This document shows positions 1-59,451 of a DNA stretch of 59,451 nucleotides, one piece after another. Below the pieces are notes generated by a model. It saw only the letters and a program-made list of their open reading frames with translations, searched no databases and was not told the DNA's origin. Positions within the stretch are counted from its first letter, which is position 1, and each line of letters begins with the position of its first letter. Origin of the DNA: Aeropyrum sp. GTDB lineage: Archaea > Thermoproteota > Thermoprotei_A > Sulfolobales > Acidilobaceae. The stretch spans positions 1 to 59,451 of the forward strand of contig WANT01000036.1 of NCBI GenBank assembly GCA_015521685.1, in the 5' to 3' direction. A program made the position numbers and the translations under genes.

Positions 1-1
1 G

Positions 2-967
2 AGGGGGGGACCTGTAATAGTTGGTGCACACTACGACCACTGGTACACCGGGTTCAACGACAACATACTTGGGGTGGCGCAGGCAATTGAAGCCTTCCAG
101 TCCCTAAGGCGGGAGGGCAAAACCGTGGTTCTCACCATCTTCGGGGCCGAGGAGCACGGCATGCCGGGGACCTCCTCATGGTACTGGGCTGCGGGGAGCA
201 GGGAGTACGCCTCGCTACTCTCCGCCTCCAAGGCGGTGGAGGATGTAGAGCTTTACATAAACTTCGACATGGCGGGTCTGCACTGCCTAAAGGTGTCGGG
301 GGCGCCGCAGTACGCCCTAAAGCTGGTCTCGCTCGGAGCAGAGTGGAGATGCTGCGAGTGCCCCGAGTGCGACAGCATTATGATGGCCTGGGCTGGAGTC
401 CCCACGCTCTCCCTACACGGCCTCTGGTGCGGGGGGGCTGCAGAGATATATCATACGCCAGCAGACACGCCAGACAGGGCTAGCCCGGCTACGGCTAGGA
501 GGGCTTTACGCCTAGCTGTTATGGCGGCTCTTGAGGGAGCCGACTGGAGGCTCCTGACCTACCACCTGAGGGAGGTCCTTAGCTCCTCCGGCCTCAGAGC
601 CAGGAAGCTCCTCTACATCATTGAGGCTATGGCGAGGAGGGCTGGGTGGGGGCCTTTGTTTAGGATGATGAACCAGAGGCTACTGAGCACGATACACTAT
701 GGTAGCCTCAGGTGGGAGTCCAGGGAGCTGGAAGCGATCTACATGCCCGAGGCCGCCATCTACACGAGGCTCGCCAGAGACATGGAGAGGGGCTCTCCGC
801 CCCTAGAGGTTGTGGAGGTTGGTGTCAGGGAGAGAACGCTTTACTCAGTCGCGAGCTCGCCACGAGCACCCCACACACCGTTCCCCTCACTAGCTATGCA
901 GCACGAGCTCCTCATGAAGGATCTAGAGGCTAGGGTCGAGGAGATCCAGAGAGAGCTTATCACCTAG
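2..967 (+). CDS. M28-family zinc aminopeptidase, 5' end outside window
   Basis: Reading is open from base 2, so the N-terminus is missing. The visible part contains the full M28 metal-binding set in order: GAHYDH near residue 10, FNDN, FGAEEHG (catalytic Glu followed by metal Glu), NFDMAG and YHTPADTP. This family binds two zinc ions and removes N-terminal residues from peptides. The C-terminal 150 residues are helical and charged and do not resemble a known extra domain to me. Whether the protein is secreted cannot be judged, because the start is missing. The next gene starts 3 bases after the stop, so the two are probably co-transcribed. The family is clear; the substrate is not. Confidence 0.85.
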   Translation, partial: RGGPVIVGAHYDHWYTGFNDNILGVAQAIEAFQSLRREGKTVVLTIFGAEEHGMPGTSSWYWAAGSREYASLLSASKAVEDVELYINFDMAGLHCLKVSGAPQYALKLVSLGAEWRCCECPECDSIMMAWAGVPTLSLHGLWCGGAAEIYHTPADTPDRASPATARRALRLAVMAALEGADWRLLTYHLREVLSSSGLRARKLLYIIEAMARRAGWGPLFRMMNQRLLSTIHYGSLRWESRELEAIYMPEAAIYTRLARDMERGSPPLEVVEVGVRERTLYSVASSPRAPHTPFPSLAMQHELLMKDLEARVEEIQRELIT

Positions 968-969
968 AG

Positions 970-2136
970 ATGGGGTGCGCCCCCGCCTTGCCTAACAGCC
1001 TCATCTCTATCCTCTCGAGGGCTCTTTGCTTGAAGCCGCACCTCGCCGTAGCCGCATTCACGCTAGCAGTTGCTACAGTCATACACGACCCGAGGCTGGA
1101 GGGTTATGTGTACTCGGATATCGTGAGCCTATACAAGTACCGTGTGGCTATTCTAGAAGGCCGGGAGGGGATAATAGTCCCCTACAGGGATTTCTTCCTC
1201 GAGTATCCCCCGCTTGCCGGGCTAGTCTGGCTGGCCTCAGTTAACATCAGACTACCCGGCCTCGACCCCCTCATAAGCCACTACTACATCCAGGCCCTAG
1301 TGGCAGCGGTTTCAGGGATACTAGCCGTCGAGGCGGTCGCAAGGCTTACAAGCCCTCGAAGAGCAGTGCTAGCCGCCTTGCTGCCCTCAATGCTGGTTTA
1401 CTCGGTCTACAACTGGGACCTAATAGCCTTGGCTCCCCTACTCTGGGGTCTCTACCAGTATCGGAAGGGGGGATGGCTCTCCTCAGGCCTGCTGATAGGT
1501 CTAGGCGGCTCGGCCAAGCTGTTGCCGCTAGTCGCTGCAGCACCCCTCGCTCTCCACTCGCAGGCAGGGCTCAGAGCATACTCTATAGCTGTGGCCTTGA
1601 CGGCCCTCGCGTTCGCTGGGGTGGAGCTGGCTGCGCCTGGCTGGTTCAGGGACTTCTACGAGCACCACTCAGGCTGGTATATCGAAGGCAGCATCCTACT
1701 CCTCTTTGGAGACCCCTTCAGCCCGGAGCTGCGCAGGGCGGCCCAGGTCCTGGCAGCCGTTCTTGTGGTCGCGGCGATAGCGGTGTCTAGGCTTTTGAGG
1801 GCTGACCCCGTCGAGGCGTCCTTCTACTCTATATCAGCCTACCTGCTGGGCACCTACGTCTACACCCCTCAGATGAACCTCTTCCCAGCACTGCTCCTAC
1901 TCTCATCCAGCGCCGCGGGAAGCGCCCTCACACTACTCCTCCTACTCCAGGACACCTCTGCGGCCCTAGTCATTCTGGTGTGGCATTGGAGCGAGGATCC
2001 CCTAGACCCATTATCCCCAGCCTCGCTGGCGACCTACTCGAAGGTGAGCCTGCTAGCCCTACTCTTATTGATCTCAGTTTTGAGGAGGTGGAGAGTGCTG
2101 AGGCGCTCAGCATTTGAGGGCGAAGAGAGGACATAA
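970..2136 (+). CDS. Polytopic membrane glycosyltransferase-like protein (GT87/DUF2029 type)
   Basis: A 388-residue protein dominated by hydrophobic segments, about 9-11 membrane helices. Near residues 70-80 is YRDFFLEYPPLAG, the acidic-plus-YPP loop typical of GT-C polyprenol-phosphate mannosyltransferases of the GT87/DUF2029 group. These enzymes transfer sugars from lipid-linked donors on the outer face of the membrane, for protein glycosylation or lipid glycans. Assignment rests on that motif and topology only. The ATG at 970 lies 3 bases after the peptidase stop, and the 3' end overlaps the next gene by 23 bases if that gene's longest start is used. Confidence 0.6.
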   Translation: MGCAPALPNSLISILSRALCLKPHLAVAAFTLAVATVIHDPRLEGYVYSDIVSLYKYRVAILEGREGIIVPYRDFFLEYPPLAGLVWLASVNIRLPGLDPLISHYYIQALVAAVSGILAVEAVARLTSPRRAVLAALLPSMLVYSVYNWDLIALAPLLWGLYQYRKGGWLSSGLLIGLGGSAKLLPLVAAAPLALHSQAGLRAYSIAVALTALAFAGVELAAPGWFRDFYEHHSGWYIEGSILLLFGDPFSPELRRAAQVLAAVLVVAAIAVSRLLRADPVEASFYSISAYLLGTYVYTPQMNLFPALLLLSSSAAGSALTLLLLLQDTSAALVILVWHWSEDPLDPLSPASLATYSKVSLLALLLLISVLRRWRVLRRSAFEGEERT

Positions 2137-3505
2137 TGGTACTTGGAGGGTGCTTCCGGTCTTGTCCCAGGCTGGCTCAGAACACCCAGCACACCCTCTT
2201 GTAGAATCCCTCAAAGCACTAGTACCGCAGATACTTGAGAAGGCCAGACTAGACACTCGGGTGGAGAGGGGGCTTGAGGACCTCGGCCTATGCGGCTCCA
2301 GAGCTATCGTGCTGGCCTTGGGCAAAGGCTCGGTACAGATGGCTCGTGGGGCCTTGAAGTGTGTAGAGCCTGAAGGGGGCGTCGTTGTCAAGCCCCGCGG
2401 GATGTCTGGGAGTGTCGACGGCCTCGAGGTTATTGAGGGGAGCCACCCAATACCAGACGAGTGGAGCCTGAGAGCCGGGTCTAGACTGCTGGAGTGGGCT
2501 CGCGCGGCCAGCGCTGGAGACAGGGTTCTCGTCCTGGTATCCGGAGGTGGGAGCGCCCTAGCAGAGGTTCCCGTCCCCCCTCTAACCCTGGAGGACCTGA
2601 GAGAGGCCAGCATGCTCCTACTCAAGTCAGGGGCTACAATACACGAGATAAACACTGTAAGAAAACATCTATCACTACTCAAGGGAGGCAGGCTCGCCGC
2701 AGCCGCCCACCCAGCCAGGACCCTCGGGCTATACGCCAGCGACGTCCCCGGCGATAGACTGGATATGATAGCGTCGGGCCCCACGGTACCAGACCCCACC
2801 TCCTACGCCGACGCCCTCTCAGTAGTGAGGAAGTATGGCCTAGAGGCCAGCATGCCCCCAGCAGTCCTCCAGGTCATAGAGTCTGGCGCCAGAGGGGAGC
2901 TGGAGGAGACCCCAAAGCCAGGCGACGAGAGGCTCAAGGAGACCGTGAACAAGCTTGTTGCAGCCAATATAGACGTCCTGGAAGGTGTTGCGGCCAGGCT
3001 CAGGGAGATGGGGTTCACAACTCTCATACTGACATCCAGGCTGGAGGGGGAGTCGCGCGAGGCTGGAAGGGTATTGGCTAGCATAGCCCTCGAGGTCCTA
3101 GACAGGGGGGTGCCCTCTCCCACCCCAGCCGCCATACTCGCCGGAGGGGAGACAACTGTGAGGGTTACTGGAAGGGGTAGGGGTGGGAGGAACATGGAGC
3201 TAGCCCTAGCTTGGAGTCTGGCCATGGCCTACTGGATGCCCGAAGCGCCAGCGGCCCTCCTGGCTATGGATACTGATGGGATAGACGGTAACAGTGATGC
3301 CGCGGGGGCTATAGCCTGGCCTGGCCTCCCTCAGGCTCTCAGAAGCTATGGGCTCGACCCTCAGGAGGTCCTAGGCGAGAATGATAGCGAGAGGGCTTTC
3401 GCCCTATCCAACACTCTAGTCGTGACGGGGCAGACAGGGACCAACCTCAATAGCATCGTGGTCATGCTACTTGGACTTCCTGAAACCTATCAAGGCGAAG
3501 CCTAG
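2114..3505 (+). CDS. gckA: Glycerate 2-kinase, MOFRL family
   Basis: A 463-residue protein with MOFRL-type glycerate kinase landmarks: ALGKGSVQMA, VVKPRGM, EGSHPIPDE, VLVSGGGSAL near residue 140, ASDVPGDRLDMIASGPT, AGGETTVRVTGRGRGGRN, and the C-terminal AMDTDGIDG. The enzyme phosphorylates D-glycerate to 2-phosphoglycerate, as in the non-phosphorylative Entner-Doudoroff branch of hyperthermophilic archaea. The listed start is a TTG overlapping the upstream gene by 23 bases; in-frame GTG at 2150 is another option, because the first 12 residues do not look conserved. The 3' end overlaps the convergent membrane-protein gene by 39 bases. Confidence 0.85.
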   Translation: MRAKRGHNGTWRVLPVLSQAGSEHPAHPLVESLKALVPQILEKARLDTRVERGLEDLGLCGSRAIVLALGKGSVQMARGALKCVEPEGGVVVKPRGMSGSVDGLEVIEGSHPIPDEWSLRAGSRLLEWARAASAGDRVLVLVSGGGSALAEVPVPPLTLEDLREASMLLLKSGATIHEINTVRKHLSLLKGGRLAAAAHPARTLGLYASDVPGDRLDMIASGPTVPDPTSYADALSVVRKYGLEASMPPAVLQVIESGARGELEETPKPGDERLKETVNKLVAANIDVLEGVAARLREMGFTTLILTSRLEGESREAGRVLASIALEVLDRGVPSPTPAAILAGGETTVRVTGRGRGGRNMELALAWSLAMAYWMPEAPAALLAMDTDGIDGNSDAAGAIAWPGLPQALRSYGLDPQEVLGENDSERAFALSNTLVVTGQTGTNLNSIVVMLLGLPETYQGEA

Positions 3506-4336
3506 GGTGTAGAGGGCTGTAGCCAGCGCTAGCGATATAATAGTGTTCCTCAGCCTCTCGACCAGGATCTCAGTAGCCCTCAGGACGCCGTACAAAAGGT
3601 CTATGCCAGCCTGGCCTCCGAGCCCGCTAGTCAGAACCTCCTCTATGGGGCCTGAGAGTGCTGAGAGCGGCCTGAAGGCCATTATGACGCTGTACATGCT
3701 GTACACGTAGAGGACCGCCCCTGCTACCAGCAACAGCACCCCGGCCCTAGAGCTGGGGGGCGGGAAGAGGAGGGCTATCAGCGAGTAGACTGCTGGAGGC
3801 AGGAGAGGCATTATGTATAGTATGGCTATTAGGCTGTAGATTCTGAGGCTGGCTAGGAACGCGGCCACATCGCCACTCAGCCTAGATAGGATGAAACCGG
3901 TAGCGATCCCCGCCAGCAGGGCTACAACCCTAGAGAGCCACACGAAGGCTCTAAACGCCCTGACAATCAGGGGGGGCCAGTACTGGGTGAGCCTATCCCA
4001 CTCCCTCGAGAAGAGATAGCCTCCTAGGATCCACAGCACAAGCCCCGCCAATATACCTAGGGCCTCCTCCCTAAACCTGGTCTCCACCCCCACTGCCAGG
4101 AACTCTAGAACAGCTATGACGTCCTGCGCCGAAACCTGTCCAGCCGCCTCCAGAGAGGCGACCCTAGCCTCGGCGCCCTCCAGCACGGTCTTGAGCCCGC
4201 TGAACAAGCCGATAACGAAGACTAGATAGTAGGCTGCAACAACCTTTAGAAGCCCTCCTAGGAAGCCCTCCCAGCCCAGCATGGGGTGGGGCTTCTCACC
4301 GCCTCTCCGCAAGAGTCTCGAGAACAGCCCTACCAA
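3467..4336 (-). CDS. Hypothetical polytopic membrane protein
   Basis: A 289-residue protein with about six hydrophobic segments, which I do not recognise. After a charged N-terminus there is one helix near 29-47, then a soluble amphipathic stretch (about 50-90), then clustered helices, and it ends in a basic FRKSK tail. The longest start at 4336 overlaps the nucleoside phosphorylase gene by 41 bases. An internal ATG at 4280-4282 (MLGWEG) lies 13 bases past that gene's stop and would be the more usual spacing. It is the last gene of the minus-strand ribB-ribC-cbf5-phosphorylase run, and it ends inside the convergent glycerate kinase gene. Confidence 0.6.
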   Translation of the reverse strand: MVGLFSRLLRRGGEKPHPMLGWEGFLGGLLKVVAAYYLVFVIGLFSGLKTVLEGAEARVASLEAAGQVSAQDVIAVLEFLAVGVETRFREEALGILAGLVLWILGGYLFSREWDRLTQYWPPLIVRAFRAFVWLSRVVALLAGIATGFILSRLSGDVAAFLASLRIYSLIAILYIMPLLPPAVYSLIALLFPPPSSRAGVLLLVAGAVLYVYSMYSVIMAFRPLSALSGPIEEVLTSGLGGQAGIDLLYGVLRATEILVERLRNTIISLALATALYTLGFALIGFRKSK

Positions 4337-5042
4337 CCTGGAGCTCCCTCTCGAACAGCTCCTCCCTACCTATCCTCCCAAAGCTCTCGCCCCACAGAGT
4401 GTCAGATATTATAAGTACGGCCGCCGACCTAAACCCCCTAATCCAGGAGAGGCCGTACAGAATTGCTACCTCCATCTCTACAGCGGCAAAACCCAGCTCC
4501 CTCCACCTAGAGGCTAGGCCTGGAGTCTCGGCATAGAAGGCGTCGCTGGTTATAACTGGGGCCACCTCAACATTCACTCCCCCTAGAGATCTGAGGCGTG
4601 TAGCTAGCGCTGACACTAGCTCCGGGTCTGGTGTGGCGGGCAGGCACATGGCTGCTGGCGAGGTGTATAGGGATGTCGCCGCACTCCCACAATAGTAGCC
4701 TGCCCCAGCAGCCACAACAACGTCTCCCAGCCCCAAACCAGGCTTCAGAGACCCCGCCGTCCCCAGCCTGACTATCGTTTTAGCGCCAAGGGCGGCAAGC
4801 TCCTCGAACACTATCGCCGCAGAGGGGGCGCCAACGCCGTGGGTGGCTATAGTAACCTCCACGCCCCTGTAGAGCCCTGTGTAGACGAGGAACCCCCTAC
4901 TCTTGGAGACAAGCCTCGGAGCCTCTAGGAGATTCGAGAGCCTCTCCGCACGCCCAGGGTCGCCTACCGCGACGACGTTCTCAGCTATATCCCCGGGCTT
5001 AGCCTCGAGGTGGACGGGCTCCCTAGCCAACCCCTGCTTCAC
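4296..5042 (-). CDS. Purine nucleoside / uridine phosphorylase family protein
   Basis: A 248-residue protein, the usual length for the hexameric PNP_UDP_1 family. Signatures are [10 protein letters not shown] near the N-terminus (phosphate binding), [10 protein letters not shown] near 68, VRLGTAGSL (phosphate and ribose) near 90, and [12 protein letters not shown] (nucleoside ribose binding) near 190, followed by ISDTLWGE with the base-acidic Asp. The reaction is phosphorolysis of a nucleoside to base plus ribose-1-phosphate; which nucleoside cannot be read from sequence. Its start overlaps the cbf5 end by 20 bases, so translation is likely coupled. Confidence 0.85.
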
Positions 5043-6153
5043 CCCTCCTCGGCTTCCACATCCTCGGGTATAGACCCCTCTCTAATATGATCCTAGTAGG
5101 CTTGACCACTATACCCTTCTCAGCCTCGAGAATCTCGCTAGCTGATGCCTGCGCCTTGCCTAGGCCAACCAACTCTCCCTTCAGGGTCATGATGGCGACC
5201 AGCGACCCCTTCTCGACGCTCTCCTCCACCGCAGCCACTCCAGGAGCCGCGAGCTGGGCTCCGTGAGTCAGGCTCTCTACAGCCGAATCTCTGACCAGGA
5301 CTTTTGGCAGGTGGCACACGCTATACTCTCCCGGCACCACCACCTTCCTCAGCAGGTCGTCCTTACCCTCCTCCCTCCACCTAATGACAGCCTCAGCCAC
5401 ATCATCAAGCCTAACCAGGAAGCCGTTCTCCCTGAAGGGGCCGGTCCTGATCCTCCTAAGCTCCCTCATGTGAGCGCCTACACCAAGCACGAGGCCTATG
5501 TCCCAGCACAGCTTCCTCATGTAAGTCCCAGCGTCGCAGTCCACAACCAGGAGAGCATACCTACCATCATACTCCAGCAGATCTATCTTATGAATTCTCC
5601 TAGTCCTCAAAGCCCTCTTAACACTACTCCTGAGGGGAGGCTTCTGATATATCTCTCCCACGAACTCACCGAGGACCTCCCTAAGCCTAGCCTCATCAAC
5701 GGGCTTGTGAAGTTGCATAACGCAAACATACTCCTTCGTGCTGTGCATCACCGTGCCTATAATCCTCGTCATCCTCTCGAGGGCCACGGGGAGTACTCCC
5801 GTAACCTTTGGATGTCCCCGCCCCCCAGCACCCCCCTCTCAGCCAGAATAACGGGGTGCTCGAGGGGGCTCTAGGGTTCCCCCGTGGCCCGCCCTCTCAA
5901 CCCCTAGCATTCTTTTGATCCAAGCCACGACCTCGTGGCTCGTGGGTCCTGGAGGCTTGTCTACTACCACCAAGCCGTACCTTAGATACACGTCTAGAGG
6001 CCTCATCTTTGGTATGAACCCGTGCCTGGGGTCGGTTGGCTCGTCGAACTTCTTGAGTAGCCTGGAGGTGTTGCCGCAGATCCTCTTAACATCCTCCACA
6101 AACTTCTCGCCTTCCCTGGTGGCGTCAAACCCCTCTTCCACTGGCTCTGGCAC
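5023..6153 (-). CDS. cbf5: Cbf5/dyskerin, RNA pseudouridine synthase, intron-containing
   Basis: Two exons in different frames join to one 357-residue Cbf5. Exon 1 (6153-5871) carries [17 protein letters not shown] and GHGGTL; exon 2 (5813-5023) carries DPKVTGVLP after joining, then [27 protein letters not shown] and a C-terminal PUA domain. Removing bases 5870-5814 restores GHGGTLDPKVTG, the family's catalytic motif. Without splicing, exon 1 runs into a TGA after about 20 codons. Cbf5 is the catalytic subunit of H/ACA ribonucleoproteins and also helps make Psi55 in tRNA. It lies in the ribB-ribC-cbf5-phosphorylase run; in other crenarchaea cbf5 often follows eL14. The start at 6153 is the longest; about 50 residues precede the conserved core. 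Confidence 0.92.
5814..5870 (-). other. Archaeal bulge-helix-bulge intron in cbf5 pre-mRNA (57 nt)
   Basis: On the minus strand the exon 1 end CCCU pairs with GGGG near the 3' splice site. It is followed by a three-base bulge AGA opposite bulge ACA, and the intron folds into two stems: GCCCCC with GGGGGC, and AGCACCCC with GGGGUGCU. Cutting after the second base of each bulge (AG/A and AC/A) removes exactly 57 bases and makes codon GAT, the Asp of GTLDP. This is the substrate shape of the archaeal tRNA-splicing endonuclease. Introns in cbf5 of Aeropyrum and Sulfolobus are known from the literature. The exact cut positions here are my inference from frame and structure. Confidence 0.88.
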
Positions 6154-6244
6154 CCGAGCCCACCACCTGATACGTCCAATACCTTATCGCCCACTCCCAA
6201 GACTCATAACTATATCAAGAACGGTCCACGTCGGATCCCTGCGC

Positions 6245-6715
6245 CTATATGGGGCCAGCGTCGGGATACCCCTGCCGCAGACCCTGGCCCGCATGCTTTA
6301 CCAGAGCCTCAGGGCCGTGCCTCAACAGCGTAGCCAGATTCCTTGCATGCTTCTCTGCCCTGTCGAGAGCTATCCTCTTAAGCTCCTCCGGGCTCCCCGC
6401 CTCGTCTTCGTGGACCGTGACATCTATAACGATCTTACCCGTTAGAATCTCCACCATTATCAGGCCTATGCTCGAAGCCAGATAGCTAAGCCTATCAGCC
6501 TCCCTCCCCCCGACCCACCCGAGAGTTATCACGCCATCACAGCCAGAGTCCAATAGTCGCTTAGCCGCGCCCGGGAGGTCCTTGATTCCAGGGACAGTGT
6601 GTCTAACTACCTTGTACCCGGGTAGGCTCGACTCTAGGATGCTGATAGCCACCCTACCCATGTCGACCCTGGCGAAAGTTGTGTCAACCACTCCCACACA
6701 CTTCCCCACCGCCAC
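6245..6715 (-). CDS. ribC: Archaeal-type riboflavin synthase
   Basis: A 156-residue protein beginning with KCVGVVDTTFARVDMG, the hallmark of the archaeal riboflavin synthase, which is related to lumazine synthase and not to the bacterial RibE trimer. It converts two molecules of 6,7-dimethyl-8-ribityllumazine to riboflavin plus the pyrimidinedione. Further support is HTVPGIKDLPGAAKRLL and the conserved DVTVHEDEA segment in the second half. It overlaps ribB by 32 bases upstream and is 91 bases ahead of cbf5. Lumazine synthase is not in this window. Confidence 0.9.
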   Translation of the reverse strand: MAVGKCVGVVDTTFARVDMGRVAISILESSLPGYKVVRHTVPGIKDLPGAAKRLLDSGCDGVITLGWVGGREADRLSYLASSIGLIMVEILTGKIVIDVTVHEDEAGSPEELKRIALDRAEKHARNLATLLRHGPEALVKHAGQGLRQGYPDAGPI

Positions 6716-7376
6716 ACACCTCCACTATCTCGTCCCCCGTGACGAGGGGTATGCCCTGCCTTCTCGAAAACTCCTGAGCACTCTCCAGCGGGAGGCTATA
6801 CCTGTCACCCAGCATCTCAGCCAGAACTAGGCTGGGTGGGAGGCCTGCAAGCGATGCTAGGGCTATAGCCAGCTCGCTGTGACCCCTCCTCTTCTTTAGC
6901 TCCCTAGCTAGGAGTATGGGAATGTGTCCTGGTGCCATGAACTCCCTAAGAAACCTGGACCTCGCCTCCCGACCCCTTCCTGAGACAGCGTCGCTAACCA
7001 CACTGTGAAGCATTCTAACAGTTAGGGCCCTGTCCTCATCGCTTATACCAGTCTTGACCCCAACATGATTTACCCAGATCGAGAATGCTGGCGGGTCTCC
7101 GTATGATGGCGTCTTATGGGCCAGGGGCCTGAGGTCCTCGTGGGCCGCTATAATCTCTTGAGCAAACTTGAGCCCTAGGAGCCTGCCCACCTTCTCCGTT
7201 GTAACATAGCATATCAGCCCCCCAGCCTCCCTCCTGAGTACCCCTATCTCCCTCCACGTGACGCTTCCAGCGTAGTAGACTAGGTCTGTCTCGCCCTCCC
7301 TGGCGTCTCCGTCAAATATCATCACTGGCCTTCCAGAGCGCAAGGCTTCGACAGCTGCCTCGATATTCCCAGCCAT
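6684..7376 (-). CDS. ribB: 3,4-dihydroxy-2-butanone 4-phosphate synthase
   Basis: A 230-residue protein with DGDAREGETDLVYYAG near residue 22 (acidic Mg-binding loop), GGLICYVTT, VGVKTGISDEDRALT, and the late PGHIPILL...RRGHSELAIALA motif. It makes the four-carbon unit of riboflavin from ribulose-5-phosphate. It is the first gene of the minus-strand run, with a TATA-like box (about 7443-7454) some 70 bases ahead. It stands alone, not fused to GTP cyclohydrolase II, as is usual in archaea. The hexulose-phosphate synthase at 31.6-32.3 kb could supply its substrate. Confidence 0.9.
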   Translation of the reverse strand: MAGNIEAAVEALRSGRPVMIFDGDAREGETDLVYYAGSVTWREIGVLRREAGGLICYVTTEKVGRLLGLKFAQEIIAAHEDLRPLAHKTPSYGDPPAFSIWVNHVGVKTGISDEDRALTVRMLHSVVSDAVSGRGREARSRFLREFMAPGHIPILLARELKKRRGHSELAIALASLAGLPPSLVLAEMLGDRYSLPLESAQEFSRRQGIPLVTGDEIVEVCGGGEVCGSG

Positions 7377-7442
7377 CAGCTATACGCCCTCGACTCCAAA
7401 GGTCCTACAGGCAGAGGCCTCAATTTACAGCTATCCAAGTGC

Positions 7443-7454
7443 GGAGATTATATT
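7443..7454 (-). promoter_or_regulatory. TATA-like promoter for the ribB-ribC-cbf5 run
   Basis: On the minus strand the sequence reads GAAATATAATCTCC, an archaeal TATA-like box. Transcription would start near 7420, leaving a leader of about 45 bases before the ribB ATG. The gene run behind it has short gaps or overlaps. Confidence 0.5.
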
Positions 7455-7477
7455 TCAGAGTACTTCCAGTACACCGC

Positions 7478-8473
7478 CTAATCTAGGCCCAAACCCATAA
7501 TCGCCTCCTTGACGGCCTCAGCCGATATCGTGGCCATTGTTATGAAGTCGCTCTTAGATGATAGCTTGCGGGAGCCAATGAATAGGGCATCAATCTTAGA
7601 TACTGGTATTGGATCCATGGCTGGCAGGGGGACGGGCTCGCCCCACTCTTGTATGATATGGTACCTGGGTATCACCTCCTCCACATCCTTCATCTCCTTA
7701 ATGAACTCTGGTAGCCAGATGGCGCTGGATAGGGGGGTTGATACCACGTAAACCTCAATACCCTCATTCACCGCTGCCTCGGTCAGGCTCCTCGCCCCAG
7801 ACAGGGAGAGCACCATGTCTATTACAATACTCTCCGCGTCAACCACCAGAGCCTCCTCCCCACTACCCGCCACCCTAAGGTCTAAACCAAAATTGGGGTA
7901 GGCCACCACCCTCATCCCGTACTCCAGTGCAGCCTTCACCGGTACAGACTCCCACGGGGAGCTAGCCACTATACTGAGATGGGGCCTGCCACGCCGTCCT
8001 CCAACAGCTTTTCCGATAGACTCCACAAGGACCTCGCTTCCATAGAGGTAGATACCTGAGCCAGCATGGCTAACTATCTCCTTAGCGCTCTCGTGATAGC
8101 TTCTCATAACCAGCGTTAGGAGAGCCTCATCTACCTTCCTCCCTACCCTATCGACCTCCTGGAGGACCTCTTCGAGACTCCTCCCCCCGGCTGTCTCCAC
8201 CACCTTGCTTATAACCGAGAGGAAGATTATGCTGGAATTGATGAGTGGAGCGCTCGAGAGGTAGACTCCCCCCATCTCAGAGGCTAGGGCTAGATTGCTG
8301 GCGTCTGCGAACTCAGATACAACCCTCAGCGTTACTCCCTTCAACCCCTCACCGCTAGACATGTTCTTCTCTAGAACCTCCTTGACGATGTACCTATATA
8401 TGTTGATAGTTCTGTGTAGCCTCTTTGGTAGGCCCTCCGCAAACACAGTTCCTGACGCTTGAGCCATACCCAA
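7478..8473 (-). CDS. eIF2B-like (ISOCOT-fold) protein
   Basis: A 331-residue soluble protein that I place tentatively in the eIF2B/methylthioribose-1-phosphate isomerase superfamily. The first 150 residues are helical. The second half is alternating strands and helices with an order resembling eIF2B: GIYLYGSEVLVESIG, LSIVASSPWESVPVKAAL, a GMRVVAYP strand, VVDAESIVIDMVLS where eIF2B has its nucleotide or substrate loop, then GIEVYVVSTPLSS. The Cys and Asp pair of the isomerases is not evident, so an isomerase role is not supported. It stands alone, divergent from secY. Its product could be a sugar-phosphate or nucleotide sensor; the function is unknown. Confidence 0.5.
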   Translation of the reverse strand: MGMAQASGTVFAEGLPKRLHRTINIYRYIVKEVLEKNMSSGEGLKGVTLRVVSEFADASNLALASEMGGVYLSSAPLINSSIIFLSVISKVVETAGGRSLEEVLQEVDRVGRKVDEALLTLVMRSYHESAKEIVSHAGSGIYLYGSEVLVESIGKAVGGRRGRPHLSIVASSPWESVPVKAALEYGMRVVAYPNFGLDLRVAGSGEEALVVDAESIVIDMVLSLSGARSLTEAAVNEGIEVYVVSTPLSSAIWLPEFIKEMKDVEEVIPRYHIIQEWGEPVPLPAMDPIPVSKIDALFIGSRKLSSKSDFITMATISAEAVKEAIMGLGLD

Positions 8474-8834
8474 CTAAGGCTGACCTCGCAATAACAGCTA
8501 TGGTGTATACTGTTCAAGGGCTGTCAGGGTCCATAACTAATTATAGTATTTGATACTAAAAACCGCGACGACCCACGGGCTACCGACACAGAACCAAACC
8601 CTTATAATATTCCTTAAATCCAGCCAAGGTCGTAACGACCCTGCAAACCCTTAAATAAGACAAGCAAGACCATAGCTTCTAGCCCCTTATATCCATGTAC
8701 AATTGCAAATACCAATATCACAGAGAACCTCTAAGCGGCGGCGAGTACCGGGGAGGGGCTTAGAGCCCAATTTTTAAGCTCGGCTTGAAACCACTCCCTG
8801 GAGGATTAGGCAGGCTTGCGTTGGGTGCTGGCTG
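8474..8834. promoter_or_regulatory. Divergent intergenic region upstream of secY
   Basis: This 361-base region separates the eIF2B-like gene from secY. A TATA-like box on the minus strand (ACTATAATTAG, around 8535-8545) can serve the leftward gene. For secY there is AATTTTTAAG at about 8769-8778, placing a start near 8800 and a leader of about 35 bases. Just ahead of that box is a perfect 7-bp inverted repeat, CTCTAAG at 8729-8735 and CTTAGAG at 8759-8765, and a smaller one, GGTCG-TAA-CGACC, at 8628-8640. I see no convincing gene here. Confidence 0.45.
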
Positions 8835-10208
8835 TTGGGAGTAATCGACATTCTATCAGCGATCGGCGACAGGTTTCCAGCTGTTAAGAAACCGGAGAGA
8901 AAGCCAACACTCTACAGGAGGCTCGCCTGGACGGGCGTCATCCTAGTACTCTACTTCGTGATGTCCAACATACCTCTCTACGGCATACCCCCCCAGAATA
9001 TAGGCGGGGAGATCAACCTGCAGAGGATCATATTCGCCAGCTCGGCTGGCACCCTCATGGAGCTGGGGATCGGGCCTATAGTGACCGCCAGCCTGATAAT
9101 CCAGGTCCTGGTAGGCGCTAAGATAATAAAGCTAGACCTCACAGACCCTGAGGGCAGGAAGAAGTTCACAAGCGCCCAGAAGGTCCTAGCCCTCAGCTTC
9201 GCAGCCCTCGAGGCCGTCGCATTCACCGTGGGAGGTAGGTACTGGGCTGGGACCAACATAGAGCCGACGCCATACGATTACGCCCTAGTGTCGGCGCAAC
9301 TATTCCTGGGAGCACTGCTGGTTATCTACTTCGACGAGGTCATGCAGAAGGGGTGGGGCATAGGGAGCGCCGTAAGCCTCTTCATCCTGGCTGGAGTTGC
9401 CCAGGGTGTCGTGTGGAGCCTCTTCGGCACCATACCTGGTGTTGCTGCAGCCTTCGGCCTCATACCAGCCCTCCTCACCGAGCCCGACCTCACGCTCCTC
9501 GCCAGGCCCAACGGGTTCCCCGACCTCACGGGCTTCTTCGCCACGATAGCTATGATTGTCATCCTGGTGTATTTCCAGGCCATGAGGGTGGAGATACCCA
9601 TAACCAGCGAGAGGTTCAAGGGTATACGGAGTAGGGTCCCCCTCCAGTTCATTTACGTGACCAACATACCGATACTCCTAGTCGGAATCCTTGTCTCAGA
9701 CCTAATTCTAATCCAGGGACTTCTCGCAGACTACCTTGGTGTGGAGAGCAGGGCTTACCAGATCTACTCGGATATTGTCTACTACCTCTCTCCTCCCAGA
9801 GGCGTTGTCCAGTCTATAACTGACCCCGTCAAGACTGCAATATTCATAGTATCCTGGACTGCAATGTCAATAGTGTTCGGCTATATGTGGGTCGAAATAG
9901 CAGGCCTTAACCCGAGGGACCAGGCAGAGAGGCTAGTCAAGGGAGGAATGTCCATACCAGGCATGAGGAGCGATCCAAGAGCTGTGGAAAGGATCCTGTC
10001 CAGGTACATATACCCCCTAACATTCCTCAGCAGCCTGATAGTGGCTGCGCTAGTGATATTCGCAGACTTGCTTGGAGCCTACGGTACAGGCACAGGCCTG
10101 CTGCTCGCGGTCGGCATCATAAACCAGTACTACGCCATGATAACCAGGGAGAGAGCACTAGAGACTTACCCACTGCTGAGGAGGATACTCGGGGAGGAGG
10201 TGACGTGA
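8835..10208 (+). CDS. secY: SecY/Sec61-alpha, protein-conducting channel
   Basis: A 457-residue protein with ten predicted membrane helices and the archaeal SecY pattern: RRLAWTGVILVLYFVMSNIPLYG (helix 1, then plug), LGIGPIVTASLIIQVLVG (helix 2), VMQKGWGIGSAVSLFI (helices 4-5), and the C-terminal GGMSIPGMRSDPRAVERILSRYI before the last two helices. It is the central subunit of the Sec translocon. The start is a TTG at 8835. adkA follows after 3 bases, a conserved crenarchaeal arrangement. Confidence 0.95.
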   Translation: MGVIDILSAIGDRFPAVKKPERKPTLYRRLAWTGVILVLYFVMSNIPLYGIPPQNIGGEINLQRIIFASSAGTLMELGIGPIVTASLIIQVLVGAKIIKLDLTDPEGRKKFTSAQKVLALSFAALEAVAFTVGGRYWAGTNIEPTPYDYALVSAQLFLGALLVIYFDEVMQKGWGIGSAVSLFILAGVAQGVVWSLFGTIPGVAAAFGLIPALLTEPDLTLLARPNGFPDLTGFFATIAMIVILVYFQAMRVEIPITSERFKGIRSRVPLQFIYVTNIPILLVGILVSDLILIQGLLADYLGVESRAYQIYSDIVYYLSPPRGVVQSITDPVKTAIFIVSWTAMSIVFGYMWVEIAGLNPRDQAERLVKGGMSIPGMRSDPRAVERILSRYIYPLTFLSSLIVAALVIFADLLGAYGTGTGLLLAVGIINQYYAMITRERALETYPLLRRILGEEVT

Positions 10209-10820
<612 letters not shown>

Positions 10821-10880
10821 TGTTTCCGAAAGTTTTCGGCCCCCCACTTACTTACATTTACTTATTATGGGGTGGGTTAA

Positions 10881-11309
10881 TTGGCTATAGAACTCCTGCC
10901 AGCGCTAACCGGGTTTACATCAGTGGTTGTAGCCAAGTACCTCTATAACAGGCTCTTGCCAAGCGAGGCCGTGCTCTGGGCTATGGAGTTCTCTAGAAGA
11001 TATAAGGCGCTCGAGAGGGAGGCGTCGAGGAGCAAGAGGGCTGCTAAGAAGCTCAAGGAGCTTAAGCCTGAGGCGAGCAGAGCTAGGAGCATACTCTTTA
11101 GAAGCGTGTTTCTCAAAGTCGGCATACTAATGCTCTCCTACACAGTCCTAGGTGTGCTAGCCCTCCTGGTAGCTCCCGCAGTCCCCTCCCCCTATTCCCT
11201 GCCCTTCATAACAGTGGATACTCCCTCGGGCCCTATGCTTCCCTCACTATACTCCCACTTCTTCATATTCATTTACGCTGCGCTCCTGTATAGGGATGAA
11301 ATGGTGTGA
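10881..11309 (+). CDS. DUF106 membrane protein (EMC3/TMCO1, Oxa1 superfamily)
   Basis: A 142-residue protein with an N-terminal helix, a long basic coiled-coil cytoplasmic segment (about 35-75, rich in Lys and Arg), and two C-terminal helices. This is the layout of archaeal DUF106 proteins, relatives of eukaryotic EMC3 and TMCO1 and bacterial YidC. They bind ribosomes and help insert membrane proteins. Its place behind secY and adkA is conserved in archaea and supports that role. TTG start at 10881; a weak AT-rich box lies in the 60-base gap before it. Confidence 0.85.
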   Translation: MAIELLPALTGFTSVVVAKYLYNRLLPSEAVLWAMEFSRRYKALEREASRSKRAAKKLKELKPEASRARSILFRSVFLKVGILMLSYTVLGVLALLVAPAVPSPYSLPFITVDTPSGPMLPSLYSHFFIFIYAALLYRDEMV

Positions 11310-11385
11310 GGACCTGCTTGCTATGCTAGAATCCTAAGCCTACAATACCCAATATCCTTACGTCGGCGGTAGCGGTGGCTCAGGT

Positions 11386-12714
11386 GTGGTCGACGGCCGT
11401 GGCGTCTTAGAGAGGCTTGTTTCCGGGATCGAAGCCTCACGTAGAAGGCTGGAGGAGTACATGACTAGAGGTAGGGAGGTCCTAGAGGCTACGTCGGGCC
11501 GTCAAGGGGTAGAGTCTCCAGAGAGTGTTTGTAGCAGGGCTAGAAGCCTCAACGCTGCCATAACATGTAGTGAGCCTGGTGGAAAGGCTCTAGCTGTTAA
11601 GGATATATTCCCCCTAAGTGACGCTCCTGCGGGCTTCGGCACAGGGAGACCCCTACTTTCGGGGCAGGAGCACCCCGTAATCTCCAAACTGAGGCGTTCA
11701 GGCTACGCCCAGGTAATCCGGGCTAACATGGATCTACTCAGCCTCAGCACTACAGGCTTTAACCCTGTTCTTGGCAACGTGCTAAACCCATACAACGAGA
11801 AATACACGGCGGGAGGCAGCTCTGGGGGGAGCGCTGCGCTGTCACGCTTGCACCCCAGAGTCCTAGGCCTGGGGAGCGATGCAGGAGGCTCCATCAGGAT
11901 TCCGGCTGCCTATACAGGAGTCTACGGCCTTAAGCTAGTTGAGACCAAGCCGCCCCTTCCCATCTCTCCATCAATGGAGGCTATCGGCCTGACCTCCTCA
12001 TCTCTGGGCCTACTCTACGACGCCTTGTCTAGTATTGAGGAGGCCTCGCCCTCCATAAGCCCATCCCTCCTGCTGGTTGGCCTGGCCGTAGAGGGTCTAG
12101 CAGAGATACCCATAACAATACCTTCTGACATGGAAGAAACCCTGTGTAAAGATGCTCTCAGCGGGGAGCCCTGCGAAATCTTCCATAGGGATATTTCGAG
12201 GGTGGCTGGATCAGGCTACTTCTCAGTCTCCGAGGCTCGACTAGGGGGCCTAGCTCTCCAATATGAGAGGCCCCGTGCAGCAGTTACTCTCCACGAGGCT
12301 GCCTACTCAATAAAAGCAATATGCAGGAGCGAGTGCATGGAGAGGCTGCCAGACGAGCTTAGAGGGATCCTAAAGCTCGGCTCCTCTATATCAGGAGAAG
12401 CCTACAGTCTTGCCAAGAGAACACTAGAGAAGTACTCTCTAGCAATAGAGGCTCTAGTTGGCAGCTCTATTCTAGCTACTCCTGTAATAGCTACTGAGGG
12501 CTGCATAACGGAGGAGAATGCAGCTAGATACGCTTACTCTAGGAAGATGATCGTTTTCACGAGCATAGCGAACGTGGCTGGGCTCTATAGCATAACCGTT
12601 CCAGTAGGATCCAAGACCCTAGATTGTGGGGCTCCCTCGAGCATACTATTATCATCATCAAGACTAGAAAACATCCTAGCCGCCGCAGTCCTGATCTCGT
12701 GGCTACACCAATAA
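11386..12714 (+). CDS. Amidase-signature family protein (GatA-like)
   Basis: A 442-residue amidase-signature enzyme. The Ser-cisSer-Lys triad is visible: Lys in ALAVKDIFPL near residue 69, the Gly-Ser-rich GGSSGGSAALS near 143, and nucleophile-region GSDAGGSIRIPAAYTGVYGLK near 160. Enzymes of this family hydrolyse amides; GatA releases ammonia from glutamine for tRNA amidation. No gatB or gatC is next to it, and it is somewhat short, so a stand-alone amidase is equally possible. It sits between DUF106 and eL34 in a cluster otherwise devoted to secretion and ribosomes. GTG start at 11386. Confidence 0.75.
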   Translation: MVDGRGVLERLVSGIEASRRRLEEYMTRGREVLEATSGRQGVESPESVCSRARSLNAAITCSEPGGKALAVKDIFPLSDAPAGFGTGRPLLSGQEHPVISKLRRSGYAQVIRANMDLLSLSTTGFNPVLGNVLNPYNEKYTAGGSSGGSAALSRLHPRVLGLGSDAGGSIRIPAAYTGVYGLKLVETKPPLPISPSMEAIGLTSSSLGLLYDALSSIEEASPSISPSLLLVGLAVEGLAEIPITIPSDMEETLCKDALSGEPCEIFHRDISRVAGSGYFSVSEARLGGLALQYERPRAAVTLHEAAYSIKAICRSECMERLPDELRGILKLGSSISGEAYSLAKRTLEKYSLAIEALVGSSILATPVIATEGCITEENAARYAYSRKMIVFTSIANVAGLYSITVPVGSKTLDCGAPSSILLSSSRLENILAAAVLISWLHQ

Positions 12715-12743
12715 TAGCCTCCAACAGACAATAGCCTCCTACC

Positions 12744-13034
12744 ATGGGTGGTCAGGGCTTGGTCAGGCCTGGCCTCAGGAGCAGGAGCCTTAGAAGAGTC
12801 TACAGGAGGACGCCTGGAGGCACGACAACTATACACTTCGAAAAGAGGAAGCCCAAGCAAGCAAGGTGCGCCCGCTGCGGAAGGCCTCTAGGAGGAGTGC
12901 CCAGGGGCAGGCCTAGAGAGCTGAGGAGGATGAGCAAGACTTCGAAAAGACCTCAGAGGCCGTACGGCGGGGTGCTTTGCAGCAGATGCCTCTCGGAGAT
13001 GATATTTCTGGCAATAGCAGGCCAGTCATCGTGA
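12744..13034 (+). CDS. rpl34e: Large-subunit ribosomal protein eL34
   Basis: A 96-residue basic protein with the eL34 pattern: [16 protein letters not shown] at the start, [14 protein letters not shown] (first Cys pair), then [12 protein letters not shown] (second Cys pair), which together bind one zinc. Part of the archaeal 50S subunit and also found in eukaryotes. Its 3' end overlaps the cytidylate kinase reading frame. Presence immediately before cmk and eL14 is a conserved crenarchaeal order. Confidence 0.93.
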
Positions 13035-13555
13035 TCTCAGGCCCCCCAGGGTCTGGGAAGTCTACATACGCGAGGAGGCTTGCTAGAGAGCTGCGCCTAG
13101 AATACTATAACACGGGCTCTATATTCAGGGCTATAGCTAAAGAGAGGGGAGTGACGCTGGCAGAGCTAAGCGCCCTGGCAGAGGAGGATCCCTCGATAGA
13201 CCTTGAGATAGATAGGCGGACCATAGATAGGGCTAGGCAGGGCGGGGTAGTCATTGATAGCCACCTAGCTGCCTGGCTCCTAAAAGACTATTCAGACTAC
13301 CTAGTGCTGGTTAAGGCCCCCGCGTGGGTAAGAATAGCCAGGATATCATCTAGAGACGGCATCCCGCTAAGAGAGGCACTAGTCGAGACCATGGTGAGAG
13401 AGTGGAGTCAGAGGCAGCGGTTCAGGTCGTACTATGGTATCGACATAACCGATACCAGCATCTTCCACCTCGTCGTAGATACCAGCAGGTTCGGAGTCGA
13501 GGAGACGTACAGTATTATACTAGAGGGTGCTCGAAGACTAGGCCTTCAAGCTTAA
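12977..13555 (+). CDS. cmk: Cytidylate kinase, archaeal type
   Basis: A P-loop kinase with [20 protein letters not shown] at the N-terminus and [16 protein letters not shown], then DSHLAAWLL, the archaeal CMK layout. Converts CMP and dCMP to diphosphates with ATP. The start is uncertain. The longest frame begins with TTG at 12977, an ATG lies at 12986, and a GTG at 13031 overlaps the eL34 TGA as GTGA. The GTG would cut into the first beta strand (MISGPPG), so one of the upstream starts, overlapping eL34, may be real. Confidence 0.88.
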
Positions 13556-13603
13556 ACTCTTAATACCCCCGCTATAGACCAAGCCCTTGGGTGGGTGGAA
13601 GGC

Positions 13604-13906
13604 ATGGCTAGGGTAATAGAAGTAGGCAGGCTGTGTGTAAAGACTAGGGGGAGGGAGGCCGGCAGGAAATGCGTCATCGTTGACATCATTGATGAAAACT
13701 TTGTCTTGATAACGGGGCCGAAGAGCCTTACAGGCGTGCGGAGGAGGAGAACCAACATTAACCATATTGAAGTCCTAGACAAGAAGGTGGAGATCAGCAA
13801 AGGAGCCTCTGACGAGGAGGTCCTGAAAGCTATAGAAGATGCTGGCCTAGCAGACTTCATGAGAGAGCCTGTGAGGCTAGAGAAGATAACTCCCTTCACC
13901 CTATAA
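13604..13906 (+). CDS. rpl14e: Large-subunit ribosomal protein eL14
   Basis: A roughly 100-residue protein with MARVIEVGRLCVKTRGREAG and KCVIVDIIDENFVLITGP, the KOW-like beta domain of eL14, followed by RRRRTNINHIEVLDKKVEI. It is a 50S ribosomal protein. I choose ATG 13604 because homologues start at this point; an in-frame GTG at 13595 adds three residues. A purine-rich GGGTGG sits just ahead. Cbf5 often follows in other crenarchaea but here lies about 7.5 kb upstream. Confidence 0.92.
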   Translation: MARVIEVGRLCVKTRGREAGRKCVIVDIIDENFVLITGPKSLTGVRRRRTNINHIEVLDKKVEISKGASDEEVLKAIEDAGLADFMREPVRLEKITPFTL

Positions 13907-13918
13907 CACGGGGTTTTG

Positions 13919-14098
13919 TCAATAGAGTATGAGCATAGAACACTCTCTGTCCAAATCCCTGCATTTCTCTATCATCTTCTCCAGATCTTCAAGGCCCACC
14001 ACATAGACCAAGCTCTCCTCAGTACAGCCAGCAGGGCTTTCTCTAGCGTGTCTAAGCTCCACGCGCCGGCTGAACGGGGGCCATCCTCCCGCCGCCAC
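13919..14098 (-). CDS. Small hypothetical protein, 59 residues
   Basis: A minus-strand frame with GTG start at 14098 and TGA at 13921-13919. It is supported by GGGAGG 7 bases ahead of the GTG and by a TATA box GCTTTTAAAC at 14136-14145 at the right distance (transcript start near 14113). The C-terminal half is protein-like: VYVVGLEDLEKMIEKCRDLD, a strand followed by an amphipathic helix. There are three Cys. I do not recognise the family. It fills an otherwise empty 320-base gap between eL14 and the DUF2192 gene. The plus-strand frame over the same bases is rich in His, Ser and Pro and looks like a shadow. Confidence 0.5.
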   Translation of the reverse strand: MAAGGWPPFSRRVELRHARESPAGCTEESLVYVVGLEDLEKMIEKCRDLDRECSMLILY

Positions 14099-14135
14099 AG
14101 CTCTGCCTCCCAGCTACCACTTCCCCATAATTTGT

Positions 14136-14145
14136 GTTTAAAAGC
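14136..14145 (-). promoter_or_regulatory. TATA box for the 59-residue gene
   Basis: Minus-strand GCTTTTAAAC, a near-consensus archaeal TATA box, centred about 43 bases before the GTG at 14098. It predicts a leader of roughly 15 bases that includes the GGGAGG ribosome site. Confidence 0.5.
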
Positions 14146-14228
14146 ACCTCCACCCTACCCGTGGATTAAAGGTGGCGAGAGAATAGCTGATAGCGTGCCA
14201 GCTAAGAGTTGGTGGTGTTATATCCGGT

Positions 14229-15035
14229 GTGGTGTCTGGAATGAGGAGGAATAGCGGAGTCAGCATTAAACGTAGAATATCCATACTTATGGATGTATGG
14301 GAGAGAATACTTAAGGAGTGGGATTCCGATGGCAAGCTCAGCAGAGAGAAGGTCATACAGCTTCTCAAAGAAGCCTACAGCAGGGAGAGGATAAAGCCGT
14401 TGAAGGGTGCTGCAAACCCGCCTGACTTGTATGAAAAGGAGCTTGCGAGCCTATACGTTGTAGGCAAATATGGGATGGGGCTCGATGCAGAGTATCCAGA
14501 GCTCTTTGACACCATATTCCACAGCGAAGTCAGGTTCGAGGAAGCAATAAAGACCTTATTGACAGAGGACCCCAAAACCGCTAGAATGAAAGTACAGACC
14601 TTACTAGGGGGTAGTGTAGATGAGAATACTATTGCCAGGATGCTAAGGCTCAAGCTAGCAGAAATATACTTCGGCTTCGCCGACAAAGACTCACTTAAAA
14701 TACTGCTCAAAAGGCTATCCGAGGCTTTCCCCGAGTTCGAGCAGCTAGCCTCAAAATACGCCAGATTCTATATCGCATTCAGCATAGCCAACGAGATACA
14801 GAAGGGGGAGGTAAGGGATAGGCTAACCAAAGAAGCAACCAAACAAGCACTAGCACTGGAGTTCTCTTGGCTGGGGAGGAAGGTGCTTCCGGACGACAGC
14901 TATATAAGGGTTATTGCAGAGGATGTGTTCAACCTCAACAGCAGGCTACTAGACTCGATACTCCCTAAATCTAGGGGGAGACGGGGAGATAGGGCCGGGC
15001 GCAAACGGTCCAAGGAAGAGCGGGCGGTGAGCTAA
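14229..15035 (+). CDS. DUF2192-like crenarchaeal protein
   Basis: A 268-residue, almost entirely helical, charged protein. The opening RRISILMDVWERIL followed by a long helical region resembles DUF2192, a family I know only from crenarchaea and without assigned function. The C-terminus is a basic tail (RGRRGDRAGRKRSKEER) that could contact nucleic acid. Start: GTG at 14229 or ATG at 14238, nine bases later. It is transcribed divergently from the 59-residue gene. Possible roles in RNA or chromatin binding are speculation based on the tail. Confidence 0.6.
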   Translation: MVSGMRRNSGVSIKRRISILMDVWERILKEWDSDGKLSREKVIQLLKEAYSRERIKPLKGAANPPDLYEKELASLYVVGKYGMGLDAEYPELFDTIFHSEVRFEEAIKTLLTEDPKTARMKVQTLLGGSVDENTIARMLRLKLAEIYFGFADKDSLKILLKRLSEAFPEFEQLASKYARFYIAFSIANEIQKGEVRDRLTKEATKQALALEFSWLGRKVLPDDSYIRVIAEDVFNLNSRLLDSILPKSRGRRGDRAGRKRSKEERAVS

Positions 15036-15249
15036 TAGCATGGGTAGATTGCTCGAATCCAATTCACCGTTATTCAACACTATCCAAATTCTTAGATATA
15101 TGCATATGCACTCCCATCCTCCCCTATTTGTCTAAGCCTTAATACTGGCTAGAGAAATACCTGTACTCTTGAGCGAGGTCCTGGGATCCCTGTGATCTTT
15201 AGCTTGCGCTTCAAGCGAGGCTCTCTTTATAAGGTCCTCGAAGGAGGGC
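15036..15249. other. Gap between convergent genes, no gene seen
   Basis: About 214 bases between the convergent DUF2192 and HTH-CBS genes. It is relatively AT-rich in its first half (ATATATGCATATGC near 15095-15108). I found no convincing ORF, tRNA or C/D box pair; a 31-codon ATG frame at 15040 is not supported. Confidence 0.5.
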
Positions 15250-16155
15250 TTACTTGAAGGCTATAAGAGCTTTGAGTATGTCTGTCCTAGTTATTATTCC
15301 AACAGGCTTGCCTCCATAATCTATCACAACTAGCCTCCCAACGCCGTTGAACTCCATATACCTCATAGCTTCATACAGGCTCTCGTCTTCATTTATAGTG
15401 AAGACCGTCTTTCTCATGTAGTTCTCTATCGGGGCTTCGAGGTTCTCACCCCGCGCTATCAGCATTGAAATGTCTGTTGTTGTTATGAAGCCTATGATGC
15501 TATTCTTGTCATCGACTATAGGCGCCCCTCTTATTCCATGGTTGTAGAGGAATCTGGCAACATCTCTAACACTCATATCGTGCTTAACTGTGAGCAGCTT
15601 CCTAGATATAAGGTTGCCTACCTTAATATCTGGTATTACAGTCATCTTGTTTATTCTGATCATCAGTTGTCTGGCTTCTCTGCTAACCTTCTCTATGACC
15701 CCCTCGAGTGCAAACTTCCTTGTAGGGACGCTCTCAACCCTTACACTGTCACCCTTCTCAATGGGAGTTATGTTGCCCGACACAGTGACTACGGCCTTCA
15801 TGGACTCGGAGCCGAAGATTCCGATAATCTCCATATCCAGCGCTGCATACCTGTACTGGTTTCTCTCCTTCTCGATGATCACTTGGCCATAAGTAACTTG
15901 GCCCATGACTGGTGTCTGGAACCCTATTACCTCGTAGGCCTTTAGCGTAGGCATGTATCCGCCCGCGGGGCCCGTACGGCTCTCTACCAGGCCTAGGCTC
16001 TTTAACCACATTATAACGTTCCTAATCGTCCCCTCATCCTTCCCCAGGACCTCGGCGACCTCCTTACTCTTAATCATCCTCTTGTTCTGCTCGTAGAGCC
16101 TGACGAGAGTCTCCAGGACCTCTCGCTGGAGGCTCGTCAGCACCTTCAATACCAT
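15250..16155 (-). CDS. HTH transcriptional regulator with paired CBS domains
   Basis: A 301-residue protein. Residues about 1-75 form a winged helix-turn-helix (VRLYEQNKRMIKSKEVAEVL, then DEGTIRNVIMWLKSLGLV). A middle beta-rich region (about 80-170) follows, and the C-terminal half holds two CBS motifs: VRDVARFLYNHGIRGAPIVD...GFITTTDI and LYEAMRYMEFNGVGRLVVID...GIITRTDIL. CBS pairs usually bind adenine nucleotides, so this is probably a nucleotide-sensing DNA-binding regulator. Such HTH-CBS proteins are common in crenarchaea. A TATA-like AGTTTTATAACTT lies about 30 bases before the start on the minus strand. Target genes unknown. Confidence 0.85.
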   Translation of the reverse strand: MVLKVLTSLQREVLETLVRLYEQNKRMIKSKEVAEVLGKDEGTIRNVIMWLKSLGLVESRTGPAGGYMPTLKAYEVIGFQTPVMGQVTYGQVIIEKERNQYRYAALDMEIIGIFGSESMKAVVTVSGNITPIEKGDSVRVESVPTRKFALEGVIEKVSREARQLMIRINKMTVIPDIKVGNLISRKLLTVKHDMSVRDVARFLYNHGIRGAPIVDDKNSIIGFITTTDISMLIARGENLEAPIENYMRKTVFTINEDESLYEAMRYMEFNGVGRLVVIDYGGKPVGIITRTDILKALIAFK

Positions 16156-16346
16156 ACCCTTTCCTCAATTCTGGTATATTTTCAAGTTATAAAACTTTAT
16201 CTAGTAAATAGAAAACGATATTAGAATCCCACACGACTCCCACAAATCTCAATCAGAAACGTGGCAGCTCAGTTGGTGTAAACGCGAGTAGAATAATAGT
16301 AGTCCTTAGGTTGCGGGAAAACATGTATAACCGGTTAAAACTTCAT

Positions 16347-16520
16347 TCATGCGTAGATTTTGAGAACCTTCCCCACATAGGGCCTGACGTCGGGCTTCTC
16401 CTTCAAGTACCTCTCCAAAGCTCTCCTTATTATTTCACTCTTAGTAGTATTCTTCTTCCTGGCATACTCCTCCAACAGCTCCAGCAGGTCTTCCTCTATT
16501 TTGAAGCTGACAACCCTCAT
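16347..16520 (-). CDS. Ribbon-helix-helix (CopG-like) protein
   Basis: I choose the ATG at 16520, which gives a 57-residue protein starting MRVVSFKIEEDLLELLEEYA, an exact RHH layout: a beta strand, helix 1, then KKNTTKSEIIRRALERYLKE as helix 2. Upstream codons to 16583 do not look conserved. RHH proteins bind DNA as dimers; many are antitoxins or plasmid-type repressors. No toxin gene lies beside it, so a stand-alone regulator is likely. It is divergent from a second RHH protein 150 bases away. Confidence 0.75.
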   Translation of the reverse strand: MRVVSFKIEEDLLELLEEYARKKNTTKSEIIRRALERYLKEKPDVRPYVGKVLKIYA

Positions 16521-16672
16521 TGTATACTCGCACCATTCACTAAGAGTGTATTTTTCTAGGGATGAAAAGACATTCGGTGACACTATTTCAAGAGTCTTCT
16601 ATGGAGAAAAATACATGAAGCGATTGATTTAAATACTAGGAATCCAGTATTTCTCTTTATGGGGAAAGACAT

Positions 16673-17026
16673 TTGCCAACCGTACACCTGTCACTACCGG
16701 AAGCCGTATACAGCGATCTAAAGAAGAGGGCCTCTGAGCTAGGGATACAGGTAACCGACCTTATCAAACTCTACATAAGAATGGGGTTAGAGAAGGGATT
16801 CATTTCATCACAAAGCGAGGAGTCGACCCAGGCCCTAATGGCATTGAGTAAGAAACTCGATAAGCTGGAGAAGGATGTGAGAGTCAAAACCACAATACTA
16901 GAGGGTAAATACAGGCATCTAGAGGAGGCCATGAACTATATTATAGAGAGGCTTGAGATGCTCGAGGAGACAGTCATGGCCGCAAAGGCTTACTCTACCC
17001 TTAAAGCTGGAGGTTTAGAGGAATAG
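16673..17026 (+). CDS. RHH-like DNA-binding protein with coiled-coil tail
   Basis: A 117-residue protein beginning PTVHLSLPEAVYSDLKKRA, a ribbon-helix-helix start, then ELGIQVTDLIKLYIRMGLEKG as the second helix. Residues about 58-100 form a heptad-like coiled coil (LSKKLDKLEKDV...LEEAMNYIIERLEMLEE). Starts with TTG, with a GATTTAAATAC TATA box about 45 bases ahead. Likely a DNA-binding regulator whose tail multimerises. It faces the DUF1152 gene tail to tail. Confidence 0.7.
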   Translation: MPTVHLSLPEAVYSDLKKRASELGIQVTDLIKLYIRMGLEKGFISSQSEESTQALMALSKKLDKLEKDVRVKTTILEGKYRHLEEAMNYIIERLEMLEETVMAAKAYSTLKAGGLEE

Positions 17027-17077
17027 TTCATAGAAAAATAACCCGGGTTTTGCCCTCCACAACGGTATTAACCTATT

Positions 17078-18103
17078 CTAGCAAAGGGGGGCACAACCAC
17101 CATCCAATAATCTCTTCTTACCGGCTCTCCTAACATCTATTGGAGACTCTCCAGGACTAGCGTTTAGGTCCATTTCCAAATCTAGCTCCGTATAGATGCA
17201 CCTCCTGTTAAGCACCATAGACGCCTCATACACGCTCCTACTGCCTCTCGCCAGATTCGGGAGGCCGCTTGACCTGCTGAGAACCGTCGGGTCTATTATG
17301 GTGGTTGTGGACTGGAGTATGTCAAGGAAAATCTTCCTAGTACCACCTCTTATCCAAATCTCACCGTATCTCCCGTTGAAGGCCCATATTGGCGCCTTAG
17401 AGGCCTCACTAACGAATACCCTCTCGACTCGACTCAAGAACTGTAAATCACCTCTAGTAATGCTAGCGATCTCTATGATTCCTCCCTCATGGGCCAGCTC
17501 TGAAAGCCTTTTGACTACGTAGTCTCTGCTAAGCTCTCCATCAACTCCATATCCATGTATGGCTAGCAGCTTGGTTTCTACGCCGGAATCTAGCAAGCCG
17601 GCTAGGCTTATTGCATCTGCTAGGGGGCTCCACAACTCCTCTTCACACCCATAGGCTACTGCATCTCCCCCCGAATCTACCGCTATAACAGCTTCTACTC
17701 CTAGCAATTCCTTCGCCGTGTTAAGCGCCACGACCAGCCCTTCACTACCCAGGTCTAGGCCAAGAGCTATGCTCTCCTCTCCTAACACCTTGGCTAGCCT
17801 CACTACTTGGGGAATATACCTCCTGCCACCTCTCTCAGCGTACTCGTAGCCTCTAACTAAGGCGATAGTGTCCCCTAAATGCTGGGCTCCAATGATGGCC
17901 CTAGTGGGTGTGGGCCCAGGGGTTGGATCTACGACGAGCCTTTCCCATACAACGCTCGCTGCTATGGGCTCGGCTCCAATCCTCTTCAGCTTTAAGTATA
18001 GGTGTATAGTACCTAGGGCGTCTCCGCCACCACCAGCTCCGAAGACTAGTACTTTTTTGTCTTTGAGATCTTCTAGTGTCCCGATCGCCAAGGACTTTGA
18101 CAC
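17078..18103 (-). CDS. DUF1152 family protein
   Basis: A 341-residue protein whose N-terminus, KVLVFGAGGGGDALGTIHLYLKLKR, is the Gly-rich loop typical of the archaeal and bacterial DUF1152 family. Later conserved parts are GLDLGSEGLVVALNTA, AVDSGGDAVAYG and IHGYGVDGELS. The fold looks Rossmann-like, and nucleotide or sugar binding is plausible, but no reaction is established to my knowledge. A TATA-like AAATTATAGAGG lies upstream on the minus strand. Confidence 0.75.
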   Translation of the reverse strand: MSKSLAIGTLEDLKDKKVLVFGAGGGGDALGTIHLYLKLKRIGAEPIAASVVWERLVVDPTPGPTPTRAIIGAQHLGDTIALVRGYEYAERGGRRYIPQVVRLAKVLGEESIALGLDLGSEGLVVALNTAKELLGVEAVIAVDSGGDAVAYGCEEELWSPLADAISLAGLLDSGVETKLLAIHGYGVDGELSRDYVVKRLSELAHEGGIIEIASITRGDLQFLSRVERVFVSEASKAPIWAFNGRYGEIWIRGGTRKIFLDILQSTTTIIDPTVLSRSSGLPNLARGSRSVYEASMVLNRRCIYTELDLEMDLNASPGESPIDVRRAGKKRLLDGGCAPLC

Positions 18104-18171
18104 CTATCGTGTATATCCCATATCTTTCCTCTATAATTTTAATACACTTAGAATATAGTTGATAGTTTCAA

Positions 18172-19617
18172 TTATCTATTAAGATAAATTCCAGCTGCGA
18201 CGATAGCTGTCGAAAGCACAAGAACCCAGACGCTAAGCGGGACCCCCACAATTGGTGTGGCTGGGCTAACCGCTAAACTACCTGTCTTAAGGGCTGTCAG
18301 GACCGTGGCTAGCGGACCTAATATAATGGATGTAATTGATGCAGAAGCCCTGGGTTTGAACCCTAGCCAGGCTGCGAGAGTTACGGGGGCGAGGCCTAGT
18401 AGCATGACACTACTTATGACAGATAGCTGGACTATGTATCCCACCCTCATCATAGCAAATCCGCCCATTAGAACTGTAAAGAGTACTGCCGCGGCATAGC
18501 CTAGCCTTAGTCTACCGCGCTCACTTAGCCCTAGGAAGTATCCTCCTATGTCTCGTGAAGCGCTACTGGCAAGCGTCAGTATAATGCTGTCTGCTGTTGA
18601 CACGGACGCAGCCACTATGCTCGTAAAGACTATGGCTGCCAGAAGGGGGCTCGCGGCTGCTAGTAGCTGAGGCGTCACTTGATCCCTATCCTCTGGGTTT
18701 ATACCTATGAGCCCGAGCTCCACGCCTGCCCGAGCCACCATTCCTATAGCAACTACTACAACAGTATAGTATAGGCCGAATAGGGCGAAAAGAATTATCA
18801 TCCTCCTGAGGCTCTCCTGGTCCCTGGGAACATAGAGCCTCTGCACCACCTGTGGATTGGTGACCGCGAAGAACGCCCAAGGCGTTATAAACCCTATAAG
18901 CAAGGCGAGATCCCACATGTTGAAGAGGCCCGCGCCTTCCATAGCCTCAAGAACCCTCCCAGCCCCCGCGTCACCCACTAGGAGTGCAACCCATACTAGT
19001 AGAGCAGTAGCTGCAGTCAACATCCACAAGCCCTGGAAGGCGTCGGTAAGCGCTACACCCCTGATCCCGGCGATTAGGCTCCAGGCTATCAGGATCGCGA
19101 GGGCTATGACAACCGCCACCCTATAAGCCATTATAGAGCTTGGGTCGGCTCCTGCAAGCGCTACTATCGTCTCTGCAATACCCTTAAGCTGGGCAGAAGC
19201 GTAGGGTATGAGAGCTACTAGGAATACTACGCTAGCAGCTAGGGCTACGTAAGGAGAGCCAAGAAGATCAGCAAGCATCTCCCCAGGGCTTATCCACCCC
19301 CGGCTTCTGGACATCTTCCAGACTTTGCCTGCGAAGATGGAGAGTAGCACAACAGTCGCTATGAGATAGGCTATCTCAAAGACGAAGCTACCTATACCTG
19401 TGAAGTATGCTAGACCAACAAGACCTACAATCATGAAGCTACTGTACGTAGTGGCTGCATAAGTCATGGCAGAGATAAATCCCCCTAGGTCTCTCCCAGC
19501 TAGATAGAAGCCCTCCTCCCCCTTAGACAAGCGTCTTCTGGCTATCAGCGTTAGTATTGTGCCTATTATGAAGTACGCCAGAAGGGCTCCGACGCTTACG
19601 ATAACTCTATGCTCCAT
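18172..19617 (-). CDS. Sodium:solute symporter (SSS family)
   Basis: A 481-residue protein with about 13 membrane helices. SSS hallmarks: the N-terminal GEEGFYLAGRDLGGFISAMTYAATTYSSFM (helix 1-2, substrate and Na+ site), LIAGIRGVALTDAFQGLWML mid-protein, and ASVSTADSIILTLASSASRDI, the Na+ binding region of helix 8. It imports a small organic solute with Na+; the substrate cannot be told. It lies beside two surface-anchored proteins, one of them a phosphoesterase, so uptake of a hydrolysis product is a possible link. Confidence 0.85.
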   Translation of the reverse strand: MEHRVIVSVGALLAYFIIGTILTLIARRRLSKGEEGFYLAGRDLGGFISAMTYAATTYSSFMIVGLVGLAYFTGIGSFVFEIAYLIATVVLLSIFAGKVWKMSRSRGWISPGEMLADLLGSPYVALAASVVFLVALIPYASAQLKGIAETIVALAGADPSSIMAYRVAVVIALAILIAWSLIAGIRGVALTDAFQGLWMLTAATALLVWVALLVGDAGAGRVLEAMEGAGLFNMWDLALLIGFITPWAFFAVTNPQVVQRLYVPRDQESLRRMIILFALFGLYYTVVVVAIGMVARAGVELGLIGINPEDRDQVTPQLLAAASPLLAAIVFTSIVAASVSTADSIILTLASSASRDIGGYFLGLSERGRLRLGYAAAVLFTVLMGGFAMMRVGYIVQLSVISSVMLLGLAPVTLAAWLGFKPRASASITSIILGPLATVLTALKTGSLAVSPATPIVGVPLSVWVLVLSTAIVAAGIYLNR

Positions 19618-19772
19618 AATCGGGGTCCTTCATTAGATTTTTTTGACAGGTAGTCCTAAAATAGTTTAGTAAAAACACACCATCAATTACATCTAAAACA
19701 AATAATATGTCAAAAGGCTACTAGCATATGTTAAATAAAAAATTATATTGAGTTTCAGTCTTGGCGTCTAGC

Positions 19773-20984
19773 CTACCTCCTCATTAGGAAGACCGCAGCC
19801 GCGATAGCGGCTAGCACTATTATTATAGCAGCTGCTATGAGAGCCGTGTTAGTCTCTGTGACAGTAGTAGTCTCCACCTGGGTGGTTGTGACTGTCTCGG
19901 TTACAGTCTCGGTCTCCGTTGTAGTCTCAACAATAGTCTCAGTCTTGGTCTTAGTTTCAGTTACGGTTTCGGTCTCAGTGATCACCTTCTCGACAACTAT
20001 GAAGGTTCCTTGGGTGAAGCCCACCATGGTTGAGATGACTTTGCCCACAAACTCCGGGCCGTCGAGAGCAACGCCATAGTATTCTGGAGCTGTCATAGGC
20101 TCGTATCCGCCATACATAGTCTCGCTGCTGGCGAATATCAGAATGTTGTCCTGCATCTCAGCCATCATCAGTGGGAACGGCCCTGTATTGTACTCGTCGT
20201 TGAGCGGGTCGTAGAGTACTGCTGGAAGGCCTCCCGTAGAGAGGTCCTGGTGCTGGACGCTCTTAGAGTTCTCAGTAGTTCTAACGATGACATAGACGTT
20301 ATCCGGCTTCATCTCAGCTTCCTTGATCGGGTTTATAGGAGTCCCGTCCGCAGCTATGACGTATAGGCCTCCAGGCCCGTGGAAGAGGACCTTACCTCCC
20401 TGAGGCAGCCCCTCTTTCAGGAACGAGAAGACGCCCTCTGGGTCTACTATACCCACGACTCTATAGGACCTCTCAGCGTTGCTCTCCTCATCCTCAATAC
20501 TCACATAGTCAATCCTAATGGAGCTGTTGAGGGCTTCGAGGACCTGGTTCACAACTTGCTGAGCTATCTCACTACCCTGAGCTGGATAGTCGCTGTCGCC
20601 CGCAACCCAAATAGCCTTCATCCCCGTGGATGCCCATCCCTGTATCGCCTCTACCTCCGAGTTCTGAAGAAGGCTAGTAGCCTGGCCTATCAGGAGGACA
20701 TCCACATCTCCCAGATTCTCTGGAGTTAGACCGCCGAAGCGGATCTCGTCGAATAGATCTAGTATCTCGGGCGTTATGTTAGCCATCTGAGCTTCATCAA
20801 GGAGTACGGCGACCCAGAAGCATCCTCCGCAGCTCGCTACTATAGTGTCGAGCCCCTCAGTAGCCTGCCCGTGGCTTAGATCAACCGCTATGACTACCTG
20901 GTGCTGCGAAGCCGCCGATATGAAGGCGAAGGAGGAGGCCGCTACGATTAGGGCTAGGAAGAGGGCTAGACTAGCTGCGCGCAT
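19773..20984 (-). CDS. Surface-anchored protein with Thr/Glu/Val-rich stalk
   Basis: A 403-residue protein: signal peptide (1-25, ending ISAASQ), a globular domain (about 28-335), then a low-complexity stalk of repeating TETVTET-type units (about 335-380), and a C-terminal membrane helix with MRR tail. The globular domain begins VVIAVDLSHGQATEGL and contains DVDVLLIGQATSLL, resembling the GATase-like or ThuA-like domains of archaeal extracellular proteins, but without a convincing catalytic Cys, so I call no activity. It is outside the cell. The gene is divergent from the metallophosphoesterase gene, which shares its architecture. Confidence 0.7.
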   Translation of the reverse strand: MRAASLALFLALIVAASSFAFISAASQHQVVIAVDLSHGQATEGLDTIVASCGGCFWVAVLLDEAQMANITPEILDLFDEIRFGGLTPENLGDVDVLLIGQATSLLQNSEVEAIQGWASTGMKAIWVAGDSDYPAQGSEIAQQVVNQVLEALNSSIRIDYVSIEDEESNAERSYRVVGIVDPEGVFSFLKEGLPQGGKVLFHGPGGLYVIAADGTPINPIKEAEMKPDNVYVIVRTTENSKSVQHQDLSTGGLPAVLYDPLNDEYNTGPFPLMMAEMQDNILIFASSETMYGGYEPMTAPEYYGVALDGPEFVGKVISTMVGFTQGTFIVVEKVITETETVTETKTKTETIVETTTETETVTETVTTTQVETTTVTETNTALIAAAIIIVLAAIAAAVFLMRR

Positions 20985-21178
20985 TCACGAACCACCTATG
21001 CCCTGCACGCCGCGCTATTGGTTTCCGGGGTGAGGGTTATAAGATGGGATAGTCCCTCTATTACTCTTTTCTTTAAACACTTGTCTTTCAAATACTGATT
21101 AAAACACGTTTTCCAACCATAGCCATGAATAGGCGTGACACCTCATATTACCCACGTGTCTATAGAAGTCTCTAGACG

Positions 21179-23374
21179 GTGTATAGGAGCTTGAACATAG
21201 CCAACGCTAGACTCTACATGTCCCTCATCATACTAGCCGCCTTCCTCATTAGCGTAGTCCCGCTACAGACCACCCCCATCATATCAGCGCAAGAGCAGGA
21301 GGCCGTATCACCCTTCGACGCGATAATCTCGGCCCTAGAAAGCGACATTAGGATCCTCACACCAACCTGGTCAAAACCCATAGCAGTAACACCTGGGCTT
21401 TCCTTCGAGATTAGTTTGGCAAAGGATGTAAGTATCGCTAGGGCTTTTGGTATACATGTGATAACAGGTGAAGTCCTTAATTTAAACATTGAATCAGTCG
21501 AGAAGATAGGCGACTCCGTATCAATTGTCGATGGAATAGTGGTAGGGGTAACCGCAGTAAAAATAGCCGTGCCTGCGAGTGCAGGCGAAGGTCTTTACAA
21601 TCTTTTCCTTGAGACCTCCGATGGCGAGTTGATGTGGATGCCACGGTCTCTTCTCGTCTATAACTCAAGTCCAGATGAACTGGTATTGTTGCATCTCAGT
21701 GACACCCACCTCGGGGCAACGGACGAAGGCATACTTAACGACTTTAAACATACGAGGTACGTAGCACTAGTAAACACCCTTAGAGACCTCTTGGGCCTAG
21801 ATCTAGTGATAGTTACAGGTGATACAATAGATGTCGGCAACCAGATAGGGGCTTACCGGAACCTCGCATATATAATGAATCAAATGATGGTGCCGACGCT
21901 GATAGTCCCAGGAAACCATAACTGGGCTCAGGTCACGCGTGTCGAAGACTTCCTCCTCCAATTCTACGGAAAATATGTTTATCCAGCGAGACAGTGGAGT
22001 TTCAGGTGGGGGAATTTCCTATTCATAGGCCTAGACTCCCAGTCAACAGGTTTCGTCGAGGATGAGGGCCTCGACTATCTTGAGGACGTCCTTTCCAGGT
22101 ATGAAGGAACAGGCGTTAGATCCATCATAATGTTCCACCACCCGCTTTTCAACAAGTCAGGCACATATAAGGGAGACCCTGAAAGCTTTAGGAACGCCTT
22201 GTACGGGAGCTGGGACTCAGAGTTCGATAAGGCCGAGCGTTTCTTCGAAATAATCAACAGGTATAAGAGCGTTATAGCCGTCTTCTCAGGCCACGTTCAT
22301 CGCGACGCCGATGCAATATACTACCGGAGCGACAATTCTAAGGTGTATTTCATCACCACAACCACGGCCAACCACGGCTATCCTGAAGGGTATTACTGGG
22401 GTGGTAAGATAGTCAAACTAAGATCAAGTGGCGAGGTTGATGTTATAACCCTGGACCGCGAGTACAGGCTTGAAAAGGGTAGCCTAGATACGTCTAAGTT
22501 CAGAGTGTTTTCAGTAACAGGTACAGATGGTAAAGCATTCTCATGGATGATAGACCTCTCTGAGTTCCAGGTTGATTTCTCAAGCCTTGTATTATCATTC
22601 CCACTATCAAAGGCCGTACCCCCAGAGACCTATCTTAATAATATTCTGACAGACGGCCTAGAAGTAGAGAAAATCTCCATCGTCGATGTGGGTCCATATT
22701 ATCTAGCAGTGGGTACTTTCAAAGTAATGAATGATATAGGAAGAGTGACAATATACGCGGAGGAGGATAATATAGCTCCGGAGATTAATGTAACCAGCGT
22801 AGTCCCATCTAAACCCTTCAAGGGCTCTGTAGTGACGATACAATTCACTGTAAGCGACGAAGGCTGGGGGGTAGGCAACATAAATGCCAAACTCCTAACC
22901 ACTGAAGGGGAGGAGGACCTAGACGTATTCATGGGAGTAACACTAGGAACCTATATAATACGCTTCATCGCCTCGCCAGGCCTGGAGGGTGTAAGAATCT
23001 CAGCAACAGACCTAGCAGGCAACACCGTCGAGACGACAATCGATATATCTATACCAGCCCCCCAGACAACCACGACAACAACACCACAGACCGAAACAAC
23101 CACAACAGAAGAGGAGACTGAAACTACGACTATAGAGGAGGAGACACCTCTAACTACTACCTCGCCAGGGGAGGAGACAGCCACTATGACTGAGGAAGTA
23201 GACGAGACTACGGAGATCGAGGAGACGACCCCAGGAGAAATTACTACTCCGACAACAGGTGCCGAAGAAGCTGAAGCTGGAGGCGGAATCGGAGGTCTAG
23301 TGGTGCTTCTAGCTGCTGTAATAGCAGCCCTCATAATACTCGGTACTGCAGTATACGTTAAGTACAAGAGGTAG
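21179..23374 (+). CDS. Surface-anchored calcineurin-like metallophosphoesterase
   Basis: A 731-residue secreted protein. N-terminal signal segment (about 12-38). The metallophosphoesterase motifs are complete: LLHLSDTHLG near 178, VIVTGDTIDVG, VPGNHNW, IIMFHHPLF and VFSGHVHRDAD. A second beta-sandwich-like region follows (about 520-615). Then comes a stalk of Thr and Glu with Pro (TTTTTTPQTETTTTEEE and on), and one C-terminal helix ending YVKYKR. It should hydrolyse phosphate esters outside the cell. GTG start at 21179. Position opposite another stalked protein and near an Na+ symporter suggests nutrient scavenging; that is inference. Confidence 0.85.
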   Translation: MYRSLNIANARLYMSLIILAAFLISVVPLQTTPIISAQEQEAVSPFDAIISALESDIRILTPTWSKPIAVTPGLSFEISLAKDVSIARAFGIHVITGEVLNLNIESVEKIGDSVSIVDGIVVGVTAVKIAVPASAGEGLYNLFLETSDGELMWMPRSLLVYNSSPDELVLLHLSDTHLGATDEGILNDFKHTRYVALVNTLRDLLGLDLVIVTGDTIDVGNQIGAYRNLAYIMNQMMVPTLIVPGNHNWAQVTRVEDFLLQFYGKYVYPARQWSFRWGNFLFIGLDSQSTGFVEDEGLDYLEDVLSRYEGTGVRSIIMFHHPLFNKSGTYKGDPESFRNALYGSWDSEFDKAERFFEIINRYKSVIAVFSGHVHRDADAIYYRSDNSKVYFITTTTANHGYPEGYYWGGKIVKLRSSGEVDVITLDREYRLEKGSLDTSKFRVFSVTGTDGKAFSWMIDLSEFQVDFSSLVLSFPLSKAVPPETYLNNILTDGLEVEKISIVDVGPYYLAVGTFKVMNDIGRVTIYAEEDNIAPEINVTSVVPSKPFKGSVVTIQFTVSDEGWGVGNINAKLLTTEGEEDLDVFMGVTLGTYIIRFIASPGLEGVRISATDLAGNTVETTIDISIPAPQTTTTTTPQTETTTTEEETETTTIEEETPLTTTSPGEETATMTEEVDETTEIEETTPGEITTPTTGAEEAEAGGGIGGLVVLLAAVIAALIILGTAVYVKYKR

Positions 23375-23385
23375 ATAGCAAACTC

Positions 23386-24270
23386 TTAAGTGGGATAGAA
23401 TGCTATGACAACTGCCGCGAACGCCAGAAAAGCTGCTATCCCGTGTTTTTTGCCGGGCTTCTCTTCCTCACCACCAACAAAAGCCGATAGCAAGGCGGTG
23501 TTTACAGGGAACAAGCCGAATAGGACTGAGGCTTCAGGCACGCTTATTAAGTCCAGCGCAGTGTATCTAGAGGCCTGAGCAAAGGCGACAGAAGCACCGC
23601 CCAGGGAGGCTAGTACTATGGCGGACTTACTCCACGAGCCTGTACCGCTGCCTCCGCGTGCTAGGCCTAAGTGGAGCGTAGCAATAGCCAAAGGGTATGC
23701 ACCCACGTATGATGATAGCGCCCCCACCACGGGAGAGCTAGTCATAAATCCCAGCCACCTCACCGCTACAGTTGAGAGGCTGAATATAAGGACAGCAGTG
23801 ACTCCCGACGCTATTGCTAGTAGCCTGCCAACGTTGTGGTAAGGCCTGCCAGAGGGGTTTCGCATTGCAATGTAGCTGGCTACCAGTATGAGAATGAGCG
23901 ATATCATAAGCCTTGTGGTGAGGTCCTCGCCGAGCATGATCCACGCCATAACGCTAGCGGCCAGCGGCGTTGCCGAGACCAGGATAGCCGAGCTAGAAGC
24001 GCCTAGGCCTGCGACAGCTGTGTAGAACAGCAGCCTGCCTAGGTAGAAGTGCAAGACGCCCACAGCCATATACGCAGATACGACAGCAATATCCTCGAGA
24101 GGAGGGTCCATCAATCCGGCCAGAGCCAGTAGTGGTATTCCGACGGTTAGGGATAGGAAGAGATTGCCGTAGGGAGGTATTCCCCTGCCCGTTGCCTTCC
24201 TGACGAGGATATCTGAGATGGCGAACAGAAGACTAGCGAGATACGCAAATACATAGCCCGCGAGGCTCAC
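23386..24270 (-). CDS. DMT-superfamily transporter (EamA type)
   Basis: A 294-residue protein with ten hydrophobic segments in two repeated halves of five, the EamA layout. The first half has LASLLFAISDILVRKATG and ASSSAILVSATPLAASVMAWIMLGEDL; the second half has VPEASVLFGLFPVNTALLSAFVGGEE, the matching repeat end. Such proteins export or import metabolites or amino acids; substrate unknown. It is convergent with the metallophosphoesterase gene with an 11-base gap. Confidence 0.8.
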   Translation of the reverse strand: MSLAGYVFAYLASLLFAISDILVRKATGRGIPPYGNLFLSLTVGIPLLALAGLMDPPLEDIAVVSAYMAVGVLHFYLGRLLFYTAVAGLGASSSAILVSATPLAASVMAWIMLGEDLTTRLMISLILILVASYIAMRNPSGRPYHNVGRLLAIASGVTAVLIFSLSTVAVRWLGFMTSSPVVGALSSYVGAYPLAIATLHLGLARGGSGTGSWSKSAIVLASLGGASVAFAQASRYTALDLISVPEASVLFGLFPVNTALLSAFVGGEEEKPGKKHGIAAFLAFAAVVIAFYPT

Positions 24271-24458
24271 TCAGCTTAACCCCCCGCCCAGCGTTTTAAC
24301 TCTATCTTAGATATATCGGTATTCCATTCCAGCCTAGGGCGATCCGAGGTTCTTAGGTGTGATTGTTAAGGGCAATACGGAGATGGCAAGTAGGGAGCAT
24401 TTAGGGCTGGTAGTGTAAAAATCGGGATAAGTGTGAGGATTGGTAAATACTGCAACGC

Positions 24459-24632
24459 CTAAATTTCCTCTTCTTCTATTTCCTCCTCGTCCTCCCAGAG
24501 CTCCTCCTCTTCATCTAGCTCCTCGAACTCCTCCTCTTCCTCATCTAGAAACTCTTCTTCAACCTCCTCCTCTAGCTCCTCGTCCCAGAACTCCTCCTCC
24601 TCTTCCTCCCTTTGCATGGTTATCTTGGTCAT
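24459..24632 (-). CDS. Hyper-acidic mini-protein, 57 residues
   Basis: Minus-strand ATG at 24632 to TAG at 24461-24459. After MTKITMQR the remaining 49 residues are almost all Glu and Asp, broken at intervals by Phe, Trp, Leu, Val and Ile (blocks such as EEFWDEELEEE and EEEELWEDEEE). A TATA box (ATAAAAATTA, 24671-24680) sits at the right distance, and AGGTGA lies about 10 bases before the ATG. An upstream in-frame stop fixes the start. I do not recognise a family. The regular hydrophobic spacing suggests an acidic helix or a nucleic-acid mimic or chaperone-like role; this is inference only. The Pro-rich frame on the other strand is its shadow. Confidence 0.7.
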   Translation of the reverse strand: MTKITMQREEEEEEFWDEELEEEVEEEFLDEEEEEFEELDEEEELWEDEEEIEEEEI

Positions 24633-24670
24633 GGCAGTCCATCACCTGCCGTTTCCGCGGATCCGCATTC

Positions 24671-24680
24671 TAATTTTTAT
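24671..24680 (-). promoter_or_regulatory. TATA box for the hyper-acidic mini-protein
   Basis: Minus-strand ATAAAAATTA. A transcript would start near 24648, giving a leader of about 16 bases that carries the AGGTGA ribosome site before ATG 24632. Confidence 0.55.
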
Positions 24681-24718
24681 GTTGTCATGGGGCTTTATTC
24701 TGTTAGTGCTGCCCCCCG

Positions 24719-24745
24719 CTATAAAATGGCTTATTGATAAGCCAT
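24719..24745 (+). promoter_or_regulatory. TATA box with overlapping 9-bp inverted repeat (operator-like)
   Basis: CTATAAAAT at 24719-24727 is a TATA-like box for the methyltransferase gene. It runs directly into a perfect inverted repeat, ATGGCTTAT at 24726-24734 and ATAAGCCAT at 24737-24745, with a 2-base centre. A dimeric regulator bound here would block TBP/TFB. Expected transcript start is about 24750, roughly 60 bases before the GTG at 24813. Confidence 0.5.
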
Positions 24746-24812
24746 CACTCAATTAACCCCCCGGTTAGCAGTCATTGGTGGGGGGCGCGGCCAGTATAGA
24801 GGGGTTTCTCCG

Positions 24813-25703
24813 GTGGAAGTCTTCGAGTACGGCAAGCCCGCTGCCATGGCCATACCACACTCTATTCTCGACCAGCTAGCTGGACTCTGCCTAGAGGAAT
24901 CTGGCAATAAAATGTACTTCAGTCTGGGCGATATTAGGTTTAGTGCCGAGTGTGGGGTTCACGGGGAGATCCTAATACGTGCCAATCTTCCCCTCGGATT
25001 CGAGACTCTAGATCTCAAGGTTGAAAGGAGTTTCAGGGGCAGGAGCCAGAGGCGTATGGCTGTTATCTCAGGGCGGGGTATTATCGGTGCTGCTGAGCTC
25101 TATAGGGAGTCGTATTACAAGCTAGTGCCTACTGAGCACTCGACACCCACACTGGAGATTAATGGGATACACATGCATAGGGTTTCTGGAGTAGATCCTA
25201 TCGTGGACGCACGGCTGAAGGTAACCAGGGTTGTTAGGCGTGGGGACAGTGTTCTCGACGTGTGCACAGGCCTCGGATACACGGCTATACAGTCCCTCCG
25301 CCTGGGTGCTGCAAGAGTGTACACTGTGGAGGCTGATGAGAACGTCCTCCTTCTGGCGTCTATTAACCCATGGAGTTTCAGGCTTAGAGATCCTAGGGTG
25401 GTCCAGGTTTTAGGAGACGCTACTCGCGTTGTTGAGTTTTTTGAGAACTCTAAGTTCGATGTTATAATACACGATCCACCAAGACTGATGTCTGAGACCA
25501 GCAGCTTGTACAGCATCGAGCTATATAGAGAGTTCTATCGAGTGTTGAGGAGGGGAGGCCGAGTATTCCATTATACTGGAGAGCCTGGCAGGCTTAGAGG
25601 GAGAAACCTGCCTGGGAGGGTTTCTAGGCTGTTGAGGGAGGCTGGCTTCTCTGAGGTAAGATTCTCCAAGAGGGCTTTAGGCTTGTATGCAGTCAAGATC
25701 TAG
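24813..25703 (+). CDS. Predicted SAM-dependent methyltransferase (COG2521-like)
   Basis: A 296-residue protein. The C-terminal two thirds is a class I methyltransferase: DSVLDVCTGLGYTAIQSLR near 145 (SAM-binding loop), VYTVEADENVLLLA (acidic ribose contact), VVQVLGDATRVV, and VIIHDPPRL near 222 as motif IV, a DPP(R/Y)-type active site used by amino-methylating enzymes. The N-terminal third is a separate beta domain. It fits the archaeal predicted methyltransferase group COG2521, whose substrate I cannot state. It stands about 75 bases before cdvB on the same strand, but cdvB has its own TATA box. Confidence 0.75.
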   Translation: MEVFEYGKPAAMAIPHSILDQLAGLCLEESGNKMYFSLGDIRFSAECGVHGEILIRANLPLGFETLDLKVERSFRGRSQRRMAVISGRGIIGAAELYRESYYKLVPTEHSTPTLEINGIHMHRVSGVDPIVDARLKVTRVVRRGDSVLDVCTGLGYTAIQSLRLGAARVYTVEADENVLLLASINPWSFRLRDPRVVQVLGDATRVVEFFENSKFDVIIHDPPRLMSETSSLYSIELYREFYRVLRRGGRVFHYTGEPGRLRGRNLPGRVSRLLREAGFSEVRFSKRALGLYAVKI

Positions 25704-25778
25704 AGGTATTTATGTGGTCTTACCCACCTTGCCCTGGATTAAATAAGCACTATCTAAATTCTCTGGCGGAAGTATGAG

Positions 25779-26615
25779 GTGAGCAGCCAATTGGTGCTTG
25801 ACATAGTCAGGAGACTAAACCCCTTCACAGGTAGATCGGGGCCCCCACACGCTGGAGGGTTCGGGTTTGGGGGGGAGGAGGCTATAGACTACGACGAAAT
25901 ACTAGCTAGACTACAGCTCACCAAGACAGAAGTCGACAGCATGAGGAACATGGTCCTAAGCGAGATCAGATCGTTCTACGACAAGATGATAGCAGCGGCT
26001 AGAAAGAAGGACATAGACTCTCTACATATACACGCGGCAGAGATAGTCCTAAAGAAGAGGATCCTAAAGGCCCTAACCATGTACTCCAGGCTAATAGAGC
26101 TTGCCATAATCAGGATCCAGGACGCCAGGAACATCGAGAGCCTGGCGAGGGCGCTAGCACCGCTAGAGTTCGCGATGAGGGCTATGGACGAATACCTAGC
26201 TGCGACCAGCCCAGAGATAGCTGCCAGGCTATCTAGCATAGTTCAGACCACAGAGAGGGTGGTCAAGTCAACAAGCATCACGGTCTCCAACATACCCATA
26301 CCCACAGCCCAGCTAGAGCTAGACCCTGAGGTCAAGAGGGAGATCGCTAGGGTACTGGCTGATGTTAGCAGGGAGGTCGACGATCTAGTCCCAGACCCCG
26401 AGAGAGTCGTCTCCCCAAAGCCTAGAGAGGAGGAGCTAGACACTAGGGTCTACGAGCACATAAAGAGAAGCGGTGGCGTCGTTAAGATTGGAAGGCTTGC
26501 AGAGGAGCTTGGGGTCGAGAGAGACGAGATAGTGAGGTCTCTGAGAAGGCTGCAGAGGAAGGGTTTGATAAGGATAGCCAGCAGGGGCGGAGAGGCTTCC
26601 ACCCTATCCAGCTAA
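25779..26615 (+). CDS. cdvB: CdvB, archaeal ESCRT-III division protein
   Basis: A 278-residue protein. Residues about 40-180 form the charged ESCRT-III helical core (VLSEIRSFYDKMIAAARKKD, then IHAAEIVLKKRILKAL). Near 205-215 the Pro-rich PDPERVVSPKP resembles the MIM2 motif that binds the CdvC MIT domain. The last 60 residues form a winged helix (VYEHIKRSGGVVKIGRLAEELG), the CdvB tail that binds CdvA. CdvB polymerises at the division site. GTG start at 25779; a GGATTAAATAAG box about 40 bases ahead. cdvC follows after 57 bases. Confidence 0.92.
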   Translation: MSSQLVLDIVRRLNPFTGRSGPPHAGGFGFGGEEAIDYDEILARLQLTKTEVDSMRNMVLSEIRSFYDKMIAAARKKDIDSLHIHAAEIVLKKRILKALTMYSRLIELAIIRIQDARNIESLARALAPLEFAMRAMDEYLAATSPEIAARLSSIVQTTERVVKSTSITVSNIPIPTAQLELDPEVKREIARVLADVSREVDDLVPDPERVVSPKPREEELDTRVYEHIKRSGGVVKIGRLAEELGVERDEIVRSLRRLQRKGLIRIASRGGEASTLSS

Positions 26616-26672
26616 TCCAGCCTCCCTAAACCACCAAGGGTTCCGCGATATGGTTCTATGGGGGTTTGAGCC

Positions 26673-27845
26673 GTGAGGGCTGTACCATACCTAGAGGGGA
26701 CTGCTAAGAAGTACGCTCTAGCTGCTGCTGAGGCCGAGAAGAGGGGGGACTACGAGTCCGCAATCCACAATCTCAACAAGGCTATAGAGTACCTTACCGA
26801 GATAGTAAGAAACTATCCCGACTACCCTCTCGCGCACATATACAGGAGGCTTATAGCACAGTACCAAAGAAAAGCGAGGGACCTGGAGAGAAAAGCTAGG
26901 CTGATACCAGCTTCAGGCGATGAAGTCTATGTAGAGCCAGGGGATGAGGGTAGGAACGGCCAGGAGGGGGGTGGTAAGGATGGGAGGGTTCCCGAGTTCG
27001 TCTTGAAGGAGAAGCCCAACGTCTCGTTCGACGATATTGCTGGGCTTGAGGAGGCCAAGAAGGCTATAAGGGAGGCTATAGTTTTCCCCGTTAGGAGGCC
27101 CGATCTATTCCCCCTAGGCTGGCCTAGAGGTATACTACTCTATGGCCCCCCCGGTACTGGCAAAACCATGCTTGCATCTGCTGTAGCTAACGAGGTTGAT
27201 GGGGAGTTCCTCTATGTGGATGCCGCGAACATAATGAGTAAGTGGCTGGGGGAGGGGGAGAAGAACGTTAAGAGGCTGTTCGAGTACGCTAGGAGCAAAG
27301 CTAAGGAGGGGAAGCCCGTCATCATATTCATCGACGAGGTAGACGCCCTCCTAGGGGTCCACGGCTCTGAGGTGGGCGGCGAGGTCAGAGTGAGAAACCA
27401 GTTCTTAAAGGAGATGGACGGGATACAGGACAAGGGGAGCAAGCTCCACGTCTACGTGATAGCCGCCACCAACAAGCCATGGAAGCTAGACGAGCCATTC
27501 ATAAGAAGGTTCCAGAAGAGGATATACGTACCCCTCCCAGACAGGAAGACTAGGCGCAGGATGCTCGAAATGTACACTAAGAATCTGAGGCTCGCACCCA
27601 GCGTAGACCTAGATAAGCTGACCGAAATGCTAGAGGGCTATACAGGCAGCGATGTCGCTGACATCGTTAGGGAGGCCTACATGATAACAGTTAGGGAGCT
27701 GTTCGAGAAGGGCAAGATAGATGGAGAACCTCGCCCCGTTGAGATGCGAGACTTCGAGGAGGTCTTGAGGAGGAGAAGGCCAAGCGTGGACCACTCACTG
27801 CTGAAAACTTATGACGAGTGGACTGAGAGGTTCGCCGCAGTCTAA
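26673..27845 (+). CDS. cdvC: CdvC, Vps4-like AAA ATPase
   Basis: A 390-residue protein. Residues about 5-80 form an MIT domain (YALAAAEAEKRGDYESAIHN, three helices). A Gly and Asp-rich linker follows, then a single AAA module: GILLYGPPGTGKTMLASAVA near 155 (Walker A), VIIFIDEVDALLG (Walker B), the second-region-of-homology FIRRFQKRIYVPLPD, and the Vps4-type C-terminal helix. It disassembles ESCRT-III polymers using ATP in cell division. GTG start. The MIT domain pairs with the MIM2-like motif in the CdvB gene just upstream. No cdvA lies adjacent in this window. Confidence 0.94.
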   Translation: MRAVPYLEGTAKKYALAAAEAEKRGDYESAIHNLNKAIEYLTEIVRNYPDYPLAHIYRRLIAQYQRKARDLERKARLIPASGDEVYVEPGDEGRNGQEGGGKDGRVPEFVLKEKPNVSFDDIAGLEEAKKAIREAIVFPVRRPDLFPLGWPRGILLYGPPGTGKTMLASAVANEVDGEFLYVDAANIMSKWLGEGEKNVKRLFEYARSKAKEGKPVIIFIDEVDALLGVHGSEVGGEVRVRNQFLKEMDGIQDKGSKLHVYVIAATNKPWKLDEPFIRRFQKRIYVPLPDRKTRRRMLEMYTKNLRLAPSVDLDKLTEMLEGYTGSDVADIVREAYMITVRELFEKGKIDGEPRPVEMRDFEEVLRRRRPSVDHSLLKTYDEWTERFAAV

Positions 27846-28042
27846 CCTCCACACTTCCACGACAATCCCCACACGACACTGACGCACTGTTCAGCCTGAG
27901 AGACCCTAGTTAAACAACGCCTCCTCCATTACTTCAAACGCTAGAATAGAGTAGTGTGGAGGAATTCCTACGTAGACCTTGTCTCGAGTTTAGGAGTATT
28001 GCTGCGGCTTAGCTCGCCCTCAGCAAGGTCCTCCCAGAAACA

Positions 28043-28050
28043 TTTATAAA
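28043..28050 (+). promoter_or_regulatory. TATA box for 5S rRNA
   Basis: TTTATAAA at 28043-28050 puts the start of transcription at about 28073, the first base of the predicted 5S terminal stem. The 195 bases before it (27846-28040) hold nothing else I can support. Confidence 0.7.
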
Positions 28051-28073
28051 TACCGGGCGGTAATTGTGTGTTA

Positions 28074-28204
28074 GTGGCCCGGCCCGGCCATAGCGGCCGG
28101 GTAACACCCGGACTCATTTCGAACCCGGAAGTTAAGCCGGCCGCGTTGGGACTCCAGTGGGGTCCGAGAGGCCCTGCAGGGGTCCCAAGCCGGGGCCGGG
28201 CCAC
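28074..28204 (+). rRNA. rrf: 5S ribosomal RNA
   Basis: The archaeal 5S core is plain: CGGGTAACACCCGGACTC, TTTCGAACCCGGAAGTTAAG and the following CCG. The terminal helix is formed by GTGGCCCGGCCC at 28074-28085 and GGGCCGGGCCAC at the 3' end. It is longer and more GC-rich than in mesophiles, as expected for a hyperthermophile. Its length, about 131 bases, depends on that stem. It stands alone, without 16S or 23S, common in crenarchaea. Confidence 0.95.
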
Positions 28205-28255
28205 TATAGATCCCGCCTAAACCCACTCCGCAAGTATCGCTGGTGTCGATGCGGC

Positions 28256-28606
28256 TTGCCCCCAGGAGAAGAGGCTATCCTAGCACAACTAGTATACACA
28301 CTAGTCCAGACAGTTCCTCAGGGTAGAGTCACCACATACGGGTCCATCGCTAAGCTGCTTAACACTAGCCCGAGGGTTATCGGCAGGATTTTAGCTTCTA
28401 ATGATAACCCTATAGTCGTGCCATGCCATAGGGTAGTCAGGAGCGATGGTGGTTTGGGAGGCTATAGCTTCGGTGGAGAGACGTTCAAGGCTAAGCTTTT
28501 GATGTTAGAGGGTGTAAGGGTCTATAGAGTAGGAGATCGCTTCTACGTTGGCCGGGAACACATTATAGACTTGAACCGAATACTAAGCCCAAAACCGCTA
28601 CTATGA
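28256..28606 (+). CDS. ogt: Methylated-DNA-protein cysteine methyltransferase
   Basis: I choose the TTG at 28256 (PPGEEAILAQ...), giving 116 residues; longer frames run into the 5S rRNA. The C-terminal domain of Ogt/AGT is intact: QGRVTTYGSIAKLL, SPRVIGRIL (DNA-binding recognition helix with its Arg finger), and IVVPCHRVV with the acceptor Cys, then GLGGYSFGGETFKAKLLMLEG. It removes alkyl groups from O6-guanine in one suicidal step. The Cys is present, so this is an enzyme and not an ATL-type sensor. It lacks most of the usual N-terminal domain and is short. Confidence 0.85.
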   Translation: MPPGEEAILAQLVYTLVQTVPQGRVTTYGSIAKLLNTSPRVIGRILASNDNPIVVPCHRVVRSDGGLGGYSFGGETFKAKLLMLEGVRVYRVGDRFYVGREHIIDLNRILSPKPLL

Positions 28607-28767
28607 GTATATCCACCCCCTTAGGATCCACAATCCTCGATATCACCTAAGCAGGGGGCCTCCCAACTAGAATACAATTATTTTAGGTGTATGCCCAATC
28701 CCTCCTGGATAATCTTTATCAACTGTAGATCAGCCATAATGTCAAGGAAATAAGAGGTGGCAATAAC

Positions 28768-29052
28768 ATGGCTAACAAGCCCTCAAAGCAGCTGGTTAAC
28801 CCATTCAAGTTCCTTAAGGAGCATGTAAATAGCCAGATTTACGTCAAGCTGAAGGATGGAAGCGAGTATGTTGGGAAGCTTGTGGCTACAGACACTACTA
28901 TGAATCTCATTCTTGATGATGCTGTTGAAGTTGCCGACAATGGCTCTCGCCTTGTGGCGAAGATTGGGAGGGTTCTAATTAAGGGGAGCATGGTAGAGTA
29001 TATAAGCTTCAACCCCAGCGATGCTGCAGAGAAGGCTTTGACCGGTATGTAA
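28768..29052 (+). CDS. Archaeal Sm-like protein (SmAP/LSm)
   Basis: A 94-residue protein with the two Sm motifs: NPFKFLKEHVNSQIYVKLKD...YVGKLVATDTTMNLILDDAVEV (Sm1), and RVLIKGSMVEYISF (Sm2). LSm rings bind U-rich RNA ends and act in RNA stability or processing. ATG start with GAGGTGG 8 bases ahead, and an ATAATCTTTATC AT box about 40 bases further up. It is convergent with nucS. Confidence 0.93.
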   Translation: MANKPSKQLVNPFKFLKEHVNSQIYVKLKDGSEYVGKLVATDTTMNLILDDAVEVADNGSRLVAKIGRVLIKGSMVEYISFNPSDAAEKALTGM

Positions 29053-29095
29053 GGGACTCCTCTCTCCGACTCACTCACCCAATTGGGCAGGATCT

Positions 29096-29884
29096 TCAAG
29101 TAGAGTCCAGATAATCTAGCACGCTCTTAGGCTTGCTTCTCTTCACCAGCTTATAGGCCTTCTTCAAGTCTATCCTCCTGAATTCTAGCCCCAGCGATTC
29201 GAGCAGGATCCTAGCCTTCTCGGAGATATCTGGCGCTGCTAGTATCCCCCTTACAGCTGCGTTTTTCGAGTACTCCCTAACATACCCTTCAAGCTGTCTG
29301 ACAGCGCGCTCATCAGCCCTTATTCTCTTAACCTCAACTATTGCAAGCCTACCCTGGCCGTCCACACCATATATGTCAGCCCTCCCTGCAGGCGTCCTCT
29401 TCTCCTTGACATAAAAACGTATCTTCTCCCCTAGGAGCTCCTCCGGGTGCCTGACTATAGCCTCCCTGAGGTCCTCCTCACTCAGATACATCCAGTAGGC
29501 CCCCTCCTCCGGCGAGTCTATCCATGCTACGAACCACACGTCTCTACACCTCAGCAGGAGTGTCTCTCGAGGCTTTCTCCTGACAAACTTGAGGAGCATC
29601 TCTCCGCCAGTCTCCGATATTTCTATATGTGAGGTGGAGGGCTGCCAGTTGAGGGGTCTGAATCCCTTAGGCCCGTGAACTATGACAGCGCCGTCGGGCT
29701 TCACTATTAGCAGCTTATCACCCTCAGTCGAAGAGCTGCTCCCCCTACCCTCGTACTCGGCGCTACAGCTACCAGCCACGACAACTATACTTGACCCTAT
29801 CTTCCTTTTTATCGCGGATTCGGCCTCGGCGATGCTGGGGTTTACTATAGCCCCTGACCTCCAGTCGGTATCCACACCGTCCAT
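29096..29884 (-). CDS. nucS: EndoMS/NucS mismatch-specific endonuclease
   Basis: A 262-residue protein. The N-terminal half is the dimerisation and DNA-binding domain (PKGFRPLNWQPS is conserved). The C-terminal RecB-like nuclease has GRADIYGVDGQGRLAIVEVKR, with the Asp and the Glu-Val-Lys catalytic set, and AVRQLEGYVREYSK. EndoMS cuts both strands at mismatches and is thought to stand in for MutS/MutL, absent from most archaea. It faces the SmAP gene tail to tail and is divergent from the channel gene. In some archaea nucS neighbours radA; not here. Confidence 0.92.
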   Translation of the reverse strand: MDGVDTDWRSGAIVNPSIAEAESAIKRKIGSSIVVVAGSCSAEYEGRGSSSSTEGDKLLIVKPDGAVIVHGPKGFRPLNWQPSTSHIEISETGGEMLLKFVRRKPRETLLLRCRDVWFVAWIDSPEEGAYWMYLSEEDLREAIVRHPEELLGEKIRFYVKEKRTPAGRADIYGVDGQGRLAIVEVKRIRADERAVRQLEGYVREYSKNAAVRGILAAPDISEKARILLESLGLEFRRIDLKKAYKLVKRSKPKSVLDYLDST

Positions 29885-29938
29885 ACATAGTCACCCTCCT
29901 GTCCAGGGCTGATCGGCTACTACTGGGGCGTCTCCCCC

Positions 29939-29947
29939 GTATATAGG
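29939..29947 (+). promoter_or_regulatory. TATA box for the K+ channel gene
   Basis: GTATATAGG at about 29939-29947 predicts a transcript start near 29970, about 10 bases before the ATG at 29981, so the message is nearly leaderless. Confidence 0.45.
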
Positions 29948-29980
29948 ATTGTCGGTTTCACATCTTTGTAGGGTGCTGCC

Positions 29981-30835
29981 ATGGCTAGTAGGCGATCTAG
30001 GCTAGGAATATCTAATGTGGCTAGAAATGCTGGTGGGCTAGTGGAGGACGTTATGGAACACCCTCTAGTGGAGCTCGCGATATCCTACACAGCCCTCCTA
30101 TCAGTTATTATAGTCATAGTAGAGCTTACGGAGGCCGTGGACCCCTCTAGGCTGAAGACCCTATACATTATAGACCTGCTCCTAGTATCTGTCCTTTGGG
30201 TAGACTACATATATAGGGCTGTCAAGAGCGGCAGCCCAACTAGGTACATCAGGAAAACTTTCTACGAGATCCCAGCACTAATACCAGCAGGGCTCCTAGC
30301 CTTTATCGAGAGCCAGCTAGCAGGCCTAGGATTCTTCAGGCTAGTCAGGCTGGTCAGGCTCATGAGAATCATCCTAATATTATCAAGGGGAAGTAGGTTC
30401 CTCAGCCTGGCCGGAGATGCAGCGGAAAAAGTGAAGCTCTACCACCTGTTCGGCGCGGTAGTTATGACAGTTGTCTACGGAGCCCTGGCAGTGTACATAG
30501 TAGAGTCTCCCAACCCGTCTAGCGCGATCAAAAGCTTCTTCGACGCCCTATGGTGGGCTATAGTGACCGCTACTACCGTCGGCTACGGCGACCTGGTACC
30601 CTCAACCCCACTCGGGAGAGCTATAGGAATTGTGGTTATGCTTACTGGAATAAGCGCGCTAACCCTAATGATAAGCACGGTGTCAAGCATTTTCCAGAGG
30701 TTCATATCCAATGGCCAGTCAGGCGGCCCATGCACAGCTTCGGACCTTTCCGCCCTTGCAACCATGAGTGACGAGGAGTTCGAGCGGCTTATAGAGAGGT
30801 TGAGGATGCTTAGAGAAGCCTCTAAGGGAGGATAG
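29981..30835 (+). CDS. Voltage-gated potassium channel, KvAP-like
   Basis: A 284-residue protein that lines up along its length with KvAP of Aeropyrum pernix, as I remember that sequence. S1-S3 include VMEHPLVELAISYTALLSV; the S4 voltage sensor, FFRLVRLVRLMRIILILSRG near 125, keeps the Arg every third residue; the selectivity filter is TATTVGYGDLVPSTP. The paddle (S3b-S4) and S4-S5 linker are well conserved. The C-terminus after S6 is variable and ends in a charged helix (DEEFERLIERLRML). As a tetramer it lets K+ pass when the membrane depolarises. Differences from KvAP are scattered, so this is an orthologue from another species or lineage. Confidence 0.95.
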   Translation: MASRRSRLGISNVARNAGGLVEDVMEHPLVELAISYTALLSVIIVIVELTEAVDPSRLKTLYIIDLLLVSVLWVDYIYRAVKSGSPTRYIRKTFYEIPALIPAGLLAFIESQLAGLGFFRLVRLVRLMRIILILSRGSRFLSLAGDAAEKVKLYHLFGAVVMTVVYGALAVYIVESPNPSSAIKSFFDALWWAIVTATTVGYGDLVPSTPLGRAIGIVVMLTGISALTLMISTVSSIFQRFISNGQSGGPCTASDLSALATMSDEEFERLIERLRMLREASKGG

Positions 30836-30873
30836 ACTCTGAAGTAAGTCTTAATTAGCGCCGAATTCAAGGA

Positions 30874-31608
30874 TCAAATGGATAGCCTAGATTTAGGATG
30901 CGTCCATAGCCTATACAGGAATTCAGCCAGGCCTGAGACTATAGAGTCAACCAGACGCTCAGGCTCCCCCGTGTAGGCACCAACCCCGCCCTCATAAACT
31001 ACAGCTCCTCCCGCAGACGATCGGGGAAAGCTTAGTATCTTGACTCCTCTTCCCGTCAACACTCCCTCGTCGCAGCCCTCATCCCGGTCCCGCTTCCCAG
31101 GCTTGAAGCCAGAGAGATAGGAGAGCAAGAGCTCTTCTACTCGCGAAGCATGTCCAATAGCAACTCCTTCAGCATGAGCCCAATAGTCGGTAACCCCTAC
31201 TATGAGTCCAGTTTTGACCGCAGCCTTCCTAGCAGCAGCCTCGAGAACCCCGCTATTCCCCCCGTGGCCGTTGACTATAGCCACCCTCTCGGCCCCCCAT
31301 CTCGAAACTGATTCTAGTATATCCAATACTAGGCTCTCTAGCGTCCTGCTGGAGAGGGTAACTGTACCCGGGTACGTTGACCACTCTACGCTATATCCGT
31401 ATCGTAGAGGGGGTAGTATGAGGCACCCTACACCCCTATTTGACAGCCTGTGGCATGCGAGGTCTACCAGCCTTTCTACTATTATCGAGTCGGTCCCAAG
31501 GGGGAGAGTGCAGTGCTGTTCGGTGCTTCCAGTAGGGATGACTGGGATGTGGCTCCTCAGGACCTCTGCTACCTGAGTAGCCTTTAGCTCCTCAAGCCTT
31601 ACTAGCAC
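30874..31608 (-). CDS. Creatininase-family hydrolase (ArfB-like)
   Basis: A 244-residue protein with VIPTGSTEQHCTLPLGTDSII near 20-40 (metal-binding Glu, His, Asp), then EWSTYPGTVTLS and NGHGGNSG near 115. This is the creatininase fold. In archaea such an enzyme, ArfB, removes the formyl group from FAPy in riboflavin and F420 synthesis, and that is the most likely job here; creatinine hydrolysis is unlikely. The usual EQHG is EQHC in this protein. Its start overlaps the stop of the hps gene by 7 bases, so the two are co-transcribed. Confidence 0.7.
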   Translation of the reverse strand: MLVRLEELKATQVAEVLRSHIPVIPTGSTEQHCTLPLGTDSIIVERLVDLACHRLSNRGVGCLILPPLRYGYSVEWSTYPGTVTLSSRTLESLVLDILESVSRWGAERVAIVNGHGGNSGVLEAAARKAAVKTGLIVGVTDYWAHAEGVAIGHASRVEELLLSYLSGFKPGKRDRDEGCDEGVLTGRGVKILSFPRSSAGGAVVYEGGVGAYTGEPERLVDSIVSGLAEFLYRLWTHPKSRLSI

Positions 31609-32327
31609 TTGAAGCCCGCCCTCCTCAAGCCTGCTAGGGCCTCGATAACAGCGCTTTTCGGTGACGCGCTCTTCGTCACCGCTCCACCTATTATTATTAT
31701 AGATGCTCCCGAGCTGGCGAGCTCTCCAGCCTCACCGGGCTTTATCCCCCCTGCGACTGCTAGTAACGCGTCTAAAGACCTAGACAGCCTTCTCACGACC
31801 TCAGCTCTAGAGGAAGCCGTGGCCCCCACCGCCCTCTGGATGTCTAGCCCTAGATGGAAGAGGACTATGGGAACCCCTAGCTCTACACTTCTCCTCGCAT
31901 CCTCCACTATGTCCCTGCTGATGACTAAGTCAGAGTACAATGCTAGACTAAGCCTCTCTGCCGCCTCTACTGCACGCCTTATGGTTGCATCGTGAGAGCT
32001 TGCAAGAACTGTGAACGCATCACCACCCCACCTCGCTACTGCCCCCCCTTCGACGTCACTAGCGTCTGCAGTCTTGGTATCCGCCACGATAACTCCTTCA
32101 GATCCGACTACTCCCCTGAGAGCAGGCAGAGAGTCTCTAAGGCCTTGGGACTTAATTAGAGGCGTCCCAGCCTCAAGGACTAGACCAGGATTTTTGGGTA
32201 GTGTTGCAGCAAGGGAGACGGCTTCCCATAGCTCAGTATAGTCTAGGGCTATTTGTAGAGCAAAGCCACACTCGTCTATGACTCTCCCCAGCTTTCCAGC
32301 TATCTTGGCCACCAGCCATACACCCAC
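31602..32327 (-). CDS. hps: 3-hexulose-6-phosphate synthase-like protein
   Basis: A 241-residue TIM-barrel protein of the OMP decarboxylase superfamily. FALQIALDYTELWEAV is followed by LVLEAGTPLIKSQGL (HPS signature), VIVADTKTADASDVEGGAVARWGGD (the DxKxxD catalytic set), and IIIIGGAVTKS at the phosphate site. HPS joins formaldehyde with ribulose-5-phosphate; in archaea it mainly runs in reverse to make ribulose-5-phosphate from hexulose-6-phosphate. The isomerase partner PHI is not nearby. Pairing with an ArfB-like gene fits riboflavin supply. GTG start at 32327. Confidence 0.82.
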   Translation of the reverse strand: MGVWLVAKIAGKLGRVIDECGFALQIALDYTELWEAVSLAATLPKNPGLVLEAGTPLIKSQGLRDSLPALRGVVGSEGVIVADTKTADASDVEGGAVARWGGDAFTVLASSHDATIRRAVEAAERLSLALYSDLVISRDIVEDARRSVELGVPIVLFHLGLDIQRAVGATASSRAEVVRRLSRSLDALLAVAGGIKPGEAGELASSGASIIIIGGAVTKSASPKSAVIEALAGLRRAGFKC

Positions 32328-32401
32328 GATTATATCACGTTCTCTGTAAAGGAATAACTAGACCACAACTCTAAATATCAGCTATTGAGGCGGGGCTAGC
32401 C

Positions 32402-32833
32402 ATGGCCTCGGATCTCCTGGAGGTTGAGGTTGCAGGTATTAAATTCAAGCTGGACAAGAGCCTGAAGTATACGGAGAGCGACGAGTGGGTTAGAGTTGAG
32501 GGCGGCGTCGCCACTGTTGGTATTACGGATTTCGCCCAGAAGGAGTTGAAGGACATAGTAGGCGTAGAGCTACCCGAGGTGGGCGCCGCAGTGAAGGCTG
32601 GCGATACTGTGGCTACAGTAGAGTCTATAAAGGCTACTGCCGAGATCTACTCACCCGTCTCCGGAGAGATCGTAGAGGTCAACGAGAAGCTGCTGGACGC
32701 GCCAGAAACTATAAACGAGGATCCGTACGGAGAGGGATGGATATTCAAAGTTCGAATAAGCGACCCCAGCGAACTGGATAAGCTTCTAGACTTTCAATCC
32801 TACATCGAGAGCGTTAAGAAGAGGAAATCTTAA
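32402..32833 (+). CDS. gcvH: Glycine cleavage system H protein
   Basis: A 143-residue protein. YTESDEWVRVEGGVATVGIT opens the lipoyl domain, and the lipoylated Lys is in VESIKATAEIYSPVSGE near 76. The C-terminal helix SELDKLLDFQSYIESV is typical. It carries the aminomethyl group between the P and T enzymes, none of which is in this window. Short distance after the divergent hps gene; ATG at 32402. Confidence 0.93.
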   Translation: MASDLLEVEVAGIKFKLDKSLKYTESDEWVRVEGGVATVGITDFAQKELKDIVGVELPEVGAAVKAGDTVATVESIKATAEIYSPVSGEIVEVNEKLLDAPETINEDPYGEGWIFKVRISDPSELDKLLDFQSYIESVKKRKS

Positions 32834-32909
32834 ACTCCCAGAATCAGCCCTGATTAATACTCCCCACATACCATTAGAATTCTTCTGAGACGCGGGGGTG
32901 GAAAGCTAA

Positions 32910-34664
32910 GTGACCAAGCCCGAGGTCATAGAGCACGACGTTGTTATAGTAGGCAGCGGCATTGCCGGGCTGAGGGCTGCTGTCGAGATCAAGAGGAAGT
33001 ATGGGGAGAAGATAGATGTAGGCTTGATCAGCAAGATCCACCTAATGAGGAGCCATAGCATAAGCGCTGAGGGCGGGACAGCGGCTGTCATCTACAGGGA
33101 GGAGGGAGACAGCTTCTCCCTACACGCCTGGGACACTATAAAGGGGAGCGACTTCCTAGCTGATCAGGATGCTGTCTGGATTTTCGTCAAGCTTATGCCC
33201 GAGGAGGTTAGACTGCTAGAGCATTGGGGTATGCCTTGGAGCAGGCGGCCAGATGGTAGGCTCGCAACTAGGGCGTTCGGAGGGCACAGCTTCAAGAGGA
33301 CCTTATTCGCAGGCGACAAGACGGGATTCTACGAGATGCACACCCTGTACAACAAGCTACTCCAATACGATGGGTGGGAGAGGTATGATGAGTGGTATGT
33401 GACGAATATTGCTGTTGACGAGGGAGAGTTCAGAGGTGTATTCGCGATTAACCCGAGGGATGGGGATATTTACTTCTTCAAGGCGAAGGCAGGGATAATC
33501 GCTACTGGCGGTGCTGGCAGGCTGTACAACTTCGCTACCTACGCCCACACAGTCACCGGAGATGGTTGGGGCATGGCTTTGAGGGCTGGACTCCCTCTCA
33601 AGGACCCGGAGTTCTTCCAGTTCCACCCGACTGGGCTGATACCGAGTGGAATTTTAATAACTGAGGGTGCGCGGGGCGAGGGGGGCTACCTACTGAACAA
33701 CAAGGGAGAGAGGTTCATGCTGAGGAAGGACTGTGCGCCTAAGATGGCCGAAATAGCGCCCAGAGACATTGTATCGAGGTGTATATTGAGGGAGATTCTA
33801 GAGGGCAGGGGGTTTAAGGACGATGTATCCGGCCTAGAGTACGTGCTCCTAGACCTCAGGCATCTAGGGGAGGAGAAGATAAACGAGAGGCTTCCCGCGG
33901 TTAGAGAGATTGCAATAAGATATGCTGGTATAGACCCTGTGGAGGAGCCTCTGCCAGTAAGGCCTGTAGCCCACTACACTATGGGGGGCATAAGGACTGA
34001 CAGCTACTATAGGGTCCTAGACGGGGAGGGACGCTGGGTCAAGGGTCTATTCGCCGCGGGGGAGGTTGCCGCCTCTAGCATACACGGCGCCAACAGGCTC
34101 GGTAGCAACAGCACTGCAGAATGCCTCACCTCTGGCAGGATAACTGGCCTCCTCGCAGCTGAGTATGCCCTCAAGGCTCCAACCCCTAGGGGTGTTAGCC
34201 CTGAGAGGTCCGAATCCGAGGAGTCCTGGGTCTACTCCCTCCTAAAGAGGGAGTCTGGGACGCCTAGCTACCAGATAAAGAGGCAGCTGAGGGACACAAT
34301 GGGCAAGTACTTCTATGTTATCCGCGACGAGGAGGGCATGAAGAACGGCCTCCTAACAATAATTAAGCTGCGGAGCATGTTCAGGAACGAGGTTTATATT
34401 GAGGACAAGGGCAGGATATACAATACAGATCTTATCGCCGCCCTAGAGACCGCCAACATGCTTGACGCCGCACTAGCTGTAGCTAAGGCAGCGCTAAACA
34501 GGGCTGAGAGCCGAGGCGCCCACTACAGGGTAGACTATCCTAAGAGGGACGACGCTAACTGGCTGAAGCACACACTAGTACTTCCCAGCGGCGAGGACGA
34601 CGTTAAAATACTCTACGAGCCGGTTAGGATTACGACTTGGAAACCCGTTGAGAGGAAGTACTAG
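32910..34664 (+). CDS. sdhA: Succinate dehydrogenase flavoprotein subunit
   Basis: A 584-residue flavoprotein. VVIVGSGIAGLRAAVEI is the FAD dinucleotide fold; SHSISAEGGTAAVI holds the His that normally carries covalent FAD; the active site is in FHPTGLIPSGILITEGARGEGGYL, and GANRLGSNSTAECLTSGR is the second FAD stretch. It oxidises succinate to fumarate and passes electrons to SdhB. GTG start with GGGGGTGG before it. First gene of sdhACDB. The order flavoprotein, two membrane subunits, iron-sulfur subunit differs from the SdhA-SdhB-first order of some crenarchaea such as Sulfolobus. Confidence 0.95.
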   Translation: MTKPEVIEHDVVIVGSGIAGLRAAVEIKRKYGEKIDVGLISKIHLMRSHSISAEGGTAAVIYREEGDSFSLHAWDTIKGSDFLADQDAVWIFVKLMPEEVRLLEHWGMPWSRRPDGRLATRAFGGHSFKRTLFAGDKTGFYEMHTLYNKLLQYDGWERYDEWYVTNIAVDEGEFRGVFAINPRDGDIYFFKAKAGIIATGGAGRLYNFATYAHTVTGDGWGMALRAGLPLKDPEFFQFHPTGLIPSGILITEGARGEGGYLLNNKGERFMLRKDCAPKMAEIAPRDIVSRCILREILEGRGFKDDVSGLEYVLLDLRHLGEEKINERLPAVREIAIRYAGIDPVEEPLPVRPVAHYTMGGIRTDSYYRVLDGEGRWVKGLFAAGEVAASSIHGANRLGSNSTAECLTSGRITGLLAAEYALKAPTPRGVSPERSESEESWVYSLLKRESGTPSYQIKRQLRDTMGKYFYVIRDEEGMKNGLLTIIKLRSMFRNEVYIEDKGRIYNTDLIAALETANMLDAALAVAKAALNRAESRGAHYRVDYPKRDDANWLKHTLVLPSGEDDVKILYEPVRITTWKPVERKY

Positions 34665-34740
34665 ACTAACGAGTTTTCCAATAGTCTGGGATAGAGTTGT
34701 TTTGTGCGCCATATGTAACTTGCCTGGAGGTGTTGGACTA

Positions 34741-35217
34741 TTGGGTAAGAGTGTTAGGGACCTCGTGAAATACCTAGACCTGAGGCCTGGGTGGAGGGCG
34801 TTCATCGACCCCTTCATACTCAAGCTCTGGAACAATCCTGAGAGGGTAGCATTCCACATGCACAGAATCACTGGCGTCATAACCGCGTTCTTCATATTCA
34901 TACACATCATAACAACTAACGTGCCCGCGAGGGCCGGGTGGGAGGCTTATCTTGAGGAGGTTAGAAACCTAGAGGCCATAACTCCCACTTCAGTCCTATT
35001 CTACCTTGCCATGGGAGCAGTGCTCTTCCACGGCATAAACGGGGTGAGGCTAATACTCGTGGAGGCCCTAGCCTGGGGCATTGGCAGGCCTGAGAAGCCG
35101 AAGCCGCCCTACATTGCACCTAGCCTTAGAGGCCGGCAGAGGGCTTTGATCCACGTCACCTTCGCCTTGTGGATCATACTATGGCTTGCGCTAGGATATG
35201 TTATGTTCCTCACTTAG
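34741..35217 (+). CDS. sdhC: Succinate dehydrogenase cytochrome b subunit
   Basis: I choose the TTG at 34741 (GKSVRDLVKYL), 158 residues, because GGAGGTG lies about 10 bases ahead; the longest frame begins inside sdhA. Three membrane helices. VAFHMHRITGVITAFFIFIHI near the first helix, and FHGINGVRLILVEAL near the second, contain His residues of the kind that hold heme b. It anchors SdhA/SdhB and takes part in quinone reduction. sdhD follows after 16 bases. Confidence 0.88.
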   Translation: MGKSVRDLVKYLDLRPGWRAFIDPFILKLWNNPERVAFHMHRITGVITAFFIFIHIITTNVPARAGWEAYLEEVRNLEAITPTSVLFYLAMGAVLFHGINGVRLILVEALAWGIGRPEKPKPPYIAPSLRGRQRALIHVTFALWIILWLALGYVMFLT

Positions 35218-35233
35218 GGGGGTGGTGTGTTAA

Positions 35234-35608
35234 ATGGCCAGATCAAGCTATCTCCAGCTAATGCAGTACGTGACCGGGGCCCTCCTAGTGTTGCTTGTAT
35301 CGTGGCACCTAGCCACAAGGATACCGTGGCTCAGGGGCATGGAGAGCTTCGTAGAGACGATTCTGCCTGAGGTAGTCTATAGGGAGATCGAGAGCTTCGG
35401 ACTACTCCTACTACTCTTAGCATACACCTCTCTACTCCACGGAGTTAACGGGCTCAGGATAATACTCCTGGAGATACATCACGGTGAGATTTGGGACAGG
35501 CTAGTGAACCTCTCGGCAGTAATAGTCTTCATAGTCTTCGCTGCAATAGCAACACACTCAGTATTAGGCGTCGAGCCGCCAACCATAGAGGGTCTAATAT
35601 CGGGGTGA
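35234..35608 (+). CDS. sdhD: Succinate dehydrogenase second membrane anchor subunit
   Basis: A 124-residue protein with three hydrophobic helices. LLVLLVSWHLATRI and LLHGVNGLRIILLEI repeat the pattern seen in sdhC (the second copy is FHGINGVRLILVE there), so both anchors share an ancestor and both offer heme or quinone site His residues. Lies between sdhC and sdhB, 15 bases from each. Name given by position and topology. Confidence 0.83.
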   Translation: MARSSYLQLMQYVTGALLVLLVSWHLATRIPWLRGMESFVETILPEVVYREIESFGLLLLLLAYTSLLHGVNGLRIILLEIHHGEIWDRLVNLSAVIVFIVFAAIATHSVLGVEPPTIEGLISG

Positions 35609-35623
35609 GGGGGTGTCGGGGGT

Positions 35624-36541
35624 ATGGCTGTGTTCGACCCTAAGGTGGCTACGCGGCCTCCGCCTCGCAAGGTTAAGGTTGTTATAAGAAAGTATAACCC
35701 TGAGACTGGGAAGGCGTGGTGGCAGGAGCACGAGATAGAGACATATAGGGGCATGACGGTATTAGACGCTCTACTCAAGATAAAGGAGGAGCAGGACCAC
35801 ACGCTCACCCTAAGGTACAGCTGTAGGATGGCCGTGTGTGGAAGCTGCGGCATGACCATAAACGGGACTCCCAGGCTGGCGTGCCAGACACAGCTAGCCC
35901 AGGTAGCCAGCAACCATAACCCCGTGGTGAGAGTGGAGCCTATGTACAACTTCAAGGTGGTCAAGGACCTTCTAACGGATTTCACAGAGTTCTTCGAGAA
36001 GCACAGAAAGGTTAAGCCCTACCTGATAAGAGAGGATATAGAGGAGCAGGAGAATCCTAAGCTCGAATACAGGCTTACGCCGGAAGAGTATGAAGAGTTC
36101 TACCAGTACAGCCTCTGTATAGCTTGTGGGCTATGCGTCTCAGCATGCCCTATATTCGCGAGCGACACGAGATTCCTAGGTCCTCAAGCGCTGGCCCAGG
36201 CATACCGCTTCGTAATAGACCCCAGAGACGAGGGTTACAAGGTTAGGCTCGAGCTAGTTGACTCTCTTGACGGCGTGTTCGGATGCCACTTCGCGGCTAG
36301 CTGTAGCGCTGTCTGCCCGAAGGAGGTTGACCCTGCAGCAGCAATACAGAGGCTTAGAAGCCTCCTCCTGAAGTATAGGCTAAAGCTGTTCAGGAAGAAG
36401 ATCAACGGCCCTGTAGAACCCTTGAGAGAGGTCAAAGAGAAGGTCCCCCTACCTGGCGATGCACAAACGCTAGATGGCGTGGATCTAGAGGCCCTCGAGA
36501 ACCAGCCAGTAGTGATACCTGTAGAGATACTATCGAAATAG
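35624..36541 (+). CDS. sdhB: Succinate dehydrogenase iron-sulfur subunit
   Basis: A 305-residue protein. The N-terminal ferredoxin domain has YSCRMAVCGSCGMTINGTP and a further Cys for the 2Fe-2S centre. The C-terminal domain has CIACGLCVSACPIF for 4Fe-4S and CHFAASCSAVCPKEVDPAA for 3Fe-4S. It relays electrons from FAD to the quinone. Longer than typical bacterial SdhB, with a C-terminal tail of about 50 residues (KVPLPGDAQTLDGVD) that I cannot assign. Last gene of the operon. Confidence 0.94.
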   Translation: MAVFDPKVATRPPPRKVKVVIRKYNPETGKAWWQEHEIETYRGMTVLDALLKIKEEQDHTLTLRYSCRMAVCGSCGMTINGTPRLACQTQLAQVASNHNPVVRVEPMYNFKVVKDLLTDFTEFFEKHRKVKPYLIREDIEEQENPKLEYRLTPEEYEEFYQYSLCIACGLCVSACPIFASDTRFLGPQALAQAYRFVIDPRDEGYKVRLELVDSLDGVFGCHFAASCSAVCPKEVDPAAAIQRLRSLLLKYRLKLFRKKINGPVEPLREVKEKVPLPGDAQTLDGVDLEALENQPVVIPVEILSK

Positions 36542-36761
36542 TAGAGGGGCGGGCTCCGGTACAGGCACCTGGAAACCCCGCCTCCATCATAGGGCCTACC
36601 GCCCTCGCCTTTGGACAGCGGCTCTCCACAGCCCGCCCATATTCCTTAACTTTAAATAATTCCTGGCTTGTTGGAATTAATGCTTCCCCCTATTCTCACA
36701 TCATCGAGATACCCTAGACAAGCCTAGGCTTTGCATCGGTGTTATGTTGTGGTGACCCAAT

Positions 36762-36771
36762 TTTTAAATAC
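36762..36771 (+). promoter_or_regulatory. TATA box for the polyamine transporter operon
   Basis: TTTTTAAATA at 36762-36771 predicts a transcript start near 36794, just before the GTG at 36797. The 220 bases before it (36542-36761) show no gene. Confidence 0.55.
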
Positions 36772-36796
36772 ACCGGGGGTCCTTGAAGTCCTGGGG

Positions 36797-38002
36797 GTGT
36801 TGCATTTGAGGCTAGCCTCAGCTATACTAGCCTTAGCGATATTATTGTCGCTGATAATCGCGCCCCAGAGCGCTCTCATACCGGCTAGTGCAGGCGAGGA
36901 CAGAGTTCTGAAGGTTCTGAACTACAGCGAGTATATAGACTACGAGGTCTTGGAGATCTTCGAGGAGAGGTATGGAGTCAAGGTTGTGTACGACGAGTAC
37001 GAAAGCGCTGAAGAAGCCTGGCCCTACGTTAAGGCTGGGGGCGGGGGCTACGACCTCATAATTCTAGCCCACTCACACGTGAGGCTTGCCATAGACCAGG
37101 GCCTGCTAACCCCTCTAGACAAGGATTCAATACCAAACTTGGCTAATCTAGACCCTAGGATAGCCTCTCACCCCGCCGACCCTAACCAGGAGTACGCCGT
37201 CCCCTACATGTGGGGGACTACAGGCATAGCCTACCTGGAGGGCTGCGTTGAGGAGCCTCCCTCGACTTGGAAGGAGTTCTTGAGCAGGGCTTACATGGAG
37301 AAGTATGAAGGGAAAATTAGCTTGCTCTCAGAGTTCTCTGAAGTAGTAGAGGCGGGAATGATAGCTCTGGGTATGGACCCCACAGACAAGTCATACTGGA
37401 CCGAGGAGAATATAGACAAGGTGGTTGATCTCCTAGTAGACCTAAAACCCTACCTCGTTGGCTTCTACGGGGCCAGCCAGTACATACCTGGACTCGTGAA
37501 CGGGGAACTCTGCCTCGCCCAAGCATGGAACGGCGACGCCCTAATAGCTGCAGACGAAAATCCAAACGTGAGTTTCGTTAACCCCAGCGACGGCACCCTC
37601 TTCTGGGTTGACTACATGGTCATACCTAAGGACGCTAGTAACGTGGAGGATGCACTAAGATTCATAAACTTCCTCCTGGAGCCTGAGATAGCAGCAATGA
37701 ACGCCAAAGCGGTATGGTACGCCCCCTCCATAAAGAAGGAGTTGCTATACGATCTAGCAGAGGATGATGAGGAGCTGAAGGATATCCTAGAGAACCCACT
37801 AGTGTACCCGCAGGGCGACGTGAAGCTCATTCCAAGCCCTGTGCTTGACAGCGAGATGCAGAGGCTCATAGAGGACGCTAGATCCAAGATACTCGCTGCC
37901 CAGCCGGAGTCAGAGCTTAACAGCACGCTAATAGTCGTCGCAGCCACAGTCATAGTTGTCCTGCTAGCAGCCGCACTATATACATACTCGAGAAGGAGAT
38001 AG
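36797..38002 (+). CDS. potD: ABC transporter, PotD-like polyamine-binding protein
   Basis: I take GTG 36797 as the start, which fits the TATA box; TTG at 36800 or 36806 would do as well, and the frame open to 36731 is not needed. After a hydrophobic signal (LRLASAILALAILLSLI) follows LKVLNYSEYIDYEVLEIFEERYGVKVVYDEY, the PotD/PotF opening, and later VPYMWGTTGIAYLEG and NGELCLAQAWNGDALIA. A C-terminal membrane helix with SRRR tail anchors the binding protein, as is usual for archaeal ABC importers. Ligand likely spermidine or putrescine. Confidence 0.85.
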   Translation: MLHLRLASAILALAILLSLIIAPQSALIPASAGEDRVLKVLNYSEYIDYEVLEIFEERYGVKVVYDEYESAEEAWPYVKAGGGGYDLIILAHSHVRLAIDQGLLTPLDKDSIPNLANLDPRIASHPADPNQEYAVPYMWGTTGIAYLEGCVEEPPSTWKEFLSRAYMEKYEGKISLLSEFSEVVEAGMIALGMDPTDKSYWTEENIDKVVDLLVDLKPYLVGFYGASQYIPGLVNGELCLAQAWNGDALIAADENPNVSFVNPSDGTLFWVDYMVIPKDASNVEDALRFINFLLEPEIAAMNAKAVWYAPSIKKELLYDLAEDDEELKDILENPLVYPQGDVKLIPSPVLDSEMQRLIEDARSKILAAQPESELNSTLIVVAATVIVVLLAAALYTYSRRR

Positions 38003-38097
38003 ACCCCCCAGGTCCATCACCCATGATGTTTATCGACGATCCCATGCCCCTGGCGAAGCCTCCCAAGGTTGAGAGACGACTAATGTGACATACGTAT

Positions 38098-39123
38098 GTG
38101 GGGCCCGGCGTGTTGAAGGGCTCTAGCATTGAGCTTGATATGGTTCGCGCAGGCTATGGCGGAGAAGAGGTACTTAGAGGTGTTTCCTTAAGCGTCGATC
38201 GCGGGAGGATAGCCGCTATTTTAGGCCCGAGCGGTTGTGGAAAGACCACTCTATTGAGGGTCATTGCCGGTCTTGTCATCCCACGCAGTGGTAGGGTGCT
38301 TCTCGACGGCGAAGACGTAACTAGGCTTCCACCCGAGAAAAGGGATATAGGATTCGTGTTCCAGGATCTAGCCCTATTCCCTCATATGAATGTGTTTGAC
38401 AACGTGGCCTTCGGCCTTAAGGTTAGAGGCGTGTCTAGAGAAGAGATCAGGAGGAGAGTTGAGTGGGCTCTCGAGGTTGCAGGGCTCAACCCACCTAGAG
38501 ACTTCTTCTCGAAGAAGGTGACGGATTTGAGCGGAGGTCAGCAGCAGAGGGTGGCCCTAGCCCGCGCTATAGCTTACGAGCCTAAGGTCCTACTCCTCGA
38601 CGAGCCCCTCTCACACCTAGATCTAAAGATCAGGCAGAGGCTGCTAGTGGAGTTCAGGAGGCTGCAGCGAGAGCTAGGAATAACTATGGTGTACGTTACG
38701 CACGACCAGTGGGAGGCCATGGAGCTTGCGGATATACTTGTTATTATGAAGGATGGCCAGATAGTGCAGGCCGGGCCCCCCAGCGAGGTTTACTCCAGAC
38801 CCGTCAACACGTACGTCGCCATGTTCTTCGGAGACGCTAACATAATCCCTGTAAACGGAAGTAGTAGGAGAAGATACGCAGTCATAAGGCCTGAGGACCT
38901 CGAGATCTCTCTAGATCCTAATGCGGCTTCACACGCTAACAGCTTTAGGGCTACCGTGGAGAACGTGGTCTTTCAGGGCCCTGTTATCAGGGTAGACCTT
39001 AAGTGGGAGCATGGGACGATTAGAGCACTGATACCCAGAAGACAGGCCCAAAAGCTTCCCAGAATCGGGGAGGAGGTTACGGTTCGCTGGAGGCCCGAGG
39101 ATGCGTGGATAGTTGAGGGGTGA
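38098..39123 (+). CDS. potA: ABC transporter ATPase, PotA-like
   Basis: A 341-residue ATPase. LGPSGCGKTTLLRVIAGL near 42 (Walker A), FVFQDLALFPHMNV (Q-loop), LSGGQQQRVALARA (signature), VLLLDEPLSHLD (Walker B), and VYVTHDQWEAMELADI (switch His). The last 80 residues form a TOBE-type regulatory domain. It powers polyamine uptake with PotB and PotC, and its end overlaps potB by 11 bases. GTG start at 38098. Confidence 0.92.
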   Translation: MGPGVLKGSSIELDMVRAGYGGEEVLRGVSLSVDRGRIAAILGPSGCGKTTLLRVIAGLVIPRSGRVLLDGEDVTRLPPEKRDIGFVFQDLALFPHMNVFDNVAFGLKVRGVSREEIRRRVEWALEVAGLNPPRDFFSKKVTDLSGGQQQRVALARAIAYEPKVLLLDEPLSHLDLKIRQRLLVEFRRLQRELGITMVYVTHDQWEAMELADILVIMKDGQIVQAGPPSEVYSRPVNTYVAMFFGDANIIPVNGSSRRRYAVIRPEDLEISLDPNAASHANSFRATVENVVFQGPVIRVDLKWEHGTIRALIPRRQAQKLPRIGEEVTVRWRPEDAWIVEG

Positions 39124-39898
39124 GGAGTTGGCGCTGGCTAGGGGGGCTCTCGTAGCTATATCAATACCACCCCTATTATTCATACTATCATTCTTTTACG
39201 CCCCCCTAGCCTATCTCGCCGTTTTTAGTGCTGGCGAGGGAGGCCTCGTAAGGCCCTATATAGAGGTTCTAACCAAGCCCCAATACTATACCATAATTGT
39301 TGCGAGCTTCCTCTCAGCTCTGGCGGTAAGCATAGCCAGCCTCCTCATCTCACTACCCGTAGGATATTATATAGTCCATTCGGCGAGCCGGGGCGAAGCA
39401 ACGCTACTCCTTGTCCTGTTCGTGGCTCCTTTTATAGTAGACATCCTACTCAGGGCTCTCAGCCTGAAACTCCTGCTGTCCCTCCTTTCTATCAAGCCTG
39501 GGTGGACGGCCACCACCCTTGGACTACTCTACGGCAACCTGCCCCTAGCCATCATATTTTCATACGCTGGAATGAGGGGTGTACCGCATAGCCTGATTGA
39601 AGCCGCGAGGACTATGGGAGCTTCTCAACTTAGCGCACACCTCTGGATCACAATTCCCCTCGCATCTCCTTGGCTTGCGGCTGGAGGCGTTATTGTGTTC
39701 CTACTCAGCCTCACAGACTATGTAGTTCCAAGCCTTCTTGGAGGAACTACAGGCTTCACAGTGGGTAGCCTGATATACTATCTAATACTTTCTGGCGACC
39801 GATGGGATCTGGGCAGCGCTCTTACCTTGCTGGTCACACTGGCTAGCTCGCTATCCGCATTCCTCGTGTTTAGGAGGGTCTACAGGGTTTTGGGGTAA
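39113..39898 (+). CDS. potB: ABC transporter permease, PotB-like
   Basis: A 261-residue permease with six helices. The EAA loop that contacts the ATPase is LIEAARTMGASQLSAHLWITIPLASP near 160. PotB-type opening, with a long first extracytoplasmic loop before YYTIIVASFLSALAVSIASLL. Overlaps potA by 11 bases and ends six bases before potC. Confidence 0.88.
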   Translation: MRGEELALARGALVAISIPPLLFILSFFYAPLAYLAVFSAGEGGLVRPYIEVLTKPQYYTIIVASFLSALAVSIASLLISLPVGYYIVHSASRGEATLLLVLFVAPFIVDILLRALSLKLLLSLLSIKPGWTATTLGLLYGNLPLAIIFSYAGMRGVPHSLIEAARTMGASQLSAHLWITIPLASPWLAAGGVIVFLLSLTDYVVPSLLGGTTGFTVGSLIYYLILSGDRWDLGSALTLLVTLASSLSAFLVFRRVYRVLG

Positions 39899-39904
39899 GT
39901 AGCG

Positions 39905-40690
39905 GTGCCGAGCCTAACTAAGGCTGCGACCTACATCACATTAATTGTACTATATCTGCCTCTCGCTCTCATAGTCCTGCAGAGCTTCAACGGGAGCCCA
40001 TTCATAGGTAGGTGGGAAGGATTAACAGCGAGATGGTACTACTTGATGATGAGTGACGAGCGGTTGGCCTCAGCAGCCTACAATACTGTGGTTATAGCGC
40101 TCTCGAGCATGGCTGCAAGCCTCGTTCTCGGTGTTATGGCTGGGATGGCGTCGAGGAGCGCTAGGGCTAGGGGTGTGGTGGACATGTTAATGTATCCCCC
40201 CCTAGTCCTTCCAGAGATAGCTGAGGCGGCCGCACTGCTACTCTTCCTAACATTCCTAGGCTTCGATCTAGGCATGCTAACAGTGATTATAGGTCACACA
40301 GCATTCAATATTGCATATGTATACGTAATTGCTAGCCCTGCACTCTCGAAGTGGGCGAGGCTTGAGGAGGCTGCGAGAACTCTCGGAGCGAGTCCTGTGA
40401 GGGCTTTCGTGTCGGTAACACTTCCCCTAGCCCTGCCTGCAATCTTGGCTGCAGCCTCCCTGGCATTCCTCCTCAGCTTCACCGACTTCATAAAAACCCT
40501 ATTCACGAGAGGACCTGGCCTGGAAACCATACCTATACTAGTGTGGAATAGGGCTAGGAGGCCTGGGCTCACGGAGTACTCTAGCTTCAGCTATCTATCT
40601 GCGATAGCCTCAATACTAATACTCATATCATTCATTGTCTCCCTTGCATATGTTCTCCTAACCCTGAAGATTAGGGGAGGAAGGGATTGA
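39905..40690 (+). CDS. potC: ABC transporter permease, PotC-like
   Basis: A 261-residue permease. [25 protein letters not shown] is a PotC landmark; the EAA loop is [26 protein letters not shown] near 160. Last gene of the operon; its 3' end overlaps the convergent copA gene by 33 bases. GTG start at 39905. Confidence 0.88.
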
Positions 40691-43162
40691 GGGGGGGCTA
40701 GCCTCCGCTGCATCTCCTCCTATCTCGCCCGCCCCACGAGGGTTCCATTTCGATAGAGAGTAGCTTATGCCTGTCACAGTTATGCTGCTGAGTGCCATTG
40801 CGGCGGCCGCCATCTCAGGCCTCAGCGTTATTCCCGCCCACACGAAGGCGCCTGCAGCTACAGGTATCAGCAGGACATTGTATGCGAACGCCCATACAAG
40901 GTTCAGCTTTATAGTCTTCAAAGTCTTCCTGGCTATTATGTAGGCTGTGTGCACCCTCTTGAGTCCTCCCTTCATGAGGACAATATCACCCGCCTCAGCA
41001 GTTATCTCCGTGGAGTTGTATACAGCGATCCCCACGTCAGCCCTCGAGAGCGCTGCAGCATCGTTGACACCGTCTCCCACCATCACCACAACTTCGCCCT
41101 TCCTCTGATAGTCCCTAATTATTTCAGCCTTGTCCTCTGGAGACAGTCTATACCTAACCTCGTCTATCCCAAGCTCTCTAGCAACCGCTAGCGCCGTCTC
41201 CTTGGCGTCTCCTGTAAGTAAGACCACCCTCAGGCCCTCCTTCTTGAGTAGCGCTATGGTTTCTTTGGCGTCGGGCTTTATCCTATCAGCAATCGCTATA
41301 AGGCCCGCTAGCTTCCCGTCTATGCCCACGTACACAACGGTGGCGCCCTTAGAGGCATACTTTAGAACAGCTTCGCCGGCATTCCCATTAACCTCTATCT
41401 CGAACCCCTTGAGCAGCTTCTCGCTCCCCACAACTACCGTTCGCCCGTCTACTACAGCATAAACTCCCAGCCCGGGCAGGACCTCACTCTCCTCTGGATC
41501 CCTGGGCCCGGATCCGAAGACTCTCGTGTACTCCTCGACAATAGCCCTCCCTAGAGGGTGCTCGCTGTACTTCTCTGCAGAAGCGGCCAGCGACAAAATC
41601 TCCTTGCTGTCCAGACCGTTTCCTCCCAGGGGCTCGACTGCTATGACAGATGGCTTGCCTTCAGTCAGCGTCCCCGTCTTGTCGAAGACTACTGTGGTGG
41701 CCTTCGCCAGCTTCTCCATCGCAGCAGCATTCTTAACCAGTATCCCATTCCTAGCTGCGACGCCTATGCCTGCCGTAGTGGCTGTTGGAGTAGCGATGCC
41801 TAGGGCGCAGGGACACGATATTAGCAGGACTGTTGCGGACCTTATTACAGCCGTCTCCAAGCTACCAGAGACTATAAACCATATAACTCCTGTAGAGACC
41901 GCGATGGCCGAGACAATCCAGAAGAACTTGCCGGCCACCCTGTCAGCCAGCTTCTGGATCGCCATCTTAGAAGCCTGGCTATACGCTATCATCCTCGCCA
42001 CGTGGTCTAGCATGGTTGAGCCCGGGGTTCTCGTAACCCTAGCGTGTATCCATCCCTGAGTGACAAGGGCGCCCGCAAGAACCTGGTCGCCCGGCCTCTT
42101 CTCCACAGGTATAGGCTCTCCTGTGAATACGCTCTCGTCTACGAACGCCCTCCCACGATCTACTATGCCATCAGCGGGAATCCTCTCTCCCTGCCTAACG
42201 ACTATCACGTCTCCGGGTTTGAGGCTAGACGCGTCAACCTCGACCTCCCTACTCCGGCCCTTGAGGACCCTAGCCTTCTTTGGAGCCAGCTTGGTGAGGC
42301 TCTCCACAGCGCTCCTAGTCCCCTTCTTCGCCCTGTTCTCTAGATACCTGCCTATTAGGACGAAGCCTATGATTAAGCCAACGCCCTCATAGTAGAGCTC
42401 CCCCTCGATAATCCCTAGGGTCGCGGCTAGGCTGTAGAGGTAGATGGATATCGTGCCCAAGGATACCAGAGCATCCATACCAGGATTCATAACCTTGAGA
42501 CTCCTGTAAGCCCCTATGATGAACCTCCTGCCTGGGAAGGCTAATATGAGCCCCATAGAGACTGCCCCGTAGATGGGGAGGATGGATTTAGCCAGCTCTA
42601 CACCTAGGAGCTCGCCAGCCGCGTAAAGCACGTAGTACAGTAGAGCCGCGCCAACGGAAGCGACCCCCGAGATGAGAAGGCTTCTACCCTCCTCCTCCCC
42701 CGTCACTATTGCTCCCGGCTTCGCCAGCCTAGCTTTATAGCCCATACGCCTAAGGCTCTCAACTATCTCTTCCGCCGAGATTGACTCCGGGTTGAAGCGA
42801 ACAACTACAGTTTTATTCTGATGAGAAGCATAGACCTCGGCTACACCCCTTACCTCGTAGAGCTTCGTCTCCACAACCCTCTCGTCGTCCACGCTAGACA
42901 GGTCATCCACAGCTATTACAGCTTCACTCAGCAGGACGTCGTAGCCAGACGCCCTTATGCTCTTGACGAAATCTTTGAAGCTAGTCAGGCTAGGGTCATA
43001 CTTGACTATGGCCTCTCCCGACGTAGGGTCCGCCGAGGCATCCACCACACCTCTCACAGACCTTAGCGCCTTCTCAACTGTTATCCCGCAGGTTGCGCAG
43101 TGCATCCCCTTGACCTTGATCCTTTCAACGACATACCTGCTGTCCTCAGCTTTCTGCATCAT
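40658..43162 (-). CDS. copA: Copper-transporting P1B-type ATPase
   Basis: An 834-residue pump. Residues about 12-75 are a heavy-metal-binding domain with [15 protein letters not shown]; a second such domain (about 80-145) has lost its CxxC. Then eight helices with [17 protein letters not shown] (CPC, copper site), [10 protein letters not shown] (phosphorylated Asp), SEHPLGRAI, and [17 protein letters not shown]. CopA-type pumps export Cu+. The neighbouring polyamine operon is unrelated. Ends inside the 3' end of potC. An AT-rich gap of about 165 bases separates it from the divergent RecJ-like gene. Confidence 0.92.
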
Positions 43163-43327
43163 TATTATTCACCCCGTAAAGCTCGACTCCATCAGTCAAT
43201 TGTGGTGTATTCATCGCTATATCCTAGAGTCTATTATAATTACGCCTTCGATTGCTTTGCTGGAAACATGGATCGCCAACCTATTTTCAATCCAGATAAC
43301 TTTAAACAAAGGTGGGTGACTCGATAA

Positions 43328-44317
43328 GTGACCATAGTATCGAGAGATTTTAAGATACTTCTCAGGGAGCTCGAGAGAAGCGGAGATGTTACAATATATT
43401 ATAATATTAGTGCTGACGGCATCATAACGGCATACCACCTCCTCAGATTCATGAACGCCGAAGCCAGGGAGTCAGCAGTCCTCAAGCCCGTCGCTAGGAT
43501 GGAAGTGGACTCTGACGCAGGCCATGGAGATACCATTATCTATGTTGGTGTAGTGCCAAAGAGCCCTGGCATGCCTGGCATCAGGAGCTTCGCAATACTC
43601 TACCCTGGGCAGAAGCCACCGCCTGGAGTAATAGTGTTGGAAGGGGTTGAGCCGTCGGAGAGTCTAGACGCCGCCCTATCAGTAGGGACAGGAGATTACC
43701 ATCCTGTAATGGCTGCCGCCAGCATTGTAGACACGGCATGGAGAGCATCGCTAACCTCAAAGAACTACAGATCCTTCATGGAGAGCGCTGGCCTAGACCC
43801 CGAGGAGGACTTCTGGATACCCGAGACCGTCGCCTCCAACCTAGGCTCGATAAGGGAATCCTGCAACATGAACGCGGCTGCCTGGTACCCCAGGCTTCTC
43901 AGCTATGACACAGCCGAGCCGGCAAAGTCGACCTTCGAGGACGCAATGCTGGCCAGCCTTAGGGCTCAGATGGATTTCGAGATCAACTCTCTCCTAGCAC
44001 AGGCTAAGGCATCTATTTCTGGCATGTGCAATGATCTCATGGTTGTCAGGCTGGACTACAAGTCGTTTGCACATGACCGCCTATCCCGCTTACTTTGGAG
44101 AGACTTAGGTGAACCTGTTGTTGTTTACGGCTCGGATAGATGCTCTGGCAACACTGTATTTTCGCTTACAGGCAATGTGGATAGAGGCCGGGTGGAAAGG
44201 TTCCTTGATAGTGCTGCCTACATGTGGAGGGGTATAGCCAACAATGGGTTTACACATGTTTCCGGCATCTCCCGGGTAGAAATTCTAGATGAGTCTTTGA
44301 AACTACTGTGTGGGTGA
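43328..44317 (+). CDS. Degenerate DHH/RecJ-like protein, possible archaeal Cdc45-type
   Basis: A 329-residue protein. The N-terminus, VTIYYNISADGIITAYHLLRFM, matches DHH motif I (usually HNDADGI) with the first metal ligands missing. The C-terminus, VYGSDRCSGNTVFSLTGN...ANNGFTHVSGISRVEIL, resembles the DHHA1 substrate domain with its GGH motif lost. So it looks like an inactive RecJ relative. Crenarchaea are known to have such RecJ-like proteins in the GINS-MCM replication complex, as counterparts of Cdc45. That identity is inference; a structural search would settle it. GTG start; overlaps the next gene by 8 bases. Confidence 0.5.
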   Translation: MTIVSRDFKILLRELERSGDVTIYYNISADGIITAYHLLRFMNAEARESAVLKPVARMEVDSDAGHGDTIIYVGVVPKSPGMPGIRSFAILYPGQKPPPGVIVLEGVEPSESLDAALSVGTGDYHPVMAAASIVDTAWRASLTSKNYRSFMESAGLDPEEDFWIPETVASNLGSIRESCNMNAAAWYPRLLSYDTAEPAKSTFEDAMLASLRAQMDFEINSLLAQAKASISGMCNDLMVVRLDYKSFAHDRLSRLLWRDLGEPVVVYGSDRCSGNTVFSLTGNVDRGRVERFLDSAAYMWRGIANNGFTHVSGISRVEILDESLKLLCG

Positions 44318-44630
44318 CTTCTCGAGATTGCCTAGGAGGAGCGATATATACGAGGCAGTCAGGAGGATCATACACTATCCAGGCATCGCCAGGGAGGAAT
44401 TCAGGATTGCCTATCGTCACAGGGTTGAGGGCGTCGGGGAGCGTATTGTGGAGATTCAGCTGGGTTCTGTAGAGAGGGTTGACAAGTGGGCCATTCACCT
44501 TAAGAGCGGGGATTCAATACCTCTCCACAGAGTTGTTGAGATTAGGGACTGCAAGGGTAGGCCCGTCTGGAGGAGGGGGTTGGGCTGGGGAGTAGACCTC
44601 TCGAAGTACAGGAGGACTGCGGAAGAATAG
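44310..44630 (+). CDS. DUF504 family protein
   Basis: A 106-residue protein with the DUF504 pattern: RDRVRRIIHYP-like start (SDIYEAVRRIIHYPG), a basic and aromatic middle (FRIAYRHRVEGV), and IPLHRVVEIRDCKGRPVWRRG near the end, the hallmark 'PxHR' and 'W'. DUF504 proteins are small archaeal proteins predicted to act in RNA metabolism, often beside nucleotidyl or phosphoesterase genes. Overlaps the RecJ-like gene by 8 bases; the kinase starts 5 bases after. Confidence 0.78.
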   Translation: MGDFSRLPRRSDIYEAVRRIIHYPGIAREEFRIAYRHRVEGVGERIVEIQLGSVERVDKWAIHLKSGDSIPLHRVVEIRDCKGRPVWRRGLGWGVDLSKYRRTAEE

Positions 44631-44635
44631 AGGAT

Positions 44636-45328
44636 GTGGCTAAGCTATGCCAGTGTAAGTCCTCTGGAATGATAACCTCAAGCCTGATATGCGAGTGCGG
44701 GCATGGGAGGGCTGTGATAAAGGATTATACTAAGAGGCTATTTAAGTGGGTAGTCACAATACCTTACTCTCCTGTATACAGGTACATATATAGCTCTGTC
44801 GGTAGGCTCGAGAACGAGCTGGAGTGGTACAACGTCCTAAAGGATAGATTCAGTATTCCTAGGTTCCTGGCGTACTGTACTAAGCCCAAGGCAAGACTAC
44901 TTAGAGAGTACGTAGATGGCTCGCCCCTAGCGAATACGGAAGCTCCTAAGGCCTGGAGCCTCGCGGGCGCTAGACTAGCCAGCCTACACGAAGAGCTAGG
45001 TGTTGCTCTTGGCGATCCCAATCCCGGCAACTTCATATATGATGGTGAGGACCTGTGGCTTGTTGATCTAGAGCAGGCAAGTGCTTTCACTAGTGAGAGG
45101 GCAGCGTGGGATATACTGGTCTTCGCGTCAACAGCCCTAGTCCTGTCATCCCTCAATAGATACAATCTCGTTCAGGCCGCCCTCCGAGCTTATCGAGAGT
45201 CTCTCAGCGATGAGATGTGGTCCTCCATCAAAAGGGCCTTGATGGTTTGGAGAATTATGGTCCTCAATCCTCTCCTAGCAATACCTGTATATAATATTAG
45301 GCTGATGAGATTCCTAGCCAGCCTGTAA
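44636..45328 (+). CDS. RIO/Bud32-like atypical kinase
   Basis: A 230-residue protein with a short N-terminal lobe (Cys-rich CQCKSSG, then AVIKDYTKRLFKW with a candidate ATP Lys) and ENELEWYNVL (candidate salt-bridge Glu). The catalytic part is LASLHEELGVALGDPNPGNFIYDG near 130 (Asp and Asn of HxDxxxxN class) and LWLVDLEQA, where DLE replaces DFG. It resembles the RIO, Bud32 and lipopolysaccharide-kinase group. Substrate unknown; the last helices (VLNPLLAIPVYNIRL) are hydrophobic. GTG start at 44636. Shares an operon with the RecJ-like and DUF504 genes. Confidence 0.65.
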   Translation: MAKLCQCKSSGMITSSLICECGHGRAVIKDYTKRLFKWVVTIPYSPVYRYIYSSVGRLENELEWYNVLKDRFSIPRFLAYCTKPKARLLREYVDGSPLANTEAPKAWSLAGARLASLHEELGVALGDPNPGNFIYDGEDLWLVDLEQASAFTSERAAWDILVFASTALVLSSLNRYNLVQAALRAYRESLSDEMWSSIKRALMVWRIMVLNPLLAIPVYNIRLMRFLASL

Positions 45329-45390
45329 ATACTAAAATACCCCTAGGATATACTTGAGCCTTAGGTTAGGTCTAGCTGCTCCTGCCTTCC

Positions 45391-45426
45391 ATTATAAACC
45401 CCATGACTATATCCTCAAATGAGGAT
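45391..45426 (+). promoter_or_regulatory. TATA box and 6-bp inverted repeat at the start of the GltD-like gene
   Basis: ATTATAAAC at 45391-45399 sits about 25 bases before the predicted transcript start (about 45422). The repeat ATCCTC-AAAT-GAGGAT at 45411-45426 spans that start, an operator-like position. ATG of the gene is at 45451. Confidence 0.45.
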
Positions 45427-45450
45427 TAAGAACACGACGTAGACTCGAGC

Positions 45451-46485
45451 ATGTACTGTGGGGTGTGTGGCGTGAAGTTCCTTAGATGCAAGGAGATAGC
45501 ACCCTCGACAGGCAAGCTAGTCTCCATAATCGGTGCAGGCCCCGCTGGCCTAGGTGCGGCGGGCTACCTCAGGTGCCGGGGCCACGATGTAATAGTTTAT
45601 GAGATGCTTCCCGAGCCGGGAGGCATGATGATGTTTGGAATACCCGACGACAGGATACCCAAGGACAATATAAGGAAGAGCGTCAAGGAGCTCATGGAGG
45701 GCGGAGTAAAGATAATGCTCAATACAAAAGTTGGCAAGGACATAAGCCTTGACGAGATAATTAACTCCAGCGACGCTGTCCTAATTGCAACGGGGACCTG
45801 GAAGCCCAGGAAGCTGGGGGCTCCCGGCGAGGACCTTCCTTGGGTGGTCCCAGCGGCTGACTGGTTAGTGGAGGTCCATCTAGCTCGATACGGCTACCTA
45901 CCTTGGGCAAAAGTGCCTAAAGTTAGCGGAACCCTCCTTGTTGTCGGCGGAGGGCTAACAGCAGCAGATGCTGTACACGTCCCCCTAACTTATCCCGAGT
46001 TCAAGGACGGGGTGAAGAAAGTAGTCCTCAGCTATAGGAGGACGCGAGACTACGCTCCCATGAGGAAAAACGAGTTCGAGAGACTGGTGAAGATGGGAGC
46101 CGAGCCCTGGGAGCTAACTCAGCCCATCGAATTCTACGAGGAAAACGGTAAGAGGATAGTTAGACTCATTAGAATGAAGCTTGAAGCAGGAGACAGCGGA
46201 AGGCCTAGACCTGTCCCTGTTGAAGGGAGCGAGTTTGAAGCCGAGTTCGACTGGGTCCTCCTAGCGATAGGTGAAGTCCCTACACCACCATTCAGCAACG
46301 GGTGCTGCGGAATAGAGCTCAACCCTGACGGCTCCATAAAGACTGACGAGAACTTCATGACTACGAGGACAGGAGTATTTGCAGCTGGAGACGTGCGGCA
46401 CGGGCCCAGCCTCATAGGGAAGGCTCTGAAGTCAGGCTTGGACGCCGCCGCTAAAGTCCACCAGTACCTATCTGGCCAGATTTGA
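45451..46485 (+). CDS. FAD/NAD(P)-dependent oxidoreductase, GltD-like
   Basis: A 344-residue protein. N-terminal Cys motif CGVCGVKFLRC, then VSIIGAGPAGLGAAGYL near 26 (FAD), YEMLPEPGGMMMFGIPDDRIPKD (GltD-family loop), LLVVGGGLTAADA near 168 (NAD(P)), and GVFAAGDVRHGPSLIGKALKSG near 300. It looks like the small subunit of glutamate synthase or the FAD subunit of NfnB-type enzymes, but without a partner subunit beside it. Shorter than GltD because it lacks most of the N-terminal ferredoxin domain. Likely an electron-transfer reductase. Confidence 0.8.
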   Translation: MYCGVCGVKFLRCKEIAPSTGKLVSIIGAGPAGLGAAGYLRCRGHDVIVYEMLPEPGGMMMFGIPDDRIPKDNIRKSVKELMEGGVKIMLNTKVGKDISLDEIINSSDAVLIATGTWKPRKLGAPGEDLPWVVPAADWLVEVHLARYGYLPWAKVPKVSGTLLVVGGGLTAADAVHVPLTYPEFKDGVKKVVLSYRRTRDYAPMRKNEFERLVKMGAEPWELTQPIEFYEENGKRIVRLIRMKLEAGDSGRPRPVPVEGSEFEAEFDWVLLAIGEVPTPPFSNGCCGIELNPDGSIKTDENFMTTRTGVFAAGDVRHGPSLIGKALKSGLDAAAKVHQYLSGQI

Positions 46486-46567
46486 AGAAATACTCCCTGA
46501 CCCTGCTAACCACCAAATGCCGCCAAAATCGCTAGCCAATAACCCCCTGCTGACTACATTAGTATTT

Positions 46568-46683
46568 GGCTGGCCTCCCGGGGGATGAATTGCGGGCTAT
46601 ATGCCGAGAAAGGCTCTTGGTATCAACTCTCGTGAGGAAGTGTCGCGGCTAAGCTCACCCCCAACGAGCCCGGGAGGCCGGCT
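46568..46683. ncRNA. Candidate structured non-coding RNA
   Basis: A 15-bp stem closes the element: 46568-46582 pairs with 46669-46683. Two hairpins inside, CCGAG/CTTGG (46603-46619) and GTGAG/CTCAC (46632-46657), share about 85 bases. On the plus strand the helices contain G-U pairs (46571:46680, 46568:46683 and one in CCGAG/CTTGG) that would be A-C mismatches on the minus strand. This favours plus. Against that, the good TATA box (TTATTATAAT, 46698-46707) reads on the minus strand and would start near 46677. An ACA triplet at 46685-46687, just after the stem on the plus strand, recalls H/ACA RNAs, but I could not place the pocket. Strand and class are undecided. Confidence 0.5.
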
Positions 46684-46709
46684 GACACTGAGCATTGTTA
46701 TTATAATGT

Positions 46710-46734
46710 AAACCTTCTCCTTCGGGACCGGTTT
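46710..46734 (+). repeat. Hairpin with UUCG loop
   Basis: AAACC at 46710-46714 pairs with GGTTT at 46730-46734, and inside TCC-TTCG-GGA forms a stable UUCG tetraloop. It lies downstream of the GltD-like gene on the plus strand, and could be part of an RNA or a 3' end signal. No poly-U tail follows. Confidence 0.4.
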
Positions 46735-46760
46735 AGAGTAAACGCTGATCTAACCCTATT

Positions 46761-46782
46761 CTAGCATGGAAGTAAATGCTAG
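46761..46782. repeat. Inverted repeat CTAGCAT/ATGCTAG
   Basis: A perfect 7-bp inverted repeat (46761-46767 and 46776-46782) around GGAAGTAA. It is 112 bases beyond the stop of the minus-strand membrane gene, so could be a 3' end structure; no T-run follows on either strand. Confidence 0.4.
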
Positions 46783-46894
46783 CCAACTTGAGGCTTCTAG
46801 TTCAGAGAGTGCACATCTGGATAGAGTATACACTATGCTTTATTACTAGGCTATAGTGGAGGGAGGGGGTTTGCTAACATATGGGTTTGGACTG

Positions 46895-47719
46895 TCAGCG
46901 TTTTTTCGAGACGAATTCCTCTTCCATCCGTAGCTGTTCTCTGATCTTTCTTTTCAGGTCCTCGCTCTCGAAGGGCATTCTATCTAGTATGTTCTTCTCC
47001 ATTCTGAGGACCTCACCTTGAATCATACTAATTATAGTTTTGTAGGAGATGTATGCGGCTATTTTGTCCTCCATTGATGCTGCTTTGCTGAGCTCCTTGA
47101 CTAGAGAGTATAGGAGCCTGGCTTGCATGATAGTCTTTATCTTGGCGTTCTCTCCATCCTCAACAATTTCTACCAATGCCTTGTATGTGGTTAGGCTTAA
47201 GTTGAAGTAGACGCTCCCGTCCTCTACTATAACGCCATAGTCGTTTATGTGGTCGTCATCGATAAATGCTATTACATCCTCAGGATAGACCGCTATCGGG
47301 ACGCCTCCATCGACAACTGTCAGCACTACATTATAGTTAGGGCCGAGCGTCCTATCTACTATCGTCTTCACAAGAGCCCAAACTTTGAAGAGGCTGTCCT
47401 CCAGCTTGTCATACCCATCTAGGTACTCGCTGGAACTTCCGCCCTCCCCTTCTAAACCAGCCTCCTCCGCTTCCGAGAACTCGGATTCTACTATAAGCCC
47501 TCTATTGGAGCCTGCTAGGAACGGCTCTTTCTCTAGAGTATCCCTAGTTATAATGACGCCCGGGGAGTAGCGCGGAGCGCTCATCTCCTTCTCCAGCTCC
47601 TCTAGCTTGCCCGCGAACCATCTGAGTAGCGCTATGTAAACCAGATACCCTAGTACTACACCTAGGGCGAAGGAGGCTGTTATGGCTGTGGGGCTTGCAC
47701 TAACCCCAAGGACGTTCAT
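46895..47719 (-). CDS. Hypothetical membrane-anchored protein, N-terminus possibly frameshifted
   Basis: The ATG at 47719 gives 274 residues: a membrane helix (about 13-32), an acidic linker, then a soluble mixed alpha/beta domain (YNVVLTVVDGGVPIAVYPEDVIAFIDDD...) and a helical tail. I do not recognise the family. Upstream, the same frame stays open to a TGA at 47800 with no normal start and codes for a further membrane helix (GGAVFGLATGWILAVTAFIA). A GTG at 47804, with G-rich ribosome site and TATA box, enters this stretch from another frame, separated by one base at an AAAA run. The real protein therefore may begin at 47804. Confidence 0.6.
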   Translation of the reverse strand: MNVLGVSASPTAITASFALGVVLGYLVYIALLRWFAGKLEELEKEMSAPRYSPGVIITRDTLEKEPFLAGSNRGLIVESEFSEAEEAGLEGEGGSSSEYLDGYDKLEDSLFKVWALVKTIVDRTLGPNYNVVLTVVDGGVPIAVYPEDVIAFIDDDHINDYGVIVEDGSVYFNLSLTTYKALVEIVEDGENAKIKTIMQARLLYSLVKELSKAASMEDKIAAYISYKTIISMIQGEVLRMEKNILDRMPFESEDLKRKIREQLRMEEEFVSKKR

Positions 47720-47841
47720 TGCTATGAAGGCAGTTACAGCTAGGATCCAGCCCGTGGCCAGCCCAAAGACAGCGCCCCCCAGCGATTTTACTAAGCCTCA
47801 ACACCCCCCCGGGATCCGGGTTGATACTTGTGCGTGGGGGG

Positions 47842-47850
47842 CTTAAAACC
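47842..47850 (-). promoter_or_regulatory. TATA box for the membrane-anchored protein
   Basis: Minus-strand GGTTTTAAG. Transcript start would be about 47820, 16 bases before the GTG at 47804, and about 100 bases before ATG 47719, which supports the longer protein. Confidence 0.5.
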
Positions 47851-48048
47851 GTGCATGGAGTCCTTGGCAACACCTAATTTGAGCCTCAGACAATTACTTA
47901 CAGGGGCTCGTCACCCCAATCCCTGGGTAGGACTGCCCATCGATCCTCATCGGCTCACGAGGTCCCACTATCTGGGCGTAGGTCTTTCCACTCTTGACTT
48001 TAATTTTGTTTTGCAGGTAAAATTGGTGCAGTGGGGCCGTGAGCCGGG

Positions 48049-49008
48049 TTGGCTAGCGGCAGTTCTGCGAGGAGATTAAGGCTTTCAATACTCAGCGTGT
48101 TCGACCCCTGGAACAGCCCTCTATGCTACTGCCCTATAAAATATAGTCTAAACCCCTACACGGGTTGTAGCTTTGAATGCATATACTGCTACGCAACCTC
48201 CTACATAGGGGTGAAGCCCTCGACACCCAAAAAGGCGGCCAGTCTTCGCCTGGAGAGGGACATAGCTAAGATACCTCCAGGATCTATAATTAATATCGGG
48301 ACCTCCAGCGACCCCTACCCCGAGGTAGAAGAGAATATTGGGGTTACTAGGAGGATCCTTGAGAGGCTGATTCCGGAAGGTTTTAGGATATTGATAACAA
48401 CGAAAGGGACGCTATATGCCTGGAGGGACCTTGATCTTATCGCCTCAGGCAATGTGGCTGTAACACCAACTATTACAGGCCTAGACTCTAACGAGGTCCT
48501 AAGGATAGTCGAGAGTGGTGCCCCCTCTCAGGGCGAACGGCTATCCGCAGCTAGAGAAGCTTCTAGGGCGGGGGTTCCCATTGCCGTGAGGATAGACCCT
48601 ATAATACCCTATGTAAACGACGATCCCCACGAGATAAGGGAGTTGGTATCCATTGTAGCCGATCTTGGTGCCCGGATGATTATAACCAGCACATTCAAGG
48701 CTAGAAGGGATAGCCTGGCCCGTATTAGGAGGGTAATGGGGCCTGAGGGAGAGTCCATCTATAGGCTCTACACTAGGAGGGGCGTGTGGGTTCACGGCTA
48801 CCTGTACCTGCCTAGGGATGATAGAGAAGCACTCCTCGAACCAGTCGTCTCAGAGGCGAGAAAGCTAGGGCTTGAATACGCTACTTGCAGAGAGGGGCTC
48901 AGCGGGCCTGAATGGTTCAAGGCAGGCAGCTGTGATGGCAGCCACTTAATTCCTATGAGAATTAGGCCTAGATCCGGGCTTGCAGAGTGGATGGAGAGGG
49001 AGGCCTGA
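48049..49008 (+). CDS. Radical SAM protein (SplB-like, COG1533)
   Basis: A 319-residue protein. The iron-sulfur motif is CSFECIYCYA near 40 (CxxxCxxC), preceded by SLNPYTG. IINIGTSSDPYPEVEENIGVTRRIL and GTLYAWRDLDLI are typical of the COG1533 group, which holds spore photoproduct lyase relatives. The C-terminal half lacks features I can assign. Substrate unknown; DNA repair and RNA modification are both possible. TTG start at 48049. The gap upstream (47851-48048) is shared with the divergent gene and shows no ORF. dphB starts 6 bases after the stop. Confidence 0.8.
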   Translation: MASGSSARRLRLSILSVFDPWNSPLCYCPIKYSLNPYTGCSFECIYCYATSYIGVKPSTPKKAASLRLERDIAKIPPGSIINIGTSSDPYPEVEENIGVTRRILERLIPEGFRILITTKGTLYAWRDLDLIASGNVAVTPTITGLDSNEVLRIVESGAPSQGERLSAAREASRAGVPIAVRIDPIIPYVNDDPHEIRELVSIVADLGARMIITSTFKARRDSLARIRRVMGPEGESIYRLYTRRGVWVHGYLYLPRDDREALLEPVVSEARKLGLEYATCREGLSGPEWFKAGSCDGSHLIPMRIRPRSGLAEWMEREA

Positions 49009-49014
49009 GTCTGG

Positions 49015-49866
49015 ATGCCCCTCTATCTAGTTGGCTGGGGATATATGCCTGGGCAAGCTACAGAGGAGGCTTTGAAGGCTGTCTCCCAATGCGACCTCGT
49101 CTACGTGGAGACCTACACCATGCCAAACACTAGCTGGCTACTCGACTCCGTGGCGAGGGTTACTAAGGGCAGGGTTACACCCGCCAGCAGGGAGGACCTG
49201 GAGGCCGGTTCAAGCGAAATCGTAAAGCTCGCCTCGAAGTCTAGCGTAGCAGTTGTTACTGCTGGAGACCCCCTTGCCGCAACGACTCACTCATCCCTCT
49301 ACGCTGAGGCTGCGAGGGCTGGAGTGAGAGTTTACTACATACCCGGAGTTAGCGGCGTGTACACGGCCAGGTCGGCCAGCATGCTGAGCTTCTACAGGTT
49401 CGGGGGGACGGTCACCGTGCCCGGTAGGTGGAGGGGTGTTAAGCCGCTTAGCGTTGTCCACAGGATATACTTGAATCTCTGCTCTGGCCTGCATACCACT
49501 GTATTGCTGGACGTCGACGAGAGCGGAGAGCAGCTTGGCCTTGGTGAGGCTGCGTCTATTCTCCTCGAGGCTGACGAAGAATACTCGAATACCCTGGGCT
49601 CTAGGCCACTTCTAAGAGAGCTCCCACTTATAGTCGTAGAGGCTGGGGGCATGGGTAGCCATAAGGTGCTCTACTATCCTAGGCTGGACGAGGCTAGGAC
49701 TCATAGGGATAAGGGGGTTTACACTGGTATAATACCTTCGAGACCCTCGCGTGTGGAGGATTGGCTTGCTTCATCAATACTCGGGAGGTTCGAGTACAGT
49801 TTTGAGGCTTATTCCAGGATTGATGAGGGGTGCAAAAAAGGATTGTACTTAAGGGCTGAAGTATAG
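49015..49866 (+). CDS. dphB: Diphthine synthase
   Basis: A 283-residue tetrapyrrole-methylase-fold enzyme. LYLVGWGYMPGQATEEALKAV opens it; CDLVYVETYTMPN, VVTAGDPLAATTHSSLY and YIPGVSGVYTA are the SAM-binding loops of Dph5/DphB. It methylates the modified His of elongation factor 2 on the way to diphthamide. It follows the radical SAM gene by 6 bases. Dph2 itself, the radical SAM-like first enzyme, is a different family and is not seen here. Confidence 0.9.
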   Translation: MPLYLVGWGYMPGQATEEALKAVSQCDLVYVETYTMPNTSWLLDSVARVTKGRVTPASREDLEAGSSEIVKLASKSSVAVVTAGDPLAATTHSSLYAEAARAGVRVYYIPGVSGVYTARSASMLSFYRFGGTVTVPGRWRGVKPLSVVHRIYLNLCSGLHTTVLLDVDESGEQLGLGEAASILLEADEEYSNTLGSRPLLRELPLIVVEAGGMGSHKVLYYPRLDEARTHRDKGVYTGIIPSRPSRVEDWLASSILGRFEYSFEAYSRIDEGCKKGLYLRAEV

Positions 49867-49891
49867 GTTATAAGCCCCCTGCTGTGCCTAA

Positions 49892-50434
49892 CTACCCCTC
49901 TACTGGCACCCACTCATAGGTGTAGTAGCCCTCTGGCTCCCTCTTAACAACCTCAAGCCTGACCTTCATCCCCCTCCTAAGCTTGCTCGGGTCTCCCCTA
50001 ACCCAGGCCAGCACATTGAGGTCCTCAGCGAGCCTCCCAATACCGACTACGTAGTCTGGGTAGTGGCTGAAGGTGTAGGGCTTTGTGTTTATTACGGTGT
50101 ATGTGAGGAGAGTGCCCTCCCTAGGAAGCTCTACCCACTCGATCTCGCTGCTAGGATCGTCAGGGCAGTCCACCTGCGGTGGGAAGTAGATCTTGCCCGA
50201 CTTCACGCACTTAGTTGCCAGTAGCTTCCCCTCAGCCAGCGCCTCGAAAAACCTCCTGATCTTCTCTATGCTTATCGTGAACCTTATCCTGAGCTCCCTC
50301 TGGTCATACCATAGTGCGGCGCCAGACTTCTGGTCCAGCAACACTGGAAGGCCCATGCTCCTCTTCATCTCCTCGACGAACGACTCGACCTGAGCCATGA
50401 ACTCATCCATGAGCTTCTTCTGGCTCACACACAA
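49892..50434 (-). CDS. DUF35 OB-fold protein, thiolase partner
   Basis: A 180-residue protein. The C-terminal OB fold reads EWVELPREGTLLTYTVINTKPYTF and VLAWVRGDPSKLRRGMKV. Before it, CVKSGKIYFPPQVDCP is the remains of a rubredoxin-like zinc ribbon, with two Cys where four are normal. In archaea such proteins bridge thiolase and HMG-CoA synthase and channel acetoacetyl-CoA in mevalonate synthesis. It is 12 bases past the thiolase stop, same operon. HMG-CoA synthase is not in this window. Confidence 0.85.
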   Translation of the reverse strand: MCVSQKKLMDEFMAQVESFVEEMKRSMGLPVLLDQKSGAALWYDQRELRIRFTISIEKIRRFFEALAEGKLLATKCVKSGKIYFPPQVDCPDDPSSEIEWVELPREGTLLTYTVINTKPYTFSHYPDYVVGIGRLAEDLNVLAWVRGDPSKLRRGMKVRLEVVKREPEGYYTYEWVPVEG

Positions 50435-50446
50435 TCACCCCCCATC

Positions 50447-51691
50447 CTAGGATCCGGGCTTCTCCAAGCTGTATATCGTGACAAACGCGTAATGCCCGGT
50501 GCCGCCGACGTTGTGAGCTAGACTCCTCCCCTTCTTAATCTCCGCCTGCCTCCCCTTCTCTACCCTGCCCTGCAGCTGCCTCACGTGTTCCACCGCCATG
50601 CTAACCCCGGTAGCCCCTATGGGGTGGCCCTTGGCCTTGAGGCCTCCGTCTAGGTTAACCGGTATTAAGCCGCCTATGTAGGTCTGTTCCTCCCTAACGA
50701 GTTTGTAGCCCTCGCCGTGCTTGGCGAACCCTAGGGCCTCGTAGGCTAGTATCTCGGCTATCGTGAATGCGTCGTGGACGTTGGCGAAGTCGAAGTGCTT
50801 GTACGAGCCCTCCCTCACTATACCTGCCTTCTTGAAAGCCCTCTCAGCGGCCCACAGGCTGGCCCTATGCACTAGGAAGTCTGGCCTCTTGCTTAGGTTG
50901 CTAGTGTCGCTCGACATACCTATCGCCTCTATCCACACAGGGGAGTCTGTTAGCTTGGTAGCGAGGTCCTCGCTAGCCAGGATTACAGCTGCCGCTCCAT
51001 CTGTGATTGGGCTCGAGTCGTAGAGCTTGAGCGGCCACGCAACATACCTCGACTGGAGGCACTGCTCCAGGCTTATGGCCCTAGGGAAGTGGGCCTTCGG
51101 GTTCATGCTAGCATAGTGGTGATTCTTAACAGCAACCCTACAGAGATCCTCCTCTGTCGCCCCGAACTCGCTCATGTATGCAGTCGCATACAATGCATAG
51201 TAGCCTGGAAAGGTGAGGCCAAAGTTTTCGAACTCCCAGAAGTAGTTCCCAGCCCTTCCTATCATCTCCACAACCACGGGCGTTGGGCTCTCATTCATCT
51301 TCTCAACTCCAGCCACAAGGACCAGATCAGCCTCTCCTGAGGCGATTGCATCATGGGCAGCCTTTATCGCTGCGCTCCCGGTGGCACAGGCAGCCTCGAC
51401 GCGGTAGACAGGCTTTCCGCTTATGCCAGCATACTCTAGGAGGACAACGCTGGAGAGATACTCGCTACTCCAGCCGCCAACATTAGCCACAACCACTTGA
51501 TCAACGTCCTTCAGCTCGACTCCAGCCTCCCCAACAGCCTCCTTTATAGCCTCCCAAGCCAGCTCCGCGATGCTCACATCGCTCCTGACGCCGAACTTGG
51601 CGTGGCCTGTTCCAACGATAGCCACTTTTCTACCCAATACAGGCCCCACCGCTATCCTAGGTGGGGCTCGAGTGTTAAGATCAACTCCCAC
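50447..51691 (-). CDS. Acetyl-CoA C-acetyltransferase (thiolase, SCP2-like)
   Basis: A 414-residue thiolase. VAIVGTGHAKFGVRSD near the start, nucleophile Cys in YRVEAACATGSAAIKAAH near 98, NVHDAFTIAEILAYEALGF, GGLKAKGHPIGATG with the His, and HNVGGTGHYAFV at the second active-site loop, where classical thiolases have CxG. The latter form is seen in archaeal and SCP2-type thiolases. Condenses two acetyl-CoA, or cleaves 3-ketoacyl-CoA. GTG at 51691 is about 10 bases after the transcript start predicted from the TATA box (ATATTTAAATC, 51722-51733). Confidence 0.88.
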   Translation of the reverse strand: MGVDLNTRAPPRIAVGPVLGRKVAIVGTGHAKFGVRSDVSIAELAWEAIKEAVGEAGVELKDVDQVVVANVGGWSSEYLSSVVLLEYAGISGKPVYRVEAACATGSAAIKAAHDAIASGEADLVLVAGVEKMNESPTPVVVEMIGRAGNYFWEFENFGLTFPGYYALYATAYMSEFGATEEDLCRVAVKNHHYASMNPKAHFPRAISLEQCLQSRYVAWPLKLYDSSPITDGAAAVILASEDLATKLTDSPVWIEAIGMSSDTSNLSKRPDFLVHRASLWAAERAFKKAGIVREGSYKHFDFANVHDAFTIAEILAYEALGFAKHGEGYKLVREEQTYIGGLIPVNLDGGLKAKGHPIGATGVSMAVEHVRQLQGRVEKGRQAEIKKGRSLAHNVGGTGHYAFVTIYSLEKPGS

Positions 51692-51721
51692 ATAGAGCCG
51701 TAAGTATCGAGTAGCTGTTGC

Positions 51722-51733
51722 TCGATTTAAATA
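51722..51733 (-). promoter_or_regulatory. TATA box for the thiolase-DUF35 operon
   Basis: Minus strand ATATTTAAATCG. It gives a start near 51700, nine bases before the GTG. A second AT run (TTTAAATAC) lies beside it. Confidence 0.5.
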
Positions 51734-51757
51734 TTGTTTAAATACTGCGAGGAAGGA

Positions 51758-52303
51758 CTAGCCTCTAACAAGCTCCCTTAGGAACGATGAAGCCACGCTC
51801 AGGATAACACAGCTCGCCGATAGCCTAGGCTCAAGCGAAGACGGGTCAACCTCCCACCCGTAGACGCTGGCTAGCCTTCCCAGCAGTGACTCGTCAGGCC
51901 TCCCATAGCCTTCGAGAGCCTCTACACTAGCGAGTAGCAGCTCCCTAAGGCCCTCAGGACCCAGAGCCACTAGGACCTCGTAGATACCTGCTCCACCATC
52001 GCCTAAGACCTCCAGCGAGCCCTCGACATCCCTCAGAGGAGCAGTCTCATACAGAATATACTCCAGCTCGGCCTGAGCCACAGCCAGAAGCCTCTCATCA
52101 CCCGACACTAGGGACGCTGTGACGGCAGCTACAAACCCATCAACGGCATTCAGAACATCAGAAAATATCACAGCCCTATTAGAGGAATCAAGGGCCCCAA
52201 TCCTGTTATCCAACGTCCTATCGAAAGCCAGCCCCAACCACCCCCAAACACACCATATTCCCCTCAAACCCATCGTTAGGAGTGTGCTACATAGTAATAC
52301 CAA
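51758..52303 (-). CDS. Hypothetical helical protein
   Basis: A frame of 181 residues; the first 22 or so (Trp, Cys and Leu-rich) may be non-coding, because a TTG at 52237 (LGLAFDRTLDN) begins a more protein-like region. The remainder is mostly helical and Leu/Ala-rich with acidic patches (DGGAGIYEVLVALGPEGLRELLLAS), no recognised motif. It stands between thiolase and the tRNA-fragment that marks the integrated element. Function unknown. Confidence 0.5.
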   Translation of the reverse strand: MVLLCSTLLTMGLRGIWCVWGWLGLAFDRTLDNRIGALDSSNRAVIFSDVLNAVDGFVAAVTASLVSGDERLLAVAQAELEYILYETAPLRDVEGSLEVLGDGGAGIYEVLVALGPEGLRELLLASVEALEGYGRPDESLLGRLASVYGWEVDPSSLEPRLSASCVILSVASSFLRELVRG

Positions 52304-52352
52304 GCAGTCTAAGATAGTAAGGAATTAAGCTTCGCTGCAACGTATCTTTCGA

Positions 52353-52403
52353 TCCAGACTGGTGGGCCCGGGGGGATTCGAACCCCCGACCTCCCGGTTA
52401 TCA
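52353..52403 (-). repeat. Copy of the tRNA-Ile 3' half (distal attachment site)
   Basis: All 51 bases from 52353 to 52403 are identical to 53629-53679, which runs from the anticodon loop through the T arm, acceptor end, CCA and 7 bases of 3' flank of tRNA-Ile. After 52403 identity ends abruptly in the anticodon loop. This is what is left when a tyrosine-recombinase element inserts in the tRNA. On the plus strand it translates to GPGGFEPPTSRLS, the peptide seen when att cores of SSV-type integrases are read. Confidence 0.85.
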
Positions 52404-52671
52404 ACTAGATTCAACTACGACACCGAGAGTCTAGAGCCCCTCAGGATAAGGCTTCATAATCTATTCCTAACCATCGGTTACTTACATGTAAGGAACAAAT
52501 TGTTAGCTGGAGAATTCTCTTATCCCTGCCAACTAGGGTGTAGACAGCTTCGTCTATAAAAGTAAACAGGTATTTGAAGTTAATGAGGAAGCGTGTTCTC
52601 CACTCACCTTTTGACTCTCATCCACCGTTTATAAACCATAGATAAACACAGTAGGTAGTGGTGGCCTCTTA

Positions 52672-52806
52672 TTGGTTAAGGATAGCTGCAGGGAGTCCCC
52701 CTGTCATAGCCCAGAGGAGTTGAGGCGGAGGGCCTCGAGGCCGGGCATACCTATAGATGATCTTATAAAAGAGCTCAAGGAACTGGCTGCCGAGTCAAAG
52801 GGCTAG
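52672..52806 (+). CDS. Small protein, 44 residues, opposite the RelE-like gene
   Basis: TTG start at 52672 with a TATA box (GTTTATAAAC, about 52627-52636) at the right distance. The sequence (PEELRRRASRPG, then DDLIKELKELAAESKG) is a basic segment followed by an amphipathic helix, like the tail of an antitoxin. It shares four bases at its stop with the convergent RelE-like gene. Antitoxin identity is only a guess; the orientation is unusual. Confidence 0.4.
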   Translation: MVKDSCRESPCHSPEELRRRASRPGIPIDDLIKELKELAAESKG

Positions 52807-53066
52807 TAGCACCTACTCCTGTGGCATATCTCAACTACCCTAACCAGCTCCTCTGACTCGATAATAGCGTATATTATCCTGTATTCCCCTATCCGCCTAC
52901 GCCAGAGACAATAGTACTCGCCCTTTAGGTGCTTGGCGTCCCCAGCTTTGGGATCCTCTCCCATCTCCTTTATTGCTTGGGCCAGCCTTATCCTGGCGTC
53001 GCCTGGAAGCCTATTGCTCCTGAGCAACCTAGCAGGCTCACGATCCACCTCAACCCTGTAAGCCAC
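52803..53066 (-). CDS. relE: RelE/ParE-family toxin-like protein
   Basis: An 87-residue protein: a helical first half (ARLLRSNRLPGDARIRLAQAIKEM), then DAKHLKGEYYCLWRRRIGEYRIIYAI, the RelE signature of Leu-Lys-Gly followed by Arg-rich strands, and a final strand (ELVRVVEICHRSRCY). RelE toxins cut mRNA on the ribosome. No antitoxin gene is upstream on the same strand, so it may be inactive, or paired with the small opposite-strand protein. It lies inside the tRNA-Ile element. Confidence 0.78.
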   Translation of the reverse strand: MAYRVEVDREPARLLRSNRLPGDARIRLAQAIKEMGEDPKAGDAKHLKGEYYCLWRRRIGEYRIIYAIIESEELVRVVEICHRSRCY

Positions 53067-53434
53067 GATCTCACCCCGTTTACTAAGACACCCATTGACC
53101 TATCGGGGAAAGCTACTATGTACTATGAGAATTTAGCCCACTCTCCATTTATCTCTCTTACAAGTCTTGAGCTAGTTTGGGCTGTTCACCCATGCTCATC
53201 TGTCATCCTGTTATTCGAGAAGCTTTCATAATAACAACTATCACACATCATAGGTAAGAGGCATCCATACTGGAAGATGGGGAGCACGCTGGAACTAAGT
53301 CTAAACGTATTATAATTGTATTAAATTTAAGAAAATAAAATATTATTACATTGACTAGTCATCATAAATCTCAAAATAAAGCATTATGTTCTTCTAGAGA
53401 ATTTTTCTAACGATATTTACCAGAATGTGTAGTA

Positions 53435-53569
53435 ATGTGCCGTATTTCTCGTAAAGGTGGTATCGAGATCTCGCTGTATATTGTATCTGGACGCATTGCA
53501 AGTAAGGTTGTTAATCCTAATAAACAGTATAGTAAGACTCATATGGAAGTTGCCGAGTTAGTGGAGTAA
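53435..53569 (+). CDS. Small AT-rich frame, 44 residues, element remnant
   Basis: ATG at 53435 to TAA at 53569. Sequence (SRKGGIEISLYIVSGRIASK, then a polar tail) is protein-like, and its codon use (AT-rich third bases) is unlike the rest of the window, which suggests foreign origin. No promoter or ribosome site is clear. Could be a fragment of a larger gene of the element. Not recognised. Confidence 0.3.
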   Translation: MCRISRKGGIEISLYIVSGRIASKVVNPNKQYSKTHMEVAELVE

Positions 53570-53635
53570 GTCAAGTGTGCTTAAATGATGTCTGGAAATG
53601 TGCAGGGTAGAGCTTGTTGACCGTGGGCTCCAGAC

Positions 53636-53712
53636 TGGTGGGCCCGGGGGGATTCGAACCCCCGACCTCCCGGTTATCAGCCGGGCGCTCTACCAGGCTG
53701 AGCTACGGGCCC
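53636..53712 (-). tRNA. tRNA-Ile (anticodon GAU), CCA encoded
   Basis: Read on the minus strand: acceptor GGGCCCG/CGGGCCC, D arm GCTC-AGCCTGGTA-GAGC, anticodon stem CCCGG/CCGGG with loop CTGATAA (anticodon GAT), T arm GGGGG-TTCGAAT-CCCCC, discriminator A and an encoded CCA (53636-53638). A minus-strand AT-rich box (CTTAATAAC, 53744-53752) lies about 35 bases ahead and overlaps the end of the 2-hydroxyacid dehydrogenase gene. It serves as integration site of the element to its left. Confidence 0.95.
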
Positions 53713-53747
53713 TCCCGCCATTTAGGGGGTTTTCGCTCTAGAGGTTA

Positions 53748-54848
53748 TTAAGGATTAGTGGTTCTCCCTAAGTTCCACGCATACTCCCTTATGAGCCGTT
53801 CGATAGGTGGAGGTCCTTCGCTCGACTGTCTGCATGGCTTGTTTACAGGGTTCCAGACGTTCCCTGTCTCTAGGTAGAGCCGTGCCTGTCTGGATGCGAG
53901 GACCTGGGTTAGTAGGTGTGATTCTTTGGATGAGCCTGCTATGTGAGGGGTTAGTATTATGTTTTCTCTAGTTCTAGCCAGCTCTACTAGCTTGTGGCTT
54001 GGGTCAATGGGCTCCTCTGGGTAGACGTCGAGGACGAAAGTTATGTCCTCCCTCTCGGCGGCCGCCCTCAGGAGCCCTTTCTCGTCCACCGTAGCACCCC
54101 TGCCTGCATTTATGAATATCGAGCCTGGTTTGAGGAGGCTGAGGTGTCTGTACGTGATTATACCCTTAGTCTCTCTGTTGAGAGGTAGAAGGTTTACTAC
54201 TATGTCGGATTCCCTGAATAGGTCCTCCAAGCTTCCAGCCTTCTCTGCACCTAGCGACAACTCTAGCTCGGGCTTCCTCCTCCTAGACCAGTATAGGATC
54301 CGGCCCGCTCCCAGGGCCTTGAACCTACCCGCCACTATACTCCCTATCCTTCCCAAGCCAAGTATCCCTATTGTCCTCGAGTAGAGTAATCCTCCCCTCC
54401 TGCCAGGCCACTCGCCTCGATACCAGAGGCCCTCTAGGACGTATCTCGTACTCGACACCAGCTGCCTGAGGGAGGACAGCGCCGCCGCAATAACATACTC
54501 TGCTACCGCCTCGCTTATAACCTCGGGCTGGTTGGCCACGCATATACCGAGCTCCTCAGCCCTATCTACGTCTATGTGGTCGTAGCCGCTTGAAGTGGTT
54601 ATAATGAGCTCCAGCCCCCTCGCGGAGTTTAGGAGGCTATTGTCTACACGTGTGAACACGCTAATGAAAACCCTAGCGCCCTCCCGGCTTAGCCTTTCCA
54701 TGCTCCACTTGTACGGATCTCCGCCTGCCCCCATCTCCGCTACACGATAGCCCGCGAGGACCTCCTTCGCCGGCTCAACCAGCCTCCTAGAAACCACAAC
54801 GTCGTACATGACCATAGAATCGCCACCTAGCTGAAGGGTGGCAGGCAA
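53748..54848 (-). CDS. D-isomer-specific 2-hydroxyacid dehydrogenase
   Basis: A 366-residue NAD(P)-dependent dehydrogenase. The Rossmann loop is IGILGLGRIGSIVAGRFKALG near 165; catalytic Arg in INAGRGATVDEKGLL, Glu in VLDVYPEEPID, His in ILTPHIAGSSKES. Residues N-terminal to MVMYDVVVSRRL are not conserved, so the real start is likely 54815 or 54809. Candidate substrates are glyoxylate, hydroxypyruvate or phosphoglycerate; not decided. The C-terminus (GPPPIERLIREYAWNLG) is longer than in glyoxylate reductases. Confidence 0.87.
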   Translation of the reverse strand: MPATLQLGGDSMVMYDVVVSRRLVEPAKEVLAGYRVAEMGAGGDPYKWSMERLSREGARVFISVFTRVDNSLLNSARGLELIITTSSGYDHIDVDRAEELGICVANQPEVISEAVAEYVIAAALSSLRQLVSSTRYVLEGLWYRGEWPGRRGGLLYSRTIGILGLGRIGSIVAGRFKALGAGRILYWSRRRKPELELSLGAEKAGSLEDLFRESDIVVNLLPLNRETKGIITYRHLSLLKPGSIFINAGRGATVDEKGLLRAAAEREDITFVLDVYPEEPIDPSHKLVELARTRENIILTPHIAGSSKESHLLTQVLASRQARLYLETGNVWNPVNKPCRQSSEGPPPIERLIREYAWNLGRTTNP

Positions 54849-54940
54849 GCCTCCTTATTAGGATTATACTTTTTGCTATGTGGCTCTCAAGCCCGCCGCT
54901 ATATATTGCTACCGCTTTACACGCTCCCAGTGGGTGTCTA

Positions 54941-56617
54941 GTGATAAGTAGGGATGATATTTCATCAATCCTTAGGAGGATCGACGGGCGTGGCTATAAG
55001 TCCTACAGCGAGCTCAGGGGAGCCTCAGAAAGTGTTGACGGCGTACATCTGAAGGTGACGAAGGTCCAAGGAGACCCCTTTGCCCCTCCCAGCGTCGTAG
55101 AAATCTCCACAGTCCTGAGGGATGGGTGGAGGGTCGATATAGAGCCCATTCCCCTAGCCGACCTAATCCACAGACAGCTCTCCAAAACCCTGCCCCGTAG
55201 CTCCATGAGGGGTGTGGGCGAGGGGAAGAGCGGAGTCCTAGCGGTCCCCACACCATCCCCAATAATGATACCTAGAAGCGCCGTAGAGGCCCGCCCGCTA
55301 GGAGGAGGGGGTTGGAGGATCCTCGCCAGAGTATGGGTCGGCCTTCCAGCTAGGAGGAGGAGGGTTCTGGGTAGAGAGGCCCTCGAGCTACTGACGAGCA
55401 GGCTGGTCAAGGGATTCAGGGACGCCCTCAGAGATCTAGATGCTAGACGAGTCGCGGAGCATGCTCGGGCATGGGTGGAGCAGGAGTTCCTGAGAGGACT
55501 GCTCAGGAGGGAAGGCTTAGTAGCATTCGTAGGCGACGGCTCAATATTGCCAAGGAAGTGTGGGGGGTGTTGGGAGCCTCTTGAGGGGGCGGTGCCCTTC
55601 GAGAGCCCTCCTTCCCTGAGGCTGGAGGTAGAGCTTCCCACAGGAAGATTAGTCTCTGGGATGGTGGTTAGGAGGGGCGTCACTACTATTGCTGGACCAG
55701 CGTTTCACGGGAAGACTACTCTGGCTGAGGCGATATCCTGGGGTGTTTGGAACCACATACCTGGGGATGGAAGAGAGCTTGTTGTTAGCGACTCAGACCT
55801 AGTCTACGTTGAGAGCGAGAACGGGCGGTGGGTTTCCTGCGTCGACGTATCTCCATTCATCAACTATCTGCCGGGTGGGGTCGACGTTAGGTGTTTCACA
55901 ACCCGCGACGCCAGCGGCGCCACCAGTATTGCAGCCTCGATCCAGGAGTTTGCTGAGGCTGGTGCTTCTGGTTTCGTTATAGATGAGGACGAGACGGCGA
56001 CCAACATGATACATAGAGATGTTTGGGCTGAGGAGGTTACTGGTAAGAGGACCATAAACCCGCTCAGCGACATGTCGTCGGAGCTAGCCAAATCAGGGCT
56101 CAGCATAGTTATAGTTGCCAGCGGGGCCCTACCCCTCCTAGCCTCGTCTAGCGAGATTGTTGTAATGGACGAGTTCAGGGCTAGGGACGCCTCGTTCAAG
56201 AGGAGGGACGCGGAGTCGGCCCTTGAGAACATAGGATATAGGCGTGTTAGCAAGAGGTATGAGAGGCCTGCTGAAAGGCTAGTTGCAAAGCCCCTCCATC
56301 TGGAGAAGCCTAGGGTTAAGGGCTTCGTGGCCGAGGCCCGAGGTTTGAGGGACAGGGTAGACCTGAGGCCGCTTAAGCAAGTAGCGGAGGAGCAGCAGCT
56401 CTCCACCTCTGTTAGGGTAGCCGCCGTCATTGCTTCCCGCAGGCGGGCACCTATAGCTAGACTTGCTAGGGAGTTCTCTCAGAGGCTTTGGAGCTGGGAT
56501 TACAGCTTCCTCGCACAGACCCCAGGACCTGACATCTCATATGTGAGGCACTACGAAATCCTCTACGTCCTCAACAGGCTGCCGGGCCTAGAGGCATGCC
56601 ACACAGGCTACTGCTAG
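54941..56617 (+). CDS. Predicted ATPase of the ABC class (COG3044)
   Basis: I choose GTG 54941 (ISRDDISSILRRIDGRGYKSY), 558 residues, because homologues start with this IDGxGYKxY motif and the TATA-like TTATACTTTT at about 54857 predicts transcription beginning after the longer frame's ATG at 54878. Mid-protein: TIAGPAFHGKTTLAEAI (modified Walker A), YNHIPGDGRE-like WNHIPGDGRELV, DVSPFINYLPGG, and FVIDEDETATNMIHRD (Walker B). These are typical of the stand-alone ABC-class ATPases of COG3044. Role unknown. It ends 4 bases into the convergent neighbour. Confidence 0.83.
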   Translation: MISRDDISSILRRIDGRGYKSYSELRGASESVDGVHLKVTKVQGDPFAPPSVVEISTVLRDGWRVDIEPIPLADLIHRQLSKTLPRSSMRGVGEGKSGVLAVPTPSPIMIPRSAVEARPLGGGGWRILARVWVGLPARRRRVLGREALELLTSRLVKGFRDALRDLDARRVAEHARAWVEQEFLRGLLRREGLVAFVGDGSILPRKCGGCWEPLEGAVPFESPPSLRLEVELPTGRLVSGMVVRRGVTTIAGPAFHGKTTLAEAISWGVWNHIPGDGRELVVSDSDLVYVESENGRWVSCVDVSPFINYLPGGVDVRCFTTRDASGATSIAASIQEFAEAGASGFVIDEDETATNMIHRDVWAEEVTGKRTINPLSDMSSELAKSGLSIVIVASGALPLLASSSEIVVMDEFRARDASFKRRDAESALENIGYRRVSKRYERPAERLVAKPLHLEKPRVKGFVAEARGLRDRVDLRPLKQVAEEQQLSTSVRVAAVIASRRRAPIARLAREFSQRLWSWDYSFLAQTPGPDISYVRHYEILYVLNRLPGLEACHTGYC

Positions 56618-57102
56618 CTCCCAAGCATCTCTAGGAGCCCTACGAATAGGGCTGCCACTCCCGCCAGGCTAGCCGCGCCGTTGAGGAAAGGATCATCCCA
56701 CCTCCCCAGCGGTAGGGCCAGCTTGCGGCCTAGTATCCACACCCCTCCGGGGTTGAGGTAGTCTAGGAGTAGGTGGCTTAGTGCTGAGATAAGGAAGAGC
56801 GCTGCACCTCCTCCAACGCATGCCATGGTAGGGGATGCTAGTCCGCCTACGACGGCTCCCGCGGCGGCAGATATTGGAGCTAGAGTCTCCAGGCTGTGGA
56901 GTAGGCGGCTCCTAGAGGTATATCCGCCTCTTACCTCGTGGGATAATGCATCTATTATGGGGTGGATTGCGGCGGCCCCCAGAATTGTTGGGGCCATGCA
57001 GGTTAGAGTTCCTGGAAGCCAGCTACTCATTAGGCTTGCAGCCAGAACCGCTATTCCCAGGCTAAAAACAACGTGGGTCTCAGTCCTCAACTCTCCACCC
57101 AC
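56614..57102 (-). CDS. Membrane protein, DUF457/YdjM-like
   Basis: A 162-residue protein with four or five hydrophobic helices. The motifs THVVFSLGIA at the start, AAIHPIIDALSHEVRGG, RSRLLHSLE and ALSHLLLDYLNPGGV are His and Asp-rich loops typical of the metal-dependent membrane hydrolase family YdjM/DUF457 (and the related crenarchaeal DUF1286). Activity is not proven for the family. Same strand as the ferritin-like/VIT1 gene, 15 bases downstream of it. Confidence 0.7.
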   Translation of the reverse strand: MGGELRTETHVVFSLGIAVLAASLMSSWLPGTLTCMAPTILGAAAIHPIIDALSHEVRGGYTSRSRLLHSLETLAPISAAAGAVVGGLASPTMACVGGGAALFLISALSHLLLDYLNPGGVWILGRKLALPLGRWDDPFLNGAASLAGVAALFVGLLEMLGS

Positions 57103-57117
57103 ACTAGTGTGCCTATG

Positions 57118-58026
57118 CTATCCAAACACTCCCTCCAGGCCGAAGATACTGCCCAGTATGTCTCCGAATATGTACGCCGCTGCGGCAGTGCCAAAGAGTA
57201 TGCCCAGGTTCTCCATAGCCTCCCTGGTGAAACTCGACTCGTTTATCACGCTACTGTAGAAGACGAATACCACTACTAGCACCACAGCTAGGATGACGCT
57301 CGCGACGAAGGCCAGTATGTTGGAGTGTGTCACAAAGTATGGAGCAGCCAGTATTATGACGGCGATGAAGTAGGCCACCCCGGTTGCTATTGCCGAGGGC
57401 AACGGGCTCTCGCTACCCTCGTGCTTAGCCTGGAGGTAGGCGGCTGCCGCCATAGATATAGCTGCTGACAAGCCCACGATGAGCCCCGCCACGCCGGCGA
57501 CCAGTGTGGTGGCGGTAGCGCCCAGGAAGCCTGCGTGGACACCAGTAATCTCTATTATAGCGTCGGCTAGGCCAAGGGCTATGAAGCCGAGATACCTGAC
57601 TATCCTCTCCTCCATCCTCTCAAGAAGGTTCTTCTCGTGGCTCAGCTCATCCTCAATAATACTCTCAAGCCTCTCCCTATGCTCACCCTCAAGCTCCTCC
57701 AGAAACTTCTTGTAACTCTCTATCACCTCCTTCTCATGCCTCTCAAGGAGCTTCACAGTGAAGGTAACCCCGAGCAGCCTCCTGAAGAACCTAATAGCCA
57801 GCAGCTTACCCTTAGGTATGTCAACCCTACAATCCTCCCCTAGAAGCGTCTTCCAGAACTCGTAGTGAGAGTACTCCTGCCTAGACATCTCCTCCAGAAT
57901 CTCCCTGTTGCGCTCCGACTTTTCTAGAGAAGCAAGGTACTTGTAGATCATGTAGTCCGTATACTCGTCAACGCAGAACTCCCTAACCCTCGTCCTCACA
58001 TCACCCTCAACCACTGCTCCCTGCAT
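57118..58026 (-). CDS. Ferritin-like / VIT1-CCC1 fusion, iron or manganese transporter
   Basis: I choose ATG 58026 (QGAVVEGDVRT), since the TATA box predicts transcription starting just before it; a TTG at 58035 is the longer option. Residues about 10-140 form a ferritin-like four-helix domain with E..H sets: VDEYTDYMIYKYLA, EEMSRQEYSHYEFWK, ERHEKEVIESYKK, EDELSHEKNLLERM. Residues about 145-300 form the VIT1/CCC1 domain, five helices with GLADAIIEITGVHAGF and GLSAAISMAAAAYLQAK. Similar fusions (MbfA) export iron in bacteria. Likely detoxifies iron or manganese. Confidence 0.87.
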   Translation of the reverse strand: MQGAVVEGDVRTRVREFCVDEYTDYMIYKYLASLEKSERNREILEEMSRQEYSHYEFWKTLLGEDCRVDIPKGKLLAIRFFRRLLGVTFTVKLLERHEKEVIESYKKFLEELEGEHRERLESIIEDELSHEKNLLERMEERIVRYLGFIALGLADAIIEITGVHAGFLGATATTLVAGVAGLIVGLSAAISMAAAAYLQAKHEGSESPLPSAIATGVAYFIAVIILAAPYFVTHSNILAFVASVILAVVLVVVFVFYSSVINESSFTREAMENLGILFGTAAAAYIFGDILGSIFGLEGVFG

Positions 58027-58050
58027 ATCGTCCAACCCCCCGCCTTCGTC

Positions 58051-58059
58051 TTTATATGG
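58051..58059 (-). promoter_or_regulatory. TATA box for the ferritin-like/VIT1 gene
   Basis: Minus strand CCATATAAA. It places the transcript start near 58028, giving a leaderless message that begins at ATG 58026. Confidence 0.5.
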
Positions 58060-58189
58060 AGCACTTTAATTATCTGAGGCAATACACGCGGCGCCAATCG
58101 CCTCTCAAGCCAATATTCCCTCCACGCCACTAGATAAGGAGTTATGGGGCCCCGTGAGATAGCTGGACGACGCCGACCCTATCGCCAGA

Positions 58190-59451
58190 GTGGCTGGCGA
58201 TGGGGTGGCGGCCCGGTCGAGGGCCCCCCGCTTCCCGATATTTAGGAAGCTGGAGGTGTATGCCTTGGGTAAGTATGTTGAGAATGCTGTCAAGGTGTTT
58301 CTCAACACTGGCACGAGGTTCCCTCGCCGCATAATATGGGCTGTTGGCCTCGTTAAGTATTCCGCAGCTAAGGCTAACAGGGATGTTGGGCTTCTCGATG
58401 AGAGGCGTGCTGAGGCTATCATGAAGGCTGCTATGGAGGTTGCTCAAGGCCTCCACGATAATAAGATTGTTGTCGACGTTTTCCAGACTGGCAGCGGTAC
58501 TGGGCTTAACATGAATGTTAACGAGGTTATAGCTGAGAGGGCGAGCGAGATCGGCGGGATCCCAGTCCACCCCAATGACCACGTCAACATGGGGCAGTCT
58601 AGCAACGATGTCATACCCACAGCGATAAGGGTTGCCGCTGCCAAGGCAGTCTCGGAGGAGGTCATACCGCCGCTGGAGTCTATGATCTCGGCTCTCAGGA
58701 GGCTTGAAGAGGAGTACTCGAGTGTTGTTAAGCCTGGGAGAACGCACCTGAGGGACGCCCTTCCCGTGACATTCGGCCAGGAGATGGGAGCGTATAGGGA
58801 CGCTTTCGCCAAGGACCTGGAGTTCCTCAAATCAGCTCTAAACCAGGTCCTCGAGGTCCCCCTAGGCGGTAGCGCCGTTGGGACAGGGATAAACACGCAC
58901 CCCGAATACGCCTCTAAGGCTGTGGAGACGCTCTCAGAGGTCTCCGGAGTTCCTGTAAGACCAGCGGCCAGCAGGTTCAGGGCTATGAGACTAGTTACCG
59001 ACATGCTCATGGCTAGCAGCGCCTTGAGGGCGGTAGCTGTAGATCTGTGGAGGCTCTCCCAGGACTTGAGGCTAATGTATTCCGGCCCCTTCACAGGTAT
59101 ATCCGAGATAGAGATACCCCAGGCCGTGCCTGGCAGCAGCATGATGCCAGGCAAGGTCAATCCTGTGACGGTAGAGGCGGCAATGCAGGCTTCATCCTAC
59201 GTTTTCGGCCTAGACAGCGCCGTCCTCAACGCCTCCCTGCTAGGCGAGTTCGAGCTCAGCATGGGACTCCCCCTAGCAGGCTACACAGTCGTTAGGGAGG
59301 CAGAGGTCCTCGGCGAAGCGCTTAGGAAGACGGCAAGCCTAGTAGTAGAGAGGGTGGAGCCCAAGAGGGAGAGGATGAGAGAGCTGGCTGAGAAGAGCCA
59401 GGCCCTGATAACCCTCGTGGCCCCCATCATAGGCTATGAGAAGGCTGCCGA
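58190..59451 (+). CDS. fumC: Class II fumarase, 3' end outside window
   Basis: The frame is open from 58190 to the window end. It has DVFQTGSGTGLNMNVNEVIA, HPNDHVNMGQSSNDVIPTA, GRTHLRDALPVTFGQEMGAY and GSSMMPGKVNPVTVEA, the last being the mobile catalytic-Ser loop of the fumarase/aspartase superfamily. Ends in LVAPIIGYEKAA. Fumarate hydratase is more likely than aspartase by similarity, and it complements the sdhACDB operon. Start uncertain: GTG 58190, GTG 58256, or TTG 58265 with GGAGGTG 6 bases ahead. The usual YYGxQTxRAxEN segment is replaced by YALGKYVENAVKVF, so the N-terminus is divergent. Confidence 0.88.
   Translation, partial: MAGDGVAARSRAPRFPIFRKLEVYALGKYVENAVKVFLNTGTRFPRRIIWAVGLVKYSAAKANRDVGLLDERRAEAIMKAAMEVAQGLHDNKIVVDVFQTGSGTGLNMNVNEVIAERASEIGGIPVHPNDHVNMGQSSNDVIPTAIRVAAAKAVSEEVIPPLESMISALRRLEEEYSSVVKPGRTHLRDALPVTFGQEMGAYRDAFAKDLEFLKSALNQVLEVPLGGSAVGTGINTHPEYASKAVETLSEVSGVPVRPAASRFRAMRLVTDMLMASSALRAVAVDLWRLSQDLRLMYSGPFTGISEIEIPQAVPGSSMMPGKVNPVTVEAAMQASSYVFGLDSAVLNASLLGEFELSMGLPLAGYTVVREAEVLGEALRKTASLVVERVEPKRERMRELAEKSQALITLVAPIIGYEKAA

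Follow-up and report, generated by a model that had tools for sequence, protein, structure and literature searches.

The locus lies in a 409-bp gap between two convergent genes, which end at 46485 on the plus strand and at 46895 on the minus strand of the window, the whole 59,451-nucleotide stretch of Aeropyrum sp. DNA that we analyzed. The gene ending at 46485 spans positions 45451-46485 and encodes a GltD-like protein with a Pyr_redox_2 domain; the gene on the other side, ending at 46895, is unassigned. The gap contains a small RNA gene, with a single copy of the locus in the source genome, whose parts are listed in Table 1. In 12 Acidilobaceae genomes, the GltD-like gene immediately precedes the RNA in the same orientation, a neighborhood that is stable within this family. 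Since the RNA has different neighbors elsewhere, we regard it as an independent gene, and the glutamate connection of the GltD-like neighbor is probably a coincidence. The plus strand carries a candidate promoter (AATAA followed by a C run), and sequence comparison revealed an AT-rich element and a C run at a similar upstream place in several relatives. The upstream sequence at 46538-46563 (TAACCCCCTGCTGACTACATTAGT) also recurs with 92% identity elsewhere in a related genome (L023 in G034), perhaps as a shared promoter-like element.

Table 1. Features of the small RNA locus (positions in the window)
Feature	Position	Strand	Remarks
Candidate TATA box AATAA, then CCCCC	46538-46542	+	About 26 nt before the stem; putative promoter
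Whole small RNA gene	46568-46683	+	Homologues by BLAST and covariance models; single copy
Terminal stem P1, 5' arm GGCUGGCCUCCCGGG	46568-46582	+	Compensatory changes at all 8 modelled pairs
C-box-like half of K-turn, GAU bulge and GA	46584-46588	+	Bulge U and next G invariant (22/22)
12-nt D' guide GCGGGCUAUAUG	46592-46603	+	Core complementary to tRNA-Glu/Asp nt 10-18; position 5 opposite U13
D' box CCGA	46604-46607	+	CNGA in 24/25 relatives
Variable D'-C' linker	46608-46631	+	Length and sequence vary
C' box GUGAGGA	46632-46638	+	UGAnGA in most relatives
Antisense element AGUGUCGCGGC	46639-46649	+	Complementary to 3' end of tRNA-Glu/Asp, nt 65-75
GCUCACCCCC, candidate D guide for a 23S rRNA site	46653-46662	+	Acidilobaceae only
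D-box-like half of K-turn, ACGA	46664-46667	+	A invariant; GA in 14/22 relatives
Terminal stem P1, 3' arm CCCGGGAGGCCGGCU	46669-46683	+	Same covariation test as 5' arm

Relatives and terminal stem of the RNA

A BLAST search with 171 bases recovered diverged homologues both within the genus and in a second genus of the same family, and their alignment contained a strongly conserved unpaired core within a variable stem. A first covariance model (R1) matched 35 of the 214 genomes of the order at E≤0.5, and a second (R2) matched 46 genomes from 22 of its 78 genera at E≤0.1, about 35 of them with E below 1e-3. Together, the BLAST and covariance searches point to an RNA carried by about 35-40 genomes of one order of heat-loving archaea, in Acidilobaceae (including the source genus), Pyrodictiaceae, and three other families. 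Of the weaker R2 matches that we inspected, L239 from genus g9 is probably a member, and several others look like chance or coding matches; the weak R2 matches in f2, f8, and some f9 genomes were set aside as coding sequence or chance. In named genomes, a pattern scan found the RNA in Acidilobaceae, Pyrodictium, Pyrolobus, unplaced Desulfurococcales, and one unplaced Thermoproteota MAG, and its four bacterial matches were taken as chance. Outside the order, the C' box with its following 3'-end element was no commoner than a reversed-pattern control, and none of these matches had the guide. Many genomes of the order have the same tRNA-Glu, and our models did not detect the RNA in them.

Searches of Rfam at gathering and permissive thresholds (E up to 10) returned no match in the region, and the family is absent from Rfam 15. 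The models for archaeal RNase P RNA (RF00373) and SRP RNA (RF01857) likewise failed to match there at this permissive limit; these RNAs are encoded elsewhere in the source genome, on contigs C43 and C35, respectively. The view in the preliminary description that the locus fits none of tRNA, 5S, SRP, or RNase P RNA is supported.

The same description had proposed a structured RNA gene with a long closing stem and inner hairpins and had suggested a covariance search of collected homologues for compensatory changes. The closing stem, P1, is indeed a 15-bp helix that includes two G-U pairs. When the region was folded against 200 dinucleotide shuffles, z was -3.65 for the plus strand and -4.13 for the minus strand, with no shuffle as good on either strand; because both strands beat all shuffles, folding energy cannot choose between them. 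Across 26 aligned members, two-sided changes occurred at all eight modelled P1 pairs, a single pair turning over among GC, CG, AU, UA, and GU, and the whole three-helix model had a covariation score of 0.484 versus 0.165 for shuffled and 0.13-0.21 for slid controls. Because the members were aligned to fit P1, the test is biased in favor of this stem; even so, an effect of this size, with such turnover of pair types, leaves little doubt that P1 pairing is real. The proposed gene and its closing stem are upheld by the homologues and these changes. The inner hairpins fared otherwise, as those of the window are not conserved among relatives, in which the linker and the inner fold vary. We rejected a GUGAG/CUCAC hairpin, which Acidilobaceae retain in part, with several members breaking it, and which is missing elsewhere, and an H-type pseudoknot (GGGGG/CCCCC with CGGGCU/AGCCCG) that the window alone suggested and whose pairing relatives break.

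A strong GC-rich stem in a gap between convergent genes could also be a DNA-level inverted repeat, a terminator, or a mobile-element remnant with no RNA function. This explanation is contradicted by the covariation. The compensatory stem changes extend across families, the unpaired core is conserved, and the locus is single copy in its genome. We consider this explanation very improbable.

C/D-box-like architecture

We parsed the junctions next to P1 by hand in 22 relatives. On the 5' side, P1 is followed immediately by a three-nucleotide bulge and a G, with a subsequent A in 11 of these relatives, and on the 3' side, an invariant A lies at most 2 nt before the P1 arm. Many Acidilobaceae no longer have the second sheared pair; the window has GA opposite GA. 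The sequence layout of the junction matches a C/D K-turn placed on a terminal stem, and we call it K-turn-like; the canonical relatives described below have a full K-turn of boxes C and D in this position.

The K-turn-like junction is followed in order by a 12-nt guide, a CNGA box, a variable linker, a UGAnGA box, and the element GGUGYYGCGGC. The guide core, CGGGCUAUA, is separated from the CNGA box by 2 nt in 25 of 25 copies, although both spacer bases vary, and the +5 rule of C/D guides requires just such a fixed distance. The CCGA and GUGAGGA boxes of the window correspond to the inner D'/C' motif of C/D sRNAs (CUGA and RUGAUGA), and its 12-nt guide, with the core 2 nt from box D', falls within the 10-12 nt between boxes C and D' that are compatible with that rule. 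In contrast, the interval between boxes C' and D, 10-12 nt in C/D sRNAs, is about 25 nt in the window and at least 19 nt in most relatives, being 12 nt only in the f3 copies. The RNA also exceeds the 50-70 nt of C/D sRNAs, at 116 nt in the window and about 90-130 nt between stem ends in most relatives, and boxes C and D are degenerate in Acidilobaceae. Because its length and C'-D spacing depart from the definition, we do not file the RNA as a standard C/D sRNA.

A pattern search identified copies in three families (f3, f9, and f7) that combine canonical or near-canonical C/D boxes with the same guide. The arrangement is UGAUGA-UCGGGCUAUAUG-CUGA...UGAGGA-GGCCGCGAUCGU-CUGA in f3 (G142), UGAUGA-ACGGGCUAUAGA-CUGA in f9 (G107 and G108), and GUGAUGU-ACGGGCUAUAUG-CUGA...UGAUGA-AGUGCCGCGGCUCAGGAGU-CUGA in f7 (G183). 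Low-scoring Rfam matches on canonical-box loci were to CD-box sR families in 9 of 11 cases, all below threshold. With these canonical relatives as a bridge, the RNA appears to behave like an archaeal C/D sRNA.

Three f9 loci (L217, L218, and L220) are canonical C/D sRNAs whose D guide is the D' guide of the window RNA. The other guide of the f9 copies, GUCACGGG, complements CCCGUGAC of tRNA-Glu/Asp, a match that is weak when taken alone (64 of 200 shuffles), and these loci are possible dual-guide sRNAs for the two tRNAs. A guide variant for the other type of tRNA-Glu D arm (GUCUAG) had a single match, apparently in a coding region, and was rejected.

An H/ACA guide RNA, of which the ACA beside the stem had reminded the preliminary description, is exceedingly improbable. 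ACA does adjoin the stem in the window, as such a guide would have it, but the defining arrangement, a hairpin that contains a pseudouridylation pocket and has ACA or ANA on its 3' side, is not found, as relatives lack the ACA and do not keep the inner hairpins. Rfam gave no match, and the conserved features of the plus strand, its boxes and guides, are of C/D type.

Complementarity to tRNA-Glu and tRNA-Asp

We found no full complement of the D' core in rRNA, and the CCGCGG element had scattered rRNA matches, including one in the 16S 530 loop, none of which was convincing. Targets were sought among tRNAs only after rRNA had failed, using the tRNAs of A. pernix-type and Pyrolobus-type genomes. 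In this set, the best contiguous complement of both conserved elements lay in the same tRNA, tRNA-Glu, which was also the sole perfect tRNA complement of each. The guide core CGGGCUAUA is perfectly complementary to nt 10-18, with U13 as the residue indicated by the +5 rule; its target, GUAUAGCCCG, comprises nt 11-18 and neighbors, with the extra D-loop nucleotide 17a and a first G that is wobble- or C-paired. The consensus after box C', GGUGCCGCGGC, is perfectly complementary to the 3' end, nt 65-75, of the same tRNA, its target GCCGCGGCACC consisting of G65, the acceptor 3' strand (66-72), A73, C74, and C75; the A. pernix-type copy of this element has one mismatch. After permutation, perfect complements within the tRNA set turned up for the two elements in 0.6 and 1.1 percent of cases, and for both in a single tRNA in 0 of 20,000. 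By energy against shuffled guides, single elements gave 9, 20, and 7 of 200, and the one-mismatch A. pernix-type copy gave 81 of 200. Because single elements are less striking by energy, the case for a tRNA target rests on the coincidence of two elements together with their conservation.

These moderate single-element energies would also suit a C/D-box sRNA with some other real target, another RNA or an rRNA site, for which the tRNA-Glu match is coincidental. The D' guide of the window does score well by energy on a tRNA-Met and on the 3' end of 23S rRNA. However, the 23S 3'-end match was not found in Pyrolobus-type rRNA, two independent elements match one tRNA as no permuted pair did, the f9 copies carry another guide that suits tRNA-Glu/Asp as well, and one genus (g8, below) lost both elements together. 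We consider a different target improbable.

tRNA-Asp (L192) differs from tRNA-Glu in having CCU for CCC in the D loop and G for A at residue 73, and since both differences leave G-U pairs, tRNA-Asp is likely a second target. Over 28 relatives, the 3'-end element is paired at 294 of 308 cells with tRNA-Glu and at 296 of 308 with tRNA-Asp. Its internal variable positions are C or U opposite G and U or C opposite residue 73, where the C of two members would pair only with tRNA-Asp. The exceptions are at the terminal position and in one change of G to A; internal variation mostly preserves pairing. tRNA-Glu is nearly invariant, and thus there is no target covariation to read. In two genomes (G002 and G004), the D arm of tRNA-Glu(UUC) has one mismatch to the guide, leaving tRNA-Asp.

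tRNA-Glu genes read from member genomes share the acceptor stem, with the exception of genus g8, in which pair 6-67 is C-G instead. The g8 RNA has lost both tRNA elements and kept GCUCACCCCC. In two g8 copies (L048 and L233), the guide UAGAGUCGGGAU and the C'-proximal GGUAAAUUGC replace the tRNA-Glu elements, and our search for targets of these changed elements gave no convincing match. One g8 genome (G030) has two copies of the RNA locus on different contigs.

Two observations concern the tRNA genes themselves. Three tRNA-Asp genes (L193 in G044, L194 in G003, and L195 in G018) are split around the anticodon by insertions of about 115 to at least 180 bases, much longer than usual archaeal tRNA introns. 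Isolated tRNA-Glu 3' parts without a 5' part (L197 and L199 in G017 and L198 in G185) are probably attachment-site remnants of integrated elements.

The tRNA matches bear on the strand of the RNA, for which the preliminary description had weighed the G-U pairs of the stem in favor of plus against a TATA box in favor of minus. The minus strand is disfavored, as antisense to tRNA-Glu/Asp is the only role in which the conserved unpaired segments make sense, and that role requires the plus strand. With the AATAA element, the plus strand also has a candidate promoter of its own, and an RNA gene on this strand is supported.

A third element, GCUCACCCCC, adjoins the D-like box and is kept in Acidilobaceae and not in the g9 copy. 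It perfectly complements GGGGGUGAGC in the 23S rRNA of two complete congeners, and Pyrolobus-type 23S rRNA has GGGGCCGAAU at that site; the Pyrolobus-type small RNA is without the element. A comparable 23S match was reached by 7.6 percent of permutations, and guidance of a 23S rRNA site by GCUCACCCCC in Acidilobaceae is suggestive only. The 16S and 23S genes of the two congeners (L063 and L064) contain intron-like insertions relative to Pyrolobus-type rRNA.

A proposed role at folded tRNAs

These findings make it likely that the RNA is a C/D sRNA of divergent architecture that is restricted to one order and carries two elements antisense to tRNA-Glu/Asp. In the model that we favor, an RNA of about 116 nt, derived from archaeal C/D-box guide RNAs and characterized by a long terminal stem, a relaxed K-turn, and an inner C'/D' motif, would assemble with L7Ae, Nop5, and fibrillarin. 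The 12-nt D' guide would pair with nt 10-18 of tRNA-Glu and, with wobble, of tRNA-Asp to direct 2'-O-methylation of U13. The segment after box C' would pair with nt 65-75 of the same tRNAs (acceptor 3' strand, discriminator, C74, and C75), probably entering at the single-stranded NCCA tail and opening the acceptor stem by branch migration, which probably helps the D' guide to reach the D arm. In Acidilobaceae, the segment beside box D may additionally guide the 23S rRNA site. Since box D does not adjoin the 3'-end element, the latter is probably no second methylation guide, and an accessory antisense role is more likely. Several observations weigh against this model, namely the degenerate boxes C and D of Acidilobaceae, the long C'-D interval, the search for tRNA targets only after rRNA, the moderate energies of single elements, the D-arm mismatch in G002 and G004, and the many genomes of the order in which the same tRNA-Glu occurs with no RNA detected.

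A more tentative extension, which we would not expect to hold but consider possible, is that the C/D-derived RNP unfolds mature tRNA-Glu/Asp, the NCCA toehold opening the acceptor stem while the other arm invades the D arm. This would amount to RNA-guided remodelling of a folded tRNA, with or without methylation of U13. The RNA might instead be a C/D descendant that no longer guides methylation and is now an antisense regulator or chaperone, binding the D arm and acceptor end of tRNA-Glu/Asp to sequester, protect, or refold these tRNAs and thereby block charging or access to the CCA end. The degenerate C/D boxes of Acidilobaceae and a 3'-end element that covers the acceptor end away from box D would fit such a regulator, but the invariant spacing of core and box D' and the canonical relatives indicate selection for guided methylation, and we consider this alternative unlikely.

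Archaeal C/D-box sRNAs carry box C (RUGAUGA) and box D (CUGA) (PMC4644070, PMC7994747). The favored C/D-derived guide resembles them in its terminal K-turn-like junction, D'/C' motif, and canonically spaced 12-nt D' guide and in having relatives with canonical or near-canonical copies, whereas it differs from these 50-70-nt RNAs in its length, long terminal stem, degenerate C/D boxes, expanded C'-D interval, and two antisense elements for one tRNA. Known archaeal C/D guides directed to tRNAs include the tRNA-Trp intron for Cm34/Um39 and a Pyrobaculum sRNA for Cm56 (PMC6313347, PMC7994747), and in Pyrobaculum, each tRNA-directed sRNA has a tRNA target for only one of its guides (PMC7994747). 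Like these, the window RNA would be a C/D guide aimed at tRNA; unlike them, it is predicted to act on the D arm of tRNA-Glu/Asp and carries a further element complementary to the tRNA 3' end. In eukaryotic C/D snoRNAs, extra base-pairing enhances methylation (reviewed in PMC8162545). The window RNA similarly has a guide and an accessory antisense element on one target, although its target would be a folded tRNA, with the accessory element covering the NCCA end in a presumed helper role.

The nucleotide predicted to be modified is U13 of tRNA-Glu and tRNA-Asp, and position 13 is a listed pseudouridine site in archaea, A. pernix included (PMC6313347). Archaeal tRNA-directed C/D guides described in the cited reviews generally have one guide with a tRNA target, whereas two elements here appear to converge on one tRNA. 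If true, this would open to experiment the question of how guide RNPs gain access to folded tRNAs at very high temperature, as well as a possible role of C/D-derived RNAs in remodelling or regulating tRNAs.
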